Assembly: GCF_910596095.1 (NCBI RefSeq)
Contig: NC_056554.1
Location: 4,030,001 to 4,094,000 of the forward strand
Direction: 5' to 3'
Source: Thunnus maccoyii
Taxonomy: Eukaryota; Chordata; Actinopteri; Scombriformes; Scombridae
DNA: 64,000 nt
The notes beneath the pieces are model-generated. The model ran no database searches, had not been told where the DNA came from, and was given only the letters and a program-made list of their open reading frames with translations. The position numbers were made by a program, and so were the translations under genes. Below are positions 1 through 64,000 of this stretch, piece after piece (position 1 is the stretch's first letter; the number at the start of each line of letters is the position of its first letter).

Positions 1-72
1 TTGCATTATCAATGTGTATGTTTAAAACTAGGTAAAGAGGAACAGATTTCCAGTGGCAAAAGCTTCTCTTAC

Positions 73-154
73 TTGAGAAGGGATGTGGTTGTAAAAAGAA
101 GGCAATCCATACAATGTTCAGGAGCACCACGATGATCTGGGCAGTCCACTGCAT
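73..154 (-). CDS. First coding exon (signal peptide) of a partial gene; paralogue of the 153-aa membrane protein gene
   Basis: Read on the minus strand, an ATG at 154-152 opens 27 codons starting MQWTAQIIVVLLNIVW, a short polar start followed by a hydrophobic core, as in a secretory signal peptide. The exon ends one base into a codon (phase 1) at a GTAAGA donor (72-67). The same exon, with the same length, phase and reading frame, occurs at 56439-56358 as exon 1 of a complete gene. A stretch of 5' flank, including TCTGTGTGGGATAC near 210-223, is also shared with 56500-56515. All later exons would lie left of base 1, so the product is not visible. Function unknown; the exon call rests on the paralogue comparison. 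Confidence 0.6.
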
Positions 155-3165
<3,011 letters not shown>

Positions 3166-3820
3166 GTGAGAGACACACAATCACAGAAACACAAAGTCAA
3201 AGAACTGCCATTTGTTTCTAATTGAGTCGTCACTTTTCTCCCCACTTTTTCCTGCTTTTCTTCAGTAATTCAGTATTTTCTAGCTTAGTTTTACTATTTT
3301 ATTTTACTTTATTTTACTACTACGTTTATTCATGAAGAAATCTTAGAACATTGTAACAAGAAAGACATAAAGTGATATGGTGCTGATGATAGCAATATAT
3401 TGTGAATGCAAATTTTATAAGTTCATAATTTCACTGGATATAAGTATGTAGATTTATACCTCTGTAGCTTCAGCTGTTTTTCAAAGAAAGAAAGAAAGAC
3501 AGAGAAAGGAAGTGTTTTTGCTTCCCATCATCTTTTTAAAAGAAAAATACTTCCAAATTTCAGATGTTGCCTTTATTTTAACTTTATCTCCTCCATGTAC
3601 AGTGTATTTTGTGGACTAATGTGTATATTTGAGGTGTTGTGCCTCAAGTCCAGAGCAGAGGCGTCACCCTGGGCCCCACCTGGCTCCTCCAACCTCCAGG
3701 TCAGAACACTGAGCTGTACTATGCTGTCTTTTACTGTCCTGGTGCTTCATTACTCCTATAGCAGTTTACTTGAAATTGCAAACACCTACCTACATGCCAC
3801 CATTAGCCGTCTAATTTTTT
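3166..3820. other. Intron-like region of the left afap1l1-like copy
   Basis: No exon is supported here. From about 3700 the sequence matches 60870-61000, the intron that follows the coiled-coil exon in the right-hand copy. The coiled-coil exon itself is absent. GC-richer sequence at 3640-3698 could be a decayed exon, but I cannot match it to the family. Confidence 0.4.
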
Positions 3821-3821
3821 A

Positions 3822-3852
<31 letters not shown>

Positions 3853-3860
3853 GTGTGTGG
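3821..3860. repeat. (GT)n microsatellite at a former splice acceptor
   Basis: About 40 bases of almost pure GT repeat, directly before the left penultimate afap1l1-like exon. The right-hand copy has the same tract ending in CAG (61004-61028); here the CAG acceptor has become TGG. Confidence 0.9.
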
Positions 3861-4164
3861 TCACTGGCTATGTGACAGACCCAGGAGTCTTCTCCCTCCT
3901 TCAGCTGTGACACCAGTCCTGCTCCCTGCTGGTCAACAGTGCCTCACTGCTCTGATGGCAGCAGGGCGGCCAGAAGGCCTCACCAGTCCAGGGACACAGG
4001 AAGACCAAGGTCAGAGCTCACAATGCAGACTGGGACTAAGGTGATGTATAATGGTTTGCAATATACAGGGACAGTTTTGGCAGTCCTGTTTCAACATGAG
4101 TCCCCTCATGCACAAAGTTCATAAAGACATTTTCCCACTTTGAGTGGAATTAACACATCGTCTT

Positions 4165-4262
4165 ATCACCCAACATCAGTGTTGGATCTCACTAATGCTC
4201 TTGTGGCTGAATGGGATCAAATCCCTGCAGCCAGGTTCCAACATCTTGTGGAAAGAAAAATT
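4165..4262 (+). mobile_element. Possible Tc1-like transposase C-terminal remnant
   Basis: Translation resembles the end of Tc1/mariner transposases (an LTNALVAEWDQIPAARFQHLVE-type segment, visible over about 30 codons). The same fragment sits in the same intron of the right-hand afap1l1-like copy (about 61317-61414), so it predates the duplication. No ends are visible. Confidence 0.4.
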
Positions 4263-5396
4263 GTTTTTTTTACAGCCTGGATTTTATTTTTGTAGCTCTG
4301 ACTCATGGTTCTGTCAGTTATGAAAACATCATACTCACCAAAATAATATGTACATTTTTACTATATTTTTTATGACCAGTGTAGTACCTGTAGTACTGGA
4401 AACTGTGTTAAGTCACAATAACTAGTATATGAATCAGCAAATAGGGAAAGAAGAACATCACACTTGTGGCAGCAAAGCCACGCCAAGCTGTGTGTCAGGG
4501 TGGAGAGAGGAGGAGAGGAGGAGCAGTGTGTCAAACACAACACACTAGAAGTGAAGCTATTCTATCTTTTTCACTTTTGGATAAAAATAAGTTTGTGTTT
4601 GTGGTTTGAACATTTAATCCACTACAAACTCCCCTTTAAATCATTGAAATCCTGCAGCACATGTTCATCAAGCCAAGTTTTATTTGACTTTTTTATTTAT
4701 TCTAACAGGTTTGAGGCTAGAGTAGGCAAGTGCCGAAAATGTTTGAAGAAATAATCTTATATATAAGATAATAATAATTTTCTGAAACTATTTTCTACTA
4801 TTATTTTCTGTGTTGTACAACATTATGTGCATATTTAATTGAATATTACATGTTTTTCTTCTACAGCGTTCATTTAAAATAACCACTGATCTGAATGCTT
4901 GTATTAATTCTGAAAAACTACTACTGGTGATAAAATTTCAGTGATAACAGTGATTGACGTCTGGTCATTCTCCTGGTTGCCATGACAATTGGTGAAACTA
5001 CTTTTAGCTTTTATGCTCCAAGCTGCTGGAACATCCCACCCAATCATGTTAAATGTGCTCCAACGCTGTCATCTTTTAAAACTAAACTGAAAACATTCCC
5101 TTTCAGTGGTCACTTAATTATTTTATTTTATTCCTACTTTCTTAATGGTATTAGTCTTGTTTATTTTAATTGTGTTTACTTATGCCTAATGTTTTATCTT
5201 GTACATTATTCATATAGTGTTTGTGGCTGCAGCTTTCCTGGTAGCTCAGCTCTGTGAAGCACATTGTGCTTCCTCCTGGAATGAAATGTACTCTACAAAT
5301 AAAGTTTTGTTTGCTTGCTTGATAATATCAAAGGCAAATCCATGTAAATGTGGAGCATGCAAACTAAGTGTGTGTCTCTGTTTGTTTGTTTTGCAG
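4263..5396. other. Last intron of the left afap1l1-like copy
   Basis: AT-rich, no gene. From about 4706 it becomes similar to 20736 and 34835 onward, marking the left limit of the tandem unit. The right-hand copy lacks most of this stretch (61490 continues directly to the last exon). Confidence 0.5.
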
Positions 5397-5423
5397 GAAT
5401 GGGAGCAGAAGAACAGCACATAA

Positions 5424-7277
5424 ACCTCTCAACTCCTCACATCAGTCTCATGTCATTTCCTTTTTCTTTTTCTTTTTCTTATTAAGAGATTGTGTTAATA
5501 TTTATTTTAACTGTTCATACAGTCTGAGAGCGTGTTGAGGACACAAGCATAGCATTCACATGAACCAGAACAAGTTGCCTGTTTTAGTAAACTGTAAGTA
5601 CCACAACATACAGAAATAGCAACCTTTTGAAACTTTTATACTATGGAGCATGTTTAGTGCATAAACTTTCTTCTTCAAGCAACCACCAGTCTCTTTGTTT
5701 CCTTTTCACTCAAAATCTGATTCAGTTTGGGTTCAAAAAGGTCAAAACCAAGTATTTATTTGTACATGTTTAAAGGAAATACTAGCTTCCCTTTGTTTAT
5801 TTATGTTGATATATTTAAAGTGTTTTTGTAGAATTTGTTTGGCTCCACACGATCATATTTTCTACATCATGACTGGTTGTCATTCATGTGTGTCAGCATC
5901 AGCAGACAAAGTGCATCTTTAAGGGTCACAGTAATCACACAGCAGCTGAACAACAATGCAGCTCCTCTCAAAGAGCTATTTATTTCAAGAAGCAGAATTA
6001 TTCTCAGCATCATCATGAATTCATATTTTATGTCTGTGATGTGGGAGGAATTTGAAGGTATATTGGTGGGTAATGGTGAATCCCCTGTTTTATTTCCTGT
6101 TTTCTTGCTGAATGAATACAATCCTGTATTTGTATTGTGGAGAACCTCCGGACACTGACCTCTGGTAGCTGTTTCAGGACAGCAGCTGACAGTTGGTAGG
6201 CCCCTTCATCCTGGTTTACTGTCCACTGGCTCTGAAACCAGAGCCCCTCATCTTCATCAGGGCCGTTTTTAGTTGTGTCCATTACCTGAACTGCCAGTTT
6301 TTAATATGGAAAACCATATTTTCTCACTTGTCTCTAGTGTTGTGTAGCCATGCAGATACTTTTGGTTGTATTTGTCCAGGTATTGAGATTTCTGCACCAA
6401 CACAATGAGACTGAATAAAATATTGTTTATGGCACTAACAGCATAATCAATAATTACAAATTCAAACGCAACGTGTCTTTCAAGAGACCTGTTTTCTTAA
6501 GTACTATTTTTGCAGTAGAAAGTTGTTCCAAACCAAAAGTACCTGCATGGCTACCACCTGCACCTGCTTACTGAGAAAAAATGAGCCTGATTCCAGGCTA
6601 GAGATGTGCTGCCCACATGTCTCATCAATGTCATATTTTTATATTTTTATGGTGCTTTTTTGATTTAGGCTTTATGCTCCACTGTAGTCAGCATGTTAGC
6701 ATGAAGACAAGGAGTAGAGGATTTATATCTGCAAGTATTTAGTTCATGTTGTTTCTCTGTCAGCTTGGCGTGGCTTATAACTGAGCAAGATGTCTGATGT
6801 CAGTAAATGTGAACCTGCTGTACATAGCTTGGCTTTGTAGGTGGGGGTGGGGGGTTGTGGGGGGAATACAGACTCATGCATCAGTGTTTGTTTTTGCACC
6901 TTATTCATTTTCTACTCTGTTTTATATCTCAGACAGTCTCCGCCTTGGTGACAGACATGCTTGTACATAAATGAATAAACCTGACAAACAGCTCACTGCT
7001 GACTGTGATGAAATGCAACATTTCTATTTTTCTGAGCGTTTTAAGGTCGTCTCCATGTTAAAGGATGTGGTTCGAGTTAAGAAAAAGCTCAAGTTGAGGT
7101 TGTACTTAAAGGGCTCGTAAAAAAGGAAGTTTGAACATTCACTTTTCCATGACAGCTGGGCAAACTCCATCTGCTGTACAGAGAACTACTCTCCTGAGAC
7201 TGAAAGTGTGATCACTGTTATTAGTTTTTGGAGCTGTTCCTCAACAAGCTGCCATAAACTCATCATGAGGAAGAAAC
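5424..7277. other. Unit region downstream of the afap1l1-like last exon, no supported gene
   Basis: Well conserved in units 2 and 3 (21061-22912, 35160-37026). An 84-codon minus ORF at 6028-6282 is open in all three units, but it has no recognised domain and the copies are too similar for this to be a coding signal. A G-rich run lies at 6840-6865. It may include 3' UTR of the ancestral afap1l1-like gene. Confidence 0.4.
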
Positions 7278-7598
7278 ATGTCACAGAGTGCAGCCGTGTG
7301 GCTCATTAACGTGTTTTTAATAGTTTTTGGACAGTGGAGGTCTACGGCACAGAGAAATAAGATATATCAGACTTTGGATACAAACACAATACTTGTAAGT
7401 AGGATGAGTTCATTGCTGTTCAAAGACATTACTGTTAGCGGCTGGGTCAGTAAAATCAGTCCTTGGGGAAACTTCCACTCCCAACATAAAGCTCTGCAAA
7501 TGAAGATCAACTGTAACAATGAGGAAATGAAACAGCATGTCCGACAACTCCTTCCGGCTCTGCAGGAGGGAGGAGACAGACAGAAACTCAGGGTTTGA
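7278..7598 (+). CDS. ORF of unknown function, 106 codons, conserved in units 1 and 3
   Basis: Starts MSQSAAVWLINVFLIVFG, a hydrophobic N-terminus that could act as a signal peptide, and ends in a polar helix-prone stretch (EEMKQHVRQLLPALQEGG). The unit 3 copy (37027-37347) is open over the same 106 codons; unit 2 has a 7-base deletion that breaks it. There is no recognised domain, no obvious promoter and no splice evidence. It may simply be a chance ORF in a recent duplication, and I give it low weight. Confidence 0.2.
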   Translation: MSQSAAVWLINVFLIVFGQWRSTAQRNKIYQTLDTNTILVSRMSSLLFKDITVSGWVSKISPWGNFHSQHKALQMKINCNNEEMKQHVRQLLPALQEGGDRQKLRV

Positions 7599-7990
7599 AG
7601 AAAAGCTGCCAGTGAGCAGGTTAGTTCACAGAGTGAGTTACCACAGTGACTGACCTTCAGTTAAAGTCATCTCACATGTTTTCACTAAACCCACGATCTG
7701 GAACAGACCCCAGGCTAAAGAGAAGTCCCCTTGCTGATGGGTGTAGTCAAAAGTATGCTCTGTTGCACCTGTAACCACACCCAACAGCAATGTCATGATG
7801 TACTTACCACAGCCCAAAGTACACTTCTCTACATCACAGCAGCAAGGTGAGAAGTTTAACCACTGAAGGTCAGTGAAAAGATTTTCAGCTGCTGTTAAAT
7901 TGCTAATTTAATAATGTAGGAGCTCACATGCAGCATATATATGCCCAATATGTATGAACATGCCACAACCTGAGGGACAGTGAATGACCT
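7599..7990. other. Intergenic sequence, nothing recognised
   Basis: Shared with units 2 and 3. No motif or ORF of note between the 106-codon ORF and the CA repeat. Confidence 0.4.
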
Positions 7991-7995
7991 ACACA

Positions 7996-8066
<71 letters not shown>
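7991..8066. repeat. (CA)n microsatellite
   Basis: About 76 bases of CA repeat. The same site is much shorter in unit 2 (about 23616-23638) and unit 3 (about 37740-37758), so it is variable between units. Confidence 0.95.
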
Positions 8067-8067
<1 letters not shown>

Positions 8068-8117
8068 TACATGCATAAGATATAGTGTTTATAATTAATA
8101 TATATCAATCTTATTGT

Positions 8118-8597
8118 TGGAGAAGTACCACTCCATTCTTCAGAGACATGCTGTACCCTCTGGTTTGCATCTTTGTGGAGAAGGATTCATACTGCAGCAG
8201 GATAATGACCCCAAACACACCTCAAAGCTTTGCAAGAACTACTTGAAGACCAAAGAAGACCAAGGAGTCCTGACTGTCATGGACTTTCCTCCACAGTCAC
8301 CTGACCTCAACCCCATTGAACATTCATGGGGCACTTGAAGACTGAGAGAGCCAAACTTTCTGTGACATCACAAGAAGCTCTTTGGAACATTGTCAAATCC
8401 TAACGAGGCTCATCAGGTTTTGAACAGACTTGTGGAGTCCATGCCAGCTGGGGTGCATGATGTCATTAAAGTAAAAGGAGGAAATACTAAGATATTCTGT
8501 AATTCATGTACCTTTTTCAAATCACTTGTAATGAAAGAAATAGTTTTACATTCAGAACAAATGCAAAATAGAAGTATCTTGACTAGAGGTCTCAGTA
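8118..8597 (+). mobile_element. Tc1-like transposon fragment, transposase C-terminus
   Basis: An ORF at 8114-8338 encodes the catalytic end of a Tc1/mariner transposase: QQDNDPKHTS (second Asp of the DDE triad) and FPPQSPDLNPIEH (third acidic residue). The DNA continues, out of frame, to about 8597, where a partial terminal repeat GGTCTCAG is seen. The N-terminal half and left end are missing. Homologous fragments lie at 23691-23858, 37812-38297 and 48205-49102. Confidence 0.85.
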
Positions 8598-9566
8598 TGC
8601 ATCTATTCCACCCTTTAGACCATAAAATGTACTTGTGTCTGTTATTGCCAGTGAGTAGTAGATAGCAAAAACATGAACCAGGTCATCATTTTACACAATA
8701 ATACATCACCATCATTCAGAATGTCTTAACATTTACATGTATGTATAAGTGAGAGGCTCAGAAGACTTCCTGCTGCCTGAAGGCAACAATATGTAGTAGA
8801 GTAGTGGTAGACAAATAGCAGCCATGAGCCAAATCTGGTTGAACTGTCTCCTATTAAACCTGTGAACTGATATTACTCAATTTATTTATATATGTATGTG
8901 TGTATTTTCATTTGATGTATATACACATTGGAATCGGTGGAATTTTAATTAGAGGTGTTAACCACATTTAAACATTTCAAACATCCAGCCCAGCCTCTCT
9001 GTGAACAGGTATCTTTGGAACTACTTTCTACTGAAGAAATAGTCCCAATGAAAACTGATCACAGTGAATTCTGTTTGGAGTAATGAAGACTCCATAGAGA
9101 GATGTTGCTGCTGAATTATCTGAATGACACTTTTTCAACACTGTGAGCACCAAAAAACAAAGAAACAGAAAATTCCATTCACCTCTACTGTATAGAAGAG
9201 AAATACAACTGAAACTCTGCACACTAGATACGACTGGAGGTAAGTGAGAAATAAAATATATATATTTTGTAGGTGAGATGAACTGATCCCTTCAAATCAT
9301 CACCTTTGCACACGACCAAAGTATGACTCTGAAAAAAACAGCCTCAAAAATGCTCTGTGGGAACATGAAAATGTGTTGGAGATAAACATTTAAATGTGTG
9401 TCATTACTTTTTGCATACAGAATGCAGCAGACCAGTGACTTTTGCCCCTAACAGAGAAGAGAAGCTGGTGTTGTATTTGACTAGATTTGCCTAAGAACAG
9501 CAAATACAGAGGTAGAGTTTCCTTTTAATAGTGAACATCGACACACAGAGACCTCAGAGCAGCATC
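8598..9566. other. Upstream region of lectin gene 1
   Basis: AT-rich. The last 130 bases before the ATG, including TTTCCTTTTAATAGTGAACA, are conserved in lectins 2 and 3 and partly in relic lectin 4, so they probably contain the promoter and 5' UTR. No clear TATA box can be placed. Confidence 0.4.
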
Positions 9567-12500
9567 ATGATGGAAAGGATCTTGCTGGGTGTCCTGTATC
9601 TCTCAGGTCAGTGAAATATTTAAAGATATAATATGTAACTTTTGCACATTATAATGTTTAATGTCTAACGTTTCACTCAATGTTTTATTGAGTTGTGTAA
9701 TTACATCATCCAAAATGTTTCTAATGTTCAAACCCAGAAATTCACACTTTTAATCAAGGTAAGGGTCCTTTTCATTTGGTCGGCAGTTGATAGCATCATA
9801 TGACCTTTGTGCATACATCAGTGTTGTGGTTGTCTGCCAAATGCTGTCATAAACTGACATGTATCCAGATTTAAGCCACATTTTTATTAAACATTTTTAT
9901 ATCTTGGTTGTTTTTAACTATATCTTTTAACCGGATGAAGGATTTTAGTCATCAGACGTCTGAATCTTAAGTTATCAGAGAAGCAAGCTGAGCAAATGTT
10001 AACAGCCTCTCTGAATGTCTCGTATCCAGAGGGGCTGAAACACTGATTATTAACATGAAACTGCTTTATTCAGTGTTTTACTGGTTTTAATCACTGTGTA
10101 GGATATTCCTCAGCAGAACACTGTCTACCTTAATAAGTGGCCAATGCCATCACTTTATTACTTTCCTTATTGTTTGAATGTGTACATTTGTGTCTATAAC
10201 TATGTTGGAAATTTTTAACTCAATTCTCCAAGTTGTATGTGTGTTAAAATCAGGTAATTAATATCTCAGTAACCACTAGAGATAAATATGTGCTGTTTGG
10301 TAGCATTGTAATCTCCTGAGCATAAGAACATTCGATTTTTAGTCATGGTAGTTGTTTGGTAACAAGGTACAGTTGTTTGAGAGATTGTTTTAAAAATAAG
10401 ACAAATTATCTGACCTCCAGTGGATGCCATGATTGGTCAGATGCTTCTCTGAAGTCCCTTATCTAACTGTACCTATAAAAGACCATCACTGGAATGCAAT
10501 AGTTGGATTCTCTTTGTTACTGGTACGAGGTCCCATTCTTTCTCTGAGAAACCAACTTCAGCTGACAAATCTTCATCTCCACTCCCCACGGTGGCAACAC
10601 CTTCTCATCTCTCCTGACGTCACCACACCACTCAGCAGCTACCAGCCCACAGACATGCAAGTAGCACACTCCTGCTCTGCTAACCGGGTGAATTCAAAAA
10701 GCTTCATCTGCTTAGAACTGAATTCTAAATTTGCCACCCCAGTTTACCAGCTGCTTCCAGTGACGGTCACTAGTCAACCCCTTTTCTGACAAACTCTGGT
10801 TCTGCATTCATTCATTCTTTCATTGTGGCGTCATTATTTGTTTAGTGAGTGTTGTTTTGTGTCATTGTTAGGTTAGTCTTTAGGTAATAAATGTTTTGCA
10901 TATAAGGTCATTGCCTTATACTTACTTTCAGTCACTTTATGTATCCGATTCCTTTCCTGAGTGCAAGTTAATTCCTTCCCAAAGCTGATTTATGTGTTAA
11001 AGATTCTCTTGACTAATCACCAAGAGAAACTATTTATTAGTCTTATTATGCTGATTCTGAGGTTATAAAGTAGTGTTATCCTCACAGGCTGGTCCATCTT
11101 CTCCACATGTCGTCTCCATCAGTACCACTTTGTTGCTGAACCCATGAATTGGACTGAAGCTCAGACGTACTGCAGAGAGACATACACAGACCTGGTCACC
11201 ATTGAAAACACTGAAGACATGAACCAACTCAACAACACAGTTTCATCTGCTGGTTACAACAGTCAGGTCTGGATTGGCCTGTACAGAGTCATTGATTGGA
11301 AGTGGTCAGATGGGTACAGAGGGAGTGGAGCTGAATATAGGGACTGGAGATCCAATCAACCAAGTTTAGACACTGATAAACGCTGTGTAGTTATCATAGA
11401 TACTTATAACTCATGGCATTCCATTGATTGCACACTTACACATTATTTCATCTGTTACAATGGTAAGTACCCAGCAAAGCATTATTTCCTCTCTAATAAT
11501 GATTATATTGTAGTTCAGGACTTCAACTCAAAGATTCATTTTTCCCCAATACTTTAACTGCAGGAACACAGCTGGATCCTCAATTTGTTTTTGTGAATCA
11601 AAGAATGAACTGGTCCAATGCTCAGAGGTACTGCAGGGAGAACTTCACAGACCTGACCACTGTGAGGAACGACGTTGAGAACCAGGAGGTCCTGAATTTG
11701 TTGCCAGGTCGAGCCTGGACATGGATCGGCCTGTACAGAGATCCTGACATTAACTGGTCTGATGGCAGTGCCTACTCGTTCAACAGTTGGAGTGCCTCAG
11801 TTTCAGGATCACTCATGAAAATGATGTGTGGTGTGCAGGAATCAGACCAATGGACATTCAAGTCCTGTGAAGAGAGATTTCCATTTGTCTGCTACAGTGT
11901 CCCTCCTGGTGAGTGGTTTACTGTCCTTCAGCTGCATAACTTAAGCATAAATCATGTTTGAATTGTTAGGACGGGCAGGAGTGCGTTTGGTTATTAGCAA
12001 TAATTCATAATTATCATAGATAATTATGAATTATGAAAGATATTGAAAAGATATTGAAAGATATTGTTAATGTTAATCAATAATTCAGGCACCAACTGTT
12101 GGATCTGTGAGGAGCACAGTTGATTATTAACAATAATTAACAATTATCAATAATAAATATAAATTAATTGATTAATAGAATTATTAATATGTATTATCAA
12201 ATACGGGGCACCACCTGGAAACCGGGACCAATAACCAAACAAGGTAGTCTCATAAAAGAGTTCATCTAGAATGTTAATATCTGAGAAATATCAACATTCA
12301 AGGGTGAACAAAGAAGGGTTGAATTCGAGCGGTGTCTGGGTTACACAATAGGGTTACACTCACCAAATTCTGTGTTACACACGTGTCTGATGGCGGATAA
12401 GGAAAGAGAGAGCAGTTCTGTATCTAATGTTATCTGACCATCAGATGTGTAAAAAGATGTCAGTGCGTGTATGTGTGTGTGTGTGTGTGTTAGTCGCAAG

Positions 12501-13786
12501 AGAAAGGGAAGAAGAAGGGAAAGCGATTGTGAGGGGAAGAGAAGCAGTTCCTTTGTCCACAGACAGCATGCGTACGGACAGCAGTCTGTGACGCACGTTG
12601 TCTGGTTTCTGCAACTTACTTCCTCCCTCACGGTGGCACAAACACAGCCGTTCTCGCGCTGTGGCGAATCTCTGGCGAGCTGGCTGGCGGAGAGAACAAC
12701 AGAGTCGACTCGGTGAAGAAGAGCGGGGCAGAGAAGTTCCACGTCTTCCTGAAGAAACTCTGTTTCTTCCTTCTCAAGGGGAATTTGATGACGGTGGTTG
12801 CAGCAGCGGTCTCTCTTGGATCCAGGAATGTGTTCGGGTGAACACGGGCGAAGTCTCGTCTTGTCCAGCGAGGGGAAAGACTTCGGTGAGGGGAAAGACA
12901 CGTGCGTGGGGTACCTACGTTAGTGAAGCTGACTCACAGGAGGACGGTGTTTCTCCTGGCTCAGTTCACAATGAAAGCGTGTGTTTCAGGGTGTGCTCAG
13001 TTTTTAAAGGGGCGGTGATGTCATGGCTATGTCATCAGGATGCTCCGCTGTGCAGGAGCGTCTCCATCAATGAGAGACTGTATGTTGACTGTTCCCTGCT
13101 GAGGTGTGAAAATCGCAAAGCATCCTTGGAAATGGAGTTTGCAATGGACTCTCATTGTCTGTAAGCAGCATTTTGTTCCTATTCCTTTGTCTCGGGGGAA
13201 ATAAAGGAAAAAGCACCTTGTGGTCAGGCTTCACAGGTTACATGTAGGCCTTCTCTGTGTGACCTTGTGCTTTGAGGCCTAACAGAATGTACTTGAAAAA
13301 ATGTAAATATCACAGAACTAATAGGACAGCAAATGAATGATTCATTTCTCCTCTCATTCTGTGTCTCAGTACCAGTAAAGAGGTGGGTAGTTAAGCTGAG
13401 GATGAAGGTGCAGGACTCCTCTGTGGATCTCAATGACCCTGCTGTGAAAGCAAACATCCTGAAAAAGGCAAGTCTCCAAAATCCAGACTGGGTTGGGGGC
13501 TGGGGGTGTCTCAAACAGGTCTAGAATACTTGTTTACATGCTTATTCTGCTTGATGTGTTTTGCCACTATGAAGTTTGATAATATCTAAAAACCAGTGGG
13601 GTTTTTTAGATACAACAACAACACAATAAGGGGGATGAATGTTTCCAAATGGCTTCCATTTGTGTTTCCCAGTTCCAGGACAGACTGAAGGAGCAAGGAG
13701 TGAGTGGAGTCACCCTGAAGTGGAGAGAACAGCCTGATGGGAAAGTCTTCCACAAGGAGGGAAAAGAAGAGAAGAAGAAAAAATGA
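9567..13786 (+). CDS. Secreted protein with two C-type lectin domains, lectin 1 (five exons, 323 aa)
   Basis: Exons 9567-9606, 11088-11462, 11564-11908, 13370-13467 and 13673-13786 join with consistent phases (1, 1, 1, 0). Residues 1-20 are a signal peptide (MMERILLGVLYLSGW). CTLD1 is about 21-138 and CTLD2 about 140-252; both carry WIGLYR, YCRE and FICY/FVCY motifs with the core cysteines. The tail (254-323) is the VDLNDPAVK / QPDGKVFHKE module of teleost macrophage-mannose-receptor-like lectins. It ends in lysines and has no transmembrane segment, so a soluble lectin is inferred. CTLD1 has QPS where calcium-dependent sugar binders have EPN or QPD and no WND, so classical sugar binding is doubtful. 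Intron 4 uses a GC donor. A solo LTR sits in intron 3. A substitution gives an earlier stop than in lectins 2 and 3. Confidence 0.85.
10240..10960 (+). other. Promoter- and LTR-like segment in lectin intron 1
   Basis: A TATA box (TATAAAA at 10474-10480) is followed about 410 bases later by a polyadenylation signal (AATAAA at 10886-10891), with a GC-richer stretch between them: the layout of an LTR. It is present in all three lectin genes (TATAAAA at 25177 and 40577), so it predates the array. I could not define terminal TG/CA or a target duplication, so it remains a suggestion. The 118-codon ORF at 10433-10789 has no recognised domain. Confidence 0.3.
11964..13284 (+). mobile_element. Solo LTR of an LTR retroelement (1321 bp) in intron 3 of lectin 1
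   Basis: Begins TGTTAGG and ends CCTAACA (perfect 7-base inverted ends, TG...CA), flanked by GAAT at 11960-11963 and 13285-13288. Lectins 2 and 3 show the empty site with a single GAAT, so the insertion is specific to unit 1 and the 4-bp target duplication is real. An AATAAA lies at about 13200. There is no internal coding region; the long ORFs inside it are non-coding shadows. A 4-bp duplication fits retrovirus-like elements, but the family cannot be assigned by eye. Confidence 0.85.
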
Positions 13787-13981
13787 AAGAAGACTGAGCT
13801 CTGAAATGAAAACCCAGCTTTACTTATCTGTAATCCATGTTGAATGTTGATCCTCTATCTGCTAACAATATACTATCATCAGCTTAACCGTAACCTTGAC
13901 TACATCCTGTATAGAAGAGTTTTATCCTTCCTCATCAATATTACTGTGTGAAGTGTTTCAATCAAAGTCACTTTTCTTCCA

Positions 13982-13987
13982 AATAAA
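13982..13987 (+). terminator. Polyadenylation signal of lectin 1
   Basis: AATAAA about 195 bases after the stop, in a block conserved with 27806-27811 and 43152-43157. Confidence 0.7.
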
Positions 13988-14338
13988 ACATATGAGATGA
14001 GTCTTTGGCTTCAAGTTTACAGTGTGTGAACCAACCTGATAAAAGCAACAGATGTATCCACTTCACATTCCCTCCATGACAGCCAGTGGAGGAAGAAGTT
14101 TTTACATCCTTTACTTCAAAGCAGCAATACTACAATATAACATAAGTATGATGAGTAAAACGTAGTAGAAGTATAACAAGTGAAAATAGTGGTTGTGCAG
14201 TGACGTTAATATGACATTATTAGATTATTAATACTGATGCATCAGTGTGTGAACAACATTTTATTGTTGTAGCTGGTTAAGGTGGAGCTAGTTTGAACTA
14301 CTTTATATACAGCAAACTTAACTGTAGGTAGTTAAGTC
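13988..14338. other. 3' flank of lectin 1
   Basis: No gene seen. Units 2 and 3 have an additional stretch of about 265 bases here (27878-28132, 43226-43479) that unit 1 lacks. Confidence 0.5.
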
Positions 14339-14660
14339 CAGTGGTTCCCAACCTAGGGGTTGGGCCCCTCCAAAGGGTCCCAAGATAAATCTGAGGGGTC
14401 GTGAGATGATTGATGGGAGAGGAAAGAGGTTAAAAGACAAGTGAAACACTGGTTTAATCTTTAATGTGTTGTATTTTATATCATGAGTGTTTTTATGTTA
14501 AATAAAATATTCTGTACAGTAACTAGTGACTATAGGTGTTAAATAAATGTATAATATTTCCTCAAATATTGTGAAGTACAAGTTGCTAAAAATGGAAACA
14601 TTCAAGTAAAGTACAAGTACCTCAAAATTGTACTGACGTACAGTATTTGAGTAAATGTAG
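14339..14660. repeat. MITE-like dispersed repeat (hAT-type start)
   Basis: Starts CAGTGGTTCCCAACCTAGGG, the terminal sequence typical of hAT-derived short elements in vertebrates, with the AAGTACCTCAAAATTGTACT motif common in fish repeats near its end. Copies at about 28417-28740 and 43763-44088. Right boundary uncertain. Confidence 0.45.
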
Positions 14661-15464
14661 TTAGTTTGTTGTCAGATGATGACGGGAACATGTCATGTGA
14701 CTGAGCACCTCTGTTATTTTACACACCATTGGACAAACTATGTGCTCCTACAAACATGGTTGTGAACGTCACACCAAACCTCTGTAAATATGTCAGGTCT
14801 AAATAATTACACACAACTAAAGAATATACAGATACATAGTGGGATTATAGTGAATTATCAATGACTGCATGAGCACATACTGTGTTTCATATTGCATACA
14901 TGCTGAGCTCTCCACGTATCTGTGTGTGAGAATTAAAATGCAACACTGCACTCTTGTGTTTGCATGTGTGTATTGTTGGCTTCAAAGTGAGAGTCTAGTA
15001 AATGTGGGAACAAAGTGAGAGACAGACATGTAAAACAAGAGGGGAGGATGTGATTTGTTGTTGTAGTTTTACTGAACTACAGCTGATTGCATGTTACCCT
15101 TTAGAAATAATCTCACTACCATAGGATCAATAAAATGGTTTGCTTGAGAAAACATCTGAAATATCTTCATTTTAGAGGAGTCATTGAACCTCTCCTGTAT
15201 TTCTCTCTTTGTTGGTAATGATTTACTGAGTCCTATTGCATTTCTACATGAGATGCTTGAGAGAATTTGAGGAAGACAGATAACAGAGAGAGAAAATAAA
15301 ACATGTATTGAGTTCAGTAAAGTGACTTATTTGGGTGTAGTTTGGTTAAACTAAGAACTTGGAGTTTTGTATTAATTTGCAGCCTTGAAACATTTAGATG
15401 GGAGCTGTGTTTAGTGGCCTTTTGTTTGACACAAATGATAATGATGTAATAACAAATTACTCAC
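14661..15464. other. Unit tail, no gene seen
   Basis: AT-rich sequence conserved in units 2 and 3 without open frames of note. Confidence 0.4.
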
Positions 15465-15587
15465 CTTTACCTGGTCTCTTGGAGAGTGGATGCTACCCTT
15501 CGGTGATGAAACCTTCCGTGACCATGAACCTGGGAAGAATCATCACCCATTTACTGTGTGTGAGCCCGGCTATGTGCTCCTGTGTGT
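15465..15587 (-). pseudogene. Exon-like segment, minus strand, stop codon in unit 1
   Basis: A 123-base segment read on the minus strand has a CCAG acceptor and a GTGAGT donor. Its frame (DTQEHIAGLTH..., GKW/SKW, ILPRFMVTEGFITEG) is open in units 2 (29527-29649) and 3 (44889-45011), but a TAG interrupts it here. An upstream GTGAGT donor about 50 bases away could belong to a preceding exon. The family is not recognised; it may be an exon captured by the duplication or part of an unknown element. Confidence 0.3.
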
Positions 15588-16229
15588 CTGGCACAGTTAG
15601 AGTGTAAGGTTGATAACAGAGATGGGGGGAGAAATTACTCACCTTGTGCAACATTTCTGGAGAAGAAACTCAGGCACAGTGCAGATGAGTAGAGGAGAGA
15701 ACACCTGCTGCCAAGCAGGCTGCCTGCGTGACGTTATGTCATAGAAAGATGTAAGATGAGAGGCCAGAGAAGAACGAGCAACAGACATTGTTTTTCCCTT
15801 TATTCATCTCACCTGAGTTGGCGAGACATAAGCAACCTTCTCCTCAGTGTGGTGCCTCTAACTCCTGGAACACACAGCCTACCTTTACCTGAACAGTGTG
15901 TGTGCATCACTGAACTGCTGCGTCTCACACACCTGCAGTGTCCACACAGACAGTGTTGCTGCTGCAGTGCTGCTACTGCCAGTCCTATATTTCTACATAG
16001 AGTTTGACTTTGATAATGGACGTTAATAACAGAATGTTTCATATCATTTCATTTATATTTAGTTTAGACAGTCAAAGGTTAAGAATCGTGTGCTCATTTG
16101 TGAAAAAGAAATAAATGTGAAAGCTTTGTTTCTGACGGGCATGGTGGGGTCAAGTTGGGGCTACTTCTGTGTCAGACACATACACTCCTCATGATGGGTG
16201 AGGGAGGGACGGGGTGCGTCCTCTGACAG
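15588..16229. other. Unit tail with GC-richer patch
   Basis: ORFs of about 80 codons are open on both strands at 15756-16042, and again in units 2 and 3, but no motif supports coding. A leucine- and cysteine-rich stretch on either strand reflects CTG/CAG-rich sequence at 15955-15980. Confidence 0.35.
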
Positions 16230-16817
16230 TCAGCTTCCTCCCCAGGGCCTGGAGGCAGCTAAGGAAGGGGAAACCACAGCCCCTTGATGCCCCAGCCAGT
16301 TGATGGTGGAGTGATGCTGCTTCCACTTGCAGATAATGGCCCCAGTGGTGCTTATGGGAACATTTAAGAGTTGAGGAATCAGTCGGTAACCTGTACCCTT
16401 CCTATGTTGCTCAACAGTCTTGTTGCAAAGGTTTTGGGAGAGCTCTTTGCCTCTAATCATCATGAGATGCTTCTTCATGACAGCTTGGTAACAAATAATG
16501 TGTTCACAGATGTCTAACCCTTTTTAAAAGAGTGGAAGTGCTAATAGCCACATGAACTAACCAGCTGATTCTAAATAGCACAGGTAAGAGGACTAATTAG
16601 TGGTTCAGTGTTTGTTCATACAGCGTGTTCAATACTTTAGGTCATTCAAATTTAATGCACATGACTTTTTTATTGATTGGAATGTTATGATTTCTTTAGC
16701 TGTTTTGCCTTATTGAGTTAATATCAATGTCTGATCTTAATTTCATATGAATATCTGCACTGGAAATATGTTTCCTGAAAAAATTGTTGACGTGTTGAAT
16801 ACTTATTTCCCCCACTG
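16230..16817 (-). mobile_element. Tc1-like transposon fragment, transposase N-terminus
   Basis: The minus-strand ORF at 16478-16230 begins MKKHLMMIRGKELSQ and contains the first helix-turn-helix of Tc1 transposases (IPQLLNVPISTTGAII). One inverted-repeat end, ACTTATTTCCCCCACTG followed by TA, is present at 16801-16819. The catalytic half is deleted on the left. Copies in units 2 (30292-30879) and 3 (45654-46241). Confidence 0.7.
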
Positions 16818-16819
16818 TA

Positions 16820-18185
16820 CATTTCTGTTTTTCGTGTTAATTATTATACACATATGATGAAAGGAAGACGATGCACCTGAAATAGTTATATTTGTTCTGA
16901 CTTATTACATGAGTTTGCCTAATTTGCATAATTTCATGATAAAAATAAAGGTTATAATACAGAAATATATTGTATGTAGGTCTGTAATAATAAGTTTCAT
17001 TGTGATAGAAGAACAAGATTTATTTTTGTCTTTATTCAACTGTGGTGCCTTAGGACACATCCACCCTCACCCACGTTTAGGTTATTAAGATATTTCACAT
17101 AGGCTTGGCTATGTTGCAGATTGGGCCTACTGGTACAGAAAAAATAGATATTGTGATCCGTTGTGGGGAGAGTGAGGTAACCTGTTTTACATTTACATTG
17201 TTACACTATAATACCAACTGTACCAACAAATTATATACATTTATTTTAGTCTAAAATACAAAATGTGTAATATTTCACTCATGACTGTATATCTGAGCAG
17301 GCTGTAAGTTATATACTGTACATAAACAACTACTATACAGTATGTACTGTACATAAAGTAACATCATTTTACCATTTACCGTTACCTATGTTTGACACAA
17401 AATACGAGTAGACTACATTAAGAGTTAAAAGAAAAGATCAAGCAAACACCAAGTTACTTAAATGATAAATTCAATAACACAAATAATGACTTCATTTAAA
17501 ATTAGGGAACTCACGGCTGCCGTTATATAAAAGCTGGCCCGCCAAAATCCAAAGTATTAAACACAGCAAACAGCTGCACAACTTCCAGCCTCACTAGAGG
17601 ACATTAATTAGATCAGAGTGGATGTGTTGGACAAATCTCACAATTAATTAACATTTAATCACAATTGTTGGATATGGAAATATACACAAGGAATGACTAT
17701 ATACAGGTGAAAACATTTCTGTGATATGTGTGACCTGCCCAACTGGAGGGTAAGGCACTGCTAATCCCACCTTAACCTGGGCTTCCCCCAAGACCACCTA
17801 CTCTATACAGGTCAACACACAGATAAGTGTAAAGAAATTAAACAGAGACGTGGCTTCGAGAACAATTGTATCAAATTTATTCATTTAAATTTATTTAAAA
17901 AGATCAATTTAAAAAAACAGTAATGTTGTAATACAACCAGAAACCAATTTATTGATATAATAAAGATAATATCTGCCAAGTAGGTATTTAAGAGTTGAAA
18001 ATACCTCACACACCCTCACGATCATGCTGTTTCTGAGCGAATAATAAAATATATATATTCAAATTACTCCTAACTCTAAAGAAAAAAACAAAAACATATG
18101 ATTAACAAGCCAGGCTGACTGGTACGAGATAGCCTCTTCTTCCCACGACTACATCACCATGTGTTTGCACAACACTGCCACCACC

Positions 18186-18221
<36 letters not shown>

Positions 18222-19173
18222 CAAACTAACACCCCTAGGTGCCGTGTAATACTTGTCTGCATGCAGGTGCACAACAAACCATACGGCTAGAGCCCCCACA
18301 CAGTACAGCCCGGATACCTAAAGTTAAAATAAAGGAGCGCAGAGACAGCATTAATACACCTAACGAGGTCCTTCAGGCGCAGTGGACTCGTCTCACAACA
18401 CAAATCAACCAATATTACAATCAGTCAAAAATATGCTGAACCAAAAGAGGCAAAAGCAACACTACATACAACTAAACAAAAGAAAGAAAAAAATAAAAAG
18501 AACAAAAACTATAGGCAAAACAGTAGCAAACTATCCTAAAAGAAAAGAAAAAGGAAAATTAAAAAAAAAACAAAAAAACAATCCCAAATATCCAACCGTG
18601 GCCTTCAATATGATATGCTTAATTATTTCATCCTACCTCTACCATAATAACCCCGGCCAATTATGGCACAGCTCAAATGCTCTTCCGCTCTGGACCCCTA
18701 AATCACAAAGAACTCATCATTTTTGATACGACTCAATACAACACTATACAGCAAACAACAACTATTAGTGCCTACCTCTACAGGTGAAATCTACTGTCTC
18801 CCACGGATCTGGATGTTCAAAAGCTGGGGTTGCCTGCACCTGGTATTTACAATTGTTGCCATTAATACCATGAAGAAAACCTGGCAGGTTGACTTTCAAC
18901 TTCTATACATACCTCGAACAGGAAGACCAAACTCCCTGTCTGCCAGCTGACCACCGTGTAGGAGGACTATAGCACTCTGCCGTACGTCACGGGAAAACAC
19001 GTCTCTGTGTGTGTGTATTCAATGAGTATTTAAAATGTGATTTGATTGCGCTGTCTGCGTTTCCCTTGTATGGAAAATAACATACTAACATAAAGAGGAA
19101 GTGACATAGGTGGCCGTGACCAGCCAGGTAAAAGTAGCACAATTACACGTCTATCTGCTTGTTATTTTCTTTT
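16820..19173. other. Unit tail, AT-rich, present in units 1 and 2 only
   Basis: No supported gene. A (CA)n tract lies at about 18188-18221. ORFs at 18239-18950 are short and overlapping, lysine-rich from A-rich sequence; the matching unit 2 ORFs (32318-33027) differ in length. Unit 3 lacks this whole tail. Confidence 0.4.
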
Positions 19174-19794
19174 AATAAACAGGCAAAATACAAAGTGTAA
19201 ATTAAATAAGAGATAAAGATTTGGATAGGCAGCAATAAAAGCAATGCCATAAAGACAATAATAACGCAAGAGTACTAAGTTTTTATTACAGTGGTGACTT
19301 ATGACCTCTCATATCAGCGTCATCACAGTTGAATGGGTACGCTTCATTCACATCAGATCACAGCAGGGGGTGACGGAGTGTTTTCTATAAAGAAATGGAC
19401 AAGGCTCTCCGCCCGCCCACCCTACAGGTGTACGCTGGTGAGATGAGGGAACACATCCGATCTGCTCCCTGCTGAGCTACTTTACAGCAAACATACGGTG
19501 AGTAATAATCTGAATGTATTTAAGCGGTAATGTTACCCTGCAGTTCTTCCCAAAGTTCCAGATTATTGCTCAGGAGGTCGTACATACTCATGTATGTAAT
19601 AATAGAACAGGTACCTGGTAGTTAAACAATTACTACAGTGTAATTTGTAAATCCCTAAATTTTTACCCCCTTATTCCATAACGTCACATCTTGTTCCCCT
19701 GTACCTACATATATGTATTGGTACGTACAAAAGATTACACCGTAACTGCAGAGTAATTACACTGTACGTTGCAGGCTGTATTGTAAAGCGTTAC
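19174..19794. mobile_element. Internally deleted copy of the long-inverted-repeat element
   Basis: 19174-19500 matches 53836-54090, and 19545-19794 matches the right arm of the element at 53391-56040, ending TTGTAAAGCGTTACC. The left arm and the 1.5-kb centre are absent. Same structure in unit 2 (about 33252-33893). Confidence 0.5.
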
Positions 19795-20735
19795 CAAAAT
19801 AAAATGTAATCTTTGTTGGCTATATGTCCACTAACAGGGCCTCACACAGCTTAATTAAAACATACTATAGTTATTCAACAAACTTACTCTTCCTACTAGC
19901 TATCATACATTGTAACTACTAGCGTTAATTCTTTGCTTATCAAAGTAATCCTTCATACATATCACATTCCTACTGAGTCATGTAGAGTTTAAAGGCAATT
20001 TAATAGATATCACAATAAAAAAAACATACATCATACATCAGCTTCAACCTCACTGAAAGTTGTCCACTGGATGGCACTGTGGTTCTATTACTATGTAACA
20101 ATTTGACAGGCATTACTTTGTGACCAATAATATATAGATTACAAGATGATTTTATACTTAAGAAACATTGAATCAAACTTCTGGTTTTAAGGAACACAGA
20201 AATTCAACTAAGGCTTAACTGAATTTACGACAGGTCTGGACTATCTTTATTGGAAGTCTTACCAGGGTGAAAGCATCAGGGGAGGAATGTGGGTGTGTGT
20301 GTATGTATGAGATTAGAAGGTGAAAAGAGAACATAAAATGTAGGTAGAGTTGTCCAAACTCATCAAACAAATTGATGAGGTTTCACTATGATAAACAGTC
20401 TCTCTGCATTTGTCCAAGGAAAGGGTCCTTTAATCCGGCATCCTCTGAATCTTAGGTTGATAAAGCATGTAGCAGCATTAGTGTCATAAATTCCACTTGG
20501 GATTGTCCCACACAATTTAGAGAGAGTTTGGGGTGAGGAGATGGTTCTGTGAGGAGTCAAAACCGACACTTTAATGTGAAGGAAGGGTTCTCAGTTTACC
20601 TGAGGGCATTTCCAGACAAAGTTGAATATACATCCATGTCTTTTGAGGTTAGAGGTTATTGTTGATTGAGCTCAGACCTCCTTTGGGCTATTTTTGCAGG
20701 AAAAACAAAGATCAACTGGTTCTCCTACAATTCTG
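19795..20735. other. End of unit 1, no gene seen
   Basis: AT-rich; nearly identical to 33894-34834. It runs straight into the start of unit 2. Confidence 0.5.
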
Positions 20736-21033
20736 ACAGGTTTGAGGCTAGAGTAGGCAAGTATTGAAAATGTTTGTAAAAATAATCTTTTATGCTCATT
20801 TTCTTAAACTATTTTCTACTATTATTTTCTGTATTGTACAACATTATGTGCATATTTGTCTGTAACTTTCGTGGCAGCTCAGCTCTGTGAGGCACATTTA
20901 CATAGTACATTCCTGGAATGAAATGTATGATATAAATAAAGTTTTGTTTGCTTGCTTGATAATATCAAAGACAAATCCATGTAAATGTGGAGCGTGCAAA
21001 CTAAGTGTGTGTCTCTGTTTGTTTGTTTTGCAG

Positions 21034-21060
21034 GAATGGGAGCAGAAGAACAGCACATTA
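21034..21060 (+). pseudogene. Orphan last exon of afap1l1-like gene, unit 2, stop codon lost
   Basis: Acceptor TTTTGCAG then EWEQKNST, but the stop TAA is TTA, so the frame reads on for about 40 codons to 21183. No penultimate exon precedes it within the unit, so it cannot be spliced into a full transcript locally. This fits a passenger exon. Confidence 0.6.
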
Positions 21061-23690
21061 ACCTCTCAACCCCTCACATCAGTCTCATGTTATTTCCTTT
21101 TTCTTTTTCTTTTTAAGAAATTGTGTTTATATTTATTTAAACTGTTCATACAGTCTGAGAGCGTGTTGAGGACACAAGCATAGCATTCACATGAACCAGA
21201 ACAAGTTGCCTGTTTTAGTAAACTGTAAGTACCACAACATACAGAAATAGCAACCTTTTGAAAGTTTTATACTATGGAGCATGTTTAGTGCACAAACTTT
21301 CTTCTTCAAGCAACCACCAGTCTCTTTGTTTCCTTTTCACTCAAAATCTGATTCAGTTTGGGTTCAAAAAGGTCAAAACCAAGTATTTATTTGTAAATGT
21401 TTAAAGGAAATACTAGCTTCCCTTTGTTTATTTATGTTGATATATTTAAAGTGTTTTTGTAGAATTTGTTTGGCTCCACACGATCATATTTTCTACATCA
21501 TGACTGGTTCTCATTCATGTGTGTCAGCATCAGCAGACAAAGTGCATCTTTAAGGGTCACAGTAATCACACAGCAGCTGAACAACAATGCAGCTCATCTC
21601 AAAGAGCTATTTATTTCAAGAAGCAGAATTATTCTCAGCATCATCATGAATTCATATTTTATGTCTGTGATGTGGGAGGAATTTGAAGGTATATTGGTGG
21701 GTAATGGTGAATCCTCTGTTTTATTTCCTGTTTTCTTGCTGAATGAATACAATCCTGTATTTGTATTGTGGAGAACCTCCGGACACTGACCTCTGGTAGC
21801 TGTTTCAGGACAGCAGCTGACAGTTGGTAGGCCCCTTCATCCTGATTTACTGTCCACTGGCTCTGAAACCAGAGCCCCTCATCTTCATCAGGGCCTTTTT
21901 TAGTTGTGTCCATTACCTGAACTGCCAGTTTTTAATATGGAAAACCATATTTTCTCACTTGTCTCTAGTGTTGTGTAGCCATGCAGATACTTTTGGTTGT
22001 ATTTGTCCAGGTATTGAGATTTCTGCACCAACACAATGAGACTGAATAGAATATTGTTTATGGCACTAACAGCATAATCAATAATTACAAATTCAAACGC
22101 AACGTGTCTTTCAAGAGACCTGTTTTCTTAAGTACTATTTTTGTAGTAGGAAGTTGTTCCAAACCAAAAGTACCTGCATGGCTACCACCTGCACCTGCTT
22201 ACTGAGAAAAAATGAGCCTGATTCCAGGCTAGAGATGTGCTGCCCACATGTCTCATCAATGTCATATTTTTATATTTTTATGGTGCTTTTTTGATTTCGG
22301 CTTTATGCTCCACTGTAGTCAGCATGTTAGCATGAAGACAAGGAGTAGAGGATTTATATCTGCAAGTATTTAGTTCATGTTGTTTCTCTGTCAGCTTGGC
22401 GTGGCTTATAACTGAGCAAGATGTCTGATGTCAGTAAATGTGAACCTGCTGTACATAGCTTGGCTTTGTAGGTGGGGGTGGGGGGTTGTGGGGGGAATAC
22501 AGACTCATGCATCAGTGTTTGTTTTTGCACCTTATTCATTTTCTACTCTGTTTTATATCTCAGACAGTCTCCGTCTTGGTGACAGACATGCTTGTACATA
22601 AATGAATAAACCTGACAAACAGCTCTCTGCTGACTGTGATGAAATGCAACATTTCTATTTTTCTGAGCGTTTTAAGGTCGTCTCCATGTTAAAGGATGTG
22701 GTTCGAGTTAAGAAAAAGCTCAAGTTGAGGTTGTACTTAAAGGGCTCGTAAAAATGGAAGTTTGAACGTTCACTTTTCCATGACAGCTGGGCAAACTCCA
22801 TCTGCTGTACAGAGAACTACTCTCCTGAGACTGAAAGTGTGATCACTGTTATTAGTTTTTGGAGCTGTTCCTCAACAAGCTGCCCTAAACTCATCATGAG
22901 GAAGAAACATGTCACACAGTGCAGCCGTGTGGCTCATTAACGAGTTTATAATAGTTTTTGGACAACGGAGGTCTATGGAACAGAGAAATAAGATACTTTG
23001 GATACAAACACAATACTTGTAAGTAGGATGAGTTCATTGCTGTTCAAAGACATTACTGTTAGCGGCTGGGTCAGTAAAATCAGTCCTTGGGAAACTTCCA
23101 CTCCCAACATAAAGCTCTGCAAATGAATATCAACTGTAACAATGAGGAAATGAAACAGCATGTCCGACAACTCCTTCAGGCTCTGCAGGAGGGAGGAGAC
23201 AGACAGAAACTCAGGGTTTGAAGAAAAGCTGCCAGTGAGCAGGTTAGTTCACAGAGTGAGTTACCACAGTGACTGACCTTCAGTTAAAGTCATCTCATGT
23301 GTTTTCACTAAACCCACGATCTGGAACAGACCCCAGGCTAAAGAGAAGCCCCCTTACTGATGGGTGTAGTCAAAAGTATGCTCTGTTGCACCTGTAACCA
23401 CACCCAACAGCAATGTCATGATGTACTTACCACACCCCAAAGTACACTTCTCTACATCACAGCAGCAAGGTGAGAAGTTTAACCACTGAAGGTCAGTAAA
23501 AAGATTTTCAGCTGCTGTTAAATTGCTAATTTAATAATGTGGGAGCTCACATGCAGTATATATATGCCCAATATGTATGAACATGCCACAACCTGAGGGA
23601 CAATGAAGGACCTACACACACGCACACACACACACACAAATACATGCATAAGATATACTATATATAATTGATATATATCAATCTTAATGT
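21061..23690. other. Unit 2 region before the Tc1 fragment
   Basis: Matches 5424-8117. The ORF corresponding to 7278-7598 starts at 22908 but is frameshifted by a 7-base deletion near 22994. A short (CA)n tract is at 23616-23638. Nothing else supported. Confidence 0.45.
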
Positions 23691-23858
23691 TGGAGAAGTA
23701 CCACTCCATTCTTCAGAGACATGCTGTACCCTCTGGTTTGCATCTTTGTGGAGAAGGATTCATACTGCAGCAGGATAATGACCCCAAACACACCTCAAAG
23801 CTTTGCAAGAACTACTTGAAGACCAAAGAAGACCAAGGAGTCCTGACTGTCATGGACT
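23691..23858 (+). mobile_element. Tc1-like transposase fragment, truncated by deletion
   Basis: Same as 8118-8287, with QQDNDPKHTS. It stops at GTCATGGACTT, where an 810-base deletion joins it to sequence upstream of the lectin gene, removing the PPQSPDLNP end. Confidence 0.8.
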
Positions 23859-24268
23859 TGGAGGGAGATGTTGCTGCTGAATTATCTGAATGACACTTTT
23901 TCAACACTGTGAGCACCAAAAAATAAAGAAACAAAAAATTCCATTCACCTCTAACGTATAGAAGACAAATACAACTGAAACTCTGCACACTAGATATGAC
24001 TGGAGCTAAGTGAGAAATAAAATATATATTTTTTGTAGTTGGGAAAAAAATTAAATATTCTGTGAGTACATGACAATGTTTTGGAGATAAACATTTACAT
24101 ATGTCATACTTTTTGCATTTGGAATGCAGCAGAACCGTGACTTTTAACAGTAACAGAGAAGAGAAGCTGGTCTTGTATTTGACTAGATTTGCCTAAGAAC
24201 AGCTAATACAGAGGTAGAGTTTCCTTTTAATAGTGAACATCGACACACAGAGACCTCAGAACAGCATC

Positions 24269-27200
24269 ATGATGGAAAGGATCTTGTTGGGTGTCCTGTA
24301 TCTCTCAGGTCAGTGAAATATTTAAAGATATAATATGTAACTTTTCTGCATTATAAAATCTAAAAACGACTAGACATATGTTATATATTTTGTTGAGTTG
24401 TTTAATTATCCCAGATGTTTCCAACAATTTTCAAACCGTGAGAAATCTGAAATTTTAATCAAGGTTAAGGGTCTGTTTCATTTGGTCGGCAGTTAATAGC
24501 ATCATACCCTCTTTGTGTGTATGTCAGTGTTGTGGTTGTCTGCCAGGAACTGTCAATAATTTCATTTTTATCTAGTTTTAAGCCACATTTTTCGATAAAC
24601 TTTTTATATCTTGGTTGTTTTTAACTATATCTTTTAACCGGATGAAGGATTTTAGTCATCAGACGTCTGGATCTTAAGTTATCAGAGAAACAAGCTGAGC
24701 AAATGTTAACAGCCTCTCTGTCTCGTATCCAGAGGGGCTGAAACACTGATTATTAACATGAAACTGCTTCATTCAGTGTTTTACTGGTTTTAATCACTGT
24801 GTAGGATATTCCTCAGAAGAACACTGTCTACCTTAATAAGTGGCCAATGCCATCTCTTTATTACTTTCCTTATTGTTTGAATGTGTACATTTGTATCCAT
24901 AACTATGTTGGAAATTTTTAACTCAATTCTCCAAGTTGTATGTGTGTTAAAATCAGGTAATTAATATCTCAGTAACCACTAGAGATAAACATGTGCTGTT
25001 TGGTAGCATTGTAATCTCCTGAGCATAAGAACATTCGATTTTTAGTCATGGTAGTTGTTTGGTAACAAGGTACAGTTGTTTGAGAGATTGTTTTAAAAAT
25101 AAGACAAATTATCTGACCTCCAGTGGATGCCATGATTGGTCAGACACTTCTCTGAAGTCCCTTATCTAACTGTACCTATAAAAGACCATCACTGGAATGC
25201 AATAGTTGGATTCTCTTTGTTACTGGTACGAGGTCCCATTCTTTCTCTGAGTTGAAACCAACTTCAGCTGACAAATCTTCATCTCCACTCCCCACGGTGG
25301 CAACACCTTCTCATCTCTCCTGCCGTCACCACACCACTCAGCAGCTACCAGCCCACAGACATGCAAGTAGCACACTTCTGCTCTGCTAACCGGGTGAATT
25401 CAAAAAGCTTCATCTGCTTAGAACTGAATTCTAAATTTGCCACCCCAGTTTACCAGCTGCTTCCAGTGACGGTCACTAGTCAACCCCTTTTCTGACAAAC
25501 TCTGGTTCTGCATTCATTCATTCTTTTATTGTAGCGTCAGTTTGTTTAGTGAGTGTTGTTTTGTGTCATTGTTAGGTTAGTCTTTAGGTAATAAATGTTT
25601 TGCATATAAAGTCATTGCCTTTGTTTTCTTTAACTTACTTTCAGTCACTTTACGTATCCGATTCCTCTCCTGAGTGCAAGTTAATTCCTTCCCAAAGCTG
25701 ATTTATGTGTTAAAGATTCTCTTGACTAATCACCAAGAGAAACTATTTATTAGTCTTATTATGCTGATTCTGAGGTTATAACGCTGAACAAATAATTGAA
25801 GTGGTTCTGTGTAATAATTCTGCTTAACAGTAAATTTCCCCAAACTGAGCTAAAATTTCCCTACAATTGGGTCTGTTTGTTTTGGAGAGGAGGAGACGTC
25901 TGTGGATAATTTGGTTCCTGGTAAAAACCTCCTGAACAATGAACACTGAAGGAATCCTAACCGGGAGAAGCTGACTGCAATGACTGCAATGGTGGTTATT
26001 TCACAATGAAGACAACAACTCCCATGATCCCACAATACTTCATGATGTCATCAAACTCTGTCTTTTGTTATTGTTTTGATTAAGAGACCACTAGCAGCAG
26101 AAGTTAAATACTGTGTGTTTAATAATGTCTAACAGTGTTTATTATTTCATTATACTGTAATACTTAAAAATGTTAGAGTCACCTCACATGTTAAAAAGTG
26201 GTGTTTTCCTCACAGGCTGGTCCATCTTCTCCACATGTCGTCTCCATCAGTACCACTTTGTTGCTGAACCCATGAATTGGACTGAAGCTCAGATGTACTG
26301 CAGAGAGACATACACAGACCTGGTCACCATTGAAAACACTGAAGACATGAACCAACTCATCAACACAGTTTCATTTGCTGGTTACAACAGTCAAGTCTGG
26401 ATTGGCCTGTACAGAGTCATTGATTGGAAGTGGTCAGATGGGTACAGAGGGAGTGGAGCTGAATATAGGGACTGGGCATCCGATCAACCAAGTTTAGACA
26501 CTGATAAACTCGGTGTAGGTATTGTAAAGAGTCGTCCCTCATGGGAGAATCATCCTTGTACACATGCACATTATTTCGTCTGTTATACTGGTAAGTACCC
26601 AGCTAAGGATTATTTCTTCTCTAATAATGATTACATTGAAGTTCAGCACTTCAAATCAAAGATTCATTTTTTTCCCAATAATTTATCTGCAGGAACACAG
26701 CTGGATCCTCAATTTGTTTTTGTGAATCAACTAATGACCTGGTCCAATGCTCACAGGTACTGTAGGGAGAACTTCATAGACCTGGCCACTGTGAGGAACG
26801 ACACTGAGAACCAGGAGGTCCTGAATTTGTTGCCAGGTACAGACTGGGTATGGATCGGCCTGTACAGAGATCCTGGTATTAACTGGTCTGATGGCAGTGC
26901 CTACTCATTCACCAATTGGGGTGGCTCAGTTTCAGGATCACTCAGATTGGTGAAAATGATGTGTGGTGTGCAGGAATCAAACCAATGGTCGTTTAAGTCC
27001 TGTGGAGAGAGATTTCCATTTGTCTGCTACAGCATCCCTGGTGAGTGGTTTACTGTCCTTCAGTGGAAGCCAGAGAATGCTGCATAACTTTAGCATATAA
27101 ATCATGTTTGAATGTACACGAAAAAATGTAAATATCACAGAACTAATAGGACAGCAAATGAATGATTCATTTCTCCTCTCATTCTGTGTCTCAGTACCAG

Positions 27201-27628
27201 TAAAGAGGCGGGTAGTTAAGCTGAGGATGAAGGTGCAGGACTCCTCTGTGGATCTCAATGACCCTGCTGTGAAAGCAGACATCCTGAAAAAGGCAAGTCT
27301 CCAAAATCCAGACTGGGTTAGGGGCTGGTGTGTCTCAAACAAGTCTAGAATACTTGTTTACATGCTTATTCTGCTTGATGTGTTTTGCCACTAGGAAGTT
27401 TGATAATATCTAAAAACCAGTGGGGGGTTTTAGACACAACAACAACACAATAGGGGGGATGAATGTTTCAAAATGGCTTCCATTTGTGTTTCCCAGTTCC
27501 AGGACAGACTGAAGGAGCAAGGAGTGAGTGGAGTCACCCTGAAGTGGAGAGAACAGCCTGATGGGAAAGTCTTCCACAAGGAGGGAAAAGAGGAGAAGAA
27601 GAAAAAAAGAAAGAACACTGAGCTCTGA
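24269..27628 (+). CDS. Secreted protein with two C-type lectin domains, lectin 2 (five exons, 330 aa)
   Basis: Exons 24269-24308, 26216-26590, 26693-27040, 27195-27292 and 27497-27628 give an open frame with the same phases as lectin 1. Signal peptide 1-20, CTLD1 about 21-138, CTLD2 about 140-253, C-terminal module 255-330 ending KKKKRKNTEL. In CTLD1 the cysteine expected in the DELCV position is glycine (GGT at 26512-26514), so one of the two conserved disulphides of the fold cannot form, although its usual partner cysteines remain. The loop before it differs greatly from lectins 1 and 3. QPS replaces the sugar-specificity triplet and WND is absent. The GC donor of intron 4 is kept. No transmembrane segment, so a soluble lectin is inferred. 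Confidence 0.85.
24950..25660 (+). other. Promoter- and LTR-like segment in lectin 2 intron 1
   Basis: Copy of the segment at 10240-10960: TATAAAA at 25177-25183, AATAAA at 25590-25595. Ends not defined. Confidence 0.3.
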
Positions 27629-27805
27629 AATGAAAACCCAGCTTTTCTTATCTGTAATCCATGTTGAATGTTGATTCTCTATCTGCTAACAATACACTAT
27701 CATCAGCTTAACCGTAACCTTGACTACGTCCTGTATAGAAGAGTTTTATCCTTCCTCATCAATATTACTGTGTGAAGTGTTTCAATCAAAGTCACTTTTC
27801 TTCCA

Positions 27806-27811
27806 AATAAA
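27806..27811 (+). terminator. Polyadenylation signal of lectin 2
   Basis: AATAAA about 180 bases after the stop, in the same conserved context as lectins 1 and 3. Confidence 0.7.
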
Positions 27812-28416
27812 ACATATGAGATGAGTCTTTGGCTTCAAGTTTACAGTGTGTGAACCAACCTGATAAAAGCAACAGACACACAGTTATGGCAGTGATTTAT
27901 TGCAGAATAATAAAGTAATCTAGGTGATAATGGGAGCACTGGTAGTCTGCAAAGGCTTTCCATCCAAACTGTTGAAATCTGTAGACTTCTGTTGCTGCAC
28001 TCAAACAAAAACACTTTAGCAAAAGGCAAGAGAACTAAGAAAAGACACAACTGACAAATGTATCAAAAAGTGTGAGTATCTTATATAGATAATATGATAT
28101 AGGCTGATAATATAGGCTGACACAGCAAAATCTATCCACTTCACATTCCCTCCATGACAGCCAGTGGAGGAAGAAGTTTTTACATCCTTTACTTCAAAGC
28201 AGCAATACTACAATATAACATAAGTATGATGAGTAAAACGTAGTAGAAGTATAACAAGTGAAAATAGTGGTTGTGCAGTGACGTTAATATGACATTATTA
28301 GATTATTAATACTGATGCATCAGTGTGTGAACAACATTTTATTGTTGTAGCTGGTTAAGGTGGAGCTAGTTTGAACTGCTTTATATACAGCAAACTTAAC
28401 TGTAGGTAGTTAAGTC
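27812..28416. other. 3' flank of lectin 2
   Basis: No gene seen; holds the 265-base segment shared only with unit 3 (27878-28132). Confidence 0.5.
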
Positions 28417-28740
28417 CAGTGGTTCCAGACCTAGGGGTTGGGCCCCTCCAAAGGGTCCCAAGATAAATCTGAGGGGTCGTGAGATGATTGATGGGAGAGG
28501 AAAGAGGTTAAAAGAAAAATGAAACACTGGTTTAATCTTTAATGTGTTGTATTTCATATCATGAGTGTTTTTATGTTAAATAAAATATTCTGTAAAGTAA
28601 CTAGTGACTATAGGTGTTAAATAAATGTATAATATTTCCTCAAATATTGTGGAGTATAAGTGGCTAAAAATGGAAATATTCAAGTAAAGTACAAGTACCT
28701 CAAAATTGTACTGAAGTACAATATTTGATTAAATGTAGTT
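28417..28740. repeat. MITE-like dispersed repeat (hAT-type start), unit 2
   Basis: Copy of 14339-14660, starting CAGTGGTTCC. Confidence 0.45.
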
Positions 28741-29526
28741 AGTTTGTTGTCAGATGATGACAGGAACATGTCATGTGACTGAGCACCTCTGTTATTTTAC
28801 ACACCATTGAACAAACTATGTGCTCCTACAAACATGGTTGTGAACGTCACACCAAACCTCTGTAAATATGTCAGGTCTAAATAATTACACACAACTAAAG
28901 AATATACAGATACATAGTGGGATTATAGTGAATTATCAATGACTACATGAGCACATACTGTGTTTCATTTTGCATACATGCTGAGCTCTCCACGTATCTG
29001 TGTGTGAGAATTAAAATGCAACACTGCACTCTTGTGTTTGCATGTGTGTATTGTTGGCTTCAAAGTGAGAGTCTGGTAAATGTGGGAACAAAGTGAGAGA
29101 CAGACATGTAAAACAAGAGGGGAGGATGTGATTTGTTGTTGTAGTTTTACTGAACTACAGCTGATTGAATGTTACCCTTTAGAAATAATCTTACTACCAT
29201 AGGATCATTAAAATGGTTTGCTTGAGAAAACATCTGAAATATCTTCATTTCAGAGGAGTCATTGAACCTCTCCTGTATTTCTCTCTTTGTTGGTAATGAT
29301 TTACTGAGTCCTATTGCATTTCTACATGAGATGCTTGAGAGAATTTGAGGAAGAGAAATAAAACATGTATTGAGTTCAGTAAAGTGACTTATTTGGATGT
29401 AGTTTGGTTAAACTAAGAACCTGGAGTTTTGTATTGATTTGCAGCCTTGAAACATTTAGATGGGAGCTGTGTTTAGTGGCCTTTTGTTTGACACAAATGA
29501 TAATGATGTAATAATAAATTACTCAC
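28741..29526. other. Unit 2 tail, no gene seen
   Basis: Same AT-rich sequence as 14661-15464. Confidence 0.4.
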
Positions 29527-29649
29527 CTTTACCTGGTCTCCTGGAGAGTGGATGCCATCCTTCGGTGATGAAACCTTCCGGGACCATGAACCTGGGAAGA
29601 ATCATCACCCATTTACCGTGTGTGAGCCTGGCTATGTGCTCCTGTGTGT
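29527..29649 (-). other. Exon-like segment, minus strand, open in unit 2
   Basis: The 123-base counterpart of 15465-15587; the frame is open and the interrupted codon is TGG here. The donor GTGAGT is kept, but the neighbouring upstream donor has become GTGAAT. Function unknown. Confidence 0.3.
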
Positions 29650-30291
29650 CTGGCACAGTTAGAATGTAAGGTTGATAACAGAGATGGGGGGAGAAATTAT
29701 TCACCTTATGCAACATTTCTGGAGAAGAAACTCAGGCACAGTGCAGATGAGTAGAGGAGAGAACACCTGCTGCCAAGCAGGCTGCCTGCGTGACGTTATG
29801 TCATAGAAAGATGTAAGATGAGAGGCCAGAGAAGAACGAGCAACAGACATTGTTTTCCCCTTTATTCATCTCACCTGAGTTGGGGAGACAGAAGCAACCC
29901 CCTCCTCAGTGTGGTGCCTCTAACTCCTGGAACACACAGCCTACCTTTACCTGAACAGTGTGTGTGCATCACTGAACTGCTGCGTCTCACACACCTGCAG
30001 TGTCCACACAGACAGTGTTGCTGCTGCAGTGCTGCTACTGCCAGTCCTATATTTCTACATAGAGTTTGACTTTGATAATGGACGTTAATAACAGAATGTT
30101 TCATATCATTTCATTTATATTTAGTTTAGACAGTCAAAGGTTAAGAATCGTGTGCTCATTTGTGAAAAAGAAATAAATGTGAAAGCTTTGTTTCTGACGG
30201 GCATGGTGGGGTCAAGTTGGGGCTACTTCTGTGTCAGACACATACACACCTCATGATGGGTGAGGGAGGGACGGGGTGCGTCCTCTGACAG
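29650..30291. other. Unit 2 tail, counterpart of 15588-16229
   Basis: GC-richer patch with short ORFs on both strands; no supported gene. Confidence 0.35.
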
Positions 30292-30879
30292 TCAGCTTCC
30301 TCCCCAGGGCCTGGAGGCAGCTAAGGAAGGGGAAACCACAGCCCCTTGATGCCCCAGCCAGTTGATGGTGGAGTGATGCTGCTTCCACTTGCAGATAATG
30401 GCCCCAGTGGTGCTTATGGGAACATTTAAGAGTTGAGGAATCAGTCGGTAACCTGTACCCTTCCTATGTTGCTCAACAGTCTTGTTGCAAAGGTTTTGGG
30501 AGAGCTCTTTGCCTCTAATCATCATGAGATGCTTCTTCATGACAGCTTGGTAACAAATAATGTGGTCACAGATGTCAAACCCTTTTTAAAAGAGTGGAAG
30601 TGCTAATAGCCACATGCACTAACCAGCTGATTCTAAATAGCACAGGTAAGAGGACTAATTAGTGGTTCAGTGTTTGTTCATACAGCGTGTTCAATACTTT
30701 AGGTCATTCAAATTTAATGCACATGACTTTTTTATTGATTGGAATGTTATGATTTCTTTAGCTGTTTTGCCTTATTGAGTTAATATCAATGTCTGATCTT
30801 AATTTCATATGAATATCTGCACTGGAAATATGTTTCCTGAAAAAAATGTTGACGTGTTGAATACTTATTTCCCCCACTG
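30292..30879 (-). mobile_element. Tc1-like transposon fragment, transposase N-terminus, unit 2
   Basis: The 82-codon ORF is identical to unit 1 in every residue I compared, and the same CCCCCACTG-TA end is present. The catalytic half is missing. Confidence 0.7.
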
Positions 30880-32238
30880 TACATTTCTGTTTTTCGTGTT
30901 AATTATTATACACATATGATTAAAGGAAGACGACGCACCTGAAATAGTTATATTTGTTCTGACTTATTACATGAGTTTGCCTAATTTGCATAATTTCATG
31001 ATAAAAATAAAGGTTATAATACAGAAATATATTGTATGTAGGTCTATAATAATAAGTTTCATTGTGATAGAAGAACAAGATTTATTTTTGTCTTTATTCA
31101 ACTGTGGTGCCTTAGAACACATCCACCCTCACCCACGTTTAGGTTATTAAGAAATTTCACATAGGCTTGGCTATGTTGCAAATTGGGCCTACTGGTACAG
31201 AAAAAATAGATATTGTGATCCGTTGTGGAGAGAGTGAGGTAACCTGTTTTACATTTACATTGTTACACTATAATACCAACTGTACCAACAAATTATATAC
31301 ATTTATTTTAGTCTAAAATACAAAATGTGTAATATTTCACTCATGACTGTATATCTGAGCAGGCTGTAAGTTATATACTGTACATAAACAACTACTATAC
31401 AGTATGTACTGTACATAAAGTAACGTCATTTTACCATTTACCGTTACCTATGTTTGACACAAAATACGAGTAGACTACATTAGGAGTTAAAAGAAAAGAT
31501 CAAGCAAACACCAAGTTACTTAAATGATAAATTAAATAACACAAATAATGACTTCATTTAACATTAGGGAACTCCCAGCTGTCGTTATACAACAGCTGGC
31601 CCGCCAAAATCCAAAGTATTAAACACAGCAAACAGCTGCACAACTTCCAGCCTCACTAGAGGACATTAATTAGATCAGAGTGGATGTGTTGGACAAATCT
31701 CACAATTAATTAACATTTAATCACAATTGTTGGATATGGAAATATACACAAGGAATGACTATATACAGGTGAAAACATTTCTGTGGTATGTGTGACCTGC
31801 CCAACTGGAGGGTAAGGCACTGCTAATCCCACCTTAACCTGGGCTTCCCCCAAGACCACCTACTCTATACAGGTCAACACACAGATAAGTGTAAAGAAAT
31901 TAAACAGAGACGTGGCTTCGAGAACAATTGTATCAAATTCATTTATTTAAATTTATTTAAAAAGATCAGTTTAAAAAAACAGTAATGTTGTAATACAACC
32001 AGAGACCAATTTATTGATATAATAAAGATAATATCTGCCAAGTAGGTATTTAAGAGTTGAAAATACCTCACACACCCTCACGATCATGCTGTTTCTGAGC
32101 GAATAATAAAAAAATATATATATTCAAATTACTCCTAAAAACAAAAACATATGATTAACAAGCCAGGCTGACTGGTACGAGATAGCCTCTTCCTCCCACG
32201 ACTACATCACCATGTGTTTGCACAGCACTGCCACCACT

Positions 32239-32299
<61 letters not shown>

Positions 32300-33251
32300 G
32301 CAAACTAACACCCCTAGGTGCCGTGTAATACTTGTCTGCATGCAGGTGCACAACAAACCATACGGCTAGAGCCCCCACACAGTACAGCCCGGATACCTAA
32401 AGCTAAAATAAAGGAGCGCAGAGACAGCATTAATACACCTAACGAGATCCTTCAGGTGCAGTGGACTCGTCTCACAACACAAATCAACCAATACTACAAT
32501 CAGTCAAAAATATGCTGAACCAAAAGAGGCAAAAGCAACGCTACATACAACTAAACAAAAGAAAGAAAAAAATAAAAACAACAAAAACTATAGGCAAAAC
32601 AGTAGCAAACTATCCTAAAAGAAAAGAAAAAGGAAAATTTAAAAAAAACAAAAAACAATCCCAAATATCCAACCGTGGCCTTCAATATGATATGTTTAAT
32701 TATCTCATCCTACCTTTACCATAATAACCCCGGCCAATTATGGCACAGCTCAAATGCTCTTCCGCTCTGGACCCCTAAATCACAAAGAACTCATCATTTT
32801 TGATACGACTCAATACAACACTACACAGGAAACAACAACTATTAGTGCCTACCTCTACAGGTGAAATCTACTGTGTCCCACGGATCTGGATGTTCAAAAG
32901 CTGGGGTTGCCTGCACCTGGTATTTACAATTGTTGCCATTAGTACCATGAAGAAAACCTGGCAGGTTGACTTTCAACTACTATACATACCTCGAACAGGA
33001 AGACCAAACTCCCTGTCTGCCAGCTGACCACCGTGTAGGAGGACTATAGCACTCTGCCGTACGCTACGGGAAAACACGTCTCTGTGTGTGTGTATTCAAT
33101 GAGTATTTATAATGTGATTTGATTGCGCTGTCGGCGTTTCCCTTGTATGGAAAGTGACATACTAACATAAAGAGGAAGTGACATAGGTGGCCGTGACCAG
33201 CCAGGTAAAAGTGGCACAATTACACGTCTATCTGCTTGTTATTTTCTTTTA
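30880..33251. other. Unit 2 tail, AT-rich, with (CA)n
   Basis: Counterpart of 16820-19173. A (CA)n tract at about 32241-32300 is longer than in unit 1. No supported gene. Confidence 0.4.
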
Positions 33252-33893
33252 ATAAACAGGCAAAATACAAAGTGTAAATTAAATAAGAGGCAAAGATTTG
33301 GAGAGGCAGCAATAAAAGCAATGCCATAAAGACAATAATAACGCAAGAGTACTATGTTTTTATTACACTGGTGACTTATGACCTCTCATATCAGCGTCAT
33401 CACAGTTGAATGGGTACGCTTCATTCACATCAGATCACAGCAGGGGGCGACGGAGTGTTTTCTATAAAGAAATGGACAAGGCTCTCCGCCCGCCCACCCT
33501 ACAGGTGTGCGCTGGTGAGATGAGGAAACACATCCGATCTGCTCCCTGCTGAACTACTTTACAGCAAACATATGGTGAGTAATAATCTGAATGTATTTAA
33601 GCGGTAATGTTACCCTGCAGTTCTTCCCAAAGTTCCAGATTATTGCTCAGGAGGTCGTACATACTCATGTATGTAATAATAGAACAGGTACCTGGTAGTT
33701 AAACAATGACTACAGTGTAATTTGTAAATTCCTAAATTTTTACCCCCTTATTCCATAACGTCACATCTTGTTCCCCTGTACCTACATATATGTATTGGTA
33801 CGTACTGTACTGGTACACTGTTAGTACAAAAGATTACACCATAACTACAGAGTAATTACACTGTGCGTTGCAGGCTGTATTGTAAAGCGTTAC
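33252..33893. mobile_element. Internally deleted copy of the long-inverted-repeat element, unit 2
   Basis: Counterpart of 19174-19794, ending GTAAAGCGTTACC. It keeps a short stretch (GTACTGGTACACTGTTAG) that unit 1 has lost and that the right arm at 55606-56028 has in similar form. Confidence 0.5.
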
Positions 33894-34834
33894 CAAAATA
33901 AAATGTAATCTTTGTTGGCTATATGTCCACTAACAGGGCCTCACACAGCTTAATTAAAACATACTATAGTTATTTAACAAACTTACTCTTCCTACTAGCT
34001 ATCATACATTGTAACTACTCGTGTTAATTCTTTGCTTATCAAAGTAATCCTTCATACATATCACATTCCTACTGAGTCATGTAGAGTTTAAAGGCAATTT
34101 AATAGATATCACAATAAAAAAAACATACATCATACATCAGCTTCAACCTCACTGAAAGTTGTCCACTGGATGGCACTGTGGTTCTATTACTATGTAACAA
34201 TTTGACAGGCATTACTTTGTGACCAATAATATATAGATTACAAGATGATTTTATACTTAAGAAACATTGAATCAAACTTCTGGTTTTAAGGAACACAGAA
34301 ATTCAACTAAGGCTTAACTGAATTTACGACAGGTCTGGACTATCTTTATTGGAAGTCTTACCAGGGTGAAAGCATCAGGGGAGGAATGTGGGTGTGTGTG
34401 TATGTATGAGATTAGAAGGTGAAAAGAGAACATAAAATGTAGGTAGAGTTGTCCAAACTCATCAAACAAATTGATGAGGTTTCACTATGATAAACAGTCT
34501 CTCTGCATTTGTCCAAGGAAAGGGTCCTTTAATCCGGCATCCTCTGAATCTTAGGTTGATAAAGCATGTAGCAGCATTAGTGCCATAAATTCCACTTGGG
34601 ATTGTCCCACACAATTTAGAGAGAGTTTGGGGTGAGGAGATGGTTCTGTGAGGAGTCAAACCGGACACTTTAATGTGAAGGAAGGGTTCTCAGTTTACCT
34701 GAGGGCATTTCCAGACAAAGTTGAATATACATCCATGTCTTTTGAGGTTAGAGGTTATTGTTGATTGAGCTCAGACCTCCTTTGGGCTATTTTTGCAGGA
34801 AAAACAAAGATCAACTGGTTCTCCTACAATTCTG
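33894..34834. other. End of unit 2, no gene seen
   Basis: Nearly identical to 19795-20735. Confidence 0.5.
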
Positions 34835-35132
34835 ACAGGTTTGAGGCTAGAGTAGGCAAGTGTTGAAAATGTTTGTAAAAATAATCTTTTATGCTGATTT
34901 TCTAAAACTATTTTCTACTATTATTTTCTGTATTGTACAACATTATGTGCATATTTGTCTGTAACTTTCGTGGTAGCTCAGCTCTGTGAAGCACATTTAC
35001 ATAGTACATTCCTGGAATGAAATGTATGATATAAATAAAGTTTTGTTTGCTTACTTGATAATATCAAATTCAAATCCATGTAAATGTGGAGCATGCAAAC
35101 TAAGTGTGTGTCTCTGTTTGTTTGTTTTGCAG

Positions 35133-35159
35133 GAATGGGAGCAGAAGAACAGCACATAA
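35133..35159 (+). pseudogene. Orphan last exon of afap1l1-like gene, unit 3
   Basis: Intact TTTTGCAG acceptor and EWEQKNST plus TAA stop, but no penultimate exon in the unit. Probably a passenger of the duplication. Confidence 0.6.
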
Positions 35160-37026
35160 ACCTCTCAACTCCTCACATCAGTCTCATGTTATTTCCTCTT
35201 TTTTTCTTTTCAAGAAATTGTGTTTATATTTATTTAAACTGTTCATACAGTCTGAGAGCGTGTTGAGGACACAAGCATAGCATTCACATGAACCAGAACA
35301 AGTTGCCTGTTTTAGTAAACTGTAAGTACCACAACATACAGAAATAGCAACCTTTTGAAACTTTTATACTATGGAGCATGTTTAGTGCACAAACTTTCTT
35401 CTTCAAGCAACCACCAGTCTCTTTGTTTCCTTTTCACTCAAAATCTGATTCAGTTTGGGTTCAAAAAGGTCAAAACCAAGTATTTATTTGTAAACGTTGA
35501 AAGGAAATACTAGCTTCCCTTTGTTTATTCATGTTGATATATTTAAAGTGTTTTTGTAGAATTTGTTTGGCTCCACACGATCATATTTTCTACATCATGA
35601 CTGGTTGTCATTCATGTGTGTCAGCATCAGCAGACAAAGTGCATTTTTAAGGGTCACAGTAATCACACACCAGCTGAACAACAATGCAGCTCCTCTCAAA
35701 GAGCTATTTATTTCAAGAAGCAGAATTATTCTCAGCATCATCCAAACAACTCTAAAAAACATTATGAATTCATATTTTATGTCTGTGATGTGGGAGGAAT
35801 TTGAAGGTATATTGGTGGGTAATGGTGAATCCCCTGTTTTATTTCCTGTTTTCTTGCTGAATGAATACAATACTGTATTTGTATTGTGGAGAACCTCCGG
35901 ACACTGACCTCTGGTAGCTGTTTCAGGACAGCAGCTGACAGTTGGTAGGCCCCTTCATCCTGGTTTACTGTCCACTGGCTCTGAAACCAGAGCCCCTCAT
36001 CTTCATCAGGGCCTTTTTTAGTTGTGTCCATTACCTGAACTGCCAGTTTTTAATATGGAAAACCATATTTTCTCACTTGTCTCTAGTGTTGTGTAGCCAT
36101 GCAGATACTTTTGGTTGTATTTGTCCAGGTATTGCGATTTCTGCACCAACACAATGAGACTGAATAGAATATTGTTTATGTCACTAACAGCATAATCAAT
36201 AATTACAAATTCAAACGCAACGTGTCTTTCAAGAGACCTGTTTTCTTAAGTACTATTTTTGCAGTAGAAAGTTGTTCCAAACCAAAAGTACCTGCATGGC
36301 TACCACCTGCACCTGCTTACTGAGAAAAAATGAGCCTGATTCCAGGCTAGAGATGTGCTGCCCACATGTCTCATCAATGTCATATTTTTATATTTTTATG
36401 GTGCTTTTTTGATTTAGGCTTTATGCTCCACTGTAGTCAGCATGTTAGCATGAAGACAAGGAGTAGAGGATTTATATCTGCAAGTATTTAGTTCATGTTG
36501 TTTCTCTGTCAGCTTGGTGTGGCTTATAACTGAGCAAGATGTCTGATGTCAGTAAATGTGAACCTGCTGTACATAGCTTGGCTTTGTAGGTGGGGGTGGG
36601 GGGTTGTGGGGGGAATACAGACTCATGCATCAGTGTTTGTTTTTGCACCTTATTCATTTTCTACTCTGTTTTATATCTCAGACAGTCTCTGCCTTGGTGA
36701 CAGACATGCTTGTACATAAATGAATAAACCTGACAAACAGCTCACTGCTGACTGTGATGAAATGCAACATTTCTATTTCTCTGAGCGTTTTAAGGTCGTC
36801 TCCATGTTAAAGGATGTGGTTCGAGTTAAGAAAAAGCTCAAGTTGAGGTTGTACTTAAAGGGCTTGTAAAAAAGGAAGTTTGAACGTTCACTTTTCCATG
36901 ACAGCTGGGCAAACTCCATCTGCTGTACAGAGAACTACTCTCCTGAGACTGAAAGTGTGATCACTGTTATTAGTTTTTGGAGCTGTTCCTCAACAAGCTG
37001 CCCTAAACTCATCATGAGGAAGAAAC
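35160..37026. other. Unit 3 region downstream of the orphan exon
   Basis: Matches 5424-7277, plus a 21-base insertion near 35741-35763. No supported gene. Confidence 0.4.
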
Positions 37027-37347
37027 ATGTCACACAGTGCAGCCATGTGGCTCATTAACGTGTTTTTAATAGTTTTTGGACAACGGAGGTCTACGGCACA
37101 GAGAAATAAGATATATCAGACTTTGGATACAAACACAATACTTGTAAGTAGGATGAGTTCATTGCTGTTCAAAGATATTACTGTTAGCGGCTGGGTCAGT
37201 AAAATCAGTCCTTGGGGAAACTTCCACTCCCAACATAAAGCTCTGCAAATGAATATCAACTGTAACAATGAGGAAATGAAACAGCATGTCCGACAACTCC
37301 TTCAGGCTCTGCAGGAGGGAGGAGACAGACAGAAACTCAGGGTTTGA
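37027..37347 (+). CDS. ORF of unknown function, 106 codons, unit 3 copy
   Basis: Starts MSHSAAMWLINVFLIVFG. It differs from the unit 1 copy at a handful of residues while staying open; the hydrophobic N-terminus is kept. No domain recognised and no transcript evidence; a chance ORF is at least as likely. Confidence 0.2.
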   Translation: MSHSAAMWLINVFLIVFGQRRSTAQRNKIYQTLDTNTILVSRMSSLLFKDITVSGWVSKISPWGNFHSQHKALQMNINCNNEEMKQHVRQLLQALQEGGDRQKLRV

Positions 37348-37811
37348 AGAAAAGCTGCCAGTGAGCAGGTTAGTTCACAGAGTCAGTTACCACAGTGACT
37401 GACCTTCAGTTAAAGTCATATCACGTGTTTTCACTAAACCCACGATCTGGAACAGACCCCAGGCTAAAGAGAAGCCCCCTTACTGATGGGTGTAGTCAAA
37501 AGTTTGCTCTGTTGCACCTGTAACCACACCCAACAGCAATGTCATGATGTACTTACCACACCCCAAAGTACACTTCTCTACATCACAGCAGCAAGGTGAG
37601 AAGTTTAACCACTGAAGGTCAGTGAAAAGATTTTCAGCTGCTGTTAAATTGCTAATTTAATAATGTGGGAGCTCACATGCAGTATATATATGCCCAATAT
37701 GTATGAACATGCCACAACCTGAGGGACAGTGAATGACCTACACACACACACACGCACAGATACATGCATAAGATATACTATATATAATTAATATATATCA
37801 ATCTTAATGTT
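37348..37811. other. Unit 3 sequence before the Tc1 fragment
   Basis: As 7599-8117, with a short (CA)n tract near 37740-37758. Nothing recognised. Confidence 0.4.
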
Positions 37812-38297
37812 GGAGAAGTACCACTCCATTCTTCAGAGACATGCTGTACCCTCTGGTTTGCATCTTTGTGGAGAAGGATTCATACTGCAGCAGGATAATG
37901 ACCCCAAACACACCTCAAAGCTTTGCAAGAACTACTGAAGACCAAAGAAGACCAAGGAGTCCTGACTGTCATGGACTTTCCTCCACAGTCACCTGACCTC
38001 AACCCCATTGAACATTTATGGGGGACTTGAAGACTGAACATTCTGTGACATCACAAGAAGCTCTTTGGAACATTGTCAAATCATAACGAGGCTCATCCGG
38101 TTTTGAACAGACTTGTGGAGTCCATGCCAGCTGGAGTGCATGATGTCATTAAAGTAAAAGGAGGAAATACTAAGATATTCTGAAATTTATGTACATTTTT
38201 CAAATCACTTGTAATGAAAGAAATAGTTTTACATTCAGAACAAATGCAAAATAGAAGTATCTTGACTAGAGGTCTCAGACTTTGGATCCCACTGTAC
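37812..38297 (+). mobile_element. Tc1-like transposon fragment with right inverted-repeat end, unit 3
   Basis: QQDNDPKHTS and PPQSPDLNPIEH are readable but split by a one-base deletion near 37936. The right end GGTCTCAGACTTTGGATCCCACTGTA (38272-38297) is complete here, unlike in unit 1. The N-terminal half is absent. Confidence 0.8.
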
Positions 38298-39660
38298 ATG
38301 TACATCCTTTTTTTTATTTTCTGGAGTCTCGTCCTGTGTGGAATCTTAGGAAGCACTTGTGTTTGTTGGTAAACCAGAGATGATCATCACACTTTCTGCA
38401 CTTTGCATAAGAAATACAATATATTTGTATGCATCTATTCAACCCTTTAGACATAAAATGTACTTGTGTCTGTTATTGCTAGTGAGTAGTAGATAGCAAA
38501 AACATGAACCAGATCATCATTTTACACAATAATACATCACCATCATTCAGAATGTCTTAACATTTACACTAACTGCACTAATTATGTCTCGAGGCAAAAA
38601 TCACATTTTAGAAAAAATAAAACATGTCTTTAAAACATCAGTTCAGTTTTTTAGAGATTAAAGCACATGCTTGTATCTTTTTAAAGGTTTTCTTGATTTC
38701 AAGGTGTTATATAGTCAAATATATCTGACCCTTTTCTAGCACTGTGCCACATGTGGCTCCACTTCCTGAAAATGTGTCCCACCCCAAAAATGCAACATTA
38801 TACCCACTTCAACTCCTCATCTGATTTGATAGAAACTTCTGATCAAGGTTAACAATGTGTGAAAATTACAATATGTATAAGTGAGAGGCTCAGAAGACTT
38901 CCTGCTGCCTGAAGGCAACAATATGTAGTAGAGTAGTGGTAGACAAATAGCAGCCATGAGCCAAATCTGGTTGAACTGTCTTCTATTAAACCTGTGAACT
39001 GATATTACTCAATTTATTTATATATGTATGTGTGTATTTTCATCTGATGTATATACACATTGGAATCAGTGGAATTTTAATTAGAGGTGTTAACCACATT
39101 TAAACATTTCAAACATCCAGCCCAGCCTCTCTGTGAACAGGTATCATTGGAACTACTTTCTACTGAAGAAATAGTCCCAATGAAAACTGATCACAGTGAA
39201 TTCTGTTTGGAGTAATGAAGACTCCAGAGGGAGATGTTGCTGCTGAATTATCTGAATGTAACTTTTTCAACACTGTGAGCACCAAAAAACAAACAAACAA
39301 AAAATTCCATTCACCTCTACTGTATAGAAGACAAATACAACTGAAACTCTGCACACTAGATGCGACCGGAGGTAAGTGAGAAATAAAATATATATATTTT
39401 GTAGTTGAGATGAATTGATCCCTTCAAATCAACACCTTTGCACACGACCAAAGTGTACTTTACAATGTGTTGGAGATAAACATTTACATACTTTACAATA
39501 CTTTTTGCATACAGAATGCAGCAGAATTGTGACTTTTGCCCCTAACAGAGAAGAGAAGCTGGTGTTGTATTTGACTAGATTTGCCTAAGAACAGCTAATA
39601 TAGAGGTAGAGTTTCCTTTTAATGGTGAACATCGACACACAGAGACCTCAGAGCAGCATC
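38298..39660. other. Upstream region of lectin 3
   Basis: Longer than in unit 1: segments at about 38298-38430 and 38570-38875 are missing from unit 1. No gene seen; the last 130 bases before the ATG are conserved among lectins. Confidence 0.45.
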
Positions 39661-42600
39661 ATGATGGAAAGGATCTTGCTGGGTGTCCTGTATCTCTCAG
39701 GTCAGTGAAATATTTAAAGATATAATATGTAACTTTTGCACATTATAATGTTTAATGTTTAATGTTTAACTTAATATTTTATTGAGTTGTGTAATTACAT
39801 CATCCAAAATGTTTCTAATGTTCAAACCCAGAAATTCACACTTTTAATCAAGGTAAGGGTCCTTTTCATTTGGTCGGCAGTTAATAGCATCATATGACCT
39901 TTGTGCATACATCAGTGTTGTGGTTGTCTGCCAAATGCTGTCATAAACTGACATGTATCCAGATTTAAGCCACATTTTTATTAAACACTTTTTATATCTT
40001 GGTTGTTTTTAACTATATCTTTTAACCAGATGAAGGATTTTAGTCATCAAACGTCTGGATCTTAAGTTATCAGAGAAACAAGCTGAGCAAATGTTAACAG
40101 CCTCTCTGAATGTCTCGTATCCAGAGGGGCTGAAACACTGATTATTAACATGAAACTGCTTTATTCAGTGTTTTACTGGTTTTAATCACTGTGTAGGATA
40201 TTCCTCAGCACAACACTGTCTACCTTAATAAGTGGCCAATGCCATCACTTTATTACTTTCCTTATTGTTTGAATGTGTACATTTGTATCCATAACTATGT
40301 TGGAAATTGACTATAATTTTAACTCAATCTCCAAGTTGTATGTGTGTTAAAATCAGGTAATTAATATCTCAGTAACCACTAGAGATAAACATGTGCTGTT
40401 TGGTAGCATTGTAATCTCCTGAGCATAAGAACATTCGATTTTTAGTCATGGTAGTTGTTTGGTAACAAGGTACAGTTGTTTGAGAGATTGTTTTAAAAAT
40501 AAGACAAATTATCTGACCTCCAGTGGATGCCATGATTGGTCAGACGCTTCTCTGAAGTCCCTTATCTAACTGTACCTATAAAAGACCATCACTGGAATGC
40601 AATAGTTGGATTCTCTTTGTTACTGGTACGAGGTCCCATTCTTTCTCTGAGTTGAAACCAACTTCAGCTGACAAGTCTTCATCTCCACTCCCCATTGTGG
40701 CAACACCTTCTCATCTCTCCTGACGTCACCACACCACTCAGCAGCTACCAGCCCACAGACATGCAAGTAGCACACTTCTGCTCTGCTAACCGGGTGAATT
40801 CAAAAAGCTTCATCTGCTTAGAACTGAATTCTAAATTTGCCACCCCAGTTTACCAGCTGCTTCCAGTGACGGTCACTAGTCAACCCCTTTTCTGACAAAC
40901 TCTGGTTCTGCATTCATTCATTCTTTCATTGTAGTGTCATTGTTTGTTTAGTGAGTGTTGTTTTGTGTCATTGTTAGGTTAGTCTTTAGGTAATAAATGT
41001 TTTGCATATAAGGTCATTGCCTTTGTTTTCTTTAACTTACTTTCAGTCACTTTACGTATCCGATTCCTCTCCTGAGTGCAAGTTAATTCCTTCCCAAAGC
41101 TGATTTATGTGTTAAAGATTCTCTTGACTAATCACCAAGAGAAACTATTTATTAGTCTTATTATGCTGATTCTGAGGTTATAACGCTGAACAAATAATTG
41201 AAGTGGTTCTGTGTAATAATTCTGCTTAACAGTAAATTTCCCCAAACTGAGCTAAAATTTCCCTACAATTGGGTCTGTTTGTTTTGGAGAGGAGGAGACC
41301 TCTGTGGATAATTTGCATAATTTGCAAAGACTGCAATGGTGATTATTTCACAATGAAGACAACAACTCCCATGATCCCACACTACTTCATGATGTCATCA
41401 AACTCTGTCTTTTGTTGTTGTTTTGATTAAGAGACCACTAGCAGCAGAAGTTAAATACTGTGTGTTTAATAATGTCTAACAGTGTTTATTATTTCATTAT
41501 ACTGTAACACTTAAAAATGTTAGAGTCACCTCACATGTTAAAAAGTGGTGTTTTCCTCACAGGCTGGTCCATCTTCTCCACATGTCGTCTCCATCAGTAC
41601 CACTTTGTTGCTGAACCCATGAATTGGACTGAAGCTCAGACCTACTGCAGAGAGACATACACAGACCTGGTCACCATTGAAAACACTGAAGACATGAACC
41701 AACTCATCAACACAGTTTCATCTGCTGGTTACAACAGTCAAGTCTGGATTGGCCTGTACAGAGTCATTGATTGGAAGTGGTCAGATGGGTACAGAGGGAG
41801 TGGAGATGAATATAGGAACTGGAGATCCAATGAACCAGATTTAGGGGCTGATGAACTCTGTGTAGTGAGTAGAGGTAAAGATCAGTTATGGTGGGATGAT
41901 TTCTGCCAAGTTCAAAATGTTTTCATCTGTTATAATGGTAAGCACTAAGCAAAGTATTATTTCTTCTCTAATAATGATTATATTGTAGTTCAGGACTTCA
42001 ACTCAAAGATTCATTTTTTCCCCCAATAATTTAACTGCAGGAACACAGCTGGATCCTCAATTTGTTTTTGTGAATCAACCAATGAACTGGTCCAATGCTC
42101 AGAGGTACTGCAGGGAGAACTTCACAGACCTGGCCACTGTAAGGAACAACACTGAGAACCAGGAGGTCATGAACTTGGTGCCAGGTACATACTGGGCATG
42201 GATCGGCCTGTACAGAGATCCTAACATTAACTGGTCTGATGGCAGTGCCTACTCGTTCACCAATTGGAGTGGTTCAGTTTCAGCATCACTCAAATTGATG
42301 AAAATGATGTGTGGTGTGCAGGAATCAAACCAATGGACATTTATGTCCTGTGGAGAGAGATTTCCATTTGTCTGCTACAGCATCCCTGGTGAGTGGTTTA
42401 CTGTCCTTCAGTGGAAGCCAGAGAATGCTGCATAACTTTAGCATAAATCATGTTTGAATGTACATGAAAAAATGTAAATATCACAGAACTAATAGGACAG
42501 CAAATGAATGATTCATTTCTCCTCTCATTCTGTGTCTCAGTACCAGTAAAGAGGTGGGTAGTTAAGCTGAGGATGAAGGCGCAGGACTCCTCTGTGGATC

Positions 42601-42974
42601 TCAATGACCCTGCTGTGAAAGCAAACATCCTGAAAAAGGCAAGTCTCCAAAATCCAGACTGGGTTAGGGGCTGGTGTGTCTCAAACAAGTCTAGAATACT
42701 TGTTTACATGCTTATTCTGCTTGATGTGTTTTGCCACTAGGAAGTTTGATAATATCTAAAAACCAGTGGGGTTTTTTACACACAACAACAACACAATAGG
42801 GGGGATGAATGTTTCAAAATGGCTTCCATTTGTGTTTCCCAGTTCCAGGACAGACTGAAGGAGCAAGGAGTGAGTGGAGTCACCCTGAAGTGGAGAGAAC
42901 AGCCTGATGGGAAAGTCTTCCACAAGGAGGGAAAAGAAGAGAAGAAGAAAAATAGAAAGAACACTGAGCTCTGA
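39661..42974 (+). CDS. Secreted protein with two C-type lectin domains, lectin 3 (five exons, 330 aa)
   Basis: Exons 39661-39700, 41563-41937, 42041-42388, 42541-42638 and 42843-42974 join in phases 1, 1, 1, 0. Signal peptide 1-20, CTLD1 about 21-138, CTLD2 about 140-253, C-terminal module 255-330. CTLD1 is the only one of the three with acidic residues at both calcium-site positions (EPD, then WWDD near its end, close to the EPN/WND pattern) and it keeps all core cysteines, so it is the best candidate for calcium-dependent ligand binding. CTLD2 lacks such motifs, as in the other copies. No transmembrane segment. Intron 4 starts with GC. Probably an immune-type soluble lectin; the ligand is unknown. 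Confidence 0.87.
40340..41060 (+). other. Promoter- and LTR-like segment in lectin 3 intron 1
   Basis: Copy of 10240-10960: TATAAAA at 40577-40583 and AATAAA at 40992-40997. Confidence 0.3.
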
Positions 42975-43151
42975 AATGAAAACCCAGCTTTACTTATCTG
43001 TAATCCATGTTGAATGTTGATTCTCTATCTGCTAACAATACACTATCATCAGCTTAACTGTAACCTTGACTACGTCCTGTATAGAAGAGTTTTATCCTTC
43101 CTCATCAATATTACTGTGTGAAGTGTTTCAATCAAAGTCAATTTTCTTCCA

Positions 43152-43157
43152 AATAAA
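43152..43157 (+). terminator. Polyadenylation signal of lectin 3
   Basis: AATAAA about 180 bases after the stop; context conserved in lectins 1 and 2. Confidence 0.7.
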
Positions 43158-43762
43158 ACATATGAGATAAGTCTTTGGCTTCAAGTTTACAGTGTGTGAA
43201 CCAACCTGATAAAAGCAACAGACACACAGTTATGGCAGTGATTTATTGCAGAATAATAAAGTAATCTAGGTGATAATGGGAGCACTGGTAGTCTGCAAAG
43301 GCCTTCCATCCAAACTTTTGAAATCTGTAGACTTCTGTTGCTGCACTCAAACAAAAACACTTTAGCAAAAGGCAAGAGTACTAAGAAAAGACACAACTGA
43401 CAAATGTATGAAAAAGTGTGAGTATCTTATATAGATAATATGATATAGGCTGATAATATAGGCTGACACAGCAAAATCTATCCACTTCACATTCCCTCCA
43501 TGACAGCCAGTGGAGGAAGAAGTTTTTACATCCTTTACTTCAAAGCAGCAATACTACAATATAACATAAGTATGATGAGTAAAACGTAGTAGAAGTATAA
43601 CAAGTGAAAATAGTGGTTGTGCAGTGACGTTAATATGACATTATTAGATTATTAATACTGATGCATCAGTGTGTGAACAACATTTTATTGTTGTAGCTGG
43701 TTAAGGTGGAGCTAGTTTGAACTACTTTATATACAGCAAACTTAACTGTAGGTAGTTAAGTC
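43158..43762. other. 3' flank of lectin 3
   Basis: No gene seen; includes the 265-base segment shared with unit 2 (43226-43479). Confidence 0.5.
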
Positions 43763-44088
43763 CAGTGGTTCCCAACCTAGGGGTTGGGCCCCTCCAAAGG
43801 GTCCCAAGATAAATCTGAGGGGTCATGAGATGATTGATGGGAGAGGAAAGAGGTTAAAAGAAAAATGAAACACTGGTTTAATCTTTAATGTGTTGTATTT
43901 CATATCATGAGTGTTTTTATGTTAAATAAAATATTCTGTAAAGTAACTAGTGACTATAGGTGTTAAATAAATGTATAATATTTCCTCAAATATTGTGAAG
44001 TACAAGTTGCTAAAAATGGAAATATTCAAGTAAAGTACAAGTACCTCAAAATTGTACTGAAGTACAGTATTTGAGTAAATGTAGTTAG
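43763..44088. repeat. MITE-like dispersed repeat (hAT-type start), unit 3
   Basis: Copy of 14339-14660. Confidence 0.45.
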
Positions 44089-44888
44089 TTTGTTGTCAGA
44101 TGATGACAGGAACATGTCATGTGACTGAGCACCTCTGTTATTTTACACACCATTGGACAAACTATGTGCTCCTACAAACATGGTTGTGAACGTCACACCA
44201 AACCTCTGTAAATATGTCAGGTCTAAATAATTACACACAACTAAAGAATATACAGATACATAGTGGGATTATAGTGAATTATCAATGACTGCATGAGCAC
44301 ATACTGTGTTTCATATTGCATACATGCTGAGCTCTCCACGCATCTGTGTGTGGGAATTAAAATGTAACACTGCACTCTTGTGTTTGCATGTGTGTATTGT
44401 TGGCTACAAAGTGAGAGTCTAGTAAATGTGGGAACAAAGTGAGAGACAGACATGTAAAACAAGAGGGGAGGATGTGATTTGTTGTTGTAGTTTTACTGAA
44501 CTACAGCTGATTGCATGTTACCCTTTAGAAATAATCTTACTACCATAGGATCATTAAAATGGTTTGCTTGAGAAAACATCAGAAATATCTTCATTTTAGA
44601 GGAGTCATTGAACCTCTCCTGTATTTCTCTCTTTGTTGGTAATGATTTACTGAGTCCTATTGCATTTCTACATGAGATGCTTGAGAGAATTTGAGGAAGA
44701 CAGATAACAGAGAGAGAAAATAAAACATGTATTGAGTTCAGTAAAGTGACTTATTTGGATGTAGTTTGGTTAAACTAAGAACCTGGAGTTTTGTATTGAT
44801 ATGCAGCCTTGAAACATTTAGATGGGAGCTGTGTTTAGTGGCCTTTTGTTTGACACAAATGATAATGATGTAATAATAAACAACTCAC
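44089..44888. other. Unit 3 tail, no gene seen
   Basis: Counterpart of 14661-15464. Confidence 0.4.
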
Positions 44889-45011
44889 CTTTACCTGGTT
44901 TCTTGGAGAGTGGATGACACCCTTCGGTGATGAAACCTTCCGTGACCATGAACCTGGGAAGAATCATCACCCATTTACCGTGTGTGAGCCCGGCTATGTG
45001 CTCCTGTGTGT
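44889..45011 (-). other. Exon-like segment, minus strand, open in unit 3
   Basis: 123 bases between CCAG and GTGAGT, with an open frame that has cysteine at the codon that is a stop in unit 1. A second GTGAGT donor at 45066-45061 could end a preceding exon in a compatible phase (1). No family recognised; see 15465-15587. Confidence 0.3.
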
Positions 45012-45653
45012 CTGGCACAGTTAGAGTGTAAGGTTGATAACAGAGATGGGGGGAGAAATTACTCACCTTGTGCAACATTTCTGGAGAAGAAACTCAGGCA
45101 CAGTGCAGATGAGTAGAGGAGAGAACACCTGCTGCCAAGCAGGCTGCCTGCGTGACGTTATGTCATAGAAAGATGTAAGATGAGAGGCCAGAGAAGAACG
45201 AGCAACAGACATTGTTTTTCCCTTTATTCATCTCACCTGAGTTGGGGAGACAGAAGCAACCCCCTCCTCAGTGTGGTGCCTCTAACTCCTGGAACACACA
45301 GCCTACCTTTACCTGAACAGTGTGTGTGCATCACTGAACTGCTGCGTCTCACACACCTGCAGTGTCCACACAGACAGTGTTGCTGCTGCAGTGCTGCTAC
45401 TGCCAGTCCTATATTTCTACATAGAGTTTGACTTTGATAATGGACGTTAATAACAGAATGTTTCATATCATTTCATTTATTTTTAGTTTAGACAGTCAAA
45501 GGTTAAGAATCGTGTGCTCATTTGTGAAAAAGAAATAAATGTGAAAGCTTTGTTTCTGACGGGCATGGTGGGGTCAAGTTGGGGCTACTTCTGTGTCAGA
45601 CACATACACTCCTCATGATGGGTGAGGGAGGGACGGGGTGCGTCCTCTGACAG
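45012..45653. other. Unit 3 tail, counterpart of 15588-16229
   Basis: No supported gene. Confidence 0.35.
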
Positions 45654-46241
45654 TCAGCTTCCTCCCCAGGGCCTGGAGGCAGCTAAGGAAGGGGAAACCA
45701 CAGCCCCTTGATGCCCCAGCCAGTTGATGGTGGAGTGATGCTGCTTCCACTTGCAGATAATGGCCCCAGTGGTGCTTATGGGAACATTTAAGAGTTGAGG
45801 AATCAGTCGCTAACCTGTACCCTTCCTATGATGCTCAACAGTCTTGTTGCAAAGGTTTTGGGAGAGCTCTTTGCCTCTAATCATCATGAGATGCTTCTTC
45901 ATGATAGCTTGGTAACAAATAATGTGTTCACAGATGTCTAACCCTTTTTAAAAGAGTGGAAGTGCTAATAGTCACATGAACTAACCAGCTGATTCTAAAT
46001 AGCACAGGTAAGAGGACTAATTAGTGGTTCAGTGTTTGTCCATACAGCGTGTTCAAGACTTTAGGTCATTCAAATTTAATGCACATGACTTTTTTATTGA
46101 TTGGAATGTTATGATTTCTTTAGCTGTTTTGCCTTATTGGGTTAATATCAATGTCTGATCTTAATTTCATATGAATATCTGCCCTGGAAATATGTTTCCT
46201 GAAAAAAATGTTGACGTGTTGAATACTTATTTCCCCCACTG
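45654..46241 (-). mobile_element. Tc1-like transposon fragment, transposase N-terminus, unit 3
   Basis: Same fragment as in units 1 and 2, ending CCCCCACTG-TA at 46233-46243. The duplicated sequence ends about 30 bases further right. Confidence 0.65.
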
Positions 46242-46270
46242 TACATTTCTGTTTTTCGTATTAATTATTA

Positions 46271-46680
46271 TACACATACAATTAATACTTTATCTCCATG
46301 ATAGAAAGAAGAAGACGTCAGATGACGTGAGTCAGATACAGCTTCTCTCTCTGTCTCTTTGGTCACTAATTTCATCTCTGATGGTTAAATGTCTCTGTGG
46401 CTGTTGTGTGAATTTATCTCCTTAACAAGAATGCAGCAGAGATCATATAATGTGCTGTAGGTAGTTTGCTTGTTGAAGTTACAGTGAGATGTCTGGACTC
46501 ACTCATTCATTTGGAATTGATCAGTTTTTAATTGAGTGGTTGTTCAGTCACCTGTTAATGATGTGTGATTAGTGAATGAGTGTGCAGGAGGTCTGGCTGC
46601 CTGCTTCTGACAGTTTCTTTAGTTTGTTTTTAAGCTGAGTCGTATATTGAATAATAAGCTTAAAGTAACTAGAATAACAA
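46271..46680. other. Unique sequence right of the array, no gene seen
   Basis: Not shared with the tails of units 1 and 2. No coding signal. Confidence 0.4.
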
Positions 46681-46688
46681 GTGTTAAC

Positions 46689-47220
46689 TAGTGGTGTAAC
46701 AGATTGTAGTTGATCCGTACGGATCGCCCCCAGCGGTTCAGCAGGCATATGAACTGTGGATTAATTGCAAAATTTATGTCTCATTTAAGACAAAGTAAAC
46801 AAATTGCTGTAAGTACAAGTCATGGACAGACAGCGTGTCGCTAACAGAGATTTTGAAGAGCGACATTCAAACCAGCATATAACGGGTCCGAAGTGATATT
46901 TGAGTTATGTTTACCTGCTGTTTAATGTGCTGCAGCTGAGCAGCTGATTAGCATCTAGCTGCTAACTGACGTTAGCAGTGAATGTTTGTTTGGTGGCTCG
47001 TTCAATAAGCTGCAGGACAAGACGTGTGTTCATGTTTCTAAGTTATCATCAAGTTTTTTGCTGTAAGTGTGTTACAGAATAAATGGAAAACAACGTTTTA
47101 TTTGTCTCCCCCTTTTTTCTTTTTTCTTTTTTTTTTTGCTGATCCTAATAATGATCTGATCCGTGACTCAAATCCGTGATACGATCCGAACCGTGAATTT
47201 TGTGACCCGTTGCACTCCTA
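46689..47220. mobile_element. Non-autonomous hAT-type element (532 bp)
   Basis: Imperfect inverted ends TAGTGGTGTAAC and TAGGAGTGCAAC (right end read on the minus strand), flanked by perfect 8-bp duplications GTGTTAAC at 46681-46688 and 47221-47228. An 8-bp duplication with TAG-type ends fits the hAT superfamily. Subterminal GATCCG motifs are repeated. No transposase ORF. Confidence 0.85.
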
Positions 47221-47228
47221 GTGTTAAC

Positions 47229-48013
47229 ATGTCAGCTTTGTAGACTATACTTTATATGTGGTCCACATAGATAAGAGTGTGTAAGTCATGTATTTGATAC
47301 ATGCATTCATACTTTCTGATGTGAACCTACAATTTTAGATCTGTGAATGTTTTTAGTGTTCAATCTTTTTAGTGCTCAGCATTGATCTGAACCTGTATCA
47401 CATTATAAGCTTTGTGGTACTTTATATATTTCCGTATACTAAGAAAATACACAGGAAACACATGTAAATCATGTGATATGTTGTCTGATTCTGATGAAAA
47501 CATGAATCTGTTGTCACAATAGAACAATACTATAAATTTGAATTTCACTTTGTTTGTAAAATGACACATTCAGAACCACTCCAGGTCTAAAATGACACTT
47601 CTCTGTTTAGAAACAATATGTATAAATGTATTTAAAGAGGCATCCTTTTCACCACTCAGGGCTTTTTGTTTTTAAAAACAAGTTGATTTATTGGCATATA
47701 AAATTGCATATAAAAGTTCTGCAAAACCCAGATTACATTCAGTGACATTTAAACAGTGTTGGTGAGATTTATTAATCCAACCTGTTACAGACTCTACCTT
47801 TGTTTGAGCAGTGTGAGACACAGCCTGAAACCTGGATGATGTTTTGCAAAGAAACATTGTCATTAACAACAGTTTTTGCATAAAGATACCAACCAATACC
47901 AAAACCGACCAATCAGATGTCTCAGGAGCAGAGAAGGAAAGCAGGCCGGGAATTTCCCTGGATTTTTAATTTTATAGGTAGAGTTTCCTTTTTACAGTTC
48001 ACACAGTAGCATC
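47229..48013. other. Upstream flank of relic lectin 4
   Basis: No gene seen. Similarity to the promoters of lectins 1-3 starts only at about 47977 (GGTAGAGTTTCCTTTT). Confidence 0.4.
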
Positions 48014-48204
48014 ATGATGGAAAGGATCTTGCTGGGTGTCCTGTATCTCTCAGGTCAGTGAAACCTCAGATATTTTACTGTGCTTGTTCTTGTATATTAT
48101 AACACTTAAAAGGAAATGTTTGAGCTACCTTACATGCTCATACGGTCATACGTTTTTTCCATACAGTTCATTGTTTATTAAGTAGCGTTGTGATAGTGGG
48201 AAAC

Positions 48205-49102
48205 ATGGCATCAGGAAGTCAAATTGTTATTCTAAGCAAAGAGGGGCTTTCTCAATGTCAAATCATGGCTAGACTAAATGTTTCTAAGGGGGCAGAGCAT
48301 GGAACTCTAAAACACTTTGCTGAAACTGGATCAGTTATATTCAAAACATGATCAGGCAGAACAAAAGTGAGCACACCATCAGAAGTTCAATACTTTAAGC
48401 TTAGTTCTCTGAGAGATAGAAAAGTAATTTCATCACAGATAAAGAATTTTCTAAATAAAGAACACAAGACTCCAGTCCAAAAGTTCTGTCAAAAGAGGGA
48501 CTCAGAGGATGTGTAGCAGTTTCTAAACCACTTTTCAGGGGGGAAACAACGCTTGGAGTAAGCTAAGAAATACCAGTATTTCACAGTAAATGACTGGAAA
48601 AAAGTCCTTTTTACTGATGAGTCCAAGTTTGAAATTGATGGCAGTAACAGAAGAGTGTATGTAAGGAGAGGAACAGTAGAGAGAATGATACCGCACTGTA
48701 TCAAACCATCAGTGAAACATGGTGGTGGGAATATTCAAATCTGTGGGTGTTTTGCCTACTCTGGAGTTGGACACTTGCACCGAATTGACTCCACCCTGAC
48801 AAAGGAGAAGTACCACTCCATTCTTCAGAGACATGCTGTACCCTCTGGTTTGCATCTTTGTGGAGAAGGAAGCTTTGCAAGAACTACTTAAAGACCAAAG
48901 AAGACCAAGGAGTCCTGACTGTCATGGACTTTCCTCCACAGTCACCTGACCTCAACCCCATTTCAACGATTTCAACAAAGAAGATTTAACTTTTCACTCA
49001 AATTGTTAAGCTGATATTATCATTTGAAAAAATAGTATTTAAGTCTAAACAAAAGTAAAATAGAAGTATCTTAGTGGTCTCAGACTTTTGGGCCCCACTG
49101 TA
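48205..49102 (+). mobile_element. Tc1-like transposon copy, near full-length but inactivated transposase
   Basis: A transposase reading frame starts at 48205 (MASGSQIVILSKEGLSQC) and is readable, with several stops, through WKKVLFTDESKF (first catalytic Asp), HGGGNI and the shared SILQRHAVPSGLHLCGEG segment. Then a 32-base deletion removes the QQDNDPKHTS site. The right inverted-repeat end GGTCTCAGACTTTTGGGCCCCACTGTA is at 49076-49102. A matching left end was not found. It is the fullest relative of the three unit Tc1 fragments. Confidence 0.8.
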
Positions 49103-49189
49103 GATATGTGCGTTAATGTGTTGTGTTCAGATGTATGTGAATTTCATATTTATATATATATATATAGGCTATATATAGATATATAGCCG

Positions 49190-49860
49190 GGGAAGGGGTT
49201 TTGTTAAACTGGTGAATGATGACACCACCTAGGAGAGAGCCTAGGTCTCTAAATGTTCGTGTTAACAGGGGTGAGCAGTAGGAATTACCCAAGAGACAGT
49301 CAGACTCAATTTGAATAATTTATTCATAAATTACACAATTTAAAAAAAACGCACAATGCAAAAATAATTAAACCTAATACTCTGAAACCAAGGCTTTATA
49401 TAAAATGATACAAAAAAATAAAAAGATAAAAGTCCAATGAAATAAAGGGGAAAAGGAATTTTACAATTTTTACAATCCGATCCTTTTCCAGTCCGTCGCT
49501 GCGTCCAACTGTCCAGTCGCTCCGCCGACCAGCCGCCCTCTCCAGTCCGCTCTCAGCTCCGTAGCCAGCTCGTCCCTTCCGCTGTTGCTGCCCTGGAAGT
49601 AAAAAGAGGAAATCCGCCAGAGGGGAGCCAACGCCTGTACTTTCTCCGGTCCTTGCCCACCCTGTTTCACTAGGCTATACTTACACTTTGTCTGGACAGC
49701 TCGCCCAGCTGTCCAGACTGCGTATAGTTCGCCTGGGTGGGTATGACTCGTTTTCTCGGCCCCTGGGACTGCCCGACGACTCTGTGGCTCTGCGTTCCGC
49801 TCAGTCTTCCTCTCCTCCTCCGGCAGCAATGATGACCCTTTTCTGTGCTCTCTCACATAT
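49190..49860 (-). mobile_element. Possible solo LTR or similar element inserted in a TATAGA repeat
   Basis: A GC-rich block flanked on both sides by TATATAGATA-type simple repeat. Read on the minus strand it starts TGTGAGAGAGC, then has a GC-rich part, TTTATATAAAG (about 49397) and AATAAATT (about 49320), like an LTR's U3 and R. The end near CCCCGG is not a canonical CA. A 128-codon minus ORF (49470-49856) has no recognised domain. Confidence 0.4.
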
Positions 49861-50359
49861 CTATATATCTATATATATCTACATCTGCTCACTTTCCTGT
49901 ATAGACATCACTTTTTTAAGTACCTGTACTCTTTTTTATCTGTTCATTTTTTTTAAAAAAATCTTTCTGTGCTTTTATTGCTGATTGTATCATTTCTCAT
50001 ATCTGGTGGTAAGCAAGGAGGGTATACAGTGTTTTATCAAACATTTTACTGTCATTAGCCTCTGTCACTGTCCTTACACTCACAGCCCAGCAGCATCTCT
50101 TCTTCTCCGCTGTGTGAATTATAGCACTATAGCACTCTTAGGGCAGAATATTTTACAGTAAAACTCAAAACAGATTTACAAAATAATAATAATGCAATCA
50201 ATAATATTTAAAAGAAAAAGCAAAGAATTCAAAGACACAAAGCAGATAAAACATTTTTAATTGCTAATAAGTATCAGCAGCAGAGTAATTAAGGGGAATA
50301 ATTTCAAATAAGAAGTGACAGGTAGGTTACAGGATAATTGTAATAAAATTCATCATCTT

Positions 50360-50363
<4 letters not shown>
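49861..50363. other. AT-rich, no gene seen
   Basis: Starts with TATAGATATC simple repeat; no coding signal. Confidence 0.4.

Positions 50364-50430
<67 letters not shown>
50364..50430. repeat. (GA)n followed by a 30-base G tract
   Basis: About 37 bases of GA repeat run directly into 30 consecutive G residues. The homopolymer length is likely to be inexact in any assembly. Confidence 0.9.
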
Positions 50431-50431
<1 letters not shown>

Positions 50432-51024
50432 TGATCACTTTCATGTCATTTACAGTTACTTTTTTATTGAAAAAAGTTTTGTTGTTCCCTCCTGGAATAG
50501 AGAATGATTGATGACGATGACGATTAAAGATGGTGAATAAAATTGAATAAACATAATTATTTATTAATACTAACTTTTATTCTTTTAGGCTTGCGGTACT
50601 TTCAGACAGATATTGTTTCCAATATAAAGTGTTATCTTTAAAAAGATATAAAGATAACACAGTTATTTATCACTACTGCCACAGTTGGCAATGGTTGAAT
50701 TTCCACCACGGCTCACCATGTGACAATAGACACAACTCAATAATCAGTTTGATTATCAAGTCTTGGCTAATAAACACTGTTTATGATATCATTTGAATAA
50801 ACTTGCCATGTTAATCATGTGATGTCGCTAATTGTTCCCCCTGCTGCTACTACCTGCTGTACTTGGCTATACATGATGTGGCAGAACCACATATCAATTG
50901 TTAACATGCCCAATAATTGATTAAGGAAAATGTTTGAAATTTGCATTGCAAATGAAAACTTGGCAAAAGCTATTATACTTATACTATATAGAGCAATATC
51001 AGTGTTTAATAATACTTTTTGTTT
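50431..51024. other. AT-rich, no gene seen
   Basis: Includes a short hairpin-like repeat TATCTTTAAAAAGATA near 50632-50647. No coding signal. Confidence 0.4.
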
Positions 51025-51240
51025 AAAGGAACAGTGTAAAGCTTATTTGATTTCTTATATCAGTCAGATGAGAAGATTGATACCACTTTCTTGTTTGTAT
51101 GTTGAATATAATCTGGGGACTGTTAGCTTAGCTTAGCACAAAGACTGGAAACAGGGGGAAACAGCTAGCCTCATTCAAAAATCAGCCTACTAGCACCTCT
51201 AAAACACACAAATAAACATTTTATCTGTTTGTTTAAATCT
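51025..51240. repeat. Dispersed teleost repeat (GTTAGCTTAGCTTAGC type)
   Basis: Contains TTTAAAGGAACAGTGTAAAG and GTTAGCTTAGCTTAGC followed by GACTGGAAACAGGGGGAAAC, a combination I know as very common in perciform genomes. Ends not defined; no coding role. Confidence 0.6.
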
Positions 51241-51468
51241 TGCACAAGATTTTTTTCTTAGCTTAGAGGAAGTTCAGAGGAGACAACCAACAATGAATGT
51301 TTCAAATGATTTAATGTATTTATATGAGGTTTATATGATATTGTGAGTAATACAAAGCATTTAAAACACATTACAAAAATTAGCCAATTCAGGCTCAAAA
51401 TGAGGTTTGCACATTAATACCAAAATCATTACCATATTGTAAATGAAATGTCATTTCACATTATGTGA

Positions 51469-51474
51469 TTTATT
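51469..51474 (-). terminator. Polyadenylation signal of the chemokine-like gene
   Basis: AATAAA on the minus strand, 58 bases after the stop at 51534-51532. Confidence 0.6.
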
Positions 51475-51531
51475 AAAGCAACAAAAGTAACTTTGGAGAG
51501 GGGCGAGGCTTTTTCCAGACAGGGAGCTGGT

Positions 51532-52145
51532 TTACGAGGTTGCTTCATCCAGACTTTTCATGATTTTCTTAACCCAGGGGAGACTGTGACCCACACAGAT
51601 GTGATGAGACTTTCTGGTCACCAAACTGAAAGACAGCAGGTGAAAATGAAAATGTCACAATGACACATGACAGTGTTTTTTAAGTAATTAAAATAGGATA
51701 ACAAATAGATGTGTTCAGCTCTTATTGTCACCAAACTAAAAAAAGGAACAAGATCATTTAAAAAATAGAATATATGTGTATATATAGTTCATCATAATTG
51801 ATCAACTGAAAAAAATTGTATTGACAAGTTGAATTATGCATTATCAAAGTCAAAACAAAGAAAAATCATTACATTTGCCACATAATAATTCCATCTCTGT
51901 ATTCTGGCTTTAAATAAATTTATTGCAAAATTTAATTGTAAAATCAAACAAGATACGTATATTTGTGCCTAATATATTAAAGTTATTATTATGTTCAGTG
52001 AAGTAATTTAAATGATCAGGACAAAAGTACAAATTTCTTACATGATTGCAGTCCTCGGGCAGCGGTAATCAGTCGTATAATATGACTGGATCAAGTTTTT
52101 GTTCATGCTTCTCGTGTAGAATTTGAAGCCGCAGTCATCAGGACC
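51532..52145 (-). CDS. CC-chemokine-like gene, exons 2 and 3, with Gly in place of the second Cys
   Basis: On the minus strand, exon 2 (52145-52042) reads GPDDCGFKFYTRSMNKNLIQ and on to RCPRTAI. It joins in phase 2 to exon 3 (51625-51532), LVTRKSHHICV then WVKKIMKSLDEATS and stop. Spacing after the first Cys pair position is 22 residues to the third Cys and 15 to the fourth, exactly the CC chemokine pattern, with the C-terminal helix WVKKIM. The CC pair is CG: TGC GGC, one base from TGC TGC. That would remove one of the two standard disulphides. I could not find a signal-peptide exon 1; the 5' limit of exon 2 is uncertain because its frame stays open upstream. It could be a decaying gene or a variant fold. 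Confidence 0.7.
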
Positions 52146-52483
52146 CTTAACAGAAGGAGGTCGTCCCTGCTCATGAGGGGGACTGGCTGCAGTTTTCTCA
52201 AACCTGTCTCCAACAGTGGATACATCAACACAAAAGACTTTGTGGAAATAAAGTCAAATACAGACATGTTCACTGAGCTGTATCATAAAGTGATCTTTTC
52301 CTTATTAGTGTATCACTGTGTAGAACTTAGAAGAAGATTTAATAAAAAAACAAAAAAAACAGAACTGTAGTGAAAGCAGAAAGGAAACTTTCCATATCAA
52401 TACACACCTCTTTGTTGGCAAATGTTAAACTAGTCCAATACAGAACAGAAGAATCATGATGCACAGGTCAAATGAAAAAAGCA

Positions 52484-55400
52484 TCACAATGCTCCCACTG
52501 ATACTAATATTATTGCAACTGGTACCAGTGCTGGTACTATAATACTAATACTGGTATGAAAGAAAGAAAGATAAAGATTTAAAAGATGAAGATAAAGTTT
52601 TAACTTGTATTACATAATAAACAGCTTTTATTTTGAATATAATAGCTAAATTTAACTCACATTCTCCTTGGTTTGTGTTGCGGTGTAGGAGATATGACGT
52701 TGATCTCTGACAGCAGTGAGGAGTCTTGATCTTTTTGCTGTATTTTTGTCTTGTTGTACTGACAGTGTTGCTGACATTTGATCATGTTGGTTGAGTTGCT
52801 GCTTTCATGCAGTGAGAGGTTGCTTTGTCCATATTCTGCAGAAAACAAGAGGAGTTTAGCTGGCATAGATAATGACAAACATATCATTTAGGATAAATGG
52901 AATATATAATAATTGCTAAATGTATAAAATTGTATTTTCCTGTATATAAATAAGATGATTAGGATATAAGGGTATGAAGAATTGAGACAAGAAAATAAAT
53001 GAATTGGTGGCGTATTTGTGGCATAGATAGAGACTCGCCTTGAAAAGTCGTGTTGGTGTTGTAGGTTTTATTATCAGTGATGTTGACTGAATGTAGAGTT
53101 GATGTCCAGTTCATTTCAGATGGAAGCTGAATACAGAACTCCTTGTTGCTGTCAGAGCTTCTTTTCTGTACGGACACTGCAAATCAACACAAACCATCTC
53201 AAGATTGCCAACATGTGTTTAAATATGCTAAATGGTAAATGAACTGCATTTATATAGCGCCTTTCCAGTCTTCCAATCACTCAAAGCTCTTTACACTACA
53301 TGTCAGCATTCACTCTTTCACATACACAGATTCATACACTGATAGCTGAGGCTGCCATGCGAGGTGCCAACCTGCTCATCAAGAGTTTCAGTAACTCTTT
53401 AGATTACAGCTTGCAACGTACAGCGTAATTACTCCATAGTCATGATGTAATCTTTTGTACTAACAGTGTACCAGCACAGTACATACCAATACATATATGT
53501 AGGTACAGGGGAACAAGATGTGAAGTTGTGGAATAAGGGTTCAACAATTTAGGAACTTGTGAAGAACTTATACTGTGGTTATTTTAACTACTGGGTACCT
53601 ATTCTATTGTAATAGAGTATGTATAACCTACTGAGCAATAATCTGGAAGTTTGGGAGAAATTTAGGGTTAATTATTACTGTAGTTATTTTTTAACTACTG
53701 GGTAGCTGTTATGTTATTACAGGATACCATAAAACTGAGCAAAAATCTGGACGTTTCAAGGAAGATGTGATGACTTCTGCAGCACTTAATAAATCTGATG
53801 TGATTTTATTTCAAAATGACCTTATTACCGTCAAACAAGCAAAATACAAAGTGTAAATCAAATAAGTGACAAAGATTTGGATAGGAAGAACATAAAAACA
53901 ATGCCATAAAGACAATAATAATGCAAGAGTACTGTGTTATTTTTTATTACAATTGTGACTTACTTCAGATCACAGCAGGGAGCGACGGAGTGTTTTCTAT
54001 AAAGAATTGGAAAAGGCTCTCCGCCCACCCACCATACAGGTGTATGTTGGAAGGATGTTTTTTGCTAACCTACTTTACAGCAAACTTATGGTGAGTAATA
54101 ATCTTAATATATTTATTGGCACAGAACTATCTGGTTTGTGGCTCATGTCAAATGTAGCGTTAACGGAACAAAAGAAAGATGCTGTTGGACTGTTAGCTTG
54201 ATAATCATTTGTTAGCTACCAGCTGAAAGAGCAAAGCAGTAACTTACCCTGCAGATTTTACAAGCTAATACTAATGATTGCTCTAATAGTAATTAAAGGC
54301 AATGTAATACATAACATAACACTTGTGGGTTTGTGTCTTACAGAAGCTGAAATATGTTCAGGTGATTTTATTCACATAGCAACCTACACTAAGTTAATCT
54401 GCTGCTGCACTGGCTAAACTTTCAACACATCCTCATTGGAGCTTATGTTAATTTGTGATGACTTTGCTGGCAACTAGCAATTGCAGGAAATTATATTTCC
54501 TGTATAGCCTCATGTAGCCCATTAATATTGCATTTATTCACATCTAGAATGCCAGCCATGATGGCTTTGCAGTTGTGTGGCGAAGAGTTTGATTCTTATG
54601 GCTTCTCACCAAGTGGGAGACATAATAACTGTCAGAAATCCAGATATCTCACACTATAAATTACCAACAAGAGACTGACATTACAGTTTTTCTCTGTAGG
54701 GTCAACATATGGCCACGGTGCACCAGCTTCTTTCTCCTTGTCTCATTCTCATCCCTGTCATCTTCATCAGGAGTGGAAAGGAAGATGAAAGAATAAAAGA
54801 AGAAGAAGAAGAAGAAAATGAAGAAGCAATGCAAGAAAAACAAAGAAATAAAGAATTAAATGCTATTTGTTCCTTGAAGGTTTCTAATTTATTTTAAATA
54901 AGAAGTATGTTAAATAAAGGTTTTAAGTTAAGGATGTAAAATTTAGATTTTAATATGATAGAAGACATACAATGTACACTTTAGATTACAGCCCACATAC
55001 CCTGTAGTTACCCTGTAACTACATATAACAAGGGAGAAACAACCAACATAACTTACTCTGTAACTACATAGGACAATGTTAGGACAGTTTGTTTCAATTT
55101 TACTTGCCTCAAAACATGGAAGAACAAACTAAATTCACTACACAGTTTACAATCAGAAGGGCATATGAACCATATATATGCATTCTGATTAATACCTCAT
55201 GTTTTATCTTTAGCTATATTTATATTAGCTATAGCTATATATTTATTTCCTGGGATGAAAGGAGACCGTGCAGAACTGAAAAAAGGGTAAACTTGCACCT
55301 TGAGGAGCCGTAATGCAGGACGAAGACTTTCAACATTTTTAACATTTAAATGAGTGACATCTTTGGTGAGTAAATTCTGTCCACCGATGGCAGGCAGAGC

Positions 55401-56439
55401 CACCAGGCCATAAAGGAGCATCAAGTGATGAAGTTTGCTGGTGAAGTGAACGACAGCTGAGACAGTCTTCAGAGGCCAACAGCATCCATGACAATACGCT
55501 GTCCTCTGGACCTTTGTTCCGAAGTAAACGCACAGATGTACCCTGTAGTTATTTAAGTACCCCAAAATGAAAAAGGAACAATGTAGTTTGCCTGTTTGTT
55601 AGTAATTAGGTCATTTTGAAATAAAATCACATTAGATTTATTAAGTGCTGCAGAAGTCATCACTCCATCTTCCCTGAAACATCCAGATTTTTGCTCAGTT
55701 TTATGATCATACTATACCCTCTAATAACAGAATAGGTACCTAGTAGTTAAATAATAACTAGAGTATTAATTCTCTCTAGATTCTTCCCAAATGTCAAGAT
55801 TATTGCTCAGTAGGTTGTACATACTCAGAAATAATAGAATAGGGACCTGGTAGTTAAAAAATAACTACAGTAGTAATTTGTAAGTTCCCAAATTGTTACA
55901 CCCTTATTCCATAACTTCACATCTTGTTCCCCTGTACCTACATATATGTATTGGTGCATACTGTACTGTTACACCGTTAGTACAAAAGTCAATTAAGCTT
56001 TACTTTGCAGGCTGTAATGTAAAGCATTAACAGAGTTTCTAATGCTCATTCACACTCACACTCACACACTGATGGCAAAACCTCCGGGAGCAATTTGGTG
56101 TTCAGTATCTTGCCTGAGGACGCTTCAACATGCGGATCAGAGGAGCTGGAGATCGAACCAGGTCCTCCAGTAGAAACTGGAGGAGCCAGTAGAAATGAAG
56201 GTTCTTTTACTTCTACTGGAGGAGCCTCCAGTAGAAGAACCTTTACTTCTAGACTGTAAAGGTTTAACTGCTAATATAATTTGCAACATACTTTGGATTT
56301 AAAGTCAACAAAGTGTCATGAAAACTAGGGACGCTCAGTTCTTTAAGTTTCTCTTACCTGAAAAAGGATGTGGTTGTAAAAAGAAGAGAATCCATACAAT
56401 GTTCAAGAGAAGCACACTGACATGGACAGTCCACTGCAT
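52484..56439 (-). CDS. Predicted 153-aa type I membrane or lipid-anchored protein, unknown family (four exons)
   Basis: Minus-strand exons 56439-56358, 53176-53039, 52835-52661 and 52550-52484 join without a stop; phases 1, 1 and 2 match at every junction. Residues 1-27 are a signal peptide (MQWTVHVSVLLLNIVW). Residues 28-131 form a polar ectodomain rich in Asn, Ser and Thr, with NWT, NIT, NTT, NLS and NST glycosylation sites and three Cys (EFC, KCQQHC). Residues 132-153 are hydrophobic (IVPALVPVAIILVSV) and the protein stops right after them, so it is either tail-less type I or GPI-anchored; KPRR precedes the segment. The second donor is GC (CAAG|GCGAGT). Exon 1 has a paralogue at 154-73. 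Intron 1 contains a 2.6-kb inverted-repeat element. It lies next to a chemokine-like gene on the same strand. I do not recognise the family. Confidence 0.6.
53228..53390. repeat. Dispersed teleost repeat (GCATTTATATAGCGC type)
   Basis: TGCATTTATATAGCGCCTTT, then ACTCAAAGCTCTTTACACTA and GATTCATACACTGATAGC, a non-coding repeat very common in spiny-rayed fish. A second piece, with CCTCCGGGAGCAATTTGGTG, lies at 56042-56150 beyond the inverted-repeat element. Confidence 0.65.
53391..56040. mobile_element. Element with inverted terminal arms of about 430 bp (foldback-like)
   Basis: Left arm about 53391-53828 and right arm about 55606-56040 are reverse complements over nearly their full length. 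For example GGTCATTTTGAAATAAAATC at 55609 matches the minus strand near 53825, and TACATATATGTAGGTACAGG at 53490 matches the minus strand near 55945. Outer ends begin GTAACTCTTTAGATTACAGC and, on the other strand, GTTAATGCTTTACATTACAG. The 1.8-kb centre has no recognisable transposase. Shortened copies lie in units 1 and 2. Superfamily not assigned; TTAA-like ends are possible but unproven. Confidence 0.65.
56042..56150. repeat. Dispersed teleost repeat, second piece
   Basis: CATTCACACTCACACTCACA then CTGATGGCAAAACC and GTTCAGTATCTTGCCTGAGG, the downstream half of the repeat family seen at 53228-53390. Confidence 0.55.
56210..56237. repeat. Perfect palindrome with 13-bp arms
   Basis: CTTCTACTGGAGG, a two-base AG spacer, then CCTCCAGTAGAAG. 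It lies in a patch of CCAGTAGAA repeats just upstream of the minus-strand membrane protein gene's first exon. Confidence 0.85.
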
Positions 56440-57869
56440 GTTTCTATCTGCTGATTAAACTCCACACTGTACTGAAAAACAGCTGCTGACAGACAGTCTG
56501 TGTGGGATACTAAAAGATGAATCACCTAACCTCATAGATTATGTATACTCATGTGTGTTTGCGTCTAGTGGAGGGGCCTGAAATTGACCATGTAACCACA
56601 GAAGATTTTCGCATTCTCATTTTCAGACTTTTCTTACAAGAGCAACTGCAGTATGTGACCATTGATCAGAATACTAAAAGAAGTGCTTTATGAGTCAGGT
56701 AATTACCATAAATGTTATGATACTATCCAGACTCCATCTGAGCAAGTACAGAAGTGTATCTGTGGTAAATGTCAAGGTCTTTATATTATTTAATAATCAT
56801 TCTTTATAGCTCAGTGTTCCCTTTAACACCACTTTCAAAAACAAGGCCTACCGTAGACAGAATATGGCAGCCATGACCCTAACCAGCACTCAGACTCATG
56901 AATGAGGATTTAACCACTGGGATATCTACATTATTCTACTATCAGTAAAGGCAAAAACATTGGTTGAAATATTCCAGTTAATAGAACTTCACTTAATCTT
57001 CTCACATGTCACAAACCTTGATTTACATGTTAGTGAGTTCATTAACCAACCAACTATAAGAATATATTAAAATACTTCTGGAGGAAACAGTCATGCCAAT
57101 AGAACGCGTTGACATGAATAAAAGTCAGTAAGTTTTCCATGACCTAAGAAATCTCAAAATCCCATAAAAAAAGGGAATCAATATACATTTCAGGATATCT
57201 ATGTCGCAACTCAGCAGTAAACAGTTTGTGAGACACTTTAAAAATATATATAATTAATATTGAGAATAATTCAAGAAACACTGATGTATAAAAATGAATA
57301 TGTTTCTCCGTGCTGGAGTTCCCCGCCGGAGAGGCTGACAGGGATTTCTTCTACATATGTTGACCTCATTATTTGACACTTTGGCCACATTTAATATGAA
57401 CATACTGACATTGTAACATTATATATATGACTGAAAATAAGGAAAAGCATAGTAGGTCTCCTTCAAAGTCCTCAACAAACTGAAAGCACATGAGCTTCTC
57501 TTAAAAATGGCTCAATAGTTTACACACTCTGTTAAAATGACCTGATCCAAATGTGATCAACAATACAATTTAAGCTACAAGAACCCCTGAACTAATTGTG
57601 TCCTGTGTGGCATCTATGTAATTCCACAGACTACAGTAACAATAACAAAGTAGAAAGAATAAAACAATAAAATAAGTCATGAATGTTAACATCAATACTG
57701 TAAAAAGACACTTCAGGTATGAATATATCTGCATGTGACTAGTGTGATTTATTTAGCGATGGCCTGATGGCAGTAGCTGGAAGAAGTGGTGGAGGGGGTA
57801 AGAGGGGTCCTATGTAATGATGGTGGCTTTCTTTGTTACTGACCAGATGTAAAGCTCAGTGTTTGACTT
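56440..57869. other. 5' flank of the minus-strand gene and intergenic AT-rich sequence
   Basis: The first 75 bases keep similarity with the left-edge paralogue's 5' flank (TCTGTGTGGGATAC). No other gene seen. Confidence 0.4.
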
Positions 57870-58460
57870 GATCCATTTATTTTACTGACCTGACTGGTGA
57901 TGCAGGAGAGTTTGATTTTGTGTTTAGTGGTCCAGTTATTGTAGCAAGATGAAATATTGAAGGTGAGTATAGTATGAGTGACATGTAAACCAGGGTTAGA
58001 AAGTCTTTGTTGAGATTAAAAGTCTCAAGTTTGTTCAGCAGGTGCCGTTGGGCTTTTTTGTACATTGAGCCAGCATGCTGAGAGAAGGAGAGGAAGGTGT
58101 CTAATTCTGTCTCCAGGTATTTGAAAGTGTCCACCTGCTCCACCAACCGACCGTCCAGCTTGGTCAAACAGTGGTTGCGGTGCGTCCAGTTTCCTCCTGC
58201 TCCTACAACACAGCTCTTTGGTCTTGCTGATGTTCAGCTCCAAGCAGCTTTCTTCAAAAGCCTGGACTAGGTTGTTCACTGACTGATGGCATTCTGACAG
58301 CGAGTTTGTGTCAGTCAGGTGTGCCACCAGAGCCACGTCATCTGCTTATTTAAAAAGAGTCTCTCACTGTTACATGAGATGCAGTTTGTGTAGATGGAGA
58401 AGAGAATGGGAAATAAAATGCAGACCTGCTGGAGTCCTGTATTTAAAATCACTGTACTGG
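57870..58460 (-). mobile_element. Non-LTR retrotransposon fragment, reverse transcriptase domain
   Basis: On the minus strand, translation in shifting frames gives LQQVCILFPILFSIYTNCI, then the catalytic ADDVALVAHL motif (A/F-x-DD of reverse transcriptases), CLELNISKTKELC and VEQVDTFKYLETELD. These are the thumb-side motifs of fish LINE polymerases. At least two frameshifts separate the pieces. Both ends are missing, and the clade (L2/CR1 or Rex type) is not settled by eye. Confidence 0.8.
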
Positions 58461-58895
58461 ATTTAAAACTGTTGAAGACTACATGCTGTGGCCTGTTTTT
58501 TTACAAAACAGTTTTTTACAAACAGGCCACAGATCTGTTTTTAACCTGCATTAATAGGTTTTTTGGCCAATTGGGAGCAATGGAAAGATGTGATGAACGC
58601 AACATTGTTTTTGCTTATTTACACTTCCAGAAGTTGTGGAGCAACATTATCAAGTCCAATGTTCACTCTGTGTTAGCTCTGTTTTTGCTCTCTACCAACT
58701 CCTGAGGGAAATATCTGGCTCTTTAGCTGCTAAATGCTAAAAATAATTACTTTTCACAAAGTAATTATTTTGTATTCTCAAGAGCTCAAGTTTATTATGT
58801 TGTGATCAGTTTCTTTTTACAGATTGAATGTTGAAATCATTCATGTCCTCTCTGGGTTTTCAATAAAGTCGATGGCTTCCATTTGTGTTTCACAT
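58461..58895. other. AT-rich flank of the relic lectin last exon
   Basis: Includes a local duplication, CTGTGGCCTGTTTTTTTACA / ACAAACAGGCCACAGATCTG (about 58487-58535), that forms a hairpin. No gene. Confidence 0.4.
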
Positions 58896-59018
58896 TTCCA
58901 GGACAAACTGAAGGAGAAAGGAGTGGGTGGAGTCACCCTGAAGTGGAGAGAACAGCCTGATGGGAAAGTTTTCCACAAGGAGGGAAAACGAACTCAAGAC
59001 CGAGAGAAAGAAAACTGA

Positions 59019-60622
59019 GCTCTGAAATTAAAACCCAACTTTAGCTGTGCTAAGGCTAATGGGAAACCTATAATTAATACTGATTCTATCTGCTAATAAA
59101 ATGTACACATAGTTCACTGCCTTGTAGTTATCAGAGCACTAAACCATAACTTAGAGTGAGCTAGTCCTTTATCAATACTGTGTGTGATATTCATAACTCC
59201 TAATGAAATGTAATCCTCTCCAGAATAAAACATATGTATGAGTTGTTGTGTTTGCTTCAAGTTTACAGCAGTGCCAGTAAGTTCAAGTCTTATTTTGCAA
59301 TGAGTTGTGCATTTTTAAAGCCACAAGAGGGCAGGCCATGCTTAGCTTAGTTCTCGAAATACTCCTGAGGAGGTGAAATTAACAACTATTATTTTACTAT
59401 TGTTATAACTATTCATTTCCACGGTCAGTTTTATCATCAACCTTATATCCATATCTATATCTATACACGAGTCAAAAAAGATCGTATTAGTGTTTGACAA
59501 GTTGTGTAAATGTATGAATGAAATGGCAAAAATTGCAAGTACTTCATTTTCACCTCATTTTAATAGTCTGTAAGATTTATATTTGGACTGTATAGTTGTA
59601 TATGACTACAGAAAAAGATGCAAGTTTGTTCTTAAAACTGGAAACCTGATAATAGGAAACTAATCCTGAAGAGATGCCCTCTTTTCATGTTTCTTTGCAA
59701 ACTCTTTTACTTTAGTGGAGGATTTTAATGTAATTTAATTAATTTGTGGTAGCTGACTTTTGTGTCAGTTTTTTCTATGTTGCTGATGAACACCATCTTC
59801 AGCAGCTGGCTGGTGGTGTCCTCCAAACAAGTAAAACAAACCTTACCTGAGAGCAAACAACATCAGGCTGATGTGACAGTAAACATGTGGATTGTGTGTG
59901 TTGTTGTTTTGTGTGAAGTAAATTACAGTAAATGACTCATTTACTGTGTTCCTTCTCAGAGAGGCGGCTGCTACAGTCTTGTCTGAATCATCAGTCATTT
60001 TAGCTCCAGTTTGGAATTTATTTAGATTTATCTTTTAAGAATTGTAAGTAACAACCAGAATTTTAAGAACTTTAGTTTTTGTCAGAAGTTTGAAGTTTGC
60101 TAACAGCATTGTGGATCAAGACTTGAATAGAGAGAAAGTTTTCTCATCTCTTTTTTCTTCTATGTATTGACTCGTCACTTAGTTTCCTTGGTGAAACATC
60201 TACAGTATGAAACTGTTAAATTTGTTCAGAAGACACATGTTTTGTGTTGGAATAAACAGACATTAGCAGATTGAATCTATAACTCTGTCAGTCATGTTTG
60301 TAGAAGAGTCTTAATTTACCCAAATTCAATTCAGAGCAAATTCACCTTAGTTATGTGAAGGTTAGTTGAATGGGATAAACTAATATAACAGGTTCAATGT
60401 CAAAGTTTGTAAAATACATGGCTGTCAAGATAGAAAGAGTTTCTTCTGACTTCCTGTGCATTAACATGTGTATCCAATCCAGAGCAGAGTACCTGATCCT
60501 CGTCTTTATGATTTCAACACTGGCAGCACAAACACAAACAGGCAGATGACTCAGCAGTTTCATCATTTTTGGACACCAGCCTCTTGTATTCAGTTTCTTC
60601 AAACCCAGTTATCATTTTGCAG
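59019..60622. other. 3' flank of relic lectin 4 and intron-like sequence
   Basis: AATAAA at about 59225 in the lectin 3' context. Nothing else supported before the afap1l1-like exon; it may be intron of that gene. Confidence 0.4.
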
Positions 60623-61576
60623 ATGCGGAGCAGTGTAAGTACGGGAAGAACTGCGTGGAGGCCGATGCCAAGCGGCTGCAGGCCAAAAAGGAAGAACTGA
60701 TGAAGAAGAAGCAGGACATCAGGAACCATCTGACCCATCTGAAGAAGGAGAGGAGAGACCTGCGCACTGCTGTGGAGGCTGCTGCTGGTAAAACACATAG
60801 ACTTCTGTTGAAAAAGTGCTTGTTGTTAAATGACAAAGCCAAAGTCCTGCTATATTGTGTTTTAAGATTCAGTCAGAACACTGAGCTGTACTATGCTGTC
60901 TTTTACTGCACTGTGGTGCTTCATTACTCCCACAGCAGTTTACTTTCAATTGCAAACAACTACCTGCATGCCACCATTAGCTGTCTAACTTTTTACCTGT
61001 ATGTGTGTGTGTGTGTGTGTGTGTGCAGTCACCGGCGATGTTGTGACGGACCCAGGAGTCTTCTCCCCTCTCCAGCTGTGACACCTCACTGCTCCACCGG
61101 CAGCAGGGCGGCCAGAAGGCCTCACTAGTCCAGGGACACATCCTCAGGAAGGCCAAGGTCAGAGCTCACAATGTAGACTGAGACTAAAGTGATGGGCTTA
61201 CTGATGATGTCACTGATGCAAAAAGGCAGTTTTTGCAGTCCTGTTTCATTATGTCATTAGGTCTTCAGTTCATAAAGACATTTTCCCACTTTTGAGTGGA
61301 ATTAACACATCGTCTTATCACCCAACATCAGTGTTGGATCTCACTAATGCTCTTGTGGCTGAATGGGATCAAATCCCTGCAGCCAGGTTCCAACATCTTG
61401 TGGAAAGGAAATTTTTTTTTTTACAGCCTGGATTTGAATTTTGTCGCTCTGGCTCATGGTTCTGTCAGTTATGATGACATCATACTTTATAACCATGTAA
61501 ATGTGGGGCATGCAAACTGAGTGTGTGTCTCTGTTTGTTTGTTTTACAGGAACGGGAGCAGAAGATCGGCACATAA
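60623..61576 (+). pseudogene. afap1l1: afap1l1-like coiled-coil, penultimate and last exons (right copy, partial)
   Basis: Exon 60623-60787 encodes AEQCKYGKNCVEADAKRLQ then a Lys/Arg/Glu-rich heptad region (KKEELMKKK, LKKERRDLRTAVEAAAG), the coiled coil of AFAP1L1; it begins and ends in phase 1 with AG and GTAAAA borders. Exon 61029-61157 (after a GT tract and CAG) reads ESSPLSSCDTS and on to GHILRKAK. Exon 61550-61576 reads EREQKIGT plus stop, the family's C-terminus. The second coiled-coil exon, expected between the first two, is absent, and a TGA occurs six codons into 61029-61157 unless a downstream CCCAG (61056) is used as acceptor. PH-domain exons are not nearby. Probably a partial duplicate, though it could be the 3' end of a rearranged gene. 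Confidence 0.6.
61317..61414 (+). mobile_element. Possible Tc1-like transposase remnant, right copy
   Basis: Same fragment and intron position as 4165-4262. Confidence 0.4.
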
Positions 61577-61995
61577 ACCTCTCAACTCCTCACATCAGTC
61601 TCATGTTATTTCCTCTTTTTTTCTTATTAAGAAATTGTGTTTATATTTATTTAAAACTGTTCATACAGTCTGAGAGCGAGTTGAGGACACAAGCATAGCA
61701 TTCACATGAACCAGAACAAGTTGCCTGTTTTAGTAAACTGTAAGTACCACAACATACAGACATGGCAACCTTTTGAAACGTTTATACTATGGAGCATGTT
61801 TAGTGCACAAAGTTGTGCAACTTGTGTTGTCTGCTCTACTTTCTTCTTCAAGCAACCACCAGTCTCTTTGTTTCCTTTTCACTCAAAATCTGATTCAGTT
61901 TGGGTTCAAAAAGGTCAAAACCAAGTATTTATTTGTAAATGTTTAAAGGAAATACTAGCTTCCCTTTGTTTATTCATGTTGATATATTTAAAGTT
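61577..61995. other. Flank shared with the start of units 1-3
   Basis: Matches 5424-5835 and its copies, then diverges at about 61995. No gene. Confidence 0.5.
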
Positions 61996-61998
61996 TTT

Positions 61999-62059
61999 TA
62001 TTTACTATATGTATGTGTGTATATGTGTATGTGTGTATGTGTGTGTGTGTGTATGTGTA
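61999..62059. repeat. (TATG/TG)n microsatellite
   Basis: About 60 bases of TATGTG and TG repeats, abutting the Tc1 element to its right. Confidence 0.85.
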
Positions 62060-62061
62060 TA

Positions 62062-64000
62062 CAGTGTTGCTTGAAACTTTTTAGAATTTTCTACATTTCT
62101 GCATAAATATGACCTAAAACATGATCAGATATTTACACAACTCCTAAAATTAGATAAAGTGAACACCATTAAACAAATGAGACAAAAAAATCTTTTTTTT
62201 TTTTCATCTTTTTTATTTATTTATTGAGGAAAATTATCCAATCTTACATATTTGTGGGAGGCAAAAGTATGTGAACCCTTCCTTTCAGTAACTGGTGTGA
62301 TCCCCTTTTACAGCAATAACTTCAACCAAACTTTTCTGGTAACTGTTTATCAGCCCTGCACATCAGCTTTTTTTTAAATTTTTTTTTTTTATTGGTGATA
62401 CTGTTAACAAGACATAGTGGAAAGGAAAAAAATAAATAAAAGACAAATCAAGCAAATAGACAAACAAACAAAAATAATGACAAACAACAGCAGTGACAAC
62501 ATCATATTACAATGAAAAAGGTAGTAAATGTAGAGAGCAACTAAGCAATATGGATTGATTGTGGGAAAAGGGAAGGGGGGGTGAGTGATTAAAGTGAGAA
62601 AAGAAGAGAGAGAGGGGGAGGAGAAAGGGAGGGGGAGAAAGAAAAAGTGAGAGCATTAATAATTATGATAATAATAATAATGATAATAATAATAACAATA
62701 CGACAATATAACATATTAATGATAATAGTCTTGTTTGATAGTATACTGTGGCGTCGGTAGCGGCAGAGGCAGCCACAATAACAGCAAAATGGGTTAAATA
62801 ATTAAGATATTTATATTAATTTATATCAATTTATATCTATTTGAGTTTATATCAATTAAATTAATTTAATATGGCTATGGGGGGTGGAGCCAAACACAGA
62901 GAGCCCAAGAAGGGGATGCCACCATCACCCCTCCACACGACAGCCAGCCCCTCCAGCAACACAGCCACAGCCCAGGGACCAGACCAGCTGAGACCAGCTA
63001 AGGGGTATTCCTCCTATAGTATTTGTCTGTTTTGCTTCTTTCCCCTTCTCCCCTTCTCTGTCTTTTGTTGTTTGTTTGTTTGCTTCTTTGTCTGTTTTGG
63101 AGACGGTCCAAACCTAGTCCAGCTGGACCACTCTCAGACCCTTTGGGAGAGAGTTTGTCCAGTGGAAGGTGACCTGCTCTAACCATTCTTTAGTAGAACA
63201 ACTTGTGTGTTTAGGGTTGTTGTCTTACTGCATGACGTGCTTTCTGTTGAGCTTCAGTTCACAGACAGATACCTTGACATTTTCCTGTAGAATTTGCTGG
63301 TACAACTCAGAACTCATGCCTCCATCCATGATTGCAAGTTGTCCTGGTTCAGAGGCAGCAAAGCAGCCCAAACCATGATACTACCACCACCATGTTTCAC
63401 AGATGGGTTAAGGTTCTTATGCTGGAATGCAGTGTTTCCTCATTGCCAAACATAACGCTCCTCTTTCAAGCCAAAAAGTTTGATTTTGGTCTCATCCATC
63501 CACAGAACATTGTTCCAATCACCTTCTGGCTTATCCACATGGTCTTGAGCGTACTATAATAGGCAGCAATGTTCTTTTTGGAGAGAAGTGGCTTTTTTCC
63601 TTGCAACTCTGCCATGCACACCATTGATGTTCAATGTTCTCCTGATGGTGGACTCATGAACATTGACTGTAGCCACTGCACGAGAGACCTTTAGTTTCCT
63701 AGAGGTTACCCTGGGGTCCATTGTGGCCTCCCAGACTATTACACGCCTGCTCTTGGTGTGATTTTTGTTGTTCGACCACTCCTGGGGAGGGTAACAATGA
63801 TGTTGGATGTCTTCAATTTATACATGATCTGCCTGACAGTTGACTGGTGGAGTCCAAACTCTTTAGAAATGGTTTTGTAACCCTTTCCAGCCTGGTGAAT
63901 ATCAACAACTCTTCTTCTAATGTCCTCAGAAATCTCCTTTGTTCGAGCCATGACACATTTCCACAAACCTGTGTTGTGAAGCTCAGACTTTGATATTAAA
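62062..64000 (-). mobile_element. Tc1-like transposon, minus strand, runs off the window; interrupted by another insertion
   Basis: Left inverted-repeat end CAGTGTTGCTTGAAACTTTT next to TA at 62060-62061. The transposase starts at 63951 on the minus strand (MARTKEISEDIRRRVVDIHQ), with the HTH segment TISKEFGLHQSTVRQIM. It then continues with frame breaks through HGGGSIMVWAAFA (about 63385-63410) and a DN.PKHTS-type site near 63215-63200. Sequence at 62368-63180 does not belong to it. The right end lies beyond base 64000. Confidence 0.8.
62368..63180 (-). mobile_element. Retroposon-like insertion nested in the Tc1 element
   Basis: About 810 bases between GCACATCAGCTT and AACCATTCTTTAGTAGAAC, which are adjacent parts of the Tc1 sequence. 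It starts with a T-rich tract (a poly-A tail on the minus strand) and contains purine-rich simple repeats (62575-62650), (ATA)n (62660-62705) and a GC-richer part at 62870-63000. That layout fits the 3' part of a LINE-like element. The 103-codon ORF at 62871-63182 has no recognised domain. Confidence 0.5.

Follow-up and report, generated by a model that had tools for sequence, protein, structure and literature searches.

Snake venom proteins with C-type lectin-like domains (CTLDs) evolve fast, and their introns are more conserved than their exons. Between groups of these proteins the long loop of the CTLD varies most, and the E/Q-P-D/N Ca2+ site has been lost (PMC6468738). The snaclecs resemble the tuna lectins described here in their CTLD fold and in having the long loop as the changing part, and their CTLD subunits pair as heterodimers through an expanded loop that is swapped between them (PMC6468738). 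The tuna proteins, in contrast, carry two CTLDs in one chain and lack a long insertion in the loop, which places them outside the snaclecs. A further likeness is to ASSET (accelerated segment switch in exons) in venom proteins, where, as in tuna, short exon segments are replaced wholesale while the proteins stay otherwise similar, in the venom case with altered surface and target, and for which the authors judged recombination to be an unsatisfactory mechanism (PMC2711939). In tuna, however, sister loops at other loci and conflicting trees point to exchange between paralogues.

Killer lectin-like receptors (KLRs) are type II membrane receptors with one CTLD. With their signal-peptide-like exon (MMERILLGVLYLS), two CTLDs and basic tail, the tuna lectins do not belong to this group. 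What they share with the KLR/Ly49 genes of the NK complex is a tandem set of CTLD genes that has expanded, formed hybrids and undergone gene conversion (PMC5350243). The congerins are likewise secreted fish lectins, whose binding specificity has been diversified by accelerated evolution, but they have the galectin fold and are encoded by two genes, and the available text describes no loop-cassette exchange (PMC3269628). The Rlec genes of the prawn Macrobrachium nipponense form a hypervariable multigene family of C-type lectins with immune activity, in which the variability lies in tandem-repeat number and exon-5 types and not, as in tuna, in an exchanged loop segment (PMC7536079). The two CTLDs, short basic tail and stop of the tuna lectins also set them apart from the group VI mannose-receptor family. 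Members of that family have further domains and a membrane anchor. They contain at least eight CTLDs (PMC514892).

Fast CTLD loops are known elsewhere, and the cassette-like repertoire in secreted two-CTLD fish lectins looks like a new form of this known theme; among the titles and abstracts listed in literature searches, which covered a minority of subscription papers, none described such a fish lectin repertoire, which is weak evidence of novelty. Taken as a whole, the locus is probably best explained by an amplified lectin family with a homogenised framework, selected and exchanged loops, and mosaic genes. The three genes analysed here are members of a teleost family of secreted two-CTLD lectins that has been amplified in tandem. 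The framework, comprising the first 84 codons of CTLD1, would be kept alike among neighbours by recent duplication and conversion-like exchange, and the distal long loop, with strands beta3-beta4 and the Ca2+/ligand site, would be kept different by diversifying selection. Loop types are common to distant clusters, and many genes are mosaics of a framework, a loop with intron 2, and a CTLD2 that differ in ancestry.

The tandem units and their relatives in the genome

The window, a 64-kb stretch of the Thunnus maccoyii genome (C22:4,030,001-4,094,000), contains three tandem units of about 14-16 kb, each with one gene (copies A, B and C). Aligned blocks between units are 88-98.5% identical. The order of parts is the same in all three genes: a signal-peptide-like exon, exon 2 encoding CTLD1 (375 bp in A, B and C), exon 3 encoding CTLD2, and two tail exons (Table 1). 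The annotated T. maccoyii protein P0011, compared by eye, resembles copy A across CTLD1 and CTLD2.

Table 1. Exons and associated segments of the three lectin genes, in positions of the 64-kb window.
Feature	Positions	Strand	Remark
Copy A exon 1, coding part	9567..9606	+	tblastn match
Copy A exon 2 = CTLD1	11088..11462	+	hypervariable part 11342-11462
Copy A exon 3 = CTLD2	11564..11908	+	
Copy A exon 4	13370..13467	+	
Copy A exon 5	13673..13786	+	
Copy B exon 1, coding part	24269..24308	+	tblastn match
Copy B exon 2 = CTLD1	26216..26590	+	hypervariable part 26470-26590; loop Cys (codon 99) replaced by Gly
Copy B exon 3 = CTLD2	26693..27040	+	closest is the 4,112k copy, 12/344 differences
Copy B exon 4	27195..27292	+	
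Copy B exon 5	27497..27628	+	
Copy C exon 1, coding part of signal-peptide-like exon (MMERILLGVLYLS-G)	39661..39700	+	
Copy C exon 2 = CTLD1	41563..41937	+	PF00059
Copy C hypervariable, putative ligand-loop segment, codons 85-124	41817..41937	+	loop class also at G000:C22:7,035,811-7,036,185
Copy C intron 2, starts GTAAGCACTA	41938..42040	+	start common to 7,036k only, among 24 copies listed
Copy C exon 3 = CTLD2	42041..42388	+	closest is the 3,584k copy, 8/335 differences
Copy C exon 4 (tail)	42541..42638	+	followed by intron with GC donor
Copy C exon 5 (basic C-terminal tail, stop)	42843..42974	+	

Several smaller features accompany these genes. At 48014-48053 there is a fourth signal-peptide exon, an orphan with its own donor (MMERILLGVLYLSG), and tblastn found no further CTLD exon behind it within the window. 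About 370-430 bp of intron 1 that are present in B and C are missing from copy A (at 11067-11070), whose intron 3 holds about 1.3 kb of additional sequence (11963-13285), which is partly treated as exon in the annotated protein P0011. The donor of intron 4 (42639-42842 in copy C) is GC in A, B and C alike.

When exon 2 of copy C was used as a DNA query against the 782-Mb assembly, 38 matches were obtained, 26 of them with E <= 1.2e-78. Two of the 26 lie on C17 and the other 24 on C22, around 3.44-3.62, 4.04-4.11 and 7.03 Mb. In 20 of them the alignment stops at or before base 335 of 375; the loop is wholly or mostly unaligned in 18 of these and is missing in the other two, 7,030k and 7,038k on C22. 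In this pair CTLD1 is fused to CTLD2 in one exon near the shared WIGLYR motif (one was translated), and the resulting single-CTLD exon without a hypervariable loop probably arose by unequal recombination between CTLD1 and CTLD2.

By the length of intron 2 the copies fall into 17 with a short intron (93-103 bp), seven with a long intron (545-577 bp) and the two fusions. No comparison includes the fusions or C17:11,554k, which carries a stop as well as a deletion. The aligned set consists of 16 short-intron copies, 14 of which are open in exon 2; 3,556k (stop) and 3,535k (frameshift) were excluded from codon tests and from the exon-2 approximately unbiased (AU) trees and retained in nucleotide distances, the PHI and cluster tests and the exon-3 codon test. 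The seven long-intron copies served mainly as a contrast class.

Divergence and selection in the first CTLD

We define the framework as CTLD1 codons 1-84 (252 bases) and the loop as codons 85-124 (the last 121 bases of exon 2). The framework differs at 4/252 bases in every pair of window copies, whereas the loop differs at 30 (A-B), 40 (A-C) and 46 (B-C) of its 121 bases, or 25-38%. At the protein level, the same pairs differ at 3/84, 2/84 and 3/84 framework residues and at 18/40, 23/40 and 28/40 loop residues. The original prediction, made from the letters of the window, had stated that the last roughly 40 codons of CTLD1 differ at about half of their residues and that the first 85 codons of exon 2 are almost unchanged; both statements agree with these counts, and the peptides that it quoted are present. 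Its description of the following intron as 80 bases long and almost unchanged was mistaken, since intron 2 of A, B and C spans 101-103 bp and shows 6-12 differences per approximately 101 bases, depending on the alignment. Its claim that coding change exceeds intron change nonetheless holds, at 25-38% in the loop versus 6-12% in intron 2. Intron 4 is near-identical among the three copies (9, 8 and 3 differences per 204).

Nei-Gojobori estimates for the loop, in the order A-B, A-C and B-C, give dN of 0.34, 0.46 and 0.63 and dS of 0.19, 0.36 and 0.22, with only 22-24 synonymous sites per pair. In each comparison dN exceeds dS, and the prediction does not fail on this count. In the framework, dN is 0.010-0.018 and dS 0.010-0.040. 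Loop dS is thus about 9-22 times framework dS in these pairs, a point that the prediction had missed. The loop has a surplus of both synonymous and nonsynonymous change, and the nonsynonymous surplus is the larger.

The same profile is seen along the gene in the 16 short-intron copies. Averaged over pairs, the framework has a nucleotide divergence of 3.1%, compared with 32.5% for the loop, 9.5% for intron 2 and 10.0% for exon 3; where the segments could be cut, the mean is 2.2% in exon 4 (13 copies), 2.8% in intron 4 (11 copies) and 1.1% in exon 5 (11 copies). In 21-base bins, a sharp step at base 253 of exon 2 takes divergence from 2.8% to 26%, and in the final bin of the exon it declines again, from 43% to 12.5%. 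The last 150 bp of intron 1 (mean 24.7%) are unfit as a neutral yardstick, since copy A has a deletion there and homology is mixed.

Among the 14 intact copies, pS and pN are 0.046 and 0.026 in the framework and 0.265 and 0.355 in the loop. In codon pairs that encode the same residue (M and W omitted), synonymous differences number 134/6505 (2.1%) in the framework and 186/1320 (14.1%) in the loop, a difference of about sevenfold in the short-intron copies. Because of this disparity, loop and framework appear to differ in genealogical depth. Selection on the protein within one common history would not raise synonymous change, and the loop segments therefore look older than the frameworks that surround them, and not merely faster-evolving.

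Codon models were fitted by maximum likelihood with our own script, not PAML, to the loop of the 14 copies on its own tree, assuming no recombination. Under these models loop omega is 2.42 (2dL 15.6 against omega of 1), and M2a is preferred over M1a with 2dL of 40.9 and 68% of codons in a class with omega 4.2; recombination within the loop may inflate these figures. In simulations under omega of 1, none of 60 replicates reached 15.6 (maximum 2dL 9.0), and none of 15 reached 40.9 for M2a over M1a (maximum 5.1). Framework omega is 0.63 and not significantly different from 1, on a tree 16 times shorter than that of the loop. Of the two segments, only the loop has an omega above 1, the pattern of diversifying selection on the presumed ligand loop. 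With both intron classes combined (21 open copies), loop pS is 0.384 and pN 0.348, and there is no nonsynonymous excess between the classes.

Relaxed constraint, pseudogene decay or a local mutational hot spot in the last third of exon 2 might also be proposed, given that copy B has lost its loop Cys and that two of the 16 copies in the alignment are disrupted, 3,556k by a stop and 3,535k by a frameshift. Relaxation or a hot spot should not, however, yield an omega of 2.4, and 14 of the 16 exons are open. The cysteine-less loop, moreover, forms a class of three genes in this genome (B, 3,472k and 3,584k) with relatives in T. albacares (P0009, P0121), and because this state is so shared, the copy B loop is better regarded as a type than as the mark of a dying gene. 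An origin of the loop differences by any of these routes strikes us as hardly credible, and we reject both relaxed constraint and a hot spot.

The long-intron genes provide a contrast to these selected loops. Six of the seven have one conserved loop (NEPDF..QFCVNIG..GRWWDD.C), with mean amino-acid differences of 0.046 in the framework and 0.050 in the loop, whereas the 14 short-intron copies differ by 6.1% and 58.1%, respectively. The seventh, 3,618k, has a deviating loop of its own, and mean loop difference among the seven is 0.177 with it and 0.050 without it. In three comparisons of the conserved-loop class with sea bass and mandarin fish, the framework differs by 18-27% and the loop by 14-33%; the loop of a CTLD thus need not outpace its framework.

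Paralogous proteins of other fishes repeat the short-intron pattern to differing degrees. The groups were hand-picked among the best 120 of 1031 and the best 120 of 511 matches, consist of proteins only and were found with a tuna query, so that they display the pattern and give no measure of selection. Framework and loop differences are 7.2% and 55.8% in 14 proteins of Pleuronectes (0.072 and 0.558; P0041 and P0050 in this group have identical loops and may be one gene), 6.7% and 45.8% in nine of Hippoglossus hippoglossus, 11.0% and 48.6% in eight of H. stenolepis, and 15.9% and 47.4% in five of Channa argus. The ratio of loop to framework difference is lower in Centroberyx (2.4), Cololabis (2.5) and Sebastes umbrosus (2.5, one usable pair) and lowest in Cyprinodon tularosa (1.6, three usable pairs).

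These relatives bear on whether the window has been correctly assembled. The units are long near-repeats, of a kind in which mixed haplotypes might be combined or repeats misjoined. Against this, the copy A loop and the first part of the C loop occur in the annotated T. maccoyii proteins P0011 and P0014 (possibly from the same assembly), T. albacares has a relative of the B loop (P0009) and the first part of a C-like loop (P0008), and plaice and halibut proteins show the pattern again; only the other species are independent in this respect. We assign an assembly artefact a negligible probability and reject it.

Segments with different genealogies

Loop-nearest and framework-nearest relatives differ for all three window genes, and the case is clearest for copy C. 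It differs from 4,098k at 2/254 framework bases and at 44/118 loop bases, whereas compared with 7,036k, 3 Mb away, it differs at 15/254 framework bases, 12/121 loop bases and 5/102 bases of intron 2. Copy C is thus a mosaic: its framework resembles those of the neighbouring genes, its loop and intron 2 resemble those of 7,036k, and its exon 3 resembles that of a third gene, 3,584k. Sites that place it with 4,098k or with 7,036k are divided 14:1 in the framework, 7:39 in the loop, 3:8 in intron 2 and 24:17 in exon 3. A Fisher test of framework versus loop in this triplet gives p of 6.7e-8, the lowest among ten triplets whose p-values begin at 0.011 and are descriptive, the triplets having been picked by nearest relative. 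The copy B loop is close to those of 3,472k (9/121) and 3,584k (10/121), all of one loop class, and its framework is near those of its neighbours (4/254). The loop of 4,098k has its partner in 3,500k (13.6%), and copy A has no close loop partner in the genome, the best differing at 26/121. Mosaicism is not universal among the copies: the frameworks of 3,472k and 3,584k are identical and their loops near-identical.

The PHI test (our own script), which does not depend on how the triplets were picked, detects recombination across exon 2, intron 2 and exon 3 (0/1000 permutations), in exon 2 alone (2/1000), inside the loop (0/1000) and, strongly, in exon 3 (0/1000); within the framework alone, with only 11 informative sites, it is not significant (256/1000). 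In AU tests on 14 copies, the loop, framework and exon-3 alignments reject each other's trees in all six cross-comparisons (p <= 0.002), although the framework tree is itself poorly supported, with 10 of 11 nodes below 60. Adjacent segments of these genes have different genealogies, as gene conversion or ectopic exchange would produce. The original prediction had offered diversifying selection or gene conversion from another paralogue as alternatives, and comparison with the other copies in the genome supports both.

Rapid point mutation alone, under diversifying selection after a recent duplication of the unit and with no exchange between copies, would account for the nonsynonymous excess and for loops that differ between units otherwise alike. 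It does not account for the raised synonymous divergence of the loop, for loop classes that recur in genes 0.5-3 Mb away with more distant frameworks, or for the rejection of cross-trees in the AU tests. We therefore consider it very improbable and reject it.

Homogenisation of the framework without positive selection has more to recommend it. An old family would have had its frameworks converted within clusters while its loops were too different to convert, and the sevenfold excess of synonymous divergence in the loop is in keeping with this. So is a permutation test on the 14 copies of the two large clusters, in which framework distances follow the genomic cluster (1/2000), with weak association for the loop (93/2000), an intermediate result for exon 3 (119/2000) and none for intron 2 (628/2000). 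What this reading leaves unexplained is a loop omega whose likelihood gain was reached in no null simulation, and the fact that the structural residues W86, P91, W109 and C122 are kept in the 14 intact short-intron copies, as judged by eye, while their neighbours change. On balance homogenisation alone seems unlikely, and we favour a family in which homogenised frameworks are combined with selected and exchanged loops. As to the direction of exchange, the data fit homogenisation of frameworks around old loops no less well than a transfer of loops into frameworks.

Domain structure and candidate binding functions

Matches to PF00059, together with the WIGL, W and Cys positions, identify these proteins as C-type lectin-like, copy B lacking one conserved Cys. 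The profile scores 113.5 bits in two stretches of copy C, 64.5 bits in CTLD1 of B and 68.1 bits in CTLD1 of A; no other Pfam domain was found in copy C at E of 0.001. An AF2 model of copy C CTLD1 has a moderate mean pLDDT of 74.7, falling to about 56 in residues 61-80, and places strands at 99-103, 108-112 and 118-123. Its best PDB matches are CTLDs (lithostathine and mannose receptor CRD4, TM 0.73-0.75). The variable part appears to run from the distal long loop through the beta3-beta4 hairpin into the start of beta5, a placement that relies on homology to solved CTLDs because the model is only moderate.

In CTLDs that bind sugar through Ca2+, an E position precedes the loop Cys. Such domains hold Ca2+ in this region via the E/Q-P-D/N and W-N-D motifs (PMC6468738). 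Copy C has E90, P91, D92, E97 and D111, with W in place of the N of WND, whereas the corresponding positions are Q90, S92, K97 and S111 in copy A and Q90, S92, K97 and N111 in copy B. Most of the acidic ligands are thus retained in C but not in A and B, which makes Ca2+ binding possible for C and improbable for the other two.

By analogy with other CTLDs, the loop would contact ligand in the tuna lectins, and the genome may encode a ready supply of proteins that differ in what they bind. We suggest that these would constitute a germline repertoire of different binding specificities, probably directed against microbial or parasite surface molecules. C-type lectin-like genes are among those enriched in diversity peaks in Lates japonicus (PMC11346364), which fits the idea of a repertoire without testing it. 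More tentatively, percomorph fishes might possess a germline, antibody-like lectin repertoire, in which a secreted two-CTLD scaffold is homogenised in each species while loop cassettes are stored, exchanged over distances of up to megabases, and selected. We hold this wider proposal to be possible rather than probable; if true, it would represent innate receptors with framework and hypervariable regions but no somatic rearrangement.

The family offers a natural experiment, with one scaffold and many loops in several fish lineages and, alongside, sister genes with a conserved loop. If specificity resides in the loops, the innate recognition specificities of tuna and flatfishes can be read from their genes, and long reads would allow loop exchange to be measured in both rate and direction. 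Among the best 120 of 1031 matches, the fish relatives are annotated as mannose receptor-like, LY75-like, PLA2R-like, L-selectin-like or CLEC20A-like; these names look automatic. By sequence the proteins belong with the tuna lectins, and they are mostly short and two-CTLD, in contrast to the eight-CTLD group VI receptors; names such as mannose receptor 1-like or LY75-like conceal one family. Orthology based on the framework can likewise mislead for the presumably functionally important part.

The second domain differs from the first in its profile of change. Overall omega in exon 3 is 1.18 and not above 1 (2dL 1.16), and a fast class under M2a (2dL 99.5) is not leaned on here, as recombination in this exon is strong. 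Among the exon 3 copies, the fast sites of CTLD2 lie elsewhere, at codons 6 and 13 and in codons 43-52, which immediately precede the WIGL strand.
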